Source of the DNA: Apophysomyces variabilis
Taxonomy: Eukaryota > Mucoromycota > Mucoromycetes > Mucorales > Mucoraceae
Assembly (NCBI GenBank): GCA_002749535.1
Contig: MZZL01000387.1
Span: 560,090 to 624,089, forward strand
Direction: 5' to 3'
DNA length: 64,000 nucleotides
The notes under the pieces were generated by a model, which had not been told where the DNA came from, made no database searches, and saw only the letters and a program-made list of their open reading frames with translations. Shown here one piece after another: positions 1 through 64,000 of this stretch (positions are counted from its first letter, which is position 1; every line of letters begins with the position of its first letter). Both the position numbers and the translations under genes were made by a program.

Positions 1-2643
1 GCAAACCCTCCATCGAGATCCATGCATGCAAACATGATGGTATAAACTATGTACGTGGGATGACGAAGATGCACCTTATTTGCTTTTTCTGCCCTCCAAC
101 TTTCTCTTTTAAACTTGCATATGTTCTAATACCGAGACCAACAGACTGGCTTTGTTTTAGCTATTCTTTATAAAGCAAAAAAGACTGCCGCCTTGCACTT
201 TTTTCCAGTAACATGCTTCAATAAGAAAAGCTTTTTTTTTAGTCCGGCGTAAACAAGCATATTATATCCTATCATGGATAATATACCATTCAATGTTATG
301 AATTTAACTGTGCACGCCACGTTTTAATTCTACCGAAGGATAATTTATTTTCTACCCAGGTAAATAGAAGATAGTCGATGCTTAGAGAACAAAAGTTGTC
401 ATCCATACTTGACAGTATATGTTCATATCATGTGGAGGACCTATCTTAATCATTGGCAATTGATGCACAACGAAAGATCGCCCCAGCTTTCTTGTGCCTG
501 AAATTGGCTTTCTGCTCCCAAATCTGCTGGCAATATACACCAGAGACTTGCCAGGGACTCAATTGGTTCTAGCTTTTAATACCGCCTATCTATTCTTTTT
601 CTTTTATTCTCATGTAAAAGAGCACACTTACTGAATAGTAATTCTGAAGAAACGCACAGGAGCTTTTCATATGTTTTACGTTTATAAATAAGACCTCAGC
701 TGAAACAATGCCCTCTTTTTTGTTAAGTCTTTCAGTAGTGCAGGAGTTAAACGAATCAAAACTAACACAACATATTTAGAGGAAGGGTAGGGTTTATAGC
801 CTTAGACTCATATAATATAATTAGAATACCGCAAATAGTACATATGCTTCTGGTTGAAAAACTGGACCTTATTGCAACGGTTGTTCCTTCGTTGTTAAAT
901 GGTTCGGATCACTCAAACCAGAAACCGCAGTCATGGATAGGAAATCGATGCATCCTGATCAATGACAGCACTGCACAGATATAGCAAGTGAAATATGGTT
1001 TGCATCAATCAATGATTTATAAGAATAAATATAGAGTTGAGACAAAAGACAACGCCCCCTCAGTATCGATTGACGATGTATGACAGGAAGGCAAGATCAA
1101 GTAAAGGCGAAATAGAACACCCTTCCAACTGTCATGCAGTTTAACCGCAACCCATAGGTTGCTATGTAATTGACGCAAAACAGATATTTAGCAGCATAAA
1201 TACACCCTATGGGTCAGTGTCAGATATTATGAACTTCAGGTTTTCCAAAAAAAATTGGGAAGATTATCCAAAGCGATTCAAATTGCTTGAACTTTCGGAG
1301 AGTCAAATTTTGGAGAATCACCTAATCAAATTGTGAAGATTCCAATAAGAGATTCTGAATCAAAATCGTGTTCTCCTTCAGATGCAAGCCCAACTACATC
1401 ACGAACACATAGATACCTACCCCGCTAATCAGAAACAGTCCTAAATGCCTTAATGCTTAAAACAGTTGAGGATACGGGAAAACGTCAGCAAAAATAGTGT
1501 AGCCGATTTTGTTTGTGTCAAGCAAACGCCAGGTACCTGTATGATACATTGAAAGCCAATAAGTATAGGTTGGACCTTATTAACATACCATTTACAGTAA
1601 ATAAAAAGAAAGTCATTGATAATTATCCACGTAACCAGTTTGAATTACTGAGGAGTAACACATACAAGGAGGCTTACGTGCTGTGTAAAGGAAGCCATGA
1701 TTCTCAACAACTTATCCACGTTGTCAATGTCCTGTGAATCACGTCACAACTAGATAACTACAAAGCTATTAATTATGCTATCATATTAGCTTCCTCAATT
1801 ACGTGAGATGTCGTTCATGACTGCGTCGTATGGGTGAACAAATTCGAGGAGTCATTTCATATATAAGAACGCTAACCGCGCCCGTAATTTCATAAAAGGA
1901 CGAAGTAGAAGTCAACTAAAGAAATGAAATATTTACAATACATTTCATATGATCCAGTTTTATTTGTGTAGCGGGATCCAGAACGCATATTAGCAGAGAG
2001 TTTGATTGTTCTCCGTTATAGAAAGCAATGCTAAATATCATACTTTAGCGGTAGAGTCTACGAAGTACAATACATAGTTCAAGCAAACGAACCATCCCTT
2101 TATAATAGATTATTTGTAGGTGTGTGACAACTGCAAAGGGGAAAATATGAAGATCAGGACTGCGGACGGTGTCTCTCGCCACTGTATAATAGTTTTGCAA
2201 ACACTGTCTAGTGTTGTGGCAGAGAAATTTCAACGCTTGCAAAAAGGTTTTCTCGATCGCGCTGTCCACCTGGGTTGGGCAAGGACGACCGCAATGGTTC
2301 TCCCGTCTCCCGGTTCCCAACAAAATCCCCGAGTCGAACGCGTGTCTTCCCCTCGGGGAAGTTTAGATTTTTACGGTAAGTGTATTAGGAAATCTTTCCA
2401 GTTAGGATTTTACTAATATTTAGCTTTTAAAGTTGACACCATCGGTAAGCCTTCTATCACATTTTAACAGGAAGATACTAATAATTATTGGCAACCTGTA
2501 CTATGGGCAAGGCTCCCAGCAAGCCACTTTCAAATGGGGTGCAAATAAACTGAGTTCCCAGTCACGCAGAAAGACAAAATTAAGGACCAAATCTACGAAA
2601 AAAAAAAAAGAAGGATAGATCAACTTCCTTTCAAAGACAAAGC
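1..2643. other. Intergenic / unresolved region
   Basis: No recognisable gene. The DNA is AT-rich with many stops in all frames. Two short open frames stand out by length only: 1513-1737 (+, 74 codons, Lys/Asn/Tyr-rich) and 2120-2416 (+, 98 codons), the latter overlapped by an open frame on the other strand (2045-2323). None shows a motif I know, and their first codons are not all ATG. The last ~200 bp before 2644 presumably hold the MRT4 promoter; I see no clear TATA box there. Confidence 0.5.
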
Positions 2644-3543
2644 ATGCCCAAATCTAAAAGAGCTACCGTAGGTATTGTATCACCATATATAACGATCTGC
2701 CTTTTACTGACCCATATGAGGGTAGTGCCATTGACCAAAACCGACAAAAAGGGGCGCGAAGGCAAAGAAAAGCTAATGGAAGAAGTAATGCCAAAAGTGT
2801 AGCTACCCCAGATCCGCTAAACTGACATTGGGTTCAAAACAGATCCATGAATGCATTGACAAGTACCCATATATTTGGGTTTTTTCGGTCAAGGACATGC
2901 GTAACACTTTTTTGAAGGAAGTCCGTAACGAGTTTAAAGCTACTTCAAGATTTTTTATGGGCAAAAATCGAGTGATGGCAAAAGCGTTCGGAAATACACC
3001 GGAAGAGGAATATAAGTTGGGATTGTCAAAGATTGCTGAGGTGAGTGAATTAAATTTAGAGGCAATGGGGAGGTACGGTACACTAACAGGAATAACAGAA
3101 ATTGAACAATGAAGTTGGTTTACTGTTTACCAGTAAATCCCCCGAAGAAGTCCAGCAATATTTCAAAGAATATAAACAACCCGACTATGCCCGTTCGGGT
3201 GTTGTAGCCACTCAAACAGTTATTATCCCCGAAGGACCAGTCATGCGTGGTGTTGATCCCATGCCACACAACATGGAAGCATTGATTCGATCGCTTGGCA
3301 TGCCAACCTCGCTGAAGAACGGCATTGTGACTCTATCCTCTCCATACACGATCTGTAAAGAAGGTGACACACTTTCAACGAATCAAGCACATCTTTTGGT
3401 AAGAAAAAGAGAAACGGTCACTATCTAGCGGAAACAGGGAATGTTAATTTCGAAAACGATAGAAACTCTTTTATTATCAACTTTCTGAGTTCTCCGTCGA
3501 ACTGATCTGCTGCTACCACAACGGAGAAGTGACCGAAATTTGA
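2644..3543 (+). CDS. MRT4: Ribosome assembly factor Mrt4 (P0-like)
   Basis: Mrt4 is a nucleolar paralogue of ribosomal stalk protein P0 that occupies the P0 site on pre-60S particles until exchanged late in maturation (family knowledge). The sequence begins MPKSKRATVVPLTKTDKKG, a typical Mrt4 start. Exons read: 2644-2671, 2726-2784, 2843-3040, 3099-3398, and a last exon ending FSVELICCYHNGEVTEI with stop at 3541-3543. Introns are 54, 58 and 58 bp, all GT-AG. Family landmarks include YIWVFSVKDMRN, FFMGKNRVMAKAFG, NEVGLLFTSKSPEEV and DYARSGVVATQTV. The 3' end is awkward: the expected segment before FSVEL seems to lie in another frame near 3413-3432 (reads GHYLAE), so the last intron(s) are uncertain or the assembly has a small error. 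Convergent with the next gene. Confidence 0.9.
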
Positions 3544-3635
3544 AGCATTAAACAATAAAATCTCTTCCATATAGCATGTATTTATTTTCGCCATTACTTT
3601 CTGGCTACTATTCTTAGCACGCAGTTATACTGTAT

Positions 3636-4501
3636 TCACCATCTCTGGAAGTTTTGTCGATTGTTACGTTTACGCCGCTCCTGTTGTTCGCGTTCCTGAT
3701 CCTTCTTCAATATAATCATTGCGAGCCGGATGAACAGGGAGAAGAGATCCATAAATAACTCCAATGCATGACCAGGTACATCCAACAGTCCGGCACTAGC
3801 ACGCTCAACGATGATTTGGGTGTCATAGACAACTATTAGAGTCCTGGTGAGCTTTGATATGCATTATTTGTTTCACTTTAGGCGATTACCAAATCCGCTG
3901 AATGCGATCAATCCCAAGTACAGCTCTGCAGAGAAAAGGGAAGATGACCGAAAGAACAAGACATTGGCTAATGATGCCCAGATCAAAATACCCAAAAGAC
4001 TTCCTGCCATGCCCGACACATACAATAAGCTTCGGCGGTTAGCTAGCATTGCACTAGCTGAAAAAGCCAAGAAAATGAAGACAGAAGATGAAAGAGCGAC
4101 TAGCAAAAGTGACCCACTAGGATCCCAGTGAGTATAGACGGATATCAGAGTAGATAATGAGATGCCACTGAAAAGTGCATATGTCTACGGCAAAAGGGAG
4201 GTTCACACATGCTTTCCTACATTTGAGTTATCACACTTACACCAAGAAGCACCCATCGCCAAATGCTGCCGTAAGGTAAATGGCGTACGCCAAGAGCACT
4301 TCCAACAGCGGCTACGCTTCCCACCACGCCTCCGTCAGAAACCGCCAACGGATGCTGATTGCTGTTATACATGGCACCGATCGTAGCCAATCCTAGCATG
4401 CCGGCGATGACAAGGTATACATGGATTAAATGGCGCTGTACTGGCCGGCTGATTTCATTGTGTGTTGAAAAATATTGAGACTTTGAAGAAGAACCTGACA
4501 T
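3636..4501 (-). CDS. Bax inhibitor-1 family membrane protein (TMBIM6/Bxi1-like)
   Basis: BI-1 proteins are seven-helix ER membrane proteins that modulate Ca2+ leak and stress-induced cell death (family knowledge). Three exons on the minus strand: 4501-4241, 4184-3890, 3832-3636, with GT-AG introns of 56 and 57 bp. The chosen ATG gives MSGSSSKSQYFSTHNEIS followed by helix 1 (VQRHLIHVYLVIAGMLGLATIGAMY). The reading frame is open upstream to an ATG at 4651, which would add 50 residues, but family length favours the inner start. Further landmarks are WRWVLLGTYALFSGISLS, SVFIFLAFSASAMLANRR, LYLGLIAFSGFVVYDTQIIVERA and ALELFMDLFSLFIRLAMIILKK. The last helix is followed by a charged tail ending QNFQRW, as in the family. 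Confidence 0.9.
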
Positions 4502-6632
4502 TTTGAAAGGAGAAGCAGTTGCCGAATAGAAGGCACAAGTGTTGCAGCTCGGTATTTGTTTATGATTGGTCAAGAATTTGACACGTTCTAAGACCTTATG
4601 GATAAAAGGAATCCGATGGATTACAGTAGAAATTCTATTACTAAACTTCATTTATCCGAAGAAAGGAAGATAAGAAAACGTTTAATTATTGTTAATACAA
4701 TTGGATAGACCATCATATATACTTAAAATCAAAGACTATTCAAAAAAGCAGATAAAGGAACTTTGTCATATCAGTTGCTGTTATTTCTTTATAGGCAAGG
4801 CTAGAAAATTCAGTACAGAATGCGGCATATTTGTTATATATGATGTCTTGATTATAGCAAAATGGGTGGGTGAGAGAAGTACAATCTATTCATAAGTGAA
4901 AGAGGTTTGAAAGAGTATTCAGAAGGCTTAAGCAGAAATGTAGCAGTTAGAAAGTGTTAAATCTGAAAGATAGAAATAATGGTATTCACTGGTAAATGCC
5001 AGTAACCTCGCAGTAAAATAGAAAACAGAACAAAACAAAATTGTAAAATATCTTAAACTCTTTCTGTCAACAATGTTTCAGCGATCTTTAAATGAGCCAA
5101 ACACTATAATTAATTAAAATATAGTCTATAACATTGTTTTCAAAAATTCAAGAACTTAAAGCATTTGTGAAAAGTGATTCATTAATTAAATGTGGTATAC
5201 GTCGCTGTCGTAGTGTGATTTCCTAGTACTTATGTTCCATAAACAGGATGTTTGGAATTAACGTGTTTCCATTTACAGTGAACTTCTCTAGTTTGAAACA
5301 CCGACTGCACCTCTTCTCTAAATCAGAGATTTATCACCGAGGATGAAGACAAGGTGACACTGCTCTACCGTAGTTATTACACTTAGCTAAACTATATACC
5401 TATTGCAGAGAAGAACGTTCACTAATTACAAATCTCACATAAGATCAAATAATTATAAATAGGCAGACAAGTTGAATAAAATAAAAATATCCAACAGTCT
5501 CAAAGAATTTTATCTGTCCTTTTTTCTATACACATATAACACATTAAATAACCTTTTTTCTTTCAAATTTTAGTAAAAACAAATTAAAAACAATTAGATG
5601 CTAAGAATTAGGGCTCGGAATTTGACCCGGCCCGACCGGATGTCTGCCGGGCGGGCCTTAGTGGGCCGGGTTCTGGGCCATAAAATTGGCCCGCCCGATA
5701 TGGCCCACGGGTCAATGGGCCCCATCTTAGTGCGATAGGCCTAGTGTGCCGGGTTCTAGTTAAGATCTTAGCTCAGCCCAGCGGGCCATGGGTCAATATC
5801 CTGACCTGGCCCAGTTATGACCCGACCGGTTAAGGCCCGCCCATTTCAAGCCCTACTGTCGTATTTTGACATATACACAGACCAATAAACGTCTTCACAT
5901 TACCCAAAGCAGTAATTAAAAGAAAGAATAAAGCAGAGATCATAAAAAAGACTTATTCTTGAACCTGAAGTCGATCTGACACAATAACAGTCTGAAACCT
6001 GTTGAATAAAGACACAGTCCAGACTCAGGAACTCAGAGATAACTTCTTTACCATGACTAAACGAAAATCTACCATTGGCTATCCCAATGAAAAACTTTTC
6101 TTTATCATAAATATGTTTACTGATTAGTTTATTATCTGTGTCAAAGAAACTATGATCTAATAACTGCTCACAGTATAAATAAGACTTGGAATCTAACCTT
6201 AATAAAAAAAACTCTTTTCTCGAGTCTCAAGAATTTATTCTTGTTATCCATTTTTTATCTTAAATTTCCCTCAGATCCCACACCTACTAAGAATAAATGA
6301 ATAATTAAATTTTATTATATATTGGTATACTTAAAAAGTGTAATAATACTAGAGAAATATTAATTAATAGAAAAAGAAACTATAAGACTTCTCATTATAT
6401 AACCATTGTTGATATTGTACTACTCACTATTTGGTGAACTACATGATTTAAGCTTTAAAAGGTAGTGTACTTAATTGAATACGTTGTGTACTAACTGACG
6501 TTAAAAAGTAGTGTCCCGTCCATAGCTGTCGTTCCCCTACGGAGAATAGCAGCAAACCAAACTTGATCCAATAACATATGCGTGCACTTTGTTTTATAAT
6601 AAATAAATTATTTCAATTTTCCTTGCAGGTTA
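4502..6632. other. Intergenic, AT-rich
   Basis: No gene recognised. The stretch is AT-rich apart from the GC-rich element at 5609-5855 listed separately. One open frame (4689-4895, +) lacks any family resemblance and is probably chance. The upstream part should contain the promoter of the BI-1 gene, the downstream part the 5' flank of the tRNA gene. Confidence 0.5.
5609..5855. repeat. GC-rich element with imperfect terminal inverted repeats
   Basis: A 247-bp island of strongly GC-rich sequence in AT-rich surroundings. The left end reads TAGGGCTCGGAATTTG and the reverse complement of the right end reads TAGGGCTTGAAATGGG, so the ends form an imperfect inverted repeat. Inside, variants of CCCGACCGG, GGGCCGGGTTCT and GGGTCAAT recur. 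No frame is open across it. A non-autonomous DNA transposon (MITE) or a fold-back repeat is the best guess; the flanks CTAAGAAT and CTGTCGTA do not match, so no target-site duplication is visible. Confidence 0.6.
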
Positions 6633-6715
6633 GGTAATTTGGCCGAGTTGGTCTAAGGCGCCGCACTCAAGTTGCGGTCTCGAAAGAGGCGTGAGTTCGA
6701 ATCTCACAGTTACCA
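6633..6715 (+). tRNA. tRNA-Leu (anticodon CAA)
   Basis: A complete 83-nt class II tRNA. The acceptor stem GGTAATT pairs with AGTTACC (one T-G wobble), discriminator A at 6715. The D-arm begins GGCCGAGTTGG. The anticodon stem CCGCA/TGCGG closes loop CTCAAGT with CAA at 6668-6670, reading UUG. A long variable arm (TCTCGAAAGAGG) and the T-arm GTGAG-TTCGAAT-CTCAC follow, with canonical A and B boxes. No intron interrupts the anticodon loop. No CCA is encoded in full, as expected for eukaryotes. Confidence 0.95.
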
Positions 6716-6716
6716 C

Positions 6717-6720
6717 TTTT
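6717..6720 (+). terminator. RNA polymerase III T-stretch of tRNA-Leu
   Basis: Four T residues one base after the tRNA end, the usual minimal Pol III termination signal. Confidence 0.7.
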
Positions 6721-7061
6721 GCAACTTCCTGTCGTGTCTGCAAAATTGTAGTGACACAAACATTTTGGTCAGGTCGGCCTTGGTCCAAAAACGGCAAACG
6801 TCTAACGCATCGGTCTTCATCACAAAACAGCAACATCTCCAGGAAGACCATGCTCAGCGAAATTATTACATAATCTCTTGTCTGTTTATTTTACTTATTT
6901 TGAATGCTCATCCGTCTCGGCATTGTTACAATTAGTTTTAGAAAAAATATAAATATCCATAGATTTGTTTAGCAATAAAGACAATCATCCGTTTATTCTC
7001 TATCTCTTTTGTTACCCTTGATCCCCAGTGGGTTTGACCTTTGCCAGGAAGAAAACCCAGA

Positions 7062-7426
7062 TCAGGAAGAAAATACCGCGCACGACATTCCTTTTTTTTT
7101 TTTCTCCTTCCTTTTATCTTGAATGTCTTCTACTTTCTCTGGATCTGTTGTACAATCGTCGTTGCTGATTTTAGACTCTGCTTGCTTCTGCTTCTTACTC
7201 ATCTTTCCCTGGTTCTTCTTTTGCCTTTTTCTTTTTTTGTCATTGTCATTGTCAACTTGAATTTTAGCTGCTTTCTTCGCCAAGCTACAGTAGTTATCCT
7301 CCGCTTTTGTAAATTTCTCGTCCGTGCGCGTGTATAGCATCGTATTAATGGCAGCTTCCAGTTCTTNGCCCAAACGGCGTAATACAGTAAAATGACACGT
7401 ATGAGAGTTTTTCTCCCTCCTTTATT
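7062..7426 (-). CDS. Unrecognised Lys-rich ORF (possible 3' exon)
   Basis: An open frame on the minus strand, stop at 7062-7064. The upstream part reads LRRLG-ELEAAINTMLYTRT and EDNYCSLAKKAAKIQVDN, which looks like genuine protein; the rest is a Lys-rich low-complexity stretch with several nuclear-localisation-like clusters. I do not recognise the family. One ambiguous base (N at 7367) falls inside the frame. The frame continues upstream of the N towards 7426 without an obvious start, so this may be the end of a spliced gene. Composition bias alone could also explain its openness. Confidence 0.3.
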
Positions 7427-9348
7427 CAGTCAATATTTTGCCGCCTATATATTTTTTGGTTCCTAACTGATCGGGCTCAGATTTCAGGCACAAAGAAATC
7501 TATAGAAAAATGACCGTCATCGATGTTTCAGATATGACACTACACATCTTCGTTAAGGCTTTCGTCTTCCTCCGATTCGGTGTAATCGATCTCAGCGATC
7601 GGTAAAACGTAGTCTGTGAATGGTTCTCCGAACTCAGTCCACGACACAATCCCATAGGAAAAAAAGGAGAAAGAAAAAAAGAAAGCGGGTAAGATATCTC
7701 TTTTCAACTGACGTAACGGATATTCATATGTTTTACTATTTTAAAATTACGTAATGCCTTCGGTACGAGAGATTTTGGTTGGAAAGGCAAAATACGGTTG
7801 ATGACGGCTTCTTAGAGATATGACATTTTTCAGCAAACACCTAGAGAAGCAGACACTTGTGCCGTTGGCTGGGCGTCTGTACTACAATATTATTCTTGCT
7901 TAGTTTCCTTTTGTACCCGGCTTGATTTGGATGTGCTTCCGGAAACTGATTTTGATCACCAACAATGCGGATCTAGGGCAACACCGACAACGAGAAGTAG
8001 ATGTTTCAACTTGACTCTACCGTCCGGCAGGTTAAGGAATTACAAAGCCATAGAGTTGGCAAGGGATAACGCAGAGGCTTTGAAAACGACGAAAACATAT
8101 GCTATTGTAATTCAGATATAGCTTCCATCATTTGCAACTTCGCTTTGCCCGCATAAGACGGCCATCGATGAAAACATAAGGTAGGCAGGTGCGCTTTAGT
8201 TCCCTTCATTTTACATTACACAACGAGGCCGAATGTTCATATCAATAGGAACCGTGACCACACACAAGCTTGGTTTCCCTTTATCTCAGGAGCATTGAAA
8301 CAGTACAGGCACTGGATGTCAAAAGCTATCAATTTGAAAATGTACACAGCAAGTGAAATAGCAAATACCAAATTCCATTAAGTCTAAGCGTGAAAGAGGC
8401 AGATTCTGTCTAGATTTGATCCAATAGTGAACAGAAGATAACGTACGAAAGCAGTTAATGAAAGATACATACAAATCGAAGGAAAACCGCATGATAACTA
8501 TAATTGTGATCTGTTACGCTTCATTTTACTACGTTTAATGGGTCATCTTTTGAAGTCGGCAGGTCAAATACATTCAATTTCTCCGGAGCGAAGACCCTTT
8601 TTTCTGTATCCAAATTTACCCTAAGATAACAGTCAGATTACGAACTTGAGTTGTGCATGTCCATATAGTGAGTTTAACATGCAAACCTTCTTGAAGACAT
8701 CTCTTATCATTTCGTATTAGCAACGGCATTTCTATTAATGCATAACGCTTGAACTCATGAATTTAGTATACATATTCATGTTTCTTAGGCAGAGCCAGAA
8801 ATATGAGGGCGGATGGGTAACTGGGTAAATTGGAGTTTTTACAGCCATAGCCACAAAGCAGGATTCGGGCCTGGCTATTTTAAGTAGAAAAGCGATGTAA
8901 TTTTCTTATCTTTTGCTGAATAGCTTTGATCGGCAAGAACATCTTTCCAACTCGACCAGGGCGTGAAAAAGGATCAGCGAGAAGCAGGAAAACAAGCGCA
9001 AGATAGACCAGATTGAGAAAATAAACGTTGAAAAGGCATACATAGACGCTCTCAATAGGCTGCTTTTGCACATGTGCACAAATCTTTGCATATCCTCTAC
9101 ATGCGCTTTGTTGTCGAGAAGGACATAGACGATTGAAGCTCGATCTGTGTCCTTCTACTAGGGATGTTTTCTGCTTTATTGATAGAGTATGCTAGTCAGA
9201 GTTGTGAAGGAGAAATTGAAGAATGTAAATCATAAGGCTTGCTGTCAGTAGGACCGTTCTTATCAAAACTACTATACATGCCTATATCATTACCCCTCCT
9301 TCTTGTCGTTGTTTTAGATCTGAATCTTGGTTATATTTGTTTTCTTCA
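7427..9348. other. Intergenic with weak ORFs
   Basis: No gene assigned. On the minus strand 7632-7540 there is an exon-like piece: a polypyrimidine tract, an AG acceptor (GGACTGAG), then FGEPFTDYVLPIAEIDY and an acidic end, stop at 7540-7542; it would be the last exon of an unseen gene. A plus-strand open frame at 7927-8121 and overlapping minus-strand frames at 8880-9091 (hydrophobic) have no family resemblance. The last ~150 bp hold the GH81 promoter. Confidence 0.4.
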
Positions 9349-12208
9349 ATGTACTTTACACTTGCAGCATCTGTGCTGCTACTTCTCGCTACAGATCACA
9401 GCTCCTTCGCAACGATTGTTAATCAAACAAAGAGCGGATATTTTCCGTCCAGCATGTTTGATCCAACTTCTGACGATTTATTACCTGATACATTTCAACG
9501 TGTATTGCATCCTTACCCACCAATATTTGCTGATCCAAACTTTGATACGGTTGTACCAACAAACTCCTGGGTCAGTAATCTGTTTTATCCGAGCAAGGAT
9601 GGTATGGCACCAACTACTCCTGATCCTTATATACTACGCGTTCTTGATGGCAATAACGGTTCACCGGGACTGTCTATTACTCAACCATCTAAAAAGGTCA
9701 GTAGCAACAGCCTTGCATGACGTCGTTAAAAGAAGCTCGCTTTAATTCTCCTAAGGTTTATGGTTCTTATCCTGCACAAAACAACATTCCATTCGTGGAA
9801 GCTGCTTTTGCGATTAATGGCGCTGTGGTAGATATTCGTGTATCAGCAACAGAATGGTCCGAACAAAGTCCCAAACAACAAATCACCTACTGGGACCACC
9901 TGGGTGCCACCCTCGAACTCTCATTGAATGATAATGAAACAATCCATTTTCCTATTGTGCGTGGCATGCCTTATGTCACTAGCATCTATGCCAATCTGAC
10001 GCCTCAGTTCTATACACAACATGCAATTATACGAGTAGAAGCTGACAAGACAGACGATGACCATTACACAGGTTTTAAATTCAAGATCGCTTTCAACGAT
10101 TCCCCCGCAAGCACATATCTGATTTATGCGCTCGGAAGCAAACCATTAAAGTTGCGCAAACTTGACAACTCCAATCTTATTGCTGTAGAAAAATACAACG
10201 GACCAATCAGAATTGCAAAGTTGCCGTCCGATAAGGATGAGGATCTGCTAGACGATAAGAAAGACGTCTGGGCAACAGGCGGATACGTAACAACAAATAT
10301 AAAAGACGACAGGTAGAGTATAAACACAGGGAATGATGAAAAGTCCTATTCCTTGACTGACCGTTTTCTGGTTAGCTCAGATGCCGAGTATACAATCCGG
10401 TGGCATACCTCTGGCAACACCACGTATAATGATCTTCTCACCTATGCTTATCCACACCATCTTCAATCACTGTCTCAAGATGTTAAACGTACCTCGCTAA
10501 GTTTGGAATCCGCAACTAAGGGACCTATGCTTGCTGTTCTTGGCAACACGTGGGCTTTCCAAGAGGACAACTTAAGCAGTGCTGGATGGCTCCCAATGAA
10601 CCCAGCTCCAGAACTGTCGACACGCAACGAAATCATGGGCGAGCTCGAAAAGGACGTTGGGATGGACTATGAAGCAGCGACCAACAAGTCTGACAATTAT
10701 TTTTCTGGAAAGGGGCTTCAGAAGTTGGCTATGCTTGCCCTGATCCTGAATAAACCCGAGCAAACCGAATTACGTAATCCTGAACTGGCCAAGACATCCC
10801 TGGATAAACTGAAGGATGTATTCACTATTTTTCTGGAAAATCGTCAACAGGACCCATTTTTCTATGATAAAGTGTACCGTGGCATTGTGGCTAGAGATGG
10901 CCTGACGCCGGATTTGGGCGGTACAGGCGATGCCAACGCAGAATTTGGGCACTCTTACTACAGTGATCACCATTATCACCAAGGCTACCTGATTGTTACA
11001 GGTAAGGAAATAAGAGAGAAAGAAGCACCTACGAATTCATCTTTTAACTTGAACGACACGTGGTGTCTGAACAGCATCTATCATTCATCATCTGGACCCT
11101 TATTGGAGGTCCCAGGATATCAAAAGATTTGCAGAAATTCTAATCAGGGACGTCAATAACCCTGTGCAAGATGATCCATACTTTGCCCAATTTCGAAACT
11201 GGGATTGGTTTGCTGGCCATAGTTGGGCAGGCGGTATTAAAATCGATGGCGCCTTAGATGGTCGCGACCAAGAATCCGTTCCCGAGGCAACTATCTGAAC
11301 GATACCACCAAATGACGCGAAAAACTGACAGCATCTTTTCTTCCACCTTTCGTTTTCTTCTTTGCTTTTAAAAAATTAGTCTGTCAACTTTTACTGGGGA
11401 GTCAAACTCTGGGCACTGGCTACTGACGACGTTGCGTTGCACAAATTGGCTTCGTTGCAGCTTGCCATTACAAAGCGGACTACCTACGAATACTTTTGGA
11501 TGCTCGACAGTAACAAGAACCGGCCTGTCAGCATGGCGAAAAACAAAGTGATTGGTATTTTTTTCGAAACAAAAACGGATTATGTAACCACATATTATTA
11601 CTCACTACTTGCAGTACTGATAAGGCTTTCTTCTTCATTATGTCTAGACCACATACTTCGGACGGTATCTTGAGTTCATCCATGGAATTCAACAGTTACC
11701 TATGACACCAGCACTGGCAGATGACATCCGTATACCTCAATTCGTAAATAATCTTTATGTTAAGATAGGAGCAGCAAGGCTTGCTTTAACCTTGCTTCGT
11801 CTCTCATTAGGTCTCTGAAGAATGGGAGCAGAAATTGGCAGCAATTGCCCCTACTCTGCAAACACCATGGGCCGGTGTTTTGTACCTCAACTATGCTCTG
11901 ATTAATCCATCAGAAGCATATCCGAAGCTAAGAAAGGTGGAAATGGACGATGGTCAGACCAGGTCATACTCCTTATATCTTGCTGCAACACGTCCTAATT
12001 TCTACAGACAATGTACGAGCATATCCATTATTCAAACTTCTCAGTCTAACAATTCTTTTTTTTTTTGTTCTTTATAGCGTTGTCCAGGGTTCTTGCGAAA
12101 CATCGTGGGAAATTTAGACTACTAGATCTAAAAGAACGAGTATTCCATGGCATAAAGCAATGGAAAGGGTTAAGCTCCGGGCATGATGCTCGTTACCAAG
12201 GATATTAA
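9349..12208 (+). CDS. Secreted GH81 endo-1,3-beta-glucanase
   Basis: GH81 enzymes cleave beta-1,3-glucan, in fungi usually for septum or wall remodelling (family knowledge). The ATG at 9349 opens a signal peptide ([21 protein letters not shown]). Exons as read: 9349-9696, 9756-10286, 10344-11001, 11075-11286, 11380-11583, 11648-11743, 11811-12012, 12078-12208. Family landmarks: [11 protein letters not shown] near the start, [51 protein letters not shown] followed by GRDQES (catalytic region), [35 protein letters not shown], and [10 protein letters not shown] near the end. All introns are GT-AG except 11287-11379, which needs a GC donor. The end is uncertain: if the last intron is retained the frame stops at 12077; if spliced it stops at 12208. 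Convergent with the large receptor gene, ~130 bp between stops. Confidence 0.9.
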
Positions 12209-12338
12209 AACTTTATCAACAACTGCCAAATATTGTTCCATTACAAATCTTCTTGTTCCTTTGTTGATGGACTCCTTATCCTCTACACTGTTGCTACGGC
12301 TTTTCTTTTTCTATTAGCCTATCTGTTGAGACAGCTAT

Positions 12339-15300
12339 TTAGAAAGACTTGACGTATGTACGGATAGCTTCTTCTAGCTCCTTCTTAACAACCGGTTTAC
12401 TGACGTATCCGTTCATGCCTGCGAAAACGGTTAACAGTGCCAAAAAACACCTTCTGTCAGACGATTTTGCTATTATTACCTGCTTGGACGCATTTTTCTC
12501 GATCCCCTGGCATAACGCATGCTGTCATGGCAATAATATATGGGTGTGTAGCAGAGTCGGCTAGCTCCCTCCGGATCTTTGTTGCAGCCTCCAGTCCGTT
12601 CATTTCAGGCATCCAGACGTCCATGAAGATCAAATCAAATGGCGTGCTTTCCGCACGCGCCTTTTCAACTAGCTCACATGCTTGTAGTCCGTTTTGCGCC
12701 ATGTTTGGCTTGCATCCGAGTAACTGCTCAAGCATACGCGAAAACACTTTCTGGTTTACCGGATTGTCATCTACAAGCAAGCTCCGGAGACCAAGCTGGG
12801 AAAGAGACTCTCCGTCCTTTTGTTTCACGGATATCTGACGTTCGCATCCAGGTGTCATGATAGCTATCGCTGTGGTAAGTTGGTGCAAACTCTGGAACAA
12901 CACAGAATTTTTGAGTGGCCTGGGAAGGGTCATGGCATCAGTATGTTTCTCTTTGCTTGTCGTATCTGCTGCCTCAGGGGCATGCAAATGAACTCGTGGA
13001 AGATGACCGTCTCTGACGTAAAGGCACGGAATAGCCAAATCAAAACGCGATTTCAGTTCCTGTAGTACGACTGCGCTTGATACAGGCTTAGGCCCCAGCT
13101 CTTCAATGATATCAAGGTTGAAATCCACGATAACAAGGGAGACAGCGTGCAAATTATCTCGCATGTAATCCGTTGCTTCCTCAAAACTATATACCTTTAC
13201 CTTAAGACCAGCGTTACCTAGTATACTACCCCAAGCTTTCTGTAGACATGGATTCTGCGTGATAATGATAGGATTCGGACATTTTGCTGCAAGTTCACCT
13301 AATCGATATTGATTTGCATAAGTTTGACCGTCTGTTTGCACTTGAAGTTTCACGCAGCAATAGAAGACTGATCCAGATCCTGGCTCTGACTCAACCCACT
13401 ATCTGTTGGTTAACCACAGAACGAAAGAGATAAAGTTTCTGAGCTATTTACCATGTCCCCTTTCATCATCCTACATAGCTTTCTACTGATCGCTAACCCA
13501 AGACCTACAAAAAGCTTCACTTAGAATAATTGCCATATATTGCGGCAATTCAACCTGTTCCGCCAAAGTTACGAGCTGTAGATGCGTCATAAACTTGAGA
13601 AAACGATTTGAACAGCTGTTTCATTTTGTGTTGAGGAATGCCAATTCCTGTATCTCTGACGGAAATGACAAGTGTCACAAGGTCATTAACGTCATCCAGA
13701 GTGGGGCAGCACACTAGGTCACTATCACCGTCCTCATGCTTAAGAGAAGGCGTATCCGACGTCTTTACAGCGACATGCACGACGACGTACCCTTCGGAAG
13801 TAAACTTGATCGCGTTAGAAAGCCTGAATACGGTGCATGGTTAGTGCTCGAGGAGGTCAAAGTTTCTTAGCTTACAAGTTAAGGAGTATTTGACGCAGCC
13901 GCACAAGGTCTCCGTAAACATGTATTGGTACATCGTTATCTATATAATACCACATTGTAATTCCCTTGGCAAGGAAGATGGAGGACAGAAGGCTCATGGC
14001 ACTTTCAATTGCAAAAGTCTATTAAATCAAGTAGCAAAGTTCTATTAGCCCCGACATGTTTATATTCGCTACAAACCAAATCTAGCTTGCTATTCTCCAA
14101 GACAAATTTTCCTGACTCGATCTTGGAATAATCCAAGATATCGTCTATAAGTGCCATCAAATGATTGCCTAATAGCTGCTATTAGTGGAAACAGTTGTCA
14201 ATATACATACAAAGCTAACCAGATGATTCAATTATTTCTGCGCATTCGTATAAATCTGGCGGAAGATCACTTTCCATGAGCATACGGGACATACCAATAA
14301 CAGCGTTCATGGGCGTACGGATCTCTGCGGGATGTTTGCTTTAGCTACAAGAATATCGGTATGTTCATACCATGGGACATATTAGCTAGGAAGTTCTGCT
14401 TTGAGGCTGCCGCAGCCTCAGCTATCTCTTTTGCCGCTTTCAAATCTTTTACAATCTTCGGTCAGTGCAGTTATTTATAATTGAATAATAAAGGTACCTT
14501 TAAGTAGCGCCTGAGTGCGAGTTTTCTCTTCCTCCAGTTCCATAGTACGTTGTTGCAGGTTTTCCGTCCGCTTCTTCACCAAGTTCTCCATGTCATTAGC
14601 ATATTTTTCCAGCTAATATGAATTGTCAATGCTATTGCTAGTCCGTCAAATGTTGTTACCATAATAGCCATGTTGTCAACCACACAATCCGAACCAACGG
14701 AATATGGATCTATTTCTTGGACTTGTGCCTGTCACGGAGCAGTTAACGTGTGCTTAATCAAGTAGTTGCGTGTCTTGCTTACAGCAATGGAAGAAACAGT
14801 CGGTCTGATGTCTGGGTCGCGTTGAAGACACTTTATGATAACTGATTTGATTCCGTCAGAATACCCGTCATGGCCTTCTGGTAACATCCTTGGATAGAGG
14901 CCTTCGTGACGGACCTGATTAAATATGCTTTCACAACTAAGACCTTGAAGGCGCTGCTCCATATAAGGTGGCTCCCGGGTTAAGATCTCGTTAATTATGA
15001 TCCCGGCACTGTTAATGTTACTATGGCCATGTATCCATTTTAGCTTGGTGAATGACCTTACCTATATACATTGGCCGCTTTGGTAGGATACGTCAGATAG
15101 AATCCTAGTGGTGTACACACAATTGATTCTGGTGCAGCCCACAGAAGCTTATCACTGGTTTGGATTACGTGTGTACTTGCATCGTATGATATCTGATCAG
15201 TCTTCTTGGGAAGAGCTGAAAGCATAAGTGGATCTAGCTGAGAGTGTCTAACTGCATCTAGACCATAGTCTGTGATCTTGAGTTCCCATTTTCCGGAAAC

Positions 15301-18300
15301 CATGCAAGAAGATGAGGTTAGAAACCTGTGAACCATGAACTTTGACCGTTGCAAGAATTCCAGACCTAACAAGAAAAAAGGAGTTAGACGCTGAGATGGA
15401 TTTAGCCTTCCAGGAAATCAACTATCACCATCCAGTAAATCGTGAATAAGAGAAAAGCGAAATATCCATGTCAATTCGATATCAGAATTAGCTAGCACTT
15501 CGGCCAGACTACCTTTGGCGCAGTATTCTAGCATAGAAGTCTTAGAAAATCCTTGCCAATAAACGACAATAAGGTATTCTATACCTTCGACAATGTAAGT
15601 ACGCTCTGGCTCAGAACAAAGACCAACGAATTCCGTGAGTTTTGGATAGCGTGTCTCTTTCATGAGTGCTATTTCTCTTCGCACAGTATCATCAATACGA
15701 AGACGTTTTCGCCCAATCTGTTTGATATAGACAGGGAGATTACGGCTATTAACAGTTCGTCAATACGCTACGGATAACAATGCGATTTCAGATCGATCTT
15801 ACTAGACTCCAACGGCATGAGCCAATTTTGTCCGTTGCGTCGTATCTTGTCCACCATCGCTATGAAAATGGTTATATAAAATATTCTGGTAAAAAGTTCA
15901 ATCCGTTTAAAAACTTACTGCAGTAGTTTCTTGTTTTTGTATATTCCTTGCTCGTTTCCTGCACTTTTATCGTGTCGATGTAAAGCGGATGTCTTCACCG
16001 AACTTTTCTGAACGACGACAATGTATTCGCCAGAGTTTTTACGTTCCGGTGATTCAGGCGCCTTACGTGCACGAAACTCCTCGGAAGGTTGAACAAGATC
16101 ATCAAATCGCAATAGCCAAGAATTGTCCCCTGCAAATGAAGTCGCCTTGCGATTCCGACGAACTTGCCAAAATTTTCTGAGTATAAGACCCACAAGGAAG
16201 ACACATCCCAAGGGAATGAATATGGCCATATAGACTTGCTGGTTGGTCTTAAATCGACTTTCCGTAAACGCTTTACACGTAGGATTGTTGCTGTTCGGCC
16301 CGTCTCCGCAGCGCACGCAAGCGGATGACCCTGGTAAGGCATACGTCCCTTCTTCGCAACGCATACAAGCGTTCTGGTTAGGTAGCCGTGAAAACATATT
16401 TTCCGGACAAGGAACACACTGTATCGCCGCCCTTGTATGGCCGTTATCCACACAGAAGTAATCCGTAGCAAGTTTGGTATAATAAGTACCCGGACGGCAT
16501 ACAGATTCAACTTTCGACGCAGATACTAAATTGCCTTCCCATGGCCGATGACCCACTACGGTTTTTGCAAGAAAAAGGTTGAACAACGAAAGAAAGCCAA
16601 TGGCAAACATGTTGGTGTACCTAGTCAGCCGTAAAAGAAAATAATTGAGCAGTTGTAGCGTCTAAAAGGCAACACTAACCAAAATGTTCGTACACGGCCT
16701 TCCAGATAGGCTTGCACCTGATCAAACAGGTCACCCGATGTATAAATGGCCGTCGTGTTTCTTAGGTAACCTTTTAACATACGCTAGGAACAAACTGTTT
16801 AGCCACCGGCTTCGGTGTATTTAGTACTTCCGCTACTTACAGTATTGATAATGTCAAACACGTATTCTGAAAGCGTTATATAAGCATCCGGTACGTAGTT
16901 TTTCTTTTCCAGTGTCATCAAAATATCACGAAATTCATGATCCATAGCTTCCGACGTAGAAAGCCGGATAGAGTGTATAACAAGGTTGCGACCAGGCATG
17001 TGTCCATGCATCTTTTCTTCAAGTGCTGCATAGAAAAGATCGCAAAACCCTTGATTGTTCTTTCCAACGTATTCTGCTATACATATCGGCGATACTATCT
17101 TGTCCGATGCCACTGCCTGTGCAACAGATTTTGCTAAAGAAGCTTTGTCTAGCTTCACACTAATGGTTGGGCTGTTTTTGGGGTCTTTCAGACCTCTATA
17201 TATCATAGATCTATAAAACTCTTATAAATCTTACTGGTCATCGGTGCCTAATTCTTCAAAAAGGGATTCCGTCTTAATAGAAGATAGATTGGTCAAACTG
17301 ATCACTGCAGGACTATAGGGAGACCATTTCGTTTCGTCACCCTTCGAGATGACATCAGCCTGCTGTTGGTTTCCAGGTGATGTCAACTCGATTTGGAGTT
17401 CATGGAGCGGTTCTTTTGAAAATATATCAGAATTAGCAATAAACAAAGAACTGGTTACACTTGCCAATTACGCTTTGCCGTGTCTTATCATAGGTAAGTG
17501 GTATGTCCGTCTAAGTTAAATAATGACATCTTCTTCTGTTTTCATACCTCGGCTCGGTTGAGAATAGTCCAGTTAAGTCTGTGGGCAAAATCCTGCGCAC
17601 CAGCCATCATTGCTGTGTTATATGTATCTCCCTGGGTGTTCGACATAGCTGCACTGATATAGGTGGAAGTTGATCTTAATGGAACCAGTTTTGACTTTTC
17701 GTTTTGTATGTTTGTGGCCAAGGTTTCGTTTGTGATCAGAATTGGTCCTGTTTTGATGGTCTGATTGACAAAAACATCATAGCCTGTGAGAAGCTGGGAA
17801 AGGAGAAATGCCGAGTACATTAGCTCTGTCTTTGTTTTGCGGTTCTTAGGATCTATACCCGAAGATACATGTAAAATACGGGTAGTGCCGTTTGGTAATA
17901 GGGTAGCTGAGAGATCGCAATGCTATCATTATGTTCATGGAACAGTTTCATCATATTGTTACTTCCAATATCAAAAATGGCGATTCCCAAACGGCGATTG
18001 CCATCTATTTGCTTAATGGCCAAGGCTGCATCGCTCACGATATCTGAAGTTATCTGAAGGAAAAAAAGAAAATAAGCGGAACATTGGACAATATCTTTGT
18101 TTTGCTTACCGAACCTCCAAGTGAAACAAGGGAATCGAACGAACTATTCGCCATAAAGTAGTCGCGGATTTCTGCTACGGGTTGTGCAAATGTGCCATAA
18201 TCGGACAAAGACAATACAGAGGGTTCAGTTTGGATGACACGACGAATGCCCGAGAGCCGTAGTTGACAGCTTGCATTATCAAGACCAGGGAACTGGACAG

Positions 18301-18897
18301 CAAGCGGTCGCGTGTACCCTCGTCGCCGAAGCTCCTGACCAAGCATCAATCCTGCTTCCTCATCATCCTGTAGGACTCGGGTAAGACCAAGTCGTTTAGC
18401 ATAGTCAAGACCGGTATTGAACACGATGATCGGAACATTTTTTGCAAGAGCATAATGAATTGCATCCAAAAGACCACCGTCATCAGGGATTGTCAGGATA
18501 ATGCCATTAACACCCTAAAAGTGCCTCTGATAAGCAATAAGACATATTGCTACATAGAATATACTATTACCCTGTCGACAGCATTACGAACATCTGCAGT
18601 CATTTTAGAGGTTGTATTGACAAGATGTTTGGTCCAGGTTAAATCCATATCAAGAATTGCTGCTGCGTCCCGAGCGCCTTGCTCAGGGTTATGGAAAGAG
18701 GAATCCATGGCTAAATCATGAGAAATCATGGCAACACGGCGTCTGTTAGAGTCACTAGCGCTGCACTCGTGTAGACGAAATGACGATTCTTGTAGACGGC
18801 CATAGACTCGAGTTTGATAATGAAAAGATAGTGCGAAAAGAAGGAACCATATCGTGAAGATCGATCTCCAGCAGTACTCCTTTTCGGATGGATGCAT
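12339..18897 (-). CDS. Receptor: tandem PBP ectodomain, guanylyl-cyclase-type kinase homology domain, histidine kinase, receiver
   Basis: One spliced gene (about 20 short introns, roughly 1,750-1,850 residues as I join it). Start ATG at 18897 gives [11 protein letters not shown] and a hydrophobic signal segment ([15 protein letters not shown]). Order: PBP-like lobe 1 ([34 protein letters not shown]; ~18720-17700); PBP-like lobe 2 ([20 protein letters not shown] to [14 protein letters not shown]; ~17670-16550); Cys-rich stalk (16540-16270); membrane helix [19 protein letters not shown] (~16220); kinase-homology domain (~15850-14770) with [15 protein letters not shown] instead of HRD, KITDYGL, WAAPE; signalling helix [16 protein letters not shown] (~14610); HisKA box [13 protein letters not shown], His codon 14374-14372, split by a 46-bp intron; HATPase N box [31 protein letters not shown]; degenerate receiver (VIVDFNLD); receiver with VDDN, phospho-Asp in FMDVWMP, AMTA and VSKP; stop 12341-12339. 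The kinase domain most resembles receptor guanylyl cyclases. One join (~17545-17460) has unresolved phase. Expected role: plasma-membrane sensing feeding a phosphorelay (inference). Confidence 0.88.
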
Positions 18898-20333
18898 TGA
18901 CAAACGGTGAACCGAAAAAAAAAAATAGGTCGAGAACAAGACCGGATTCCAAAGGGGCCAAAATATTTCGGTGTATTTTTTGGGTGTTTGCTGAATGCGT
19001 ATCCATCAGATATCAATGTCTACAGTTTAAGAATACCGCATTACGATCTGTGATTATTTGTTTAACGCCGGATACAAAAGTAAGGCCATCGGCCGTAGCC
19101 ATAATGTTTCCGACGTTTAGTCGTGACCATACCAAAGGGTTTTTGTTATAGTAAGTTCCAAAGAAATAGGATGTAGAAGATTATTGATCAGAATGAGGAG
19201 GAGCAAATAGAACATCGAAGCCATTCAAGGCAAACAAAAAGGAAAAGGCTCACGTGTGAACAATTCTATGGGCGGAAAAGAATATTAGGCATTATTTATT
19301 TGGCAATAACGGCCTTCTTGCACCCAACTACGGTCTTATGATTAACGAAGAGTAACTTTTCAGCTTGATCGTCATCAATGAGCTTTATTACATTTGTTGC
19401 GATCATGCTATCCAGGCTGCAGTGATCGAGTTCCTAGATGAGCATTGGTTGTATATGGCGAGTAGAGAATGTTTAAGTGCGGTTATGGTATTGTTAGAAA
19501 ATTTCTTAGATTTGGAGTGTAGAAATAGAATAGAATAATTTCAGATCAAAGGAGGTATGTTGGTGTCACGTTGTGTTTTCCGTCAAATGAAGGACAAAAC
19601 GTGGGTTATATTAGTAGACCCTGGTTATGACAGTTTGGAAGCTTAGCCATATGATTCGGGTTACGCAATGCCTAAATCATCATGCATTTGTCGATCATTG
19701 TCGTTCTCACGAGGTTCAGGAAATCGGCGACAAAAGGTCCAATACTTTGAAAAGCCCTGATTCAGTAATAAGGAGAGTAAAGGAGAGAAGAAGGTGGAAA
19801 AGAAGAGAAGTATTTTCTAGACATCGAAGAAGATATTGTCTGTCTGATTACGTTTATTGATTGTGAGGTCTGAAATTAACAAGAACGGGCCGTGTATAAA
19901 ACAGGTCTCCCTTTATGACATTAAACTATGCATGTTCATATACTAAGAATAATACAAATTTTTGGCACAAACATAAAGATTTAGATGAGTTGTGGTCATA
20001 AGTAGTAACTATAGATATATAAGTGTAAATGATGGAGCGGGTGAGGGTGTATTCGCACGTGCAAGTGTAAGTATATGTGTGTTTTGTGATTTTGCGTGTG
20101 TGTGAGTGTGAGGGGAGGGCAGTGGTAATAAAGAGAAAGAGAGGGTGGTGTGTGTGTGCGTGTGTATAATGTCCATGTATAAAAAAGGGATAGTAAAGAT
20201 AGGGAAATTCAGGTAACTTTTTTTTGGTTTCTTTTTTTGTCTTTCAAGTATGAAGAGGGGAAGAAAAGGGATTTCACGACAAGGGATCCGTTCAACAGTT
20301 CACCTTGTTATGTCTACCAAAGGGATCGTGGAT
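18898..20333. other. Intergenic between receptor and Myb genes
   Basis: Mostly non-coding. Two exon-like minus-strand pieces are visible: 19442-19302 (after an acceptor CTCATCTAG, reads LDHCSLDSMIATNVIKLIDD and ends VVGCKKAVIAK-stop) and 19146-19020 (NPLVWSRLNVGNIMATADG...). A short hydrophobic ATG frame (MASMFYLLLLILINN) starts near 19219. They could be remains of an upstream gene or unrecognised 5' exons of the receptor; I could not join them. GT-rich microsatellite DNA follows. Confidence 0.35.
20060..20168. repeat. GT/GA-rich low-complexity tract
   Basis: Irregular runs of TG, GTGTGTGT and GAGAGAAAGAGAGG separated by short unique bases. Microsatellite-like, in the 3' flank of the Myb gene. 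Confidence 0.7.
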
Positions 20334-20942
20334 TTACATGGTGTTCATCTGTCGCTTTCGGATCATGCCGGCGACCTTGGCTGAACGCAGCTCGCATTCT
20401 CTCCAGGAACGATCGTTCACATCACGGGCTACCGATTTCCAAGCTTGCTTGAAAAGACGAGCATTCTTCTTGATGGCGATCAACAGCTGGCGGTCTTCAT
20501 TCTCGGTCCATTCGCGGCGTTCCATGGCTTTTGCTTGTAAAGTTTTGAAGCGACCCCAGCAGCATCCACGAGAGCGATGAGGCAGATACGTAGAGGAAAT
20601 CATTGCCCAGGACAGTCCTTGACTGTAACCCTGTTGCAATAGATAGTCTTCAGCTGGTGTCCATGGAGTACGTGTTTGCGACGAGTTGCGTGCATGACGA
20701 GTAGTAGAGTGTCTGTGGACAGCAGGGCGGACAATAGGTGATGCTACTGGAGACATGGATGGTGAAAGGGAAGGAACAGAAGAGTAAGATGACATGGTAG
20801 GGCTGACTGAGGACACAGAGGAGGATGCGGATGACCAAGTCTGGTATGACTGGTGAGCAACAACGGGTGATTTTTGGCAGATGTTCATCACGATGGGTTC
20901 AACAGTGTTGGAAATTGGGCAAAGCAAGTTCTTGATATCCAT
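20334..20942 (-). CDS. Myb/SANT-domain DNA-binding protein
   Basis: An intact single-exon gene, ATG at 20942-20940 to stop at 20334, 202 residues. Residues ~1-85 are Ser/Pro-rich, low complexity (SSASSSVSSVSPTMSSYSS type), as in many fungal regulators. Residues ~90-140 hold a first Myb-like repeat (RTPWTPAEDYLLQQGYSQG..W), residues ~141-190 a second (REWTENEDRQLLIAIKK...W.SVARDVNDRSWRECE), with the spaced tryptophans and acidic first helix expected. It should bind DNA as a two-repeat Myb; the target is unknown. A good TATA box lies ~80 bp upstream. The absence of introns contrasts with its neighbours. Confidence 0.85.
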   Translation of the reverse strand: MDIKNLLCPISNTVEPIVMNICQKSPVVAHQSYQTWSSASSSVSSVSPTMSSYSSVPSLSPSMSPVASPIVRPAVHRHSTTRHARNSSQTRTPWTPAEDYLLQQGYSQGLSWAMISSTYLPHRSRGCCWGRFKTLQAKAMERREWTENEDRQLLIAIKKNARLFKQAWKSVARDVNDRSWRECELRSAKVAGMIRKRQMNTM

Positions 20943-21020
20943 TTCGTAGTAAGTAAATAAGTAAGCGAAGATAAATGTATGAGAGGGAATAGTTTTTAAA
21001 CTTCCCGGCCATCTGTCCCT

Positions 21021-21030
21021 CTTTATATAT
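21021..21030 (-). promoter_or_regulatory. TATA box of the Myb gene
   Basis: The minus strand reads ATATATAAAG about 80 bp upstream of the Myb ATG (20942), a near-consensus TATA element at plausible distance for an intermediate 5' UTR. Confidence 0.6.
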
Positions 21031-23664
21031 GCGTTTTCTTCGTTTGGCCCTCCTAGAATTGAATAAGATCCGACCGCACGGAATGTTTGTCAATGAAATA
21101 AAAAAAAAGGAGACAGGTGGAGAGGAAAAGAGCCTGACAAGGAACAAAAACGAGCTGCTTTGGGTATTTGATGTACTCGTCTTATTTTTGTGTTTTGATG
21201 ACGAACAAAAAGAAAATAAGGGCCCCTAAACAAAGACCCTCTCCTTCAATTTCATCACAGAGCCCTTACAGAACCCTCTTTTTGTTACGATTGCGCAAAG
21301 CTCCACTTCCCCTTTTGTGTGATGTCTCTCGCACTTTCTCCTTTTACGTGGCTTTCTACATGACCGCTTACCGAGTTCGTATCCGATTCATCTTATAACT
21401 ATTTAAACCCTCCCTCATCCGCTGTCTGTTCCTCCACGTTTCATGACTCCTTCCCGACGAGGAGGTTGCATCGTGACCGTACCTAAGGACGAAGTATAAG
21501 GGGTTCCTCTATCATAAGCTGTTTTCCTGCCATGAACTTCGCGAAAAGCACAGATCAAGGAGAGTCTGCCATTGTCCTGGAGACCTGGAGGGAGGGGTGT
21601 CACAACGTTGACTTTAACCATTTGTATGGACTCTCCTAAACCATATCAATGTCCATTAGTTAAGACTTAATACATGACAAAAAGAACTATGTCTACATTT
21701 TCTTTTACGATGCTTCCGTAAACACAAGGTTTTTTTTTGACTAGATCAAAACGAATAATAAGACAGGTTTGTTGTAGTGAATGGAAGTGTCATTGTTCCT
21801 AGAACAATAAAAAACGGAAGTCTCTTTTAACTGTATAATCACAGGGCGGGTTTCCCTTTTGTCTATGTAATAGAAAAGAAACGTGGTTATAAAGGTTAAA
21901 GGAGCGAATTTCTCCTACCAGTCGCGTGCGCTTTTTATGTGGCTTTCCACGAGTGATCGAGAGAGGGGAAGATACTTTGTGCCACGCGGCTAATATACCA
22001 AAAATCAGAGTTTGATAGTATAGCATGTAGTTTGGATAAGAGAGGATTCTCGCGCCTTTTCCAATTTGAGGGGTTTGATCCCTTCTAGTAAGGGTTGGGC
22101 GCGGATACGCAATGCCAAAAAGCTCGACAGTTATACAAAGCAATGGAATCAACAGTTGACTTTGAAGTATTATTGTTCACCCTATTGACCGTAAGCCTGA
22201 AATTTTTATTTTTATTTTTTTATTTTTTTCATGGGTTCTTCACCGACCAAGAACGATTCGTCATTCCATATCACGTTGGAAAGACAGCTCACATGAATAA
22301 CCTTAAAGCTTGGGTTACAATTCGGGTATGACACAAAATTTAATTATGCATCAAAAAGTAATCGACAGATCCGTCAATAGTACACGTACCCGCGCATACT
22401 GATATCACGTCGCGGAGAGAAATGTTTGCAGGAATCAATATTTACACTAGGTGTTTACTACGATGTTACCTAGCCTCACAAAAGATTTATCCCTTTTCCA
22501 TTTATTGACCGCAACTGTCATACAGCAATACTGCTGATTGGTTTCCTTAGGCGTCATTTAGGCTTATGATCTTTTCTTGCTATTCTTTGGAATGGATCAA
22601 AACAACTGGTGACGATACACACAATCGCCTAATCTGTGGCCATTTTGTCGTAGCATCACTCAACTATGTCTTACTTTCCCATTCCGTCCTAGCTTTGTTG
22701 AATCAACAGGTATATACTTATAGAGCCACACCTTATTTCGAACGGGCACCGGTTTCAAAGTCAATGTCACGCTTGGCATATGGGTCAATAAGACTAATCG
22801 GTTCGCTTGTGCGTTTCTGATTGACAGTAAGCTGGGAAAAAGGAAAATGTAGTTGGGACGTTTTTTTCTGGTTTCATTTTATGATGTAATATGTGCGGAT
22901 TCAAGTCTACAGGTAAGGATTTAATTTGCAGGGCCATAGATGTCTTATTCAAATCATAGCTTTTCCATTCCTTGTTACATATTTAATTTGTACAAAGTAA
23001 AGAAAAATATCTCTTGTTGGTTATTATCCAACACTCTACAAAGTCTATCTGATAATGGATGTGACCCTGTCGAACTTTTTCAGCCTTCTGTATAAGTCAG
23101 CAAACTTTCTCTCCGCTGGTGTTCCATAAGCGAGTAAACTTTACTAACCTGACGTCTACCTGTCACAGTTGTAGTAATCATGATGGAGAACCGTTTGCTC
23201 TCTAAATTCTGTGCTGGAGTCAGCCGGATTCTAGTCTTATGTTCCGATCGACCTAACATGTGCGCCCAAGGTTGCTGCATACAGTTGGTATCGGATATCT
23301 CGGATGACTTGGTTGACTAATGTTTAATTGACTATGGATAGACCTGTTGTATTCAACAGGCGCGGAGAGAAGGAATGCACGATACACAAAGATCGTCCAA
23401 CCAAACATTATGTACTGATATTTTTTTGTTACTAAGCCCTCTAGCCGGTTCTACTTATTATGCTTATCGCATTAGTTAAAGAAGTAGTTGCGCAAAAAAA
23501 AAAGGTATATTCAAAGTAAACAAACGGTCTCCATCAGAGGCCTGCATAATCATCCCCCGTTGCAGCCACGTGTCAAATAAGCGACAATAAATGTATAGTC
23601 ACATCCGTTCTGTCTTTAAAGCTTCTTTGCTTTTCTTTCGCATCAAGTAACAAAAAAAAAGATC
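21031..23664. other. Intergenic, 2.6 kb
   Basis: No recognised gene. Minus-strand ATG frames at 21621-21415 (68 codons) and 22152-21799 (117 codons), and a plus-strand frame at 22566-22820, lack any motif or family resemblance. Poly-T and poly-A tracts are frequent. The last ~150 bp before 23665, with pyrimidine-rich TTCTTTGCTTTTCTTTC, fit a fungal promoter for the M1 peptidase gene. Confidence 0.5.
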
Positions 23665-26600
23665 ATGCCTAGTCTATGCTGCAAACAAAAGAACCATGGT
23701 TCTTCTGGTTTTGCTTCTGTGAATGCAATCAATCATTATGCTCCGCATACTGTGATTGAGCCAGTACATCTCGGTATTGCCCCTTTTCCTTTCTGTAGGA
23801 TTCCCGTCTAACCATATTGGTAGATATTCATTTGCTATTCCATGATCTCCAGCAAAAAAAGCTTCAAGGAAAAGTTACTTTGACTTTTCAACATAGTGGA
23901 CGCGTACTTGTACGTTCAAAAGAAGAGCGCTCAGCAATTACATTGAATGCCGAAGGTTTCGACAGTGTGGCTGTGTCCGGTGAAGGTGTTACCTATACGT
24001 ATGACGGACATTTGATCAAGCTTTTCTGGAACTCGCCCTTTGAAGTCGATGCTAAAAGAGACGTGATGATTGAATATACGGTGGAAGAACCGGTTGCTGG
24101 TCTTTACTTCCAGAAAGAGGATTCTATTCCTGGTTTTTCCACTCATTGGGCCATCACTGACCATGAACCTGAAAAGTTTGTTTGCTACACCAGCTCGATC
24201 GTTAAAACTTATCGTCTAATATATCAGGGCGCGTCACTGGTTGCCTACGATAGATTATCCGACCATCAGGACAACCCTTACGTGGGCAATTACAGCTCCA
24301 AAGCAGTACACGTCCATTGCTAACGGCACGCTGGTCTCCCAAGAGGAGAAAGATGGTTATATTACTACCAACTGGGAGCTCACGCACCTATGGTATCCCA
24401 TCTGCTCATCCTACAGGCATGGTTTTTAAATTAACTCATGATAGTCCATCGTACCTTGTCTGTTTTGCTGTCGGTGATTTTGTAGTTCATGACGACGGTG
24501 AAGTGGATGGAAAGCCAATTAAGGTGAGAAAATCCTTTTTTGGGTCCTTGTACCCGTAGTGTAACAAGTATCTTTCTGTTTTTTTTGCAGTACTTTACGG
24601 CCAAAGGTCACCAGGCCGCAGATCTTGCAAGGTCATTTGGCAGGACCCCATCCATGCTACGTTGGTTGCAGGAAAAATTGAAGGTTCCTTGTAAGCATAT
24701 CTGTTTTGCTTTTTGAATGTTGTTTCTTACAGAAAATCAGTCCCATGGACAAAATACTATCAAATAGCTTTGCCTGCCATTAGAGGAGCGATGGAAAATA
24801 TATCTCTGGTAAAACCGTACTTTCGTTGTCAAGTAAAAGAGATATTGATTTGCATTGTAACGTAGGTCACTTGGACTGATACCTTTGCTTTGGACGAAAT
24901 CAATGCACTTGAACGCCAAGACTTGACAGATCTTGTCAATATCCACGAAATGGGTAAGCTGCACTGTTATGCAAGCCGTTGTCATATGGTAACTCTCACC
25001 CTTCAGCTCATACATACTTTGGCAACATGCTCGTGATCCGTTATTTTGAGCACGCCTGGCTGAAAGAAAGTTGGGCTACGTACATAGAGTCATGTAAGTC
25101 AACGACAACAACAACAAGAACAACAACAATGGCGTATGTACGTGAAACAGCGTGACTTAGTACGGATGCAGGTTGGTTGGAAGACAACAAGTCGGAAGAT
25201 GACTACCGGTACGAAATGCTTGTCAATGCAGAAACCTATATTCGGGAATGCACGAAGTACATGGTAAGAAAAACACGCTAGTCCTAATCTAGGCACTCAG
25301 AACACTTCCCAGCGTCCTATTGTGACACGCAGGTACGATTCTTCTAACGACATGTTTGATATGCATACATACCCTGGAGGGGCATGGCGCATCCATATGC
25401 TTAGAAAAATATTGGGAGAAGATGCATTTTGGACAGCTGTCAAACTTTACATTGAACAGCATACCGGCAAAACCGTGACAACTACCGATTTTCAAGCGGC
25501 GTTGGAGAAAGTATCTGGCCTAAATTTGACCCGTTTTTTCGATGAATGGCTTCTATCAAAAGGATTTCCAAAATTGAAAGGTGATTACACGTATGAAAAG
25601 GCAGAGAATCGAGTCAAAATCGTGCTTTCGCAAACCCAAGTCGACGAGGCAAACAACATCCCTCTATTTGCTTTTGATTTGGAACTAGAGTTGACCGATG
25701 ATCAAAAGAAAACATATACTTCAATTGTACACTTTGACCGCGAGGAGAGCGTCACTACTTATATTCCTCTAAAGGACGGATCAAATCCAAGTATTCTCCG
25801 CGTTGACCCTGATGGTCGGGTCCTCTTTACTTTGAATATGACGCCTGATCAAGATGTGCTTATCAATACGGCCAAAAGTGCAAAGGATATTGTGAACCGT
25901 ATTCGAGCCTACCAAGAGTTAATTAAAGATGGATCAAGACCGGCTTTGAAAGCTGTGCAAGAGATTATCCTTCAAGAGCCTTTCTATGGTGTTCGTGTGC
26001 AAGGTATACCTGCGAGCAGATCATCCAGATATGGTTTGATAGACTTTTCTTTTTCATAGCTGCGGCTGCGCTGTCCAAGCTTGAAAGTGCCTTTAGCCTT
26101 CAAATTCTAAGCGAAATACTTGACAATGAAAAAGATCCGCTTGCTCTAGCTCCTATTCTAAATTCTTGCCGTATCCGTGACGCTGTCATTCGTACAGCCG
26201 TTCTCCGTTTCCTGGAGAGACCTGGTGTTCTACCTTATCGGTATGTTTAGAGGCGGTTATGACTAAAAAACTAAAACCTGAATTTTCTAGCGCCCACGCT
26301 GCTGCTTTGATTGCTTTAGCAATTCAACGTGAGCCCGAAGATCTCCATTACTTATTGGAAGCCGCTCAGGATGAAAATAAAATTGGACAGCATGGTATCG
26401 TTCGCGGCGGTGCTTTAAAAGGTGAGAAACTTTAAGGCTGGCAACAATTCAGGGTAGTATTTTAATGATCGTCAAAAAGCCCTCGGATACCAAAGGAGCG
26501 AAGAGGCTTTCAATTATCTCATTAAATCCGTCGAACGTAAAGCCGAGCATATTCGTGCAAGACCGCTCGCATTATATGGTCTACGCTATTCAACAGAATG

Positions 26601-26979
26601 GCAAGAAGAACGATTAAGAAAACGTGCCGTAGATACTTTTGGTAAGTAGACTGGGAGAAAACGAGAACTTTTCCAATAACACGTTTTATCAGTGGATCTT
26701 ATTCGAGATCCAGACTATTCTGTGCGCATCGAAGCTGTGGAATGTGTCGTGGCCCTTCAGGTCAAGTCAGCATACGATAGCATAGAATCCACACGTTGGA
26801 TGTATTCCAAGGATGAACAAGCGTGGCTTGACCGTAAACTCGCCGAACTTACCGAAGCTAGTGCTCATACCACTGAACAAGCTACGAAAGAACGTATTGA
26901 AAAGCTTGAAGAGCGTGTGCGGAAGTTGGAAGCAAAACTTGCAGCACAAGAGGCGCTGAAAGACACAAACCAGACATAG
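23665..26979 (+). CDS. M1-family zinc metallopeptidase with C-terminal HEAT repeats
   Basis: M1 aminopeptidases remove N-terminal residues using a zinc held by HExxH-(18)-E (family knowledge). The zinc site is present: IHEMAHTYFGN and, in the expected spacing, LKESWATY. The exopeptidase GAMEN motif reads IRGAMENISL. The N-terminal beta-saddle includes LQGKVTLTF and, across a 51-bp intron (24177-24227), HEPEK-ARHWLPTIDYPTIRTT. After the catalytic domain (to ~25590) come a beta region and helical HEAT-like repeats (from ~25880; ALGYQRSEEAFNYLI, DPDYSVRIEAVECVVALQ), then a short coiled coil (RIEKLEERVRKLEAKLAAQ) and stop at 26977-26979. The start at 23665 (MPSLCCKQKNHG) is the likeliest; the first intron just before 23799 is short and its donor uncertain. 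No signal peptide or membrane anchor, so probably cytosolic. About 12 exons. Confidence 0.88.
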
Positions 26980-27769
26980 ATGCAAGTCTAGTTTTCTTTT
27001 TTGAGTATCAGCTTATCTATCAATCTCTTTCTTTTGTCATCGCAATTCTCGTATTTCAGAAAAAGTCATTTTTTGTTATTGGATGATACCTTTACATTGC
27101 TTGAAACAAACCCTGCTATCTTAATGTTGGTATTGATACTTTAGTGGACCCAAATTTATCTTATTCTTAGTGCAAAAAATACTGCAATTCTGTATGCTAC
27201 CCTAAATAAGTTTTGCTTCTATGAAAGTACACGTTTACAGTAAAAAGCATATAAATGATAGGTCATTAATAAGCGAAGACATGCGGAAAATATATTTTAC
27301 TTACGTCAATTTGATCCATCAGTTGATATGGAATTCACCCGAGCAGCATAAATACTACATTCAATCAGTAAATGCAAGGTACGTTGACATACTTCTATAT
27401 AGCCGCTAAGGGTTATCTGCCCAAAGGCAGAGACTAGCCCCGCATCTGTCTCGGTGCGACGATGAGGAAGAGATCAACAGCGTCATTGACCTCAGTTCAG
27501 TGTTACGCACTGTAGAGTACTTCAAGCAAAAAAGGGTGAATTCTGTCGACGAATTTAAGGAAAGGGTCTATGAGTTGGTTTTGAGTACGCTGAAAGCACA
27601 TTTTAGACAATCAATCTTTTTGGGTGCTTTATTATCCAACCGGTCACTGTTCTTTTATCGGCAAGAATGTCTTTCAGAAAAACAGAACTCTGTGGAAATT
27701 TTATACAACTACAAGCTTTCCGTAGCACCTGTCTCCTTGCTGTCGTTGATGTGATCACTGATTCAGATA
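26980..27769. other. Intergenic, possible mobile-element 5' remains
   Basis: 3' flank of the peptidase gene followed by AT-rich DNA. Plus-strand frames at 27221-27409 and 27500-27754 (DEEEINSVIDLSSVLRTVEY, DEFKERVYELVLSTLKAH) look protein-like and precede the DUF6729 relic, so they may belong to the same decayed element; I cannot show it. Confidence 0.4.
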
Positions 27770-29040
27770 AATAAGTCGATATGATGCCCGAAGAAACTTG
27801 GTCACTCGCGACGTACGAGATGTTGAAGGCAAATGAAGGAAAGGAATATGGTCGCTGTGGATACAATGTTGATGGAGTGATACATGTGAGCAGCATCGAT
27901 TCTACTTATTAGAAATTGACCACTTGGTTAGAGCCATGTTAATACCGAACCAGAAACTGCAGGCACAGATAGCCTTGCATTGAATTCTGCAAGAAGAGGA
28001 GAATGTCATCAGTGAGGGAAGTATGGCAGCAGTTCTACTGAAGGCATGAAAGCTCGTTCCAAAGATCCTATTAATGGTGAAACGCATCCTATTGAAGACG
28101 ATCAATGGTACGATGATGAGAACGTTGTTGATAATGATAACAAGTATCGTGAGGTTACCGATGGAGCATTGAAGTAATACTTTGCTTCGATACAAAGTCG
28201 TCTAGTATTGGAAGGTTATCCCCGTACATTTTGGATCAATCCACCGGCAGCATTTTTTGCTCCTAGAAATAATAAGCTAAATCCTACGTTGCTATATTAC
28301 CCTCGAGTATTCCTCTGGTTGCAACACCATCTGCTCGATGCCAGTGAAACTTTGCGATGCCCAACCTGCAATCACTTGTTGCAGGTAATGCATATAACAA
28401 GAACCCGCGTGCACGCCGAGCGGTAGACATAGATAGGTGTGTTGTACAAAATGTTGCTCGTGGACGTCTATATTGTTAACGTTGTTGGAATCAGCTATTT
28501 CTATATCATGTCTATTCGCTATAGATGCACTTCAAGGAACTGCAATCTGACGATTAACTCTCATGATGTTCGTATCCTAAAACAGCTTCCCGGGCATCTA
28601 GTGGCAGAATTTCCTGCCTATCTGACGCATAAATGCGCTGTCAAAAACTGTAGGTGATCTACTACGACCGTGCATGCAAAGTGGAATGGGTGTTGTACGT
28701 TTCCGTCGTACACTGCAAGAGCTCCACTATTTGCGTTATTATAGTTTAAAGCTACAATACCTTAATACTATTAAATCTCGTTGCAAATACCCAAGGTTCA
28801 TTGACATTCTAAGTTCTAATTCCTGAGTGCCACCTTTTTTAAAATTAATGACCGTGCAGATTTCGCTGGTTATGTCCTATCGGCTGATCCAGGCATTCAA
28901 CGACTGCAACGGTCGGTACCATTGACTATGGCAGTATGACCAATGGAATTTGCGATACTTGCACCAGAGCAGCGCTCGAAACGCCAGGAAATTAGCACAA
29001 TGCTCAGCGTCGTACATGAGCCCGATAAAAATAAGTGAAA
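27770..29040 (+). pseudogene. Decayed DUF6729-type mobile-element protein
   Basis: DUF6729 is a zinc-binding-like domain found in large, multicopy, transposon-associated proteins of Mucoromycota and other fungi (family recollection, moderately sure). Its pattern is visible here but spread over frames: PRVFLWLQHHLLDASETLRCPTC (28300-28370), ARRAVDIDRC (~28414), RYRCTSRNC...ILKQLPGHLVAEFPAYLTHKC (28520-28640), LRPCMQSGMGVVRF and LHYLRYYSLKLQYL (28660-28760). The upstream frame (KARSKDPINGETHPIEDDQWYDD, 28050-28170) is interrupted by at least two stops. Frame changes and stops make a working protein impossible without many introns, so I call it a relic. Confidence 0.65.
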
Positions 29041-29982
29041 GTTTAGGAATAAAAGAGAAAGGTTGTTCTCGCTAAAGTATGGAAAGGGCTCGTGCTGCTA
29101 GACAGAAGTGCTCGAAGTAAATCCTCTCTCAGATTGCTCGTTTCGCCTATGCAGAGATTTTAACAACCATTGTCCCTTAATTCATATCTATATCCCACTC
29201 GAACCCTAAAAGTTCGCTTAAAAATTCTTCCCGTTATACCAGACTCGACCTTTAGATTATCATAGTGCTGACCAGGATACCCGCACCAGCACTCCACTCT
29301 ATATTCTATTTGGATTCGATTATAACTTGTAGACTATTTGAAGCGAGAATTATCACAACGACGAATGAGCTGCGTTCTGAACCGGGCCAATACTATGAAT
29401 CGAGACATCAACGCTTCCCAGAACATCAACCTTCATGGAGCACACTCCAGGCTTGTTTATGCTGATGTAAATCCCTGTCTCACCGTTTAGATCTCAGTAT
29501 ACGAGCACCTTACCAGTTTCACCAAAAGTTGTGCTAGCCAAGTCGGTTCATTGCAAGGGCCGGAAGATCAATTACTGTGGTAACTATGGATAGACGTATC
29601 TCAGTAATTCGCACGTTTTAACTTTTTATCGTATATATCTTATTATGATCGCTGTCGAGCTTACACGTTTGCGTGTAAAGACTATACGTAAACAAAGAAT
29701 TGCTTTAGAAGCTCCTTATTCATGATCTTCAGCCTCCGCTAAAAAGGATTTAGGTTCACTATATATGAAGGGGGGGATGTTTGAGACAAGCCGAAATATA
29801 CGAGTCTAAGGGGACGGTGTCCTGAGAAGTAGATCAGTTAAATCTCCACTAAGGAATATGGTGAAAAGATTATAAGAAACTAAAACCTCCGTCTCCTGAG
29901 TGATACGTACGGCACAATGTTTTAATCTACATTTATTGGCAAAGATGAACTGCACTATGCCCTTCGACTATATTTTGTTCTC

Positions 29983-30176
29983 GTACTTTATTTCCAAAAA
30001 TTAAAGTCGCATCTAGCAAATTTACTTGGCGCATTTTGGAAACTAGGCTTGACGCTAACAAATTACATTAATTGTCGTGTTATAAGAGTTCGAATTGTCC
30101 ACTTTTACATACCTGTAATAAAATTGACGACCCCATACCCATCTCCCCGCCAAGTGAATGCAAGATGCATATATAA
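29983..30176. repeat. TIR-bearing short element, copy 1
   Basis: Shares near-identical sequence with 39955-40118 (same strand), beginning GTACTTTATTTCCAAAAATT and ending GATGCATATATAA. Inner inverted repeats: GCATCTAGCAAATTTACTTG at 30009 and, at the other end (to 30168), a reverse-complement match reading GCATCTTGCATTCACTTGG. It contains a stretch of ~30 bp (CCACTTTTACATACCTGTAATAA region) absent from copy 2. No coding capacity. The size, AT content and TIRs fit a MITE. Confidence 0.75.
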
Positions 30177-31664
30177 ATTTCAATTGGCGAGTAATAGAAG
30201 AAAAATAACAATAGTATTCAATGACACTTACTAAATACCGGGCGTAAAAGCTCTATCCACTCGACTCGTGGATCCTTTTCTGCCTTTTTGCTTGCTGCCT
30301 CTTAGATCGCCTTAAAGGGGCTCGGGACGATTCTGGTCTTTCTTCCTCTCGTCGGCTGATTCGTCTGCGAGACCTGGGTGGTTCAACCAGAGTCTCGGTT
30401 TGGCTGGCTCTTGTTCGACGTCGTGCAGTTGAGGTTATCATGTTCTCTTAATTTTTATAGAATACCTATTGTCTGTTAAAGTCTTCTACAGTCTTCTTCT
30501 TTCATATGGTTTGAAAGTTCGTCTGCATCACGCCCGGTAAAAGACTATCTTGGTATGTCTTCGAATAGAGTACGTAAAAGTTGCATCATCTTGGGGTACA
30601 TCCGAACAAAGTTTACATAGTTTATGCCATTTCCATTTCATTGTACAACGGATTTGCATGGAACGTTACATAAATATTACACGTGTAGATATAGTTTATA
30701 ACTCGGTCTACTGTTCCCATCAATAATACCTCAATGTCTATCTCGGTTCAAAAATTATGTCATGCTTACAGAAAATGACGGGAAAAGAACGAAAATGACA
30801 TGTGAAAAAAATAAACAAGTGGGCGACATGCTTTTCATTAGTGTTTTTTCTGCTAGATAAACGGAATAATGGTTGAAACGCCCACCCAGATCATACTCAC
30901 TGCAGTAGAAGCGCAAGAATACACAAAGTACCCTTATTGATCTTTTTGCAAGCAGGACATCTTGAGAACTCGCAGTGCATCTCAAATTCTGATATTAAGA
31001 AGTCGATTTCCTTAGGGGATAGATTGTTAAGGGTATTAGATATGTCATTATTCTAGCTTACAGACTCTGGATGTGTCTTATAGAGGTTTGTGGATTACTT
31101 TCTTTTTCGAGCTGAGTGAATGACATCGAGTTTCAATCTAGCACTATCTAGTTTCTTGGGTTTATTCAGTGGTTTAAATGAGCGCAAAAATAATAATTGT
31201 GTCCGCCCGGTCTAGATCAACCTGATAAAAATTGAGGGGGATGGAAAATATCGGGGAAGGGTGTGAGTATCAAAAAAGCCTTTTTGCAAGGAAGAAGCGG
31301 GCGACAGCACGCCGGAAGGGGCCCTGATGCGATGGATAGCTTTTGCAGAGATATCGATATGTATTAGGCATGTGGATTGAATGGACGGGTTGTATTGGAG
31401 GAAATAGATTCAACAGACTTGGTATTTTGGAAAACTTGAGCCAATCATTTCAAGAAGTGAAGCGTTGTGTTGTTTGAGCCTACTAATTTCAGCTTTGGCA
31501 GCACCGAGTTCTGCTTTGACTGTTTAATAGTGGGCATGGGGAGAGCTCAAGGATGTGGATGCACTTTTAAAATGAGGTAAAGCGGTAGCTAAGCAGAAAA
31601 AGGACGGCATTGGAGTTTTTTCTTTCATTTGTTGCGGCATTTAATTCCACTGGACGGCGACTTC

Positions 31665-31707
31665 GATTTGCGCAGTTTGCGAAATTGGTTTGGGAGATAC
31701 TGTATAT
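31665..31707. repeat. Short repeat unit, lone copy
   Basis: Matches 40123-40166, where the unit directly follows the TIR element copy 2. Shared core: TTTGGGAGATACTGT and, before it, CAGTTTGCGAAA/TAGTTTGCGGAA. Here it stands alone without the TIR element. Confidence 0.55.
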
Positions 31708-32546
31708 AGATTTCCTAAGCCATTAAAGTACGGCTTTATTTAGGATTTTGTAGGGGTCCATAACGAAAGGGAAGCAAGCAAAGTTAAAGCGTCTGTCAAC
31801 AGGATATTATCATTTAAATTCTTATTAAACACGTCCTACAATTTGGTAGTGCATTGTATATTTTCTTCGTCCATTGTTATGGTGCAAAAAAATTTGTTGG
31901 GACAAAAAGAAATGTGGATTTGCTATACTCAGGATCCGAACACTTGTTCTACTAATGACCTTATATATACAGTCCGTATTGGTAAGCAGTGTAATTTACC
32001 ATCTAGCACTCTCAAAGTGAGAGAGAATTGACAGCATCCAATAATCCGTATCAGCAAATGCTATCTGTTGGCAAAGCAAAGACAAGTGGGCTTAGATAAG
32101 ATTTTGGATACATTTCATTGTGGTAAACTACGATCAACAAGAGATCCTATTGTTTTATTTCAACCCCCTGAGGCTCCTTCGCTACTGACGTTCAAGGCCT
32201 CCAATATGACATCAACATGCAGACCATTTACGGTCACTGAACCATATCTTCCTCATACATCAAATGGACATTTAGTGCTTGTATTAGGTATAATACCTGT
32301 CTCAACCGATGTCTGTCGATGACAGAGGTGTTGGGAAGCAATAGATGGATTCCGTCCTTAACGAGATGTTGCTCAGATTCGCGATACTTGATGTATGAAG
32401 AAAAGCGATTGCCATCGTATATCATCAGGACAACAGATAGCGTCCATAAGTTATTGGGAAATCTGGCTGTTTTGTCCTCAAATGACTTTCCGCGAAAGAA
32501 AGGAAGCGTAAAAGCCACGTTTTCTGCTCTTGCACGCTGCTTGTAC

Positions 32547-35242
32547 ATGGCGGAAAAACGCAAAAGGCCATCCCAAAAATCTTCAAACGAGAAAGAGAAT
32601 AAAAAAGGAAAAGCGAGCTGTTCAAAGCAGAGAAAGATTGAAAATTTCTTTGATTACGCCTCGAGCAATGATAAACACATCTCCACTCTCGACGATGCCC
32701 CTGACGAGAAGGAAGAGGAAAAACCGTCTTTTGCGGATTCCATGTATACAGATGAGGTCAACATCATGCTGGCCACCGTGCTGAAATCCGAATCGCATCT
32801 TTTCACTTCTGCTGAACTGGAACGAATCGAAAGCTTTAAAAATCTGGAACGTAAGCTAGTTTCTTCTGCAATGCATAAGCGGTAATATAAAAATATTTCA
32901 GGTGAACCTAAACATCTCTTTGTGCGACTCTGGATGCGAAAGCATCGCTTTATACGACTTGACAAAGTCGATTATACCGCGCACATTCAAGATATCAAAG
33001 CTTCAGCTGATGAGCTATGCAAGCAAGGGATGGCTCAGCCGATCACCAACTATGTGGAAGCCTTAAGCGCGTTAACACGGGAAGAAATATCGACACTAGT
33101 CAAAACAATGCAAATCCCGGTCAAAGGGAAGACGGTGCGTGAATTGCGAACAGGAAACCAGCTTATGGAGACTGAAGATTTCGAATGTTTTAGAAAGTGC
33201 AATATATGGATGCTGTTTTGCGATATGCCGAAACGAATCAGGCTAAGATGAGTCGATGCGTCCTGGACCTGGCAGGTAGAGATTATTAGAAAGCGCATGC
33301 CATCCTAAATATATCAAGCTTATATTATTACTGTTCAGGACAATGTATTATAGTTGATGTAGACATGCGCCGTCTTTTTCAAAGAATCCATCTCGTTTAC
33401 TATAGAACAACAGATCCTGAAGCAAGCACCAAAGTCATGTCATCAGCTATTCTCGCCCGTCTGAGCCGGCGAAACTTTCCAGATTATACCGTCGAGCGCA
33501 CCAATGATGTGTGGAGGAGTCGACAAGACTTACTAGCTTATGAAGAAGCCTTAGATCTCCGCCGCAGGTTCGATGAACAAGTCGCAAAGGCCGCAAGCGA
33601 AAAGCATGCAGACGTATCTCAATCTTTAGTGGAATGTTGGACGCTTTGCGAGAATATTATAGGAGTTTGGGAAGACGGATTGCAAAAAGAACTAGAGGAG
33701 CGACCATACTACATGCGACGTTTCGAGGCTAATTGGGTTTACACTCATCTGATCGAACAGGGAACCAAGATATTAGGAAAGTTACATGAATATGAATTGG
33801 AAGCGCTTGTTTTGCGAAAGTTGCTCAGTCAAAAGACTTACCGACTGGGTAAACGAGGGCGATGGTACGACCGCTTAGCACTGGTCCAGATGACCCATAT
33901 TGCTGCCAACAAAAGCAATAACCCACGGTCCATAAAGAAGCTGGCTCTTCAAACATGTATTGAAGCTATTCAAGATCCTACGGTTCATCAAAGTAATAGA
34001 ATATGCGGATCATATTAGCAATTACTAACTTATTTTGGTCACTTGCATTTTTAGTATATTTACATGGATTGTATAGGAGGATACAGAGGTTAGAACGCGA
34101 TCTTTGTATCCCTCGACGGGAGCAACATGATTTCTCCTATATTATGTTAAAAAAGCCAAAGGAACAGATAATTTGGGGTAAAGTGAAGCCGGTGGCCTAA
34201 ATTAAAGCTGTATTGGCATAACACCATTTCTCTAAGGTGAACGCATATCGGATGCCGTTGTCGGAAAGAAGTCTGTATGGAGAGCCATCGATGGCGCTGA
34301 GTGTTCGGTTGAGGAACTAGCCTTGGAGCACTATAGCAGGAAAGGTTATCGAGGGTACAGTATTTCGAGGAAGATTTTTTTGTTGGGCCCACTAATGCTT
34401 TCAACCAGACTTCATTCAGAAGGTGGGATTGTCTCAATGCTGGTAATAAGGTTAAACACGGAAAGAAAAAAAAACGTCTAAATATCTCAGTTTGCATTGC
34501 TTTTCTGGGATATCCTGTTTGCTCCTGTTCCTGGGGTCTTTGAGACACCATATCAATCAGCTCCACTGGATTTTGGCTCTGATGGCTTTTATATTGGTAT
34601 ACCGGTTTTTATCTCGATTTCACCGACATTGATACACCTTACCATGTTATATCCCTTAGGTAGAAAAGATCTCATCACTGCGCGCCTTGATGAAATTTGT
34701 CAGGGCCAATCCCGTAAGATTCTCGAACGGGTAGACGAGCGTGAGAGACCTCGTCAGACGATATGTACTGGTGTGCATTGGAACTATGAGAGAGAAGACC
34801 TCATCAATGTAGCTGAGGTAAATCTCAACGGTCGATGCTGATTTAGACGGCTCAGACAATCCCTAGTGCATTGGACCTTTGCCACTTTCATCCTTATGCA
34901 AACTTCTGGCGGAAGAATCTGGTCATGGGCACGGCGGCTTGCCCGATCTCTGGTAAGACGCACGCGATCTTACGCTCGGTAAAAGTAATCATATATTTCA
35001 AAAGCTGCTGGAACGAAGCGGAGAAGCAATGTATGTTTGTCGAAGGTAAGTCAGGGTAACGCATTACGCATCCTTTGGAGTAAAGTGTTACAGTAAAAGG
35101 ACCTGGTGACAAGTTGTCCGAAACGCAAAAGCTATGGATTGATACCTTGACTGAAATTGATATTCCCGTCGAGGTGTGTTATGTTAAATTATGGCAAGAC
35201 GAAAAGACGCTTGCCGAGCAGAGTAAAATGAATAACAGTTAG
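32547..35242 (+). CDS. FAN1: FAN1-type structure-specific nuclease (VRR-NUC)
   Basis: FAN1 is a 5' flap/ICL-repair nuclease acting with Fanconi and mismatch repair factors (family knowledge). ATG at 32547 gives MAEKRKRPSQKSS, a basic tail and QRKIENFF, a canonical-looking PCNA-interacting (PIP) box at residues ~35. Then an SAP-like DNA-binding region (REPKHLFVRLWMRKHRFIR, LTREEISTLVKTMQIP, and across a 60-bp intron VQYMDAVLRYAETNQ), the TPR-like helical part (FRRIH-type LFQRIHLVYYR, NWVYTHLIEQGTKILGKLHEYE, RGRWYDRLAL), SVEELALEHYSRKGYRG, and the C-terminal VRR-NUC: GGLPDL around 34950, FVEVKGPGDKLSE across the last intron (35046-35092) giving the PD-(D/E)xK set, and CYVKLW. Stop TAG 35240-35242. 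The window shows no UBZ zinc finger (no Cys-rich motif before the SAP region), as in fungal members. About 12 exons. Confidence 0.92.
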
Positions 35243-36732
35243 ACTTTCTCTCTCCATGCCGGTGTGTACATTATCAAATCTTGTAGTATTCCCTTATTTA
35301 TGATCATATTATAATTTAGCAATAGCGATAGGAAAATAACAAGTTGTAAAGCTTATACAACAGTTACTGTGCGCCAATGTCTTACAATCAGTAGCATTAG
35401 GAGGAAAATGGGGAAACTAGCTACAATTCGGCACGGCCTGGAATAAGATGCCATGCTGACAATACAGAATAAACGCTGATCATAGACCTTGCTTTAAACA
35501 TATAATCGAGCAAATCTGCGCTGGCATTGTCAGTGGGGCACCCTCCACAATCCGAAGATTTCCATTGCGCTTGTTGTGACAAACCTGTATTGTATGTTCT
35601 GTTCTTTTCACCGGATTCATTCAGTGAATCACATGGCTATTTTCTTCAGGTGTTGTTTTCTCGATATATGACCCCATTGTCGCTTTCATTGTCAACTGGC
35701 TCAGAACTTGGGAAAAAAGAAAGGATAACATAGTTTGTTTGGTGAATAACAAAAATATGGCAGGGGCTATAACCCGAAATAAACTTCACTTTGTGGCAAT
35801 GGAAAGTTTGGAGAAACGCAGTAATTGATGGTCGTCATTAGAGATCGGCACGAACAAATACGAACGTACGAAAGGATATCTGTATTCGTGTCACTATTCT
35901 AGAATAGTTTATGCAATTTCGAAAGTTGCATCTTTGTTTTAACTTCATAAGTAAATGCTAAACTTTAATGCACGTTTTGTTAATTGCTCACTACCGATTC
36001 CTCATTACGAAAAAGGCTTGTTCCATTTTGTATTTAAGTATACAAATATATAGAAAATAGAAAGAGAATAGGTAATGAATTAATCAAGAATCGAAGAGAA
36101 AACCCAATTGTGGAATTGACACAACGATGATCATGTCCTCATGTATCCTCGCCGACAAGACAACACTTACGTCTTGATGGCAGAAGGAACCTAATTGGTT
36201 CCCATGAGTTTTTTTACTATTGCTTCCATGTAGTTCCACCCATTACATCCTCGTCTCTCGGGTGACATGGTTGTGGAAAGAAGCGAACCGTTTGCCCGAA
36301 GCATGGAACCGAGTCAATTTTGCGGATGACTGGCGTTTACCAGGAATGAAACCACGGGTACTGATTGGCTGATTATCTTGACTAAACGGTCGTTACTACA
36401 GTACCCTAAGCTAGAGAGATAATCCATGTTATACAGAGATAATAAGAGCTAAGAAGCAAGTTTCTATAGGAGAAGCAGTTTGTTTGGGCCTAGTAATAGT
36501 AGAGCAATGTGCATTTGTGTAGCTCTAGCTGCCTCCGTAAGACGTTACGGCTTGTCTGCAACGGAAAAATGCGTGGTGCCTGTTCCTGATTTGTGTACCA
36601 ATGATTTAACTGCATGCTTTTGGGAACTTCGAGTAAAAATTGTCACAGATGTGTCATAATGCTTAAGTGGCTTTGTTCCTTTTTTTTCAGCCGTCTTCTG
36701 CTCGCAGTGTTCCTCAATCCCTTTGTCAAAGA
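35243..36732. other. Intergenic, 1.5 kb
   Basis: AT-rich with no supported gene. A plus-strand frame at 35527-35733 (CxxC-containing, 68 codons) and a minus-strand frame at 36742-36545 are without family resemblance. The stretch ends in the promoter and 5' UTR of the AsnRS gene. Confidence 0.5.
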
Positions 36733-38721
36733 ATGGCATCACAAATCTCAGAAGCTGCAGAAAAACTTACTATTGCTGACAGTATGTACACCTCGTTTTA
36801 TATTTCCAGCTGAACAAGACAATTCTAACTGTGGGAAATAACCCTGTTATAGCAGTCTATGTCGACGAGCTCAGTGGTTCGGACGAAACCGGCAACGGCA
36901 CCGAAGCCGCACCTTTAAAGACAGCCCTGAAGGCTTTGGAAAAGTTCGGCGAATCTATTAAAATTCTTGTAAAGAAAGATGCCGAGGGATATAAGGATAT
37001 TTCTGGCGCTGCCCTGAAGAAAGCAAAGAAAACGTTGGTTGAGCAACAAAGAAAGCTGAAGAAACAGGAAGAACAGAAGAAGAAGCAAGAAGAAGAATTG
37101 AAGAAGAAGGCTGAAGACGAAGCAAAGGCTCTGGAGCAAGCCAAATCTATCGTTCTTACGGAAGATGCTAGCTTACCCGCAGCTAAGAAGGTTGGATCTA
37201 TCCTATATGCTCTTATCACATCGAGCTAACTAGCTATCTCCGCTTAGATCAAAATCCGTCAAGGTGTTGCTTCGCGAGGTCAGCGTGTCAAGGTGTCTGG
37301 ATGGGTACATCGTCTGCGTGTACAGGGCAAGGACATGATGTTTGTCATTATCCGCGACGGCACCGGATACCTTCAGTGTGTGCTTACCGGAAAATTGGTA
37401 TGGTGACATAAAAAAGAAGATCGCTGGCAATTAATGTTTTAATAGTGTCACACCTTTGATGCTATTACGTTGACTACTGAATCCACCATCACTGTTCACG
37501 GTGTTATCAATGCTCTTCCCGAGGGTAAAACGGTACGTGCTATACGGATTAATTTTGCAAAAAAACAATCTCACCAAATTCAAGGCTCCCGATAACCATG
37601 AATTAGTTGTCGACTATTGGTATGTCGTGGGTAAGGCACCTGGTGGCGACGAAGCGTTCAACAACAAGGTCACTCCTGACGCCGATCCATCCTATCTGCT
37701 TGACAACCGCCATCTTGTTATTAGAGGAGAAACTGCATCTGCTGTTCTTAAAGCTCGCGCTGAAGTTATCAAAGCTTTCCGCGCACATTATGAGTCGCGC
37801 GGCCTAACTGAGATTACCCCGCCTTGCATGGTGCAAACTCAAGTGGAAGGTGGTGCAACATTGTTCGAATTTAACTACTACGGTGAAAAGGTCGGTTTTA
37901 CGGAAAGTCGCCGATTTGCACTTGTTATTAACATTTCTTGCATGTTTTAGGCATATTTGACCCAATCATCCCAATTGTATTTGGAAACTTGTCTCCCGTC
38001 GTTGGGAGATGTCTTCTGTCTTGCAGAATCATACCGTGCTGAGAAATCCCACACTCGCAGACATTTGTCTGAATATTCTCATTTGGAAGCCGAATTAGCA
38101 TTTATAACCTTTGATGAAATGTTGGATTCCATTGAAGATTTAATATGCGATGTAATTGACCGTGTTTTGGCTCACGAACCAACTCGCAAACTGATTGAGC
38201 AGCTCAACCCCGGTTTCAAAGCTCCTGCACGACCATTCCTCCGTATGAAGTATGCTGATGCGATCGAATATTTGAAAGAAAACGATATCAAAAAAGAAGA
38301 TGGTACCTTCTACGAATTTGGTGACGATATTCCGGAAGCTCCTGAGCGCGCCATGACCGATAAAATCAACCGTCCTATTTTCCTTACCCATTTCCCAGCA
38401 GAGATCAAGTCCTTTTACATGCAAAAATGCTCTGATGACCGACGTGTTACCGAGAGTGTGGATGTTTTGATGCCTGGTGTGGGTGAAATTGTCGGTGGAA
38501 GTATGAGAATGTACGATCGCGAAGAACTTTTGGAAGCATATAGCAGAGAGGGAATTGATCCCTCACCTTACTACTGGTACACTGATCAGCGCAAATACGG
38601 TACAGCACCCCATGGTGGCTATGGTCTTGGTGTTGAGCGTTTCCTTGCATGGCTCCTTAACCGATACACCGTTCGTGAGTGCAGTCTGTATCCTCGTTAC
38701 ACTGGTAGATGCACACCATAA
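36733..38721 (+). CDS. DED81: Asparaginyl-tRNA synthetase, cytosolic
   Basis: Class IIb enzyme charging tRNA-Asn. ATG at 36733 ([16 protein letters not shown]), then intron 36782-36852 and the eukaryote-specific N-terminal domain ([20 protein letters not shown]) with a long Lys/Glu coiled coil (37020-37140). The anticodon-binding OB fold follows ([19 protein letters not shown], ~37290-37390), then the catalytic core: [32 protein letters not shown], motif 1 region ([16 protein letters not shown]), motif 2 ([18 protein letters not shown]), and motif 3 ([14 protein letters not shown]). It ends with [15 protein letters not shown], the usual AsnRS C-terminus. Six or so exons. No mitochondrial presequence is visible, so this is the cytosolic form. 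Full length for the family. Confidence 0.96.
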
Positions 38722-39954
38722 TTACAAGATGGACACTTTCCTACATAAAGACCATTACTGGACATTTGATTGCCCCAACTTACTGATATCTTGCCATGCA
38801 CAGAAACTGGGGTTTCTTCGATTCCCCATATCGTTATAATAATGCGAGAATACCCATTATCTAGCAGATAATAGCACATATACAGCCTCAATTAGGGAAA
38901 CGCACACGTAACCCTGATGCTTCATAAGACGATCTATATCCTTAATCATTTTGTTTAAACAAAAACAATATCGTCAATTTACAGCGGCGGGACCAGCCAA
39001 GAAAACCTGCCACTGTGATACATACAGATTTGAATGTGTTTTGTTCAATACCGGTGAGCGCTGCGTAATTTGAAACAAATGGTCTGCTCTAGCCAGGTCA
39101 TATAGAAAAGAGGACAAAGGCATTAGACAAACCCTAATTTGGCAGGAGGATACAAAGTAGGAAGGGATTGATGATGCAGTCAGGCTTTGTTAAATCAATT
39201 GCCATTAGAGTAAGCCTCGCTTCATTAGCGTGTTTTCTAGAGTAATGAGACAAGCAGTGAACAGGAAAAGCGGAATACTGACGTTTTGCAATAATGAAAA
39301 TGCTGATATAGGGGTCTTCCATAACGATATTCATCGTTAGTAGACCATCCTTAAAATTGAGGAATATTATGTGCAATCTCGTTTAACAATCTGATCGGGT
39401 AATTGCGCTGTGGAACTCTCCGGTTATGAAGCTTTATCACACGGAAAAGCTATGACAACCTGGGTGGAAGTCATTGTAATGAAAACGTAGGAGAATGAAG
39501 CATAATACTACAAGGAAAAAAGTTTCTATACATTTCAGGCAGAAATCCACAGCAAGGAGAAGGTAAACTAATGTCAAGATTACAACAATGACCAAACAAA
39601 GGTTGAACCAGTTGTGGTTGGTTAGTGCTACCGATCTTGGTCCTTATTAGCGTATTTAATGCGACCATCGCTTCAATACTCTGGTTAGATCTAGTGAAAG
39701 ATAAAGTGCAGGTTGCTACTTAGTAAGAGTGCAATACATGGTAGTCATGAACTTTCGGATGTCCTTCCTAAAACAAATATGATCGTAGTTATACGAAACA
39801 TGCATTTAGGCAACTGCATGTACTAGTCAAACGTTTGTAATAAATGCGAATATTACCACGGCATGTTCGTAACGCACTATAAGCTCAAAGCTAAATCTGT
39901 TTCCATCTAAAAAGATGTTAAAACTCAGCCTAGCTTTATCCTTAGAAACTGAAT

Positions 39955-40118
39955 GTACTTTATTTCCAAAAATTAGTCGCATCTAGCAAATTCACTTGGC
40001 GCATTTTGGGAAACTGGGCTTGACGCTAACAAATTACATTAATTGTCGTGTTATAAGAGTTGGAATTGACGACGCCATACCCATTTCCCGGCCAAGCGAA
40101 TGCCAGATGCATATATAA
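39955..40118. repeat. TIR-bearing short element, copy 2
   Basis: Second copy of the element at 29983-30176, same orientation, ~30 bp shorter by loss of an internal stretch. The inverted ends are GCATCTAGCAAATTCACTTG at 39979 and, reverse-complemented to 40110, GCATCTGGCATTCGCTTGG. Both copies carry the TATA-like GATGCATATATAA at their right end. Confidence 0.75.
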
Positions 40119-40122
40119 CTTG

Positions 40123-40166
40123 GATTTTCGTAGTTTGCGGAACTATTTTTGGGAGATACTGTGTAT
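40123..40166. repeat. Short repeat unit adjoining element copy 2
   Basis: Same unit as 31665-31707; begins five bases after the TIR element. Copy 1 of the TIR element lacks this neighbour, so the unit moves or decays independently. Confidence 0.55.
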
Positions 40167-40431
40167 GACGAGCTACCATATCTTGTGTACACATATTCTC
40201 CCGGAATATGAATGGCAATCCTACAATGATCTTATGTTGATCGTTTTACTGAGGATTAAGCCTATAGCAGAAAAGGGAACTGACATTATGCTGGTGAAAA
40301 CGAGGTATGTCTTTAGTCAACGCAGCGGGAAGAAACCAAGAGCACCCCTCAGTCCCCATCATTCACGATTACTATATTAGGGTATGGCGCCTCTCCCTTG
40401 GCGTGTGAACATCAAATAAGTAGGAGCCTTT

Positions 40432-40971
40432 ATGACCGCGCCGACAAACGGACCAAAAGACATTATACGCATCACAGGCGATGATTTACCTTCAATCGAT
40501 GGCGTTACACAATTAGTTCAGGACAACTCATCTGGAGCGATTAATATATTCCTTGGAACCACGAGAGACACATTCCAGGGTGACTATATATATAGATATA
40601 CCTTTGTTTGTCAATGAGCTTTGGAAACTGACTCCGTGTATGAAGGCAAGGAGGTCGTGCAACTGGATTACGAAGCCTATCAGGACATGACTGTAAAAAT
40701 GCTTCAGACAATTATTAATGAAGCTCGAGAAAAGTGGACACTTAAGCACGTTGCTGTCTATCATAGGACAGGGACTGTGCCCGTTGGTCAAACCAGTGTC
40801 ATCATCGCTGTGTCCTCTACTCACCGCGCAGATTCTATTCATGCTACCGAATATCTAATTGATCAACTGAAGGAAAGGTGCCCGATATGGAAAAAGGAAG
40901 TCTACACAGATGGAAGCGTTTGGAAAGGAGCATGTGAAGGCTGCCGTTCGCATCGTCATGGAAGAAATTAA
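40432..40971 (+). CDS. moaE: Molybdopterin synthase catalytic (large) subunit, MoaE/MOCS2B
   Basis: MoaE with thiocarboxylated MoaD converts precursor Z (cPMP) to molybdopterin. ATG at 40432 (MTAPTNGPKDIIRITGDD). Exon 1 ends at the conserved IFLGTTRDTFQG; the intron (about 40580-40643, GT-AG) joins G to KEVVQLDYEAYQDM. Then REKWTLKHVAVYHRTGTVPVG, VIIAVSSTHRADSIHATEYLIDQLKERCPIWKKE and YTDGSVWK carry the family's substrate-binding Lys and Arg residues. The C-terminus after SVWK (GACEGCRSHRHGRN) departs from the family; stop TAA 40969-40971. A MoaD gene is not seen nearby, so subunits are not encoded together here. Confidence 0.9.
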
Positions 40972-42119
40972 TGGCAACAATACCATATGTACTAGAGAAT
41001 CTTGTCTAATAAAAGATAATGAACGACATAAAAAGCGGTTTTGTTCGCTATTCTCCCAGGTTGTCAACCTTATGGAATGGTATCTATTGCTGAGACGTTG
41101 AAGATCCCACTACTCTGTCCATTCGAAATCCAGATAGTCATCAATACCAGTAGGGTACAATACAACAATTCTATGTTTTATGCACTTCAAATATTCTCGA
41201 GCTGAAATCTTATATTTTGGCAGATGAACCACCAGCTTTAGATATCCAAAAAGCGAAAGATGGACACAGCATGCAGTGGTCAGCATTTATCGGCAGTAAC
41301 GTCTTACTGTTTATTGATGGTTTTGCGGCACTTCGCAATGTTTCCGTAAACCCAAATCATCCGCTTGCTATCAATTTACAAAACCTTCATTGAACAGTTC
41401 CTCCGTATACCTTTCACACAATGCAGTTTATGAAGTTAACGCGGATGAACTGAACGGTGCAGATCTTGGAATGAAAGCGACAATACCATGATGACACCAT
41501 TGATTATACTACCGGGAGTTTGGTCACGTCTGCTCCAGGAAATCAAACAAAAGGACGATTGGATCATGCAAAGAGTGAAACTCAAGGTTCAAATGAAAGC
41601 CGTGGACAACCTCAAAAAGGATTTAGTATACGGAGTAACAGAGTGATTCTATCGACTTGTTGCTATTGTGTAGATTCTGTTTACTTGCAGTATTTGTATT
41701 CACATCTTTCACAAGTGCATGGTAGTAAGGTTCTTATCTTTTACTTCAGTTATCTAAATCATTTAGAGAAATTGCCAAAGGATCCTTATCGTCCAATTAA
41801 AGGCTCGGAAAGAGGAAAATAAATGGGTCTGACTGATAGCGAAATGGATTGAATAAACAGTAATACATGGATCATCTAGATATCAGCAATAATAGAAAGT
41901 AGAGGAAAAAAGGAGAAAGGGATGCCATTTCTTTTCATGTTGAATGCATATGTGTAATGTTCGGATGATGTCGATGTATGTGCAGTTCTATTGAAAACGA
42001 TCTGCTTCTAAAGGCCTTGCTTGCTCGGGATTGTTCAGCTACGCAACAAACTTTACAGTCGACAACGCCCTCTTCTTGACAGATTTGATTTGGTAAAACT
42101 CTGATAGTTTGGGTATCAT
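40972..42119. other. Unresolved region downstream of MoaE
   Basis: Several exon-like plus-strand pieces are visible but not assigned: an open frame 40910-41101 overlapping the MoaE 3' end in another frame (FGKEHVKAAVRIVMEEINGN), a piece at ~41060-41133 (QPYGMVSIAETLKIPLLCPF), a piece after an acceptor at 41224 (DEPPALDIQKAKDGHSMQWS...FIDGFAALRNVSVNPNHPL), and a frame 41520-41822 ending PYRPIKGSERGK. They may form one unrecognised gene or a relic. 41823-42119 is the 3' flank of TOP3. Confidence 0.4.
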
Positions 42120-44668
42120 CTATAGGAATGCCGGTCTGCGCGCTCTGGATCCACTACTGCGGTTATGGCTTTGCCTGTTTCCACGAGTCGCTTGTCCTCC
42201 TCGGCTGCCTCGTCCCCCTCGTCCGCCTCGACTTCCTCGAGCTGATCTCCCTCCATTCGAATTGCTTTCACGTTGACCGCTTTCGTTATTATTGTTTCCA
42301 TTTTGGTTTGTGCTCTCGAAACTAAGCTGATCCTCATTTGGGCGATAGTATTGTTCCATTGACATGACCATTTTTGAAAATCCCTCAACAGATTTAATAA
42401 ACATTTGCCTGTAACGTTGAACACTTTGGCGCAACACATCACTTTTGCCTTTCTTTCCTTCACAAATCCGTTTGAGATCCGCTTCCATCTAGAGTTAATG
42501 AGTATGCTTAACTCCTTTAATAAATTACGGATACAATTACCTCTTGTCGCAAAAAAGGTTTACTGAGACTAGAGTCGAATCCAATCTCATCGTAACCAAG
42601 AACAAGGGCGATACCAAGAGTACAGGGATGAAAATGCTGACCTCGTTTGAAGGCATACCGTCGGTCCAAAATCTTCTGAATGTGTTCAGCTATGGTTGCA
42701 TCCGTTCCGATACCATTCTTTTCCATCAACGTGATTAAGTCGTATTCGGTTAAAGGACTAGGAGCTTGTGTTACGGAGCTGTTCATTTCCAAAACCGTCG
42801 GCATAAATTCATCATTTTCGCGGAATTCGGGCAAGAATTTGCCTTCCCACTTATCATACGTATAAACCTCTAGATAGTTCCTTTTCACAATCACCAAGCC
42901 TAGGTACATTAACAACTATTTTTGCGAATTTTTGACTTTTTAATTACCTTTTGCATCGAATTCTTCTTCTGCTATCTTTACATCCACGGATGTCTCATAA
43001 CCAATCGCATTTTTCCAGCAACATCCAAGGAATCGTCTGACAATGAATTCGTACAATGATCTATGATTTCCCTGCAGTGTGGCATCATATCCCGTTGGGT
43101 GGATCGGCGGATGAGCCTTATCATTGTTGCGTCCGTTTCGAGGATTCTCAAATTCACCGTCCAGTAATCTTAAAGTATTTCAGAAAAATCACGACAAAAA
43201 CTTTCAAGGACAACTTACAATTGTGCATATTGACCCCACCTTGGATCATTGCTTTGCATCTGGATCAACGGCCTGAACTGAAACCCTTTATCAAATTGGT
43301 CTGTTTCTGTTCTTGGATAGCTAATTAAGCCTGAAGTGTATAGTTCCTCAGCAACCTAACATCGAAGGGTCACGTTTGTGTTTTTCGCGTTATGAAGGTG
43401 TATTCACCTTCATAATTTGTTCACCAGTCATGCGTAGTGCACGACAACACACTTTTTGCATTTCCACAGTCGTCAAAGGCAAAGGTTTCCTAATTTAGTA
43501 ACCGCGTAAATATAATTCAGGATTCTGTTTCCATACAGCCTTTTATACCATTTTTTTGTTTCCTTTTTTCGGACTCGTGTTACAGTGGCCATTGGATTTT
43601 GATAGCACATCTCATATAGAACAAAGCATGACCAACGATCAAACATCTGTCCTCTCTTCCAGTGAAACTTTGTAGTAATAGGTTCTTCTCTATCCTTACT
43701 CTGCGTTGTTGGCTGCGTGTATGACATGTCAATTTTCCAAAATGGCTCAGGCACAAAGTTCTTGATTGAAATGTAACGGTCGACCACAAAGCCTAGAGTT
43801 GGGAATTGACAACTACCTGATAGCCATTGATTAAACATTGCACGATGCAAAAGTAACTTCCACTCACCATAGCTTACTACCTTGCGATCTTCATTGAAGA
43901 AAGGTCGCAATTTCAAAGTTTGGAATCGTGTAAATGCTGCGCCAATTCTTAAATCCAATTCACTTCGTGCAAATACGGCATCCACTTGTCGTTCGTCCAT
44001 GGTTGTTGGTTCTCTAGCAGCACGGTGAATAGCCCTAAAAAAGGACACTATGTTAGGAACCAATGCAAGTTAGAAATGTAGAGATAAACTTTACTCAGGT
44101 TGCATAGCCGAGAATCGTGCTCTCCAAACCTGTAACCTGCGATTTACAGTTTGACAGATCTCAACCACTTCAGCGCCAATGGCTTCACCTTCGCGATCGC
44201 AATCAGTCCAAATGAAGAGAATCTCGGCAGTTCGTGCCTGCTGCCGAAGATTGTTGGCAATAGCCTGTGCATCCTTTGAGTGTTTCAAAAACGCGTCAAT
44301 TATGTGTGCTTATGTTTGAAAAATGAGAAAGCCAACCTCTGATACAGTTCGATACACAGGTGCTTCAAAGAGATCTTCTGGATCGCATGCCCGCCAATTC
44401 TTGGAGATTGTCTGATCAAAATCCAGCTGCATGGCATGGCCTCTGAGGGATGTCATTGTCACTTGAGCTGATCGCTGATTAAACGTGTAGTTAAAGACAT
44501 AATTCTTAATGTACGTGTCGCTAGTGTTGTTCTATAGAATTGAATGCATCAAAATGAGGTGTTGTTTTCTCGAGAGGTGAACCATACGGTTTGGTATGAC
44601 GACTGAGACAGTATGCCTGCAATTTTCTTTGCTGCACTCGGTTTCTCAGCAACACATAAGACTCGCAT
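42120..44668 (-). CDS. TOP3: DNA topoisomerase III (type IA)
   Basis: Relaxes negative supercoils and, with RecQ helicase and Rmi1, dissolves recombination intermediates (family knowledge). ATG at 44668 reads MRVLCVAEKPSAAKKIAGIL, the TOPRIM start. The Mg-binding TOPRIM triad is at ~44200 (LFIWTDCDREGEAIGAE). Core landmarks: RLIGAAFTRFQ-type LDLRIGAAFTRFQTLKL (~43930), active-site Tyr in LISYPRTETDQFDKGF (~43310), the helical PHPPIHPT-like region (~43120, minus strand), LMEKNGIGTDATIAEHIQKI (~42700) and the C-terminal gate region to ~42430. The tail (~42290-42125) is low-complexity with repeated RGG (ARGSRGGRGGRGSRGG), stop 42122-42120. About 8 exons. Divergently transcribed from the transporter at 45040. 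Confidence 0.94.
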
Positions 44669-45039
44669 GAATGGACGATCGGAACAGGATTATCGCGCAG
44701 CTCTTTGTTTCTTATTTAGGAACAAGAGTTAGGCCAAGCAAACGTCCAAATGGCATGCTGACTTTGAACATGTTGCAAAGTGTCTTTTCGATATAGAGCG
44801 GAAGAAAAATGAATGTCTATTACTCTTTTGGTTATAGCGCATAAGCGAGACGCAAGGAAAGGATATATTGTAATGGCTAGAACTAGAGTTCTGTCTGCCA
44901 TCTAAGTCACTGTTAAACGAGTGGGTGCGACGGCGCTGCCTTTCTTGGTCAGTGACGGATATTAAAAATTGAGGCCATTTCAAAGAGAGATGAACTCTTG
45001 CTCTCCTTTCTTGGTTACTTCACCTTTGTTTTCTTCATC
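44669..45039. promoter_or_regulatory. Shared divergent promoter region
   Basis: About 370 bp separate the start codons of TOP3 (-) and the nucleotide-sugar transporter (+). It has no other gene; minus-strand frames here (44716-44983) are chance-like. I see no strong TATA element for either side. Confidence 0.5.
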
Positions 45040-46370
45040 ATGACATCAAGAGAGGAAGATTTTCCCATGACACGTAAAGACAAGGACGAGGAAAAACAAA
45101 GCTTTCTGCCAAACCCGGCGATCCAACGGCGATCAGAAAAAGGTCACCCAGTATCCCTCATCATGGCCGTCGTGACATTCTATTTTGTCATCTCATTGTC
45201 TGTGGTCTTTTTAAACAAGATTATCATGAGCAATTATAAGTTTCCTTATGCTTTGTTTGTTACCTGGTATCAGCTTGTTGTTGCCCTTGTCCTGTTACTT
45301 ATCTGCGCACGTCTCGGTCAAAGGTAGAAAAAAATAGAAAAGACTTGGTTAAAACTTCACTCACCAAAACGTTTCTAAAACAGACATCTGGCATTCAGTA
45401 TCATCCCACCTTACGAGCTAGATATCATGGTTGCGAAACGTGTTGCGCCGCTCACATTTGTTTATATCATGATGCTCGCTTTGAATAACCTGTGCCTGAA
45501 TTCTGTCGAAGTCACTTTTTACCAAGTATGATATCAATTCATTAACTGCTACTTGGTTGCCTTACTGTTTGTTTTTGCCAATTTTGTTTAACAGGTGGCT
45601 AGATCATTATCCATCAATTTCACCATCTTGTTCACCTATCTAATCCTTGGCAAGAAAACATCATTCAAAGCCCTGGTCGCCTGTGTCATTGTATTTTTTG
45701 GTTTTGCCATCGGTTCCTACGGTGAAATGCACTTTTCTTGGGCAGGTATTTTCTATGGTATTGGATCTTCCGCATTTGTGGCGCTTTACGGTATTTATGT
45801 CCAAAAAACCTTATCTGCTGTCGATAATAACCAATGGTAAGATTCCGGCAAAGTACATTCAGGTTGCATCTGACGTTCAATACAGGAAACTACTGCATTA
45901 TAATACTACTCTTGCAATTTTGTTTTTATTCCCACTGGTGCTTTTCTCTGGCGAGCTATCCAGCATGTTTGCTGAATCCGAATCGATTTATGATAGCAAA
46001 TTTTGGTTCTTGATGGTAATCGATCCACAGCACGTGTTCTCCCCGGGCTCATCTGAGATATTGTTTTTTCTTTATTTAGACAATCACCGGTATCACTGGA
46101 TTTGGCATCAATATTGCCATGTTCTTGCAGGTCAAGTACACATCAGCATTGACAAACACGATTTGTGGTACGGCCAAGGCTTGTGTGCAAACTGTTCTGG
46201 CCGTTTTCATATTCCAAAATCCCATTTCAGATCTGGTAAGCAAACATCAACCTTTCTGTACCCATGCTTATAACTATTTTCAATTTTAGAACGGCCTCGG
46301 CATCATTCTAGCTCTTTTCGGCTCAGGCTATTATGGCTGGGTTCGTTATCAGGAACGGCAATCAAAATAA
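45040..46370 (+). CDS. GDP-fucose-type nucleotide-sugar transporter (SLC35C1-like)
   Basis: Golgi/ER membrane antiporter of the drug/metabolite transporter superfamily. ATG at 45040 (MTSREEDFPMTRKDKDEE) opens a short charged cytosolic tail, then about ten helices: VTFYFVISLSVVFLNKII, YALFVTWYQLVVALVLLLI, VAPLTFVYIMMLALNNLCL, SLSINFTILFTYLILGKK, VIVFFGFAIGSYGEM, AGIFYGIGSSAFVALYGIYV, LAILFLFPLVLFSGEL, GITGFGINIAMFLQV, and a last helix IILALFGSGYYGWVRYQ. FVTWYQ, SVEVTFYQVARSLSINFTI and LGKKTSFKALVACVIVF match the SLC35C group. Stop TAA 46368-46370. Six to seven exons. Substrate assigned by similarity to the GDP-fucose branch; other sugars cannot be excluded. Fucose-containing wall polymers occur in Mucoromycota, which makes the assignment plausible. 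Confidence 0.85.
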
Positions 46371-47029
46371 GATTTGCATCCATAGACCTATTTCACGTTG
46401 CACTTTTCCCATTGTTACACACGTACAAGCTCATATAACGTAATCCGAAAACCAATACAGATTCGCTCATCAATGAGGAATGTTTATCAGATAAAGCATG
46501 ACATTCACATAACAGCTTTCCCTAACTTTTATGTACGGTAACACAGCGGGTGAAGTTCAACCGACCACAGACCAGACGCGACTGGAAATTGTAGTACATT
46601 CGCCATGGGAGCGGAAGTTGTATTTACTGTTACACATGTGTCGATCATAGCTTAACTCAAAAACGTCGACTAGCAGTCGTGTACCTTAATCTTGATCTTG
46701 TGTTCATTTCTGATTTGGGCTGAGAGGTTGCAAACGATGGTCTAAAGCGAAACGTGAAATCTGTTACTCACTCAATTTTTCTTTGTTTCTGCACAGAATA
46801 GCGCGTTTTGTTTATTCTTTTCTTCGGCTTCTGTATGTTTCGTTTGGTATGATTATGGAGGTAGACAGCGCATCCCTAAATTTATCTTTTCTGTGTGTGC
46901 TTGTGCTCGCATGGGTAATGCTACAAGCGCTTCTGTCGAGGTGTCGCATGATGTATGTTCTTGGTATACGAGAAGTAAGCAAAACGTCTGGGAGTTGAAA
47001 GGAGCGGAGGATGTTTCATCGTTTGCAAA
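46371..47029. other. Intergenic 3' flanks
   Basis: Convergent 3' ends of the transporter and the STRIP gene. Plus-strand frame 46783-46998 is without recognisable features. Confidence 0.5.
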
Positions 47030-50000
47030 TTACCATGACTCATCGTAAATGGTACGATCACCATCATCTTCCACGCAATCAGAAACCAAATCCACGCCTT
47101 CTATCGCGTTCAGCACTTTTAGATGCTGCGGGTCATCAATGTCGACGCTCAACCACCGTTGTACTGTTCGTTCTTCCACTTTCGTTAACCGATCATTCAA
47201 TTCCTCTTCCGAAAGGGTCTCCCAATTGATATTCTTAAGTGGATCGTCATCTTCTGGCTCATCATCATCCTCATCGTCTTCGTCCATATAATCGCCATAG
47301 CTCTCTCCAAATCGATTCCATTTGGGATTCATTGGTAGACCAGTACTGCTAACCGGTAATATGGGCGCATCCCACCCTTCTTCAAAAGCTTTCGGCTTAA
47401 ACTCTTTATGGAATTCTTCCAGATACAAATCGTTAATCTCTTTCGCCAGGTTCTCTGCGGATGTATCAGCTCTTTGGACGGGTGAAGACGGAATAGGCGT
47501 TCCCACTTCAGGAAAGCTCTCACCGTTTTCAACCATAGAATCCTCTTCCTCTTCATCCTCCTCGCATTCCTTGAAAACTCCGTTCTCGAGCCAAGGTTCA
47601 TAGTCTTTCATAAATTCCGGGTCGAGCTCAATGTCTTCAAATGTTTCGAGTACGTCCTGTTGTCCGTTCGTCATATAACTGGAAGGATAATTTCCATTTT
47701 CAACATTGCTAAAGTCATCTTGGACAGGAAGCATGCTAGGAATGTATTTTTCACCATGATACAACTTGATTAACATGCGTAAATTGATCTCCTCCATCTA
47801 AAATGACAAACTGTTGGTCCAATAACAGAACAATAGGAATATACTTACTCTTCCTTCTTCGATATCTGTTTCGCTGTCTACCTTCGATAACCAATCGTCT
47901 CGTAAAATGGGATGACATCGAAGGTATATAGCGGAAATGACTTTCATGTTCACTAGAAAGTCCCAACCCTACGTTAGCATATGCAGAGAAAAAGAAACAA
48001 GATAATTGCTTACCTGACCGCCATTTTCGTCCCAGGTATGGTACCTGACCCTTCAACACCTTTAAAGCATATAATTCCATATCGGGCTGCACAATCTTCA
48101 ATATCCGCTTTAAGATGGCCTAGATAGCATCGTTAGTCAGAGCTTCCAGTTTAAGTTACTTACTGAAGACTTGTAGTGTACTAGTAACATGATACGGTGA
48201 GGTTTATGCTTAGACAGCATTTGTAACACTCGCAAAAGATTAATAGTCCAGAACATATTTCTTTCGTTTGTATATAATGTAGCTTCGTTGTTTTCTTCCA
48301 CTTGCCCGTTTTGATCTGCCTCTTTAATCTCGTTTGCATGTATATGCTCGAAAAAGCTAAGAAGCATAAATTGATTATTTCTTGCAAACACAACAGCTCG
48401 TACCTGTAGCCTTCAATATCTGTTTTCGCGGCTACAGTTGCGGTTATATCTTGCGCACCAAGGATTTTAAGAATGAGAAGCATACATCCGGAATCCACAA
48501 GTAGCTGCGACAGATACTCAAATTTAAGAATGTCTAAAGGAAATTATCATATTATATCCCTGTAAATATCATAGTAGACTTACGAGAAAGTTTTGACCAC
48601 TTCAGTAAGAGTATTAGAATCGCCGAAACAGCCTTTGATAGAATTTCTCCATTCCGAACACCATCCACTCCATTAAACAGTTCAAACGTCGGACCATCGG
48701 CAGTTTTCTTATCAACAGTATTGGTTTTGTTCATTGATACTGTCGATAACAGCACTTTGAGCAAAACAATGACAATGTCTTGTAAACTAGGTACCATCGT
48801 AGTCTACACAACTATATCAATGCATAGCTTAAATCATTTGGTATGGCTTACATAGAGCGCCTCAAATTTTTTAAAGTAACGCAAATTCGGGGTATTTTCT
48901 TCGTTTATGGGTAATTGAGTTCCATCAGTTCGTCCGCTCGACCGTAAACGTTGCCATTTTTCTATAGCTCTCTCTCTCTCCTTAAGAATCTGGTGGTTTG
49001 ACAAAGAAATACGCATATTCTTCGTGTATATATATCCAGCTTCTTCGATACTTAAAGGAACGCTGCTGCTTGATGTGGAAACAGGAAGAACGATAGGTGT
49101 TGGCACAAGTGATGCTGTCGGCATAACTGGTGGTTTTATACCTTGGGAGCTTTTGGGTGGAAATAATGTGTAGTAGGGCAGATCGGTCTGTAACGATGCC
49201 GCTGATATGCCCATGGCCAATGCTAGAGATGGAGTAGCTTTCATCGAGAGTTTACAATACGTATCAGACGGAATGTTGGGAGGTACGTAGGCTGTATATT
49301 TTCCTGCCGTCTCCTCCTGAAATGAGTACAGGTCTTGCGGTGCACATTTGGCAATGGCCTCTATCAACTTTATCAATCCTTATCGTCAGTTTCGGACCAT
49401 TTACCCTCGTTATCTGCGCTTAAACCATTAAGTATTCTTGCAGTTAACCTAAGCTGCTTGGTTTTTTTGATTCCTCCAAATGTAGCCAATATCGTTTTCC
49501 AAGTAACAAGGGTCAGCTAAGAAAGCATGGCCTCATCAGCTTTTTACATTGCATGCCTGGCGAGACTTAACCTTTTTGATAGGAAATGTAGCTGTGCTTC
49601 GTTCTCTTAGCTTGGCCAATGCCTTGAAAAAGGATTCCAAATATACTATATCCAATGCAGCTACACATTAAGCCGTGAGATAATTTAGACACAAAAGCCG
49701 ATAACTGCCAGACTTACATGATTCCTCGTCAAAAACTCCCTCTTGCCGATTAACTTCGATTACAACGTAGAATATCGTAAGATATAAGTCAACTTCAACA
49801 CCAAGCTTTTCAGTGCATTCCGGGACCAATCTGTAAGACTGTCAGATCAAAATATACATTCTTTCACTAGTTAATTACTCTGGTAAATTAAGCTCGTTCC
49901 AAGCGCGTTCAAGTGCATGATGAAGAACAGTCAATGTCCCACATGCGTACAACAGCTTGTTTATCGCAACAAATCGTTCCATATGCTCATCCGCCTTATT

Positions 50001-50608
50001 CTTATATTCTCCAAACGTGCCTATCTCCTTATCAGTAAATGGACGGGAAAAGCAATGAAGTACCCAATGCTAGATAGACCAAGTGCCTAGCAGCCTGAAT
50101 ACGATCGTCCTGTGTTTTGCTGTCAAATTGATCGAACAGGTACTGGATGCGATTCCGTCGATCTTCCAGAGAAATATCTGGAATTAAAGAATCAAATCGT
50201 AAGCCGGAGTAATGTATAAAGCAAGGTACCTTTAGCGGTAAATTCTCGTTCGTAACTACATCGGTAGGCTTGCAACTCTACAGTGACCTCAGCATAATTA
50301 AAAAAATCGTCAATCTCTGTCCGCAGGCAGCCTGTATCATTATATATATAGCTCTCATGAAATTGCTATGAGCAGGTTAGCCGAGTTTTGAAATGGCAAT
50401 AACCATGCTTTACCTTGGATTTGTTCGCCAATTGTTTAACCGTCCGTTTAAGTACACTAGCCGTTACGAATCGATCGTGTTGCTGCCGTTCTGAGGTCGC
50501 TGCTCCCTCCAGCATAACCTATCATTCGATAAGTTATGGGTTCTACAATATATGCCTTACGTTTTCTGCTTCTTTTGATTTCTCTGATATTGTTGAAATA
50601 GGGGACAT
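47030..50608 (-). CDS. FAR11: STRIPAK subunit Far11/STRIP
   Basis: Scaffold of the striatin-interacting phosphatase and kinase complex (Far complex in yeast, HAM-2 in filamentous fungi), controlling cell fusion, TORC2 and polarity (family knowledge). The likely start at 50608 reads MSPISTISEKSKEAEN and, across an intron, MLEGAATSERQQ. The N1221 domain follows (VYQCSYEREF-type pattern, RIQYLFDQFDSKTQDDR, VLHHALERAWNELNLPE, DLYLTIFYVVIEVNRQEGVFD). The C-terminal DUF3402 part includes YRYELLCL, TNERNMFWTINLLRVLQMLSK, ELYALKVLKGQVPYLGRKWR, MKVISAIYLRCHPILRDDW and DPEFMKDYEPWLENGVF. A long acidic region (EDDEDDDEPEDDD) lies near the end; stop at 47032-47030. Roughly 15 exons. The frame is open upstream of 50608, so the start could be earlier. 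Confidence 0.9.
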
Positions 50609-51021
50609 GCGCGCTTTGGATGAAAAGGGATTGCCAAAATCAGCTTGAAAGGTCTTGCCAATCAGGACAAAGAAATTTAGACTCAGTTGCTTTCACCCCT
50701 CTTTGATCTTTGCATTCTTCATCCCAAAAACCGTATCGCTTATATAATTACTTCTGCACATTTTAGCCTCTTGAAAAATTTGTATTCCTATGGATAGGAT
50801 AGAACTTAAATGCGAATATATGCTGTTTATGATATGGACATCGGGAACTTTCAATGACAATAGTTACAATATGATGTCAAAGCACACATCACATCCTTAA
50901 CCAACATCCGACAGTTTCAAGCGGCGCTAATTGATCCGCACAAGCCTGTCGAAATTGAGTTGTCCAGAAGATATCCGCTCAGGCAACTGAACAACGAAAA
51001 CGCGAAGCAAGCCACGCTGAG
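50609..51021. other. Divergent intergenic region with an unexplained open frame
   Basis: Lies between STRIP (-) and CAF-1 (+). A plus-strand frame preceded by an AG (…GACAATAG) runs ~50868-51062 and reads LQYDVKAHITSLTNIRQFQA…, continuing over the CAF-1 start in another frame. In the same frame just upstream, ATG at ~50811 gives MRIYAVYDMDIGNFQ before two stops. No family recognised. Confidence 0.35.
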
Positions 51022-54000
51022 ATGGACACAACACTACCAGAACATACTTTATCCACCGGAAACGTGAATACACCCCAAGAAACTTCTCAGATCGCCATGA
51101 TTACGAACAGAATACAAGCACGTAGGTTCCAATTCTGTCTTAACCAAGTCACTCATTCGATCAGTTCACGTTCCAAATACGCCAATGGATAGAGACGTGA
51201 GTACATTCCGTGTTGCAACGATACTAGCCGCGGAAAACTGGACACTGATAGTTTGGCAGGTACACGATGTCTTTAAAGACGGGAAACTGATCCATCAAGA
51301 ACCTAAACTTCGTCCTGAAAATCACCTGGCAGTGACCCAACGTAAAAATATCTCTTTATTCAACGGATTATCGGCAGACAAATGACATATACCATAGGCA
51401 TTGTTGAGTTCCGTTCATACCGATTACAGCTAGAACAAGATCCGACAAGATGGAATAGCACCGAGACTTACGAGTTACCACACGAATTTTATAGCTTGGT
51501 AGCCGTGATTGTTCAAGACAGGTGGCGTTGGTAGATGAAAAACAGCTGATACTGAAAAAATTTACAGCGATGAAACTATCAGTATCCTCGCGCACCGAAT
51601 TAATGATATACTATCGCCTTTTGCAAGAAACGAGCAAAGTAAGACCATTATTTTAACGTAGCGCGCCATGATCTGATCTCTTGCTTTCGGCAAAAAATAA
51701 TCCAGTATCGGATCGATTCCTGGAAGCCATTGAAAAAGTGATCCGAAGTGTTGCCCATCGTGAAAAGTATGGTGTTGCCAATCAAGTCTTAAACGGCCTT
51801 GAAGGTTCACCCTCTACCATACCCGCGGTAAACACATTATCCCCTATGATGAGTCGAATATTGACCATTTAAACCAGCATTTGGCTTGGCATCGATGGGA
51901 GGTCAAAGATATTTCGTCTTTTCCATCAGATATACAATTGTTAATCCAGCATCGACGAGCTGCCAGGAAGCATGTAAGTATACAGCAGACTGTTTACATT
52001 GGCGTATAACGGTTATCCAGGTATCCGATGTCGCCACACAGGCGTTTCAGAGTTTACCATCAGAACAAAAATTGGCGATGCTACAGTCGAAAACACGTAA
52101 AAACCACCAAAGAGAAAAAGCGGAAGCACAGGTATAAGCGTTGCAAATCGGGCATTGGTAAGATTGACACATCATTTCTAGATGGGAGAAGAAGAACGCA
52201 AATTAGCCGAAGAAAATGAACTGGAGAAAGAAGAAAAGCGAAGGAAAAAGGTAAATCAGGTCAAAACTTTGAGTTGTCGATCTAACGAAGATAATAGGAA
52301 GAGGAAAAAAAGAAGAAGGAGGAAGAAAAACGAAAACGAGAAGAAGAAAAGAGGTTACGAGAGGAGGAGCGGAAGAAGCGCGAAGAAGAAAAGCGAAAAA
52401 AGGAACAGGTAAGCTGATTGCTATGCTTGGATATCCATAGGCTAACAGCTCTTACAGTCTCAATTACGATTGACATCTTTATTCAGCAAAACTACGGAGG
52501 AGAAATCCCAAACTTCTGCTGCTACAGAATACGGTAAGTCCAGCTAACAAGCGTGGGTACATATATCTAACCTTAGCTTAAGCTTCCGATAAAGCAAAGA
52601 ATAGCTTGTTTCCTCCTTTCTTTGTCAGGGATAATGTAACTATGTTTAACACGCGTCCTACTGAGTCTGTCAGCTCAGATTTTGAACGAATTATCGCATC
52701 TTCCCCTTCTGCTCCGCCTTATTCACATGTTCAAGGTAAAGATAGATCTCCGCAGTCGATCATTTTGGCTAAAATTAAGTTACTAGTTGTTAAAGAACTG
52801 CAGGATCACTACTTACAAGAACTGAAAACAAAAAATCCGAAAATCACAAGAAGACGAGGCAATAAATGCACGATTGATTTGCGTGCGCTTTTGCTTGGAC
52901 CTAGTATGTCCAGCAGCGATTTGCAGAGGCTCAACCAGAATTTGCGCTCCACACTTAAAATGAAGTTACTTCAATTTGCCGAAGATGTGCGGCCTGCGTA
53001 TTACGGTAATGCCTTTTACAGCAAGGAAATGGATCTGATTATATATGTATAGGAACGTGGACAAAGCAAAGTGACGTATTAACTGGCCGACGTCCATTGG
53101 CCAAAGATAATGAACTAATTGACTATGACCATGACAGTGAAGCAGAGTGGGGCGTTGAGAGTGAAGGTGAAGATATTCACAGTGGAGATGAGGACGATGA
53201 AGATCTGGCTGGCGATTTTATTGATCAAGACGACGTAGGTTATCTGGATTGGATGATTGTAAATGTACTAAATTCCTATCACAGGCTGGATGGTTAGTGC
53301 CTGAAGGGTACCTCTCTGAAAATGAGGGAGTAGATAGCGATAGTGAAAAATCTGGAGGAACCGGAAGTCAAACCATTGTTCGATCTAAACTTCAACAAAA
53401 CTCGAGCAAGGTTGGTTAACCAACAGCAAACTGCTGGCTGTTACTTATTGTTTTTTGTTTACCTAGCGAACAATGATCCGACAGGTTATTCTAGGACCTT
53501 GCTTCGAAAATGACAACGGCCAAACGGACGACGAGTTAATGAAACCCTATGAAACGAAGATGCTGACTGGTAAAATTGAGTCTAACCATCCTTTTGGAAA
53601 GTGAGACTGATATGATATCTGAAGATTGCTCTGGTGGCTATGACCCCTTCTTTGTTGAACCTGTCGCAAAGGAAACTCGATTTACAGAACAGCATGCAAA
53701 CGAATTAATTCATGTAACGCGGGACAGCTTCTTTAAGTAGTTGCGGATCTAACATCTCTTGCTTGTATTAGATCATCGAAGGCAAGGCTTCCAATATGCT
53801 AAACCTTGTTACTGAAGCCAAAACAAACTGGTAAGAATTTTAATAATATATTGGGCTCTTTAATGACAACCTAAATAGGCTTTTGCGCGACGTCCCAAAA
53901 AAGCAAATCGAAGCTAAGATCAAAGATCTTATGGTCAAAGAAAAGCGTGGGACGGATACAGTAAGTTGGGGTAATGACAATGATTCTTTTTAATAATTTT

Positions 54001-54051
54001 TTATCTTATTAGAAACCGGCATGGTACAGCAAAGAGCAGGCAAACAATTAA
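51022..54051 (+). CDS. RLF2: Chromatin assembly factor 1 large subunit (p150/CHAF1A/Rlf2)
   Basis: Largest subunit of CAF-1, which deposits H3-H4 on newly replicated DNA with PCNA (family knowledge). Start proposed at 51022 (MDTTLPEHTLSTGNVN). Landmarks: VFKDGKLIHQEPKL (~51270), GIVEFRSYRLQLEQ, the exon joined over an intron to SDETISILAHRINDILSPFA, a long charged coiled-coil KER region (EEEKKKKEEEKRKREEE, 52180-52420, several reading joins), SLFSKTTEEK, LKMKLLQFAEDVRPAYYG then across an intron TWTKQSDVL, and the acidic domain (LIDYDHDSEAEWGVESEGED) with WLVPEGYLSENEGVDSD. The C-terminal WHD includes NELIHVIEGKASNMLNLV; the end is KPAWYSKEQANN, stop 54049-54051. SLFSKTTEE resembles a degenerate PIP-like motif. 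12 or more exons. Converges on SKI2, 47 bp between stops. Confidence 0.88.
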
Positions 54052-54098
54052 AAATACTGCAATATTATAGTTAGTTCCATTTCTTCTTTCCATCATTC

Positions 54099-57000
54099 TC
54101 ATATACATACCAAGCTTGCGGCAAACACAATATCCCTCTTAATGTCTTGCTCTGCTTGTTCCATCTTTTTGTATAGATTGGTATCTCCCACCATTCTTGC
54201 GGCCCCCATCACTTCACGGCAAGTTTCATCCAGCCGACTAATACATCTTACAATAGAACCTAGAAAAGTTCAGGTTATAAATTTAAGAGTATTTGATTAT
54301 CGAATAATCCATACCTTCGAGAACATCTGTGAGATCTGTGATATGTTTGAACGGCTATGTAGCGGTTTAGCAAAGTCAACGCTCGCTTATTTGACTTACC
54401 AATCCACGAGCCCATTCGTAAACCACTTCAACCAGACCAAATTGTAAGCTGTTGGCATAATCTTCTACCGAAATTGCCAAACCGCAGTCGACTTGAGTCT
54501 GGGCAACTTTACGTGCGTAGTCTAGCACTAACTCCTTGGCCTTTGTAAGCTTGGGCGTCAGTCGTGGCTCGCTGGCGTTACGCTCTTGAAATACAAACGC
54601 GGAAAGAATAGCAACGATCTCTGCCGGCTCATAGTCTGCAAATACGTTATCCAAAACCAATTCTGTCAACAAGAGTTCATCTGCCGAGTTGATCTCGCAG
54701 GCAACACGGCCTTTAAGTTGAACTGTCCCTTGTTCGTCAATGTATTGCATCCGTTTAAGGACCTCAATGCGTTGGTGGTAGTCTGGCAACAATTCCAAAT
54801 TCTGATCGGAAATCGTCATTTTTAGCAAGTCAATTTGGCTAGACAAGCGTTTGTGTGCATGAACCAGAGCATACTACATATGAAGTTAATCGTACCAAAC
54901 TTGCGTCTGACACCTCCTGTAACTTACATGCTCGCCTATATCGGGACATTTAATGCATTGGAAATTGGTTCGCAGGCGCTTGAACAAGTTGGTCTTTGCC
55001 CGCAACATCTCTTGAAATTCGATATCTTTGATCTTTGACCAGTCGAACTCGACCAATCCACCTTACCAATTCATATTACATATATGGCTCTCCAAATCGT
55101 TCGAGTAACCTACCTTTCTTTGCCTCCATGCCAAATGTCTCCAGTTCCTGTTTGATCCTAGTCATTTCCATGGAATCCTCACCGCTTATGATGACTTCAG
55201 GGTCCACCTGGTGGGGCAAAGTCCAAATACCGTTAGAAGGCTAAAATTCTATAAGCTAAAGTGTTTGCTACCTTTATAGTAGAACGGGTCACGAAGAGAA
55301 TATCAGATGCTGCAACGACTATAATCTCTGTTTTACTTTCTGCGGGAACATTGACCAAGGTGATTGGTAAAGGCGCAACCTCGTCTTTGAAAATGAGACA
55401 TATGAGTAAACCAGACAACGGAGAATTACCCGTTTGTTTACCTGCTGTATTTTGGGAATGATCCGTATTTTGAGGTACAAGAGCGAGACAGTAGAACGAT
55501 CTCTGCTGTTGTTGCTGTGTTGCGTTTGCACTTACAGGTACTGGCTTTAACAGCACGGCAGGTGCATTACGCAGATTCTTGGATAATTATATCATCAGTA
55601 TCACTATTCTCGCATCGTTTCAGAATACTTACATTTGTGTTAATTATGACTAGACGTCCCGAATTCAATACTCTATGACCGGCAGGTGTTTTGGTAATGT
55701 GTTGAACCATCATAGTGCGATTTAATTGTACAATTTCACCGCAGGCGTCATAAAAGTTGTCAAGATCCGGCCCACAAATGGTGCAATCCAGCTGCCTAAG
55801 AGCACTTCGCTTCTGTTCATTCTCATCCATTAGACGTTTAGTGTCTGGCAGAAGTTTTTGAGTACTATTTTCGGAAAAACTACGCTTAATCATCTCCTCA
55901 ACTTTGAGAGCTTCGACACGCAGTAAATTCAGGATCATGTTATACGTAAGTCGAAATTGGGATTCAAGCTTTGTAGGCTTGCCCAGCAGCATGTGAGACA
56001 AAGTAGATGCCTAATCAACTATCAGATAAAAGGATGTTTTAGCGCTGTTGTACTATACCTCAGGTGCCTCGTTACCGCTACAAGCAATGATAACCATGCC
56101 TGTATTATCAAGTCCACGACGACCAGCACGCCCAGACATCTGCGTGTACTCGCCTTTGATTTTCGTCAAGCATATCATTACAAATATGATTTACTTACCC
56201 GGTAGAAGATCACGGAACCCTCGTCCGTCATGTTTACGCAACCCGGAGAAGACAACGCTACGCGCAGGCATATTGACGCCCTAACATGCAACAGTCCGAA
56301 TAATGTCAAGTGAGTCGATATAACTTACCATCGCAAATGTCTCTGTTGCAAATAGTACTTTCACTAGACCTCTAGCGAAAAGTATCTCCACAATCTGTAC
56401 CAGATATTCGCTTTCAATACGATACTCAATAATTGTTGCCTACCTCCTTAATGATGGGCAAGAGACCGCCATGGTGAACAGCAATGCCTCTTGATAATAG
56501 GTCTCTCATGCGCAATATCTGTGGCAATTCCTTGTCAGTGCCTCGAAGACGGACAAGACTGCGTTCAATGAACACATGGATTTCGCTCTTCTCCAGACTC
56601 GTACATAGATCCGTCTTGGATAGACTACTCGCGTACTCTTCACAACGCCTTTTCGAAAACGTGAAAATCACCACCGGTAGCAATGACTTCTTGTTTAGCA
56701 AACCAATTAAGTGTACGAACAAGTTTCTATCCTGCAAGCCACTGATCAGCACTGTATGTGATGTCCATAAGCTTACCGTTTGTATGGCCGCTTGATAACT
56801 ACGGTTGACTGGCTTTTGCGAGCCACCCCGAACAACGCCTCTGCCACGAGCACCACCCCTGGCACCGGTGCCAGAGTTCTCACGTTGCTCTTTTCGTTTG
56901 GTCAACGCGTCGTTTGCCATTTTGTATCTGACCAAAGGTTTAGTTATCACTGCAGGTAACTTCGTATAACGTACGCAGCGCCATCAAGTTTTGTTTCATT

Positions 57001-59146
57001 CGCAGCAACAATCTTGAACAATTCTTTTCCAGCATAAAGATGGTGTTCCAACGGAACTGGTCGCTTGAGCGTACTAATCACATATATATCCTTCTTTTTT
57101 GTTCGTCTACAACCATCATTAATAATGGAAAGCCGATCTATTGATATGTAGACCCACCCAACCCAATCAGCAAACTCTCGGGTGTTAGGCACAGTTGCAG
57201 ATAGCAGAATGATGTTCACATGGGCAGGTAGCATGATAATAACTTCTTCCCAAACCACACCACGCTAACACGGGGAAAAGAAAATTAAAAAACCACAAAA
57301 GTCTGCTATTTCGCTTACTTCTAAATCGTTCACATAATGAACCTCGTCGAAGATAACGAATTCAACATCACGTATCAAATCTGCTCCTCGGTAGAGCATA
57401 CTTCGCAAAATTTCGGTCGTCATAACGAGGCAACTCGCTTCAGGTCGTATCTGGACATCGCCTGTCAAAATACCAACATCTTCCCCAAATGTCTGCTTAA
57501 AATCTCTGAATTTCTGATTACTAAGAGCCTTGATTGGAGAAGTATAAATCGCCCTAACACAGTGATTTAGCTGTTATTATAATACATCGAATTGATCGTC
57601 AGTATGCTTATACTTTGTCATATGTTTTGAAGCAAGTGCGATAGCGTAATCTGCGACTACAGTCTTTCCTGCAGATGTATGAGCGGCTACAAAGACCGAA
57701 TCGCCTATTTCAAGATGATATACTGCATGTTTTTGGAACGTATCAAGCTCGAATGGGAACTAGCAGGCAGATGAATACGCTTGTTTAGGAATCAATTACT
57801 GTCTTACGTGATGCGCCATTTCAGGAACAAGTTCATGAAAATCGTCGAATGGTTGGTTAACGTTGATCTCATGGGCCCATTCACGACGACCATGCACGTC
57901 TGGTGTGACCTTTAGCTTCCTCGGCACATCCTTATGTGCTGGAGGAATATGAACCGGTAAAAGAGAATCAACCTCTTGTTGTTCTATCGCACGTATGATC
58001 AATGGCGACTTCTCAAGTCTATCATGGAGTTACCTTTCTCTTCGATCTTTTCGCTTGGCTAGGAAGATAAACGTATGAATCAATATGCACAACAAACCTA
58101 ATACCGATACCTTTTGCTGTTCATCCGGAATGTCTTCTGATGTCGTTTTGACCTCCAAAAATCCAAATACTTCTTCACCGGGCTTCATGATATCTTCCAT
58201 GTTGAAGACCGAAGCGTCTTTCTTTAATTCTGCGACACCCTTGTCATCTACGTTCCAGGTTTAAGCAAGCTTGTTTTGGACATGTGATATATATTGCTCG
58301 TACCGTCGAATTTCAAGCCTCGATCTAACCCAGGTGCGACAGCATGCAAGTCTGGGATGATATTGTGAGTATATCCTTCCATGTTAATGGGATTATATAA
58401 CCTTCTTCCAAAAAATCCAAATCCACATCTAAAACATCTTCCTCGATTTTTTCTTCGAGTACTTCATGCTCCAAACCACCTGGAGCAAAAGGAAACTGCG
58501 CTGCCTTTCCGCGGACGAAATCTTTTGCCGATCCAAACGTACGTGTCAAGCTCGTCGAATTGGTCGCCGATGAGTTTGGATCGGACACAACTGATTCGCG
58601 ATAACCAATAATATCTCCATCAAACCCTCGCCGGGCAACATGCACTGAAGTACGTGATTTGGATAATTGTGCATGCGAAAAGGATTGAAAATCGGGCGTC
58701 TCGGTCCAATGTCTAGAAGTCCAACGTTTAAGCTACTACACGCCTGGGTGTCACACATAAGTAGTTTACTCTTGACATTTAGAAAGCCACGTCTGATTGA
58801 AACTTCTTTGTGGTGTTAAAAACTTTGCTTCAAGATCAGCTTTGATAGAAGCTTCGGACTCGACAGTGAGGTCCTACAGTACAAGGTATTATAAATAATT
58901 TAGGAAAATCTCTCTTGTTGCTAACCAATTGTTGTGCATCGGACCCAGTTCCTCGAAGTCTGGAGAAAACTTGTTCTAATAACTCTGTCGTTGCTAATAA
59001 AGATCATTTTCTTCAACCATTAGAAAGCGATTTCAGAGAGCGGCTGCATTGTCTTACATGACATTGTCCAGCACTTGCACGAACGCGCTTTGCTTGCCAC
59101 TTGCTGTGTTAAGAGGACGTGGAAATGGACCTGGAGTCCGCTACAT
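54099..59146 (-). CDS. SKI2: Ski2-type RNA helicase (cytoplasmic exosome cofactor)
   Basis: Ski2 with Ski3 and Ski8 threads mRNA into the cytoplasmic exosome (family knowledge). N-terminal part: [18 protein letters not shown] (~59120), [32 protein letters not shown] region near 58700, GLKFDG region (~58300). Helicase core: [15 protein letters not shown], motif [10 protein letters not shown] (~57690), [16 protein letters not shown], motif [10 protein letters not shown] (~57340), motif [11 protein letters not shown] (~57210), an RGG-rich insertion ([15 protein letters not shown], ~56840), [46 protein letters not shown], motif [14 protein letters not shown] (~56130). Then the arch/KOW-like region ([28 protein letters not shown]) and the helical end ([36 protein letters not shown]), stop 54101-54099. 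About 20 exons. The 5' start is unresolved; no ATG is usable just upstream of 59146. Confidence 0.93.
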
Positions 59147-60014
59147 CGATCCGGTCACAAATCACGCAGTTAAGAGTTGAACTCCCCCCCCCACACACAC
59201 AGAGAGAGTGAAACTTTTCGCATTACAAGGAATATTTCTCTTTCTTTGGTAAGCCCTTATACACAATAAACTATTAGTGCCGGCGCCTATTTCCGTACGG
59301 AAACGAGACCTGGCAACTGTGACGAATCATTGCTACGGTGATCATTATGCATCAAAATCCTGCAACGGCTAGAGACGAAGACTGTTCATAATTAGCTCGA
59401 TAGGGCAATAACATAGCTTCAGAGCATGATATGCTATTAGAGAGATCCAACTATGATAGACAATTACATTGCTTCAACGATATAATAACATCATCTTCAA
59501 AGGAGCATCATTGTTTGTGTCAGACGATATCCTATCCAACAAAACATGGCTGCGCAGATAATCTAGAATAACTGCAGCAAAATAATGGAACAACCGGAAC
59601 AAACGGGTGGGAAAGCGCTGCATCGTTGCGCAATCTGATCATTGTCTTGCAGCAAGCATGACGGAATACTGGTTAGATAAACTATAGAACCGCTTGCTGT
59701 ATAGTTATTGTTCCTATTTTATTATCGACTCTAATTAGAAGAATTAGTTAGTGATAGGCATAAAAAGCAATATCAGTTGCAGTGACAAAAAGGCAACGAT
59801 TTAACCAGGTCGCCAGTATAAAGGGGGCTAAGCAAGTAGCATGAAAACACAGCTGCTTGTACCAGCCACAATACTGATCATTGGAGCATAGATTTTGTTG
59901 CCAACAAAGTTTGCCAAGGAAAAACGCTTAATCTGTGTAACTTATATTCCCTTTAAATTGCCTCCTTTGGTGAATTTTTCTTGTTTCCCTTTGTCTCTTT
60001 CGCATCTTTGTACC
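59147..60014. other. Intergenic (divergent SKI2 / WW-protein promoters)
   Basis: No gene seen. It should contain the missing SKI2 first exon or 5' UTR. Contains the microsatellite at 59184-59208. The last 80 bp before 60015 are pyrimidine-rich (TTTTCTTGTTTCCCTTTGTC), a common fungal core-promoter feature. Confidence 0.5.
59184..59208. repeat. Compound microsatellite C(9)-(AC)n-(AG)n
   Basis: Run of nine C, then alternating AC and AG dinucleotides. Confidence 0.85.
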
Positions 60015-60784
60015 ATGTCTACACCATTACCGCCAGGTAAATATAAAGAAAGCAACGATGACCTTAACGCATAGAGGTTTAATATATCGAGCATTAGGTT
60101 GGGAAGCTCGTCAAGCTCCCGATGGAAGATGGTAAAGGACCAGCGGCAGCCTTTTTCTTTTTCTTTTTTTTACTTAGTTCGTATCCAAATCTGACATATT
60201 TATGAAACAGGTATTTTATCGACACAATTCGGAAGACCACCACTTGGGATGACCCTAGAAATAGCACATCCTCTTATAATCCGGCCGTATACCCTGCTGA
60301 AAAAGCGGGAGGGAACCAAAACTACGGACAACCGTACTACATACAGTCACCTGCTCTTTCGACGGCAAGCAGCTATGGATATCCACAACAGCAAACATAC
60401 GCTTCAACCGTTCCTCCCCCTCCTGCAGCCTCTCAGCAACAGCCTTATTACCCAACGGCACCTCAACAGTCTCAGCAGCTAGCGCAGTATCCTCCCTTGC
60501 AACAGCCTCAAACATATCCTGCTTCTCAAGGGCAGCCCTATTCTGCTCCTCCGCAGCAGGCATATCCTCCTCCTTCACAGGCAGGTTATCTTCCTGCGCC
60601 GCAACCTGGCTATCTTCCTCCACAGCAACAGTCGTCCGAAAAAGGAATTGCCAGTATGTTTTCTGGTCCAAACAGTGGTATGAAAATAGCAGGTGCAGCA
60701 GCAGCTGTCGGGCTGGCCGGGTTTGCGATTGGAGAGATGATAGAACACCATAAAGACGAGGAACGCTATTATGATCGATGGTAG
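60015..60784 (+). CDS. WW-domain protein with Pro/Gln-rich tail
   Basis: Exons 60015-60036, 60098-60131, 60211-60784, GT-AG introns of 61 and 79 bp. The N-terminal WW domain (residues ~5-35) reads PLPPGWEARQAPDGRWYFID then TTTWDDPR, with both signature tryptophans, so it should bind Pro-rich PPxY-type ligands. Residues ~45-165 are Pro/Gln/Tyr-rich with repeated QQPxxYPxx and PPQQAYPPP units. The end holds a small hydrophobic, Gly/Ala-rich helix (KIAGAAAAVGLAGFAIGEMIEHH) and RYYDRW, as in fungal Wwm1-like proteins. Precise role unknown; yeast Wwm1 was linked to metacaspase and WW-ligand binding. PIP5K starts 112 bp downstream on the same strand. Confidence 0.85.
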
Positions 60785-60896
60785 ACTAACCAATTCTTTT
60801 CGACTTTTTATTCTCTTATTATCAGTAAAAGAATTCTCTTTCTATTCTTTCTTTCTCCCGTCTCTCTTTTTTGTTTTGTGCCTTTTCTGCAATATC

Positions 60897-63114
60897 ATGA
60901 CTCAATCATCTCAATCACTTCATCCATTCAGTCACTCACCGTGTTTTCCTACGACTTATTTAACACGTCATGCGCAATCAAATCCTACCATTACCAATGT
61001 GACCCAGCAAAAATATGCTAAAACTGTTTCAGATAGTTGCTTGTTCCATGAAACGCAGGATCTTGCTATTTCGGAACCGACCGAGACATCTTGCAGTGAT
61101 ACATTACAGAGACGGCAGTTGCAAAACGAGACCAAAAATAAAGCCAAGCTTACTTTAAACGTATTAGACAAAGTAGAGTTCGACAACACATTCTTGGCTC
61201 CGGTATTGCAAATCAATCCAGCATCGTCTTCTACGTCTCGTACCACGGGTCTCAATCTAGGAGAACTAAATTCCGAAGAGCAGGCGGCATTGAAAGCTGA
61301 GATAGCCGCACGACGCGCAACCAGGAGAGCAACGCGGCGAAAAGCCAGTATTGCCGCGAGTGAGTCAAAAGAGGAAGGCAACGAAGAACCTGGTCCTGTC
61401 AGCCTTGGTACACGTGTAACTGAAGGCCATCGTAATTATGTCTTAATGTAAGTTTTTTGTGGTACAAAGGCAAACAAAACTTTCCAAGCTTTTCACGTCT
61501 TTTCCAGGTATGACATGTTGACGGGAATCCGGATAGCTGTAAGTTTGGCATGCAAAATCTTTTTTTGCATTGCAGGAATATGTACTGAATCGGCACAGGT
61601 TGGAAGAGTTTCTGCAAAAATGAGGCGCGACCTCACCGAAGAAGATTTTCATGCTGCTCACAAACTCGTCTTTGACGTGTAAGTGGAGCATTCGCTATCC
61701 AATTAATAGATAAAGTATTTAAGAACTTTAGCACGGGTACTGAACTGACGCCAGGTGTCAAATATGATTTCAAGTTTAAAGATTACGCGCCATGGGTATT
61801 TCGAAGTCTTCGGGAGAAATTTCATATTGATGCTGCAGACTATTTGGTATGCAATATATAGTCTGAGGAAGAAACAAAGAGCTGATCTGTCATAACTTAT
61901 TTAGATGGCATTAACAAACAAATACATTCTATCCGAGATTATGTCATCTGGAAAAAGCGGGAGCTTCTTTTATTACTCAAAGGATTACCGGTTTATTATC
62001 AAAACAATTCATCATACAGAGCATAAATTCCTACGCAAAATACTTGCAGAGTACTACCAGGTAAGATTTAGCTTGATGAGATAAGCGTACAACATATTGA
62101 GGATACGTGCTACAATGCAGCATGTGTGTTCAAATCCAAACACATTACTGTGCCGATTCTATGGTTTGCATAGAATCAAACTGCCTCGCAGCCGGAAAAT
62201 ACATTTTGTTGTCATGGGCAACGTTTTTCCGGCTAACAAAGATGTACATGAAATTTACGATCTGAAAGGTTCCACGTTTGGGAGGTTAACCCCAGAGGAG
62301 AAACTCGTGAAAAATCCTCATCTGGTCATGAAAGACCGTAATTGGGTGGATCGCAACATGAAGCTCCAGTTAGGACCCGATAAGCGAGAACTATTATTGA
62401 CGCAGCTGCATCGCGACGTCGAGGTATATGAAAGATACAGAGATAGGACCATCCTTTTCTTTTGAGCTAACCGCTCGTTCAGTTACTGAAAAAGTTGAAC
62501 ATCATGGATTACAGCCTTTTGGTAGGTATCCACGATTTGAATCGTGGAAATGAAGAAGGACGGAGAGATCAGAAGTTACATATGATACATGTAAGTTTGA
62601 AAGAGTGTTCAGAGCAGTTATCTTTAAACATTCTTCTTTAGTCGCCCGCTATGGATGCTGTGAGTGGGAAAAAAGCAGATGTAGTTAGAAAAGCGCTTCA
62701 ACGCCCGAATATTGTGCAATTAGATGCCGCTGGATTACCAGCATCTCCTTCCGAAGAGTAGGTGGCGTAATTCTACCGGTCTGCTCTTTTAATGAATTAT
62801 TCTAGGCGTAGGTATTGCATGTTCTACGCGGAAGAAGGAGGCTTACAATCGAGCAATGAGGATAACGTCGGAACGGATATGCTCTATTTTGTGGGTGTCA
62901 TTGATGTATTAACACCTTACAACTTCTGGAAGAAGCTGGAGCATTTCTGGAAAAGTATAGCTTATGACAAGGTATTTATGACCTTTGCATCCATTTTCCT
63001 TATATAATGAACCCATTACTGTGGTTACAGCACACGATATCTGCTGTTTCACCTGTAGAATACGGTGATCGTTTCATGCAATTCATGCGAACAGCAATTA
63101 GTGTTCCTCCATGA
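60897..63114 (+). CDS. MSS4: Phosphatidylinositol-4-phosphate 5-kinase
   Basis: Makes PI(4,5)P2 at the plasma membrane, needed for actin and endocytosis (family knowledge). ATG at 60897 ([15 protein letters not shown]) starts a ~170-residue Ser/Thr-rich tail with a Glu/Arg coiled stretch ([23 protein letters not shown]). The catalytic domain: [57 protein letters not shown] (ATP-binding Lys), [18 protein letters not shown], catalytic loop [24 protein letters not shown], metal-binding IDVL in [24 protein letters not shown], and an end [17 protein letters not shown]. These order and motifs are complete. Seven or eight exons; stop TGA 63112-63114. The activation (specificity) loop is in the KKLEHFWK segment; the positions fit type I. 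Length is shorter than yeast Mss4, mainly in the N-terminus. Confidence 0.94.
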
Positions 63115-63174
63115 ATAGTTCCATGATGCATTATATCTCTTTATTAATGTAGTTGCTAATTAAATCATTACTTC

Positions 63175-64000
63175 CTATTCTAACTGCTGAGGGTTTCCAC
63201 AACAAAACCAGAATCGTCTTCTCCGTTTCGGTTTGTCCGTAGCTGCACCTGTAGTTGCAGCCGTGGTAGTAGCATTTTGTTGGCCGATGATTTCGGAAGG
63301 CTGAACTGGAGTCTCAGTTGTTGCGCCAGCTGCCTGTGTGTCAATGTTGGGTGAAATAGCAGTAGCAGAGTGTTCTTGGACGACTGTCTCGGCTTCAGGT
63401 TCCTCTTCTGTGCTCAACGGAGCATCCACAGGTTCTGGGGCCAAGGGCTGGAGAACATCGCTTTCCCCACCGGTTGCTGTGGTCTGATTTAGCGGTGTTT
63501 CTCCACGAATTGACCTCGTCGAGGCATCGGTATCTGCACCTGTGTTACTGATAATGCTCTTGCCTCGGAAATAGGTATTAAGCAAGACAGCAAAGTTTTC
63601 TCCTTGATCTTTGGCAATATCCAACTCCAATTGGCTAGGCTGTCGTGAACCGTCACCATTGGTAACCGTTCCCGCTCCATAAGCTGATCCGCCAATAACA
63701 TCGTCTACGTTCGACATCCCTGCATTGGCATAGCCAAAGGGTACATAAATCATTCCATGATGAGCAAAGTACGTCACTGCGTTCAATGCCGTCGTTTCCT
63801 GGCCACCGTGCTGACTAGCAGTGGAAAAGAACGTTGCAACGAATTTCCCAGATAAGCTCCCTTTTGCCCATAATTGACCAGTGGCATCTAGAAGACTTCG
63901 ATCCCATTTTCAGAGACGCAATGACAATGATTCGATAAAAAATATTACGTTTTCATTTGTGCTGGAAAGATACCGAAACGTGTAGGAATCCCAAAAATGA
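63175..64000 (-). CDS. Flavodoxin-fold NAD(P)H:quinone reductase-like protein (WrbA/Ycp4 type), 5' partial
   Basis: Runs off the window at 64000. Exons: 64000-63949, intron of 53 bp, 63895-63175. The FMN-binding part reads FGIPTRFGIFPAQMKTLLDATGQLWAKG, FVATFFSTASQHGGQETTALN, MIYVPFGYANAGMSNVDDVIGGSAYGAGT; the N-terminal phosphate loop is beyond the edge. After the flavodoxin fold (YFRGKS, ~63560) comes a ~110-residue Thr/Ala/Glu-rich tail ending RRRRFWFCCGNPQQLE, stop 63177-63175. Fungal Pst2/Rfs1/Ycp4 proteins sit at eisosomes or the plasma membrane; the polybasic run beside two Cys suggests membrane attachment by lipidation (inference). Confidence 0.9.

Follow-up and report, generated by a model that had tools for sequence, protein, structure and literature searches.

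In the passages cited here, kinases of the receptor guanylyl cyclase (RGC) group are described as metazoan-specific or as having no representatives in the fungi studied, and they are reported missing from yeast, Dictyostelium and an oomycete (PMC3019232; PMC1420674). The cited portion of a study of 30 fungal proteomes records no RGC (PMC2838846). The kinase-homology domain (KHD) of receptor cyclases is presented, in the part relied on here, as a negative regulatory element (PMC1435932). In the sections cited, a 2006 survey reported animal receptor cyclases as the only proteins in which a signalling helix follows a kinase domain, and it assigned all fungal helices to the Sln1p type; deletions and mutations in Sln1p and in receptor cyclases provide a precedent for transmission by the helix (PMC1592074). 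As regards histidine kinases, excerpts of two fungal catalogues state that early-diverging fungi have unprecedented membrane forms of hybrid histidine kinases (PMC5285503) and that this type of pathway is absent from animals (PMC8510515). Neither "periplasmic" nor "guanyl" occurs in their main texts (PMC5285503; PMC8510515).

Here we examine a gene of the mucoralean fungus Apophysomyces variabilis in which an RGC-type pseudokinase is predicted to stand between an extracellular binding part and a histidine kinase. The window, that is, the whole stretch of DNA analysed, comprises 64,000 nucleotides of a genome of 38.7 Mb in 126 contigs.

Gene model and extracellular part

The predicted coding region lies on the minus strand (12339..18897), as do all features described below, and specifies 1742 amino acids from an ATG at 18897 to a TAA ending at 12339. 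GT-AG splicing by reading phase gave 23 exons and 22 introns. All introns are GT...AG, the phases agree through the TAA, and 20 of the 22 introns are 46 to 65 nt in size. The original prediction of a single spliced frame carrying all the quoted motifs was borne out, with consistent phases and with domains above Pfam cut-off; its figure of about 20 introns is corrected to 22. Pfam analysis of the spliced protein revealed Peripla_BP_4, PK_Tyr_Ser-Thr, HisKA, HATPase_c and Response_reg, each above cut-off.

The model is co-linear with the homologues P0001, P0009 and P0013. The closest protein among the matches listed, P0001 of Apophysomyces ossiformis (93% identity over residues 640-1240), is annotated as a single protein; its start lies downstream of that of the window model, and it has additional stretches at the model's intron places. 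The model has two weak spots, each of them in the second extracellular domain. One is the uncertain junction of exons 4 and 5 (acceptors at 17362, 17359 and 17386 all keep the frame; the intron is 185 nt as modelled), and P0001 has about 20 residues more there than the window model. The other is an intron of 39 nt between exons 5 and 6.

The protein begins with a putative signal peptide (residues 1-33; 18799..18897) that is moderately hydrophobic, its best 19-residue Kyte-Doolittle mean being 1.2. This is followed by a domain of the periplasmic-binding-protein (PBP) type, PBP1 (residues 52-345, exons 1-4; 17686..18744), in which Peripla_BP_4 was matched at residues 66-304 with 53.7 bits, above the Pfam cut-off. 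A second, diverged PBP-like domain, ECTO2 (residues 346-632, exons 4-8; 16485..17685), was recognized by profile comparison with PBP1 (probability, 90.6%; E, 1.3e-6; 167 columns) and from the AlphaFold model of the homologue P0120, which has an alternating strand/helix pattern, twice. ECTO2 gave no Pfam family match in the window protein and no separate match by VIA-align. It is followed by a Cys-rich module (residues 633-705; 16266..16484) with a weak NCD3G match, below the family cut-off; alignment A1, of 56 rows, has nine Cys columns, C673 to C746 in P0120 numbering, with conservation of 90% or more. The original prediction of an extracellular ligand-binding part stands, amended in that this part has two PBP-like domains followed by the Cys-rich module.

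A transmembrane helix is predicted at residues 716-737 (16170..16235), where the most hydrophobic 19-residue segment of the protein is found (mean, 2.6 at residue 716). Among the 114 relatives with both flanking segments, 112 have a hydrophobic segment with a mean of at least 1.6 at this place. Another hydrophobic segment, at residues 591-610 (mean, 1.87), probably belongs, to judge from the P0120 model, to a helix within ECTO2; a second membrane pass at this place is less likely.

PBP1 of P0120 is similar to CUT2 monosaccharide-binding proteins, with 4ru1 among its matches. Both features of CUT2-type PBPs, a type I fold and sequence similarity, were found (Peripla_BP_4 in the window protein and 4ru1 for the homologue P0120), and the PBP domain may bind a small ligand, perhaps a sugar-like one. 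A search for prokaryotic kin of the PBP domain, which scored only the 7999 candidates with the most shared words, returned 13 proteins; the six that are named are all from Mucorales.

Predicted histidine-kinase output and the fungal family

The C-terminal part contains HisKA with the H-box SHEIRTP (residues 1180-1244; 14110..14401; 71.4 bits by Pfam), HATPase_c with N, G1 and G2 motifs (residues 1291-1429; 13342..13913; 90.7 bits) and a receiver, matched as Response_reg, with DD, phospho-acceptor D and K motifs (residues 1617-1736; 12360..12780; 87.4 bits). All seven motif patterns were found in the window protein, in agreement with the claim that HisKA, HATPase and receiver carry all their catalytic motifs, and by its domains and motifs the protein is a predicted hybrid histidine kinase. 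In relatives, the patterns for the H-box (122/123), G2 (114/117), DD (108/108) and K (105/108) were found almost throughout, and those for the N box (80/117), G1 (79/117) and the receiver D (72/108) were too strict for several relatives. We relied instead on alignment A2, comprising 53 of the 124 relatives picked for complete C termini, in which the H-box, N, G1, G2, DD, phospho-acceptor D and K are invariant columns. A total of two HPt places and 19 receiver matches were counted in the genome; certain receiver matches are exons of a single gene. A sensor-domain scan of the genome's other histidine kinases revealed HAMP arrays at two loci and nothing clear in eight other open reading frames.

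The 124 relatives were selected by similarity (the best 120 of 6642 matches, plus 4 from the KHD search) and belong to genera that we take to be Mucorales or Mortierellales. When the check originally suggested, a search for the same domain order, was followed up with profiles of eight segments from the window protein, all eight were found in the same order in 90 of the 124, and the order was violated in none. The KHD, signalling-helix and HisKA segments occur in one chain in 122 of the 124 predicted proteins; P0121, one of these, is without an H-box. The class III cyclase domain PF00211 is absent from the window protein and from the Pfam lists of the best 120 of 6642 matches. The genome has two class III cyclase places, both on other contigs and without a KHD match there. 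An exon-by-exon search of the genome for paralogues gave no further KHD place above 31 bits and no second Peripla_BP_4 place, the sole match being this gene, below the family cut-off; both counts are lower bounds.

It was originally suggested that the class may have gone unnoticed. No description of it was found in the texts covered, a scope that lies apart from the eukaryotic histidine-kinase survey of Kabbara et al. 2019, but the matches listed include members already labelled "histidine kinase", "guanylate cyclase" and "RGC/RGC protein kinase" in databases.

An alternative to a single gene is that two or three adjacent genes, encoding a secreted PBP protein, a pseudokinase and a hybrid histidine kinase, were joined by an over-long splice model. 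Short PBP-only gene models occur in six named Mucorales (Apophysomyces BC1034, Syncephalastrum, Benjaminiella, Mycotypha, Circinella umbellata and Parasitella) and make this reading less unlikely, especially as the PBP-only and KHD-histidine-kinase models of Benjaminiella (P0140 and P0004) and Mycotypha (P0141 and P0023) lie on equally long contigs. The PBP1 segment is also missing in 13 of the 124 relatives, and the exon 4/5 junction is imperfect. Set against this are the 22 introns, every one of them GT-AG and in phase, the 90 relatives with all segments in one chain and in the same order, and the spacing from KHD through helix to HisKA, which is constant in 120 of 122 measurable rows. The PBP-only models may reflect annotation splitting, real separation being less likely, and we regard separate genes at this locus as very unlikely. 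The original view of the locus as one gene is supported by the 122 relatives with KHD, helix and HisKA in one chain and by the 90 with all eight segments, and tempered by the PBP-only models.

Kinase-homology domain and signalling helix

The KHD (residues 838-1108, exons 9-14; 14714..15810) matched PK_Tyr_Ser-Thr at residues 842-1105 with 90.5 bits, above the Pfam cut-off. Comparison of the KHD and helix with the PDB gave 143 bits for ANP receptor 1 (GC-A), 68 for guanylyl cyclase C and at most 54 for ordinary kinases. A database search with the KHD, restricted to proteins of about 365 to 1160 amino acids, ranked nine rows of the fungal family first, then nine receptor-cyclase-type rows (E, 3e-34 to 6e-24) and after these four other kinases (E, 4e-7 to 2e-4). 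Six of the nine receptor-cyclase-type rows are named, all of them animals, and a cyclase domain is listed for eight of the nine. In a tree that sampled 25 of the 125 family rows, fungal and receptor-cyclase KHDs were placed apart from seven other kinases, a thin outgroup, with support of 100/98. Only one of three genome stretches taken as outgroup kinases entered this tree, the frames of the other two being short.

At the Phe position of DFG, 119 of the 125 family rows and all nine receptor-cyclase rows have Tyr, and four of four ordinary kinases have Phe. Of 124 family rows, 118 have a juxtamembrane motif of the W-x-L type; with a stricter pattern, the motif was found in five of the eight receptor-cyclase rows tested.

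It could be argued that the KHD is a decayed ordinary kinase of the TKL type that has grown similar to receptor cyclases, since fold comparison alone gives no distinction from RIPK2 or BRAF and the outgroup sampling is thin (seven rows). We consider this highly improbable in view of the distance between GC-A and ordinary kinases in bits and in E value (3e-34 versus 4e-7), the 100/98 support in the tree, the extension of the homology into the signalling helix and the shared juxtamembrane motif. A grouping of the family with LIM kinases and two fungal C1-kinases, which was named after the tree had been seen, was rejected (p-AU, 0.026). Grouping of the KHD with ordinary kinases was looked for and not seen, and the claim that the KHD is of the receptor-guanylyl-cyclase type holds in PDB, database and tree comparisons, with the amendment that the full set of kinase catalytic residues is lacking.

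At least one of the VAIK Lys, HRD Asp and DFG Asp is replaced in each of the 125 rows, and the complete triad is present in none. In Mucorales rows the VAIK Lys is kept in 28 of 33 and the DFG Asp in 26 of 33, which makes nucleotide binding conceivable and might suggest an active Ser/Thr or Tyr kinase in a dual-kinase receptor. The HRD Asp, in contrast, is missing from all 32 Mucorales rows that can be read at this position (one row is gapped), and together with the incomplete triad this leaves an active kinase with next to no credibility. From its sequence, the window KHD is placed with the RGC pseudokinase group: it is most similar to RGC KHDs and is predicted to be a catalytically impaired kinase fold.

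The signalling helix (residues 1128-1172, exons 15-16; 14423..14609) was located by alignment with receptor cyclases, which runs past the KHD into the helix; the counterpart stretch of P0125 is DNMVGMLEKYANNLEELVEERTQQL. The window protein has KRT for the ERT-type signature, and its helix is of the S-helix form, about 40 residues between two signalling domains. The RT is conserved without exception in the 123 rows that can be read at this site, two more rows having a gap. After it, the fungal family and receptor cyclases have in common a segment of the EK-x-x-T-x-x-LL type. In 116 of the 123 family rows (the other seven are unmatched by the pattern), the T of RT and the LL pair are 20 residues apart, compared with 13 in eight of eight receptor-cyclase rows, so the fungal helix is one heptad longer. 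Downstream of the LL segment the proteins diverge, to a cyclase in receptor cyclases and to HisKA in the fungal proteins. The phospho-accepting His could be measured against the T of RT in 122 rows, and the distance is 47 in 120 of them and 61 and 64 in the others; three rows are without one of the two points. In a model of P0002, a single 89-residue helix (384-472) bridges the KHD and HisKA, with moderate confidence (pLDDT mostly 55-73; pTM, 0.50). These data support the proposal that the signalling helix can be coupled to either a cyclase or a histidine kinase, although the idea itself is not new and dates, in the section cited, from 2006 (PMC1592074).

There are two ways in which the KHD-helix unit could have come to be shared. 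It may have been transferred from animals to Mucoromycota and then fused to a fungal histidine kinase, or it may have been inherited from the ancestor of fungi and animals. The absence of RGC kinases from yeast, Dictyostelium and an oomycete, as reported in the cited passages (PMC3019232; PMC1420674), would suit transfer, and in the full tree one nematode row joined the fungal clade, weakly (83/53). When six long rows were omitted, however, the 7 receptor-cyclase rows and the 24 fungal rows each came together on one side of a branch, with support of 90/67 and 97/96, and a single clade of receptor cyclases was not rejected (p-AU, 0.33); both results fit sister descent as well as an old transfer. 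Transfer from animals is in our opinion less likely than not. That the chassis of RGC pseudokinase and signalling helix predates animals, its output exchanged for a cyclase in animals and a histidine kinase in Mucoromycota, we put at even odds. In that event, kinases of the RGC group would extend beyond metazoans, and the KHD would act as a gate independent of its output.

Proposed mechanism and comparison with known systems

At the level of the predicted protein, the sequence establishes which parts are present and in what order, that the KHD is catalytically dead, and that the histidine-kinase and receiver motifs are in place. We interpret the window protein, with a probability of roughly three-quarters (0.77), as a membrane-bound hybrid histidine kinase with the chassis of a receptor guanylyl cyclase, gated by an RGC-type pseudokinase and perhaps responsive to a sugar-like ligand. 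A small, perhaps sugar-like, ligand would close the PBP domain and shift the receptor dimer. The dead KHD, by analogy with the KHD of receptor cyclases, would act as an allosteric gate; movement of its C-lobe would reach the helices of HisKA by way of a coiled coil formed by the signalling helix and switch autophosphorylation. Phosphate would then travel to the C-terminal receiver, an HPt protein and a response regulator. The extra heptad would keep the coiled-coil register with a different output domain.

The family contradicts published statements that restrict kinase domains of the RGC group to animals and the pairing of a kinase with a signalling helix to animal receptor cyclases. It offers a natural domain swap for the study of how a pseudokinase gates its output, and Mucoromycota gain a candidate nutrient or signal receptor family in a type of pathway described as absent from animals.

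Animal receptor guanylyl cyclases, such as the ANP receptor (GC-A) and the speract receptor, likewise have an extracellular binding domain, a membrane helix and an RGC-type KHD. A DYG-type motif, the missing HRD Asp, the RT-signature helix and the LL segment are all as in the fungal family. Unlike these receptors, the window protein has HisKA-HATPase-receiver rather than a cyclase as output, a doubled ectodomain that matches Peripla_BP_4 rather than ANF_receptor (the latter is listed for eight of nine receptor-cyclase rows) and a signalling helix with one more heptad.

Among fungal proteins, the membrane hybrid histidine kinases of the Sln1p type are also membrane bound and, in the part of the survey cited, have a signalling helix preceding the dimerization domain (PMC1592074). 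The window protein differs in having no HAMP match by Pfam, a KHD between membrane and helix, and a PBP ectodomain. Fungal group X hybrid histidine kinases also have a kinase-like domain N-terminal to the hybrid histidine kinase, a layout named in the original prediction; the domain abbreviations are given in PMC4965123. Compared with group X, the window protein has no GAF match by Pfam, is a predicted membrane receptor and has a kinase part that groups with RGC.

The bacterial PBP-coupled sensor kinases XylFII-LytS and LuxPQ likewise place a PBP-fold sensor upstream of a histidine kinase, and XylFII is among the matches of P0120. In XylFII-LytS and LuxPQ the PBP is a separate protein, whereas in the window protein it is fused to the kinase, with the pseudokinase in between.

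Residue patterns in the kinase-homology domain

Among the Mortierellales members of the family, decay of the kinase-homology domain takes two residue patterns. In the first, the HRD Asp is lost and the Lys is kept; in the second, the Lys is replaced by Arg and the HRD Asp is mostly kept. Perhaps these patterns represent two old paralogues.

Signalling-helix spacing and the F-box region

The distance from the Thr of the signalling-helix RT signature to the phospho-accepting His of HisKA was 47 residues in 120 rows. It was 61 in the family protein P0101, two heptads more, and 64 in P0007, where a gene-model error may be responsible. In exon 20 (window 13555-13823), the F-box region reads FSQVYDAST, one residue longer than the FSQVDAST of P0009 and P0013. 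The extra residue is common to the window protein and its Apophysomyces ossiformis relative (P0001).

Neighbouring genes and other histidine-kinase loci

A glycosyl hydrolase family 81 gene (frame at window 10317-11159, + strand; both family 81 domains matched) is the convergent neighbour of the receptor gene. Upstream, on the receptor's own strand, lies a Myb-type frame (20334-21089, - strand) with two Myb-type DNA-binding matches. The window also carries a tRNA-Leu (CAA) gene (6633-6716, + strand). Elsewhere in this genome, two further histidine-kinase loci contain long HAMP arrays, each in a single open frame: L029 (locus positions 1517-6226; 16 HAMP stretches) and L030 (3937-7320; 10 stretches).
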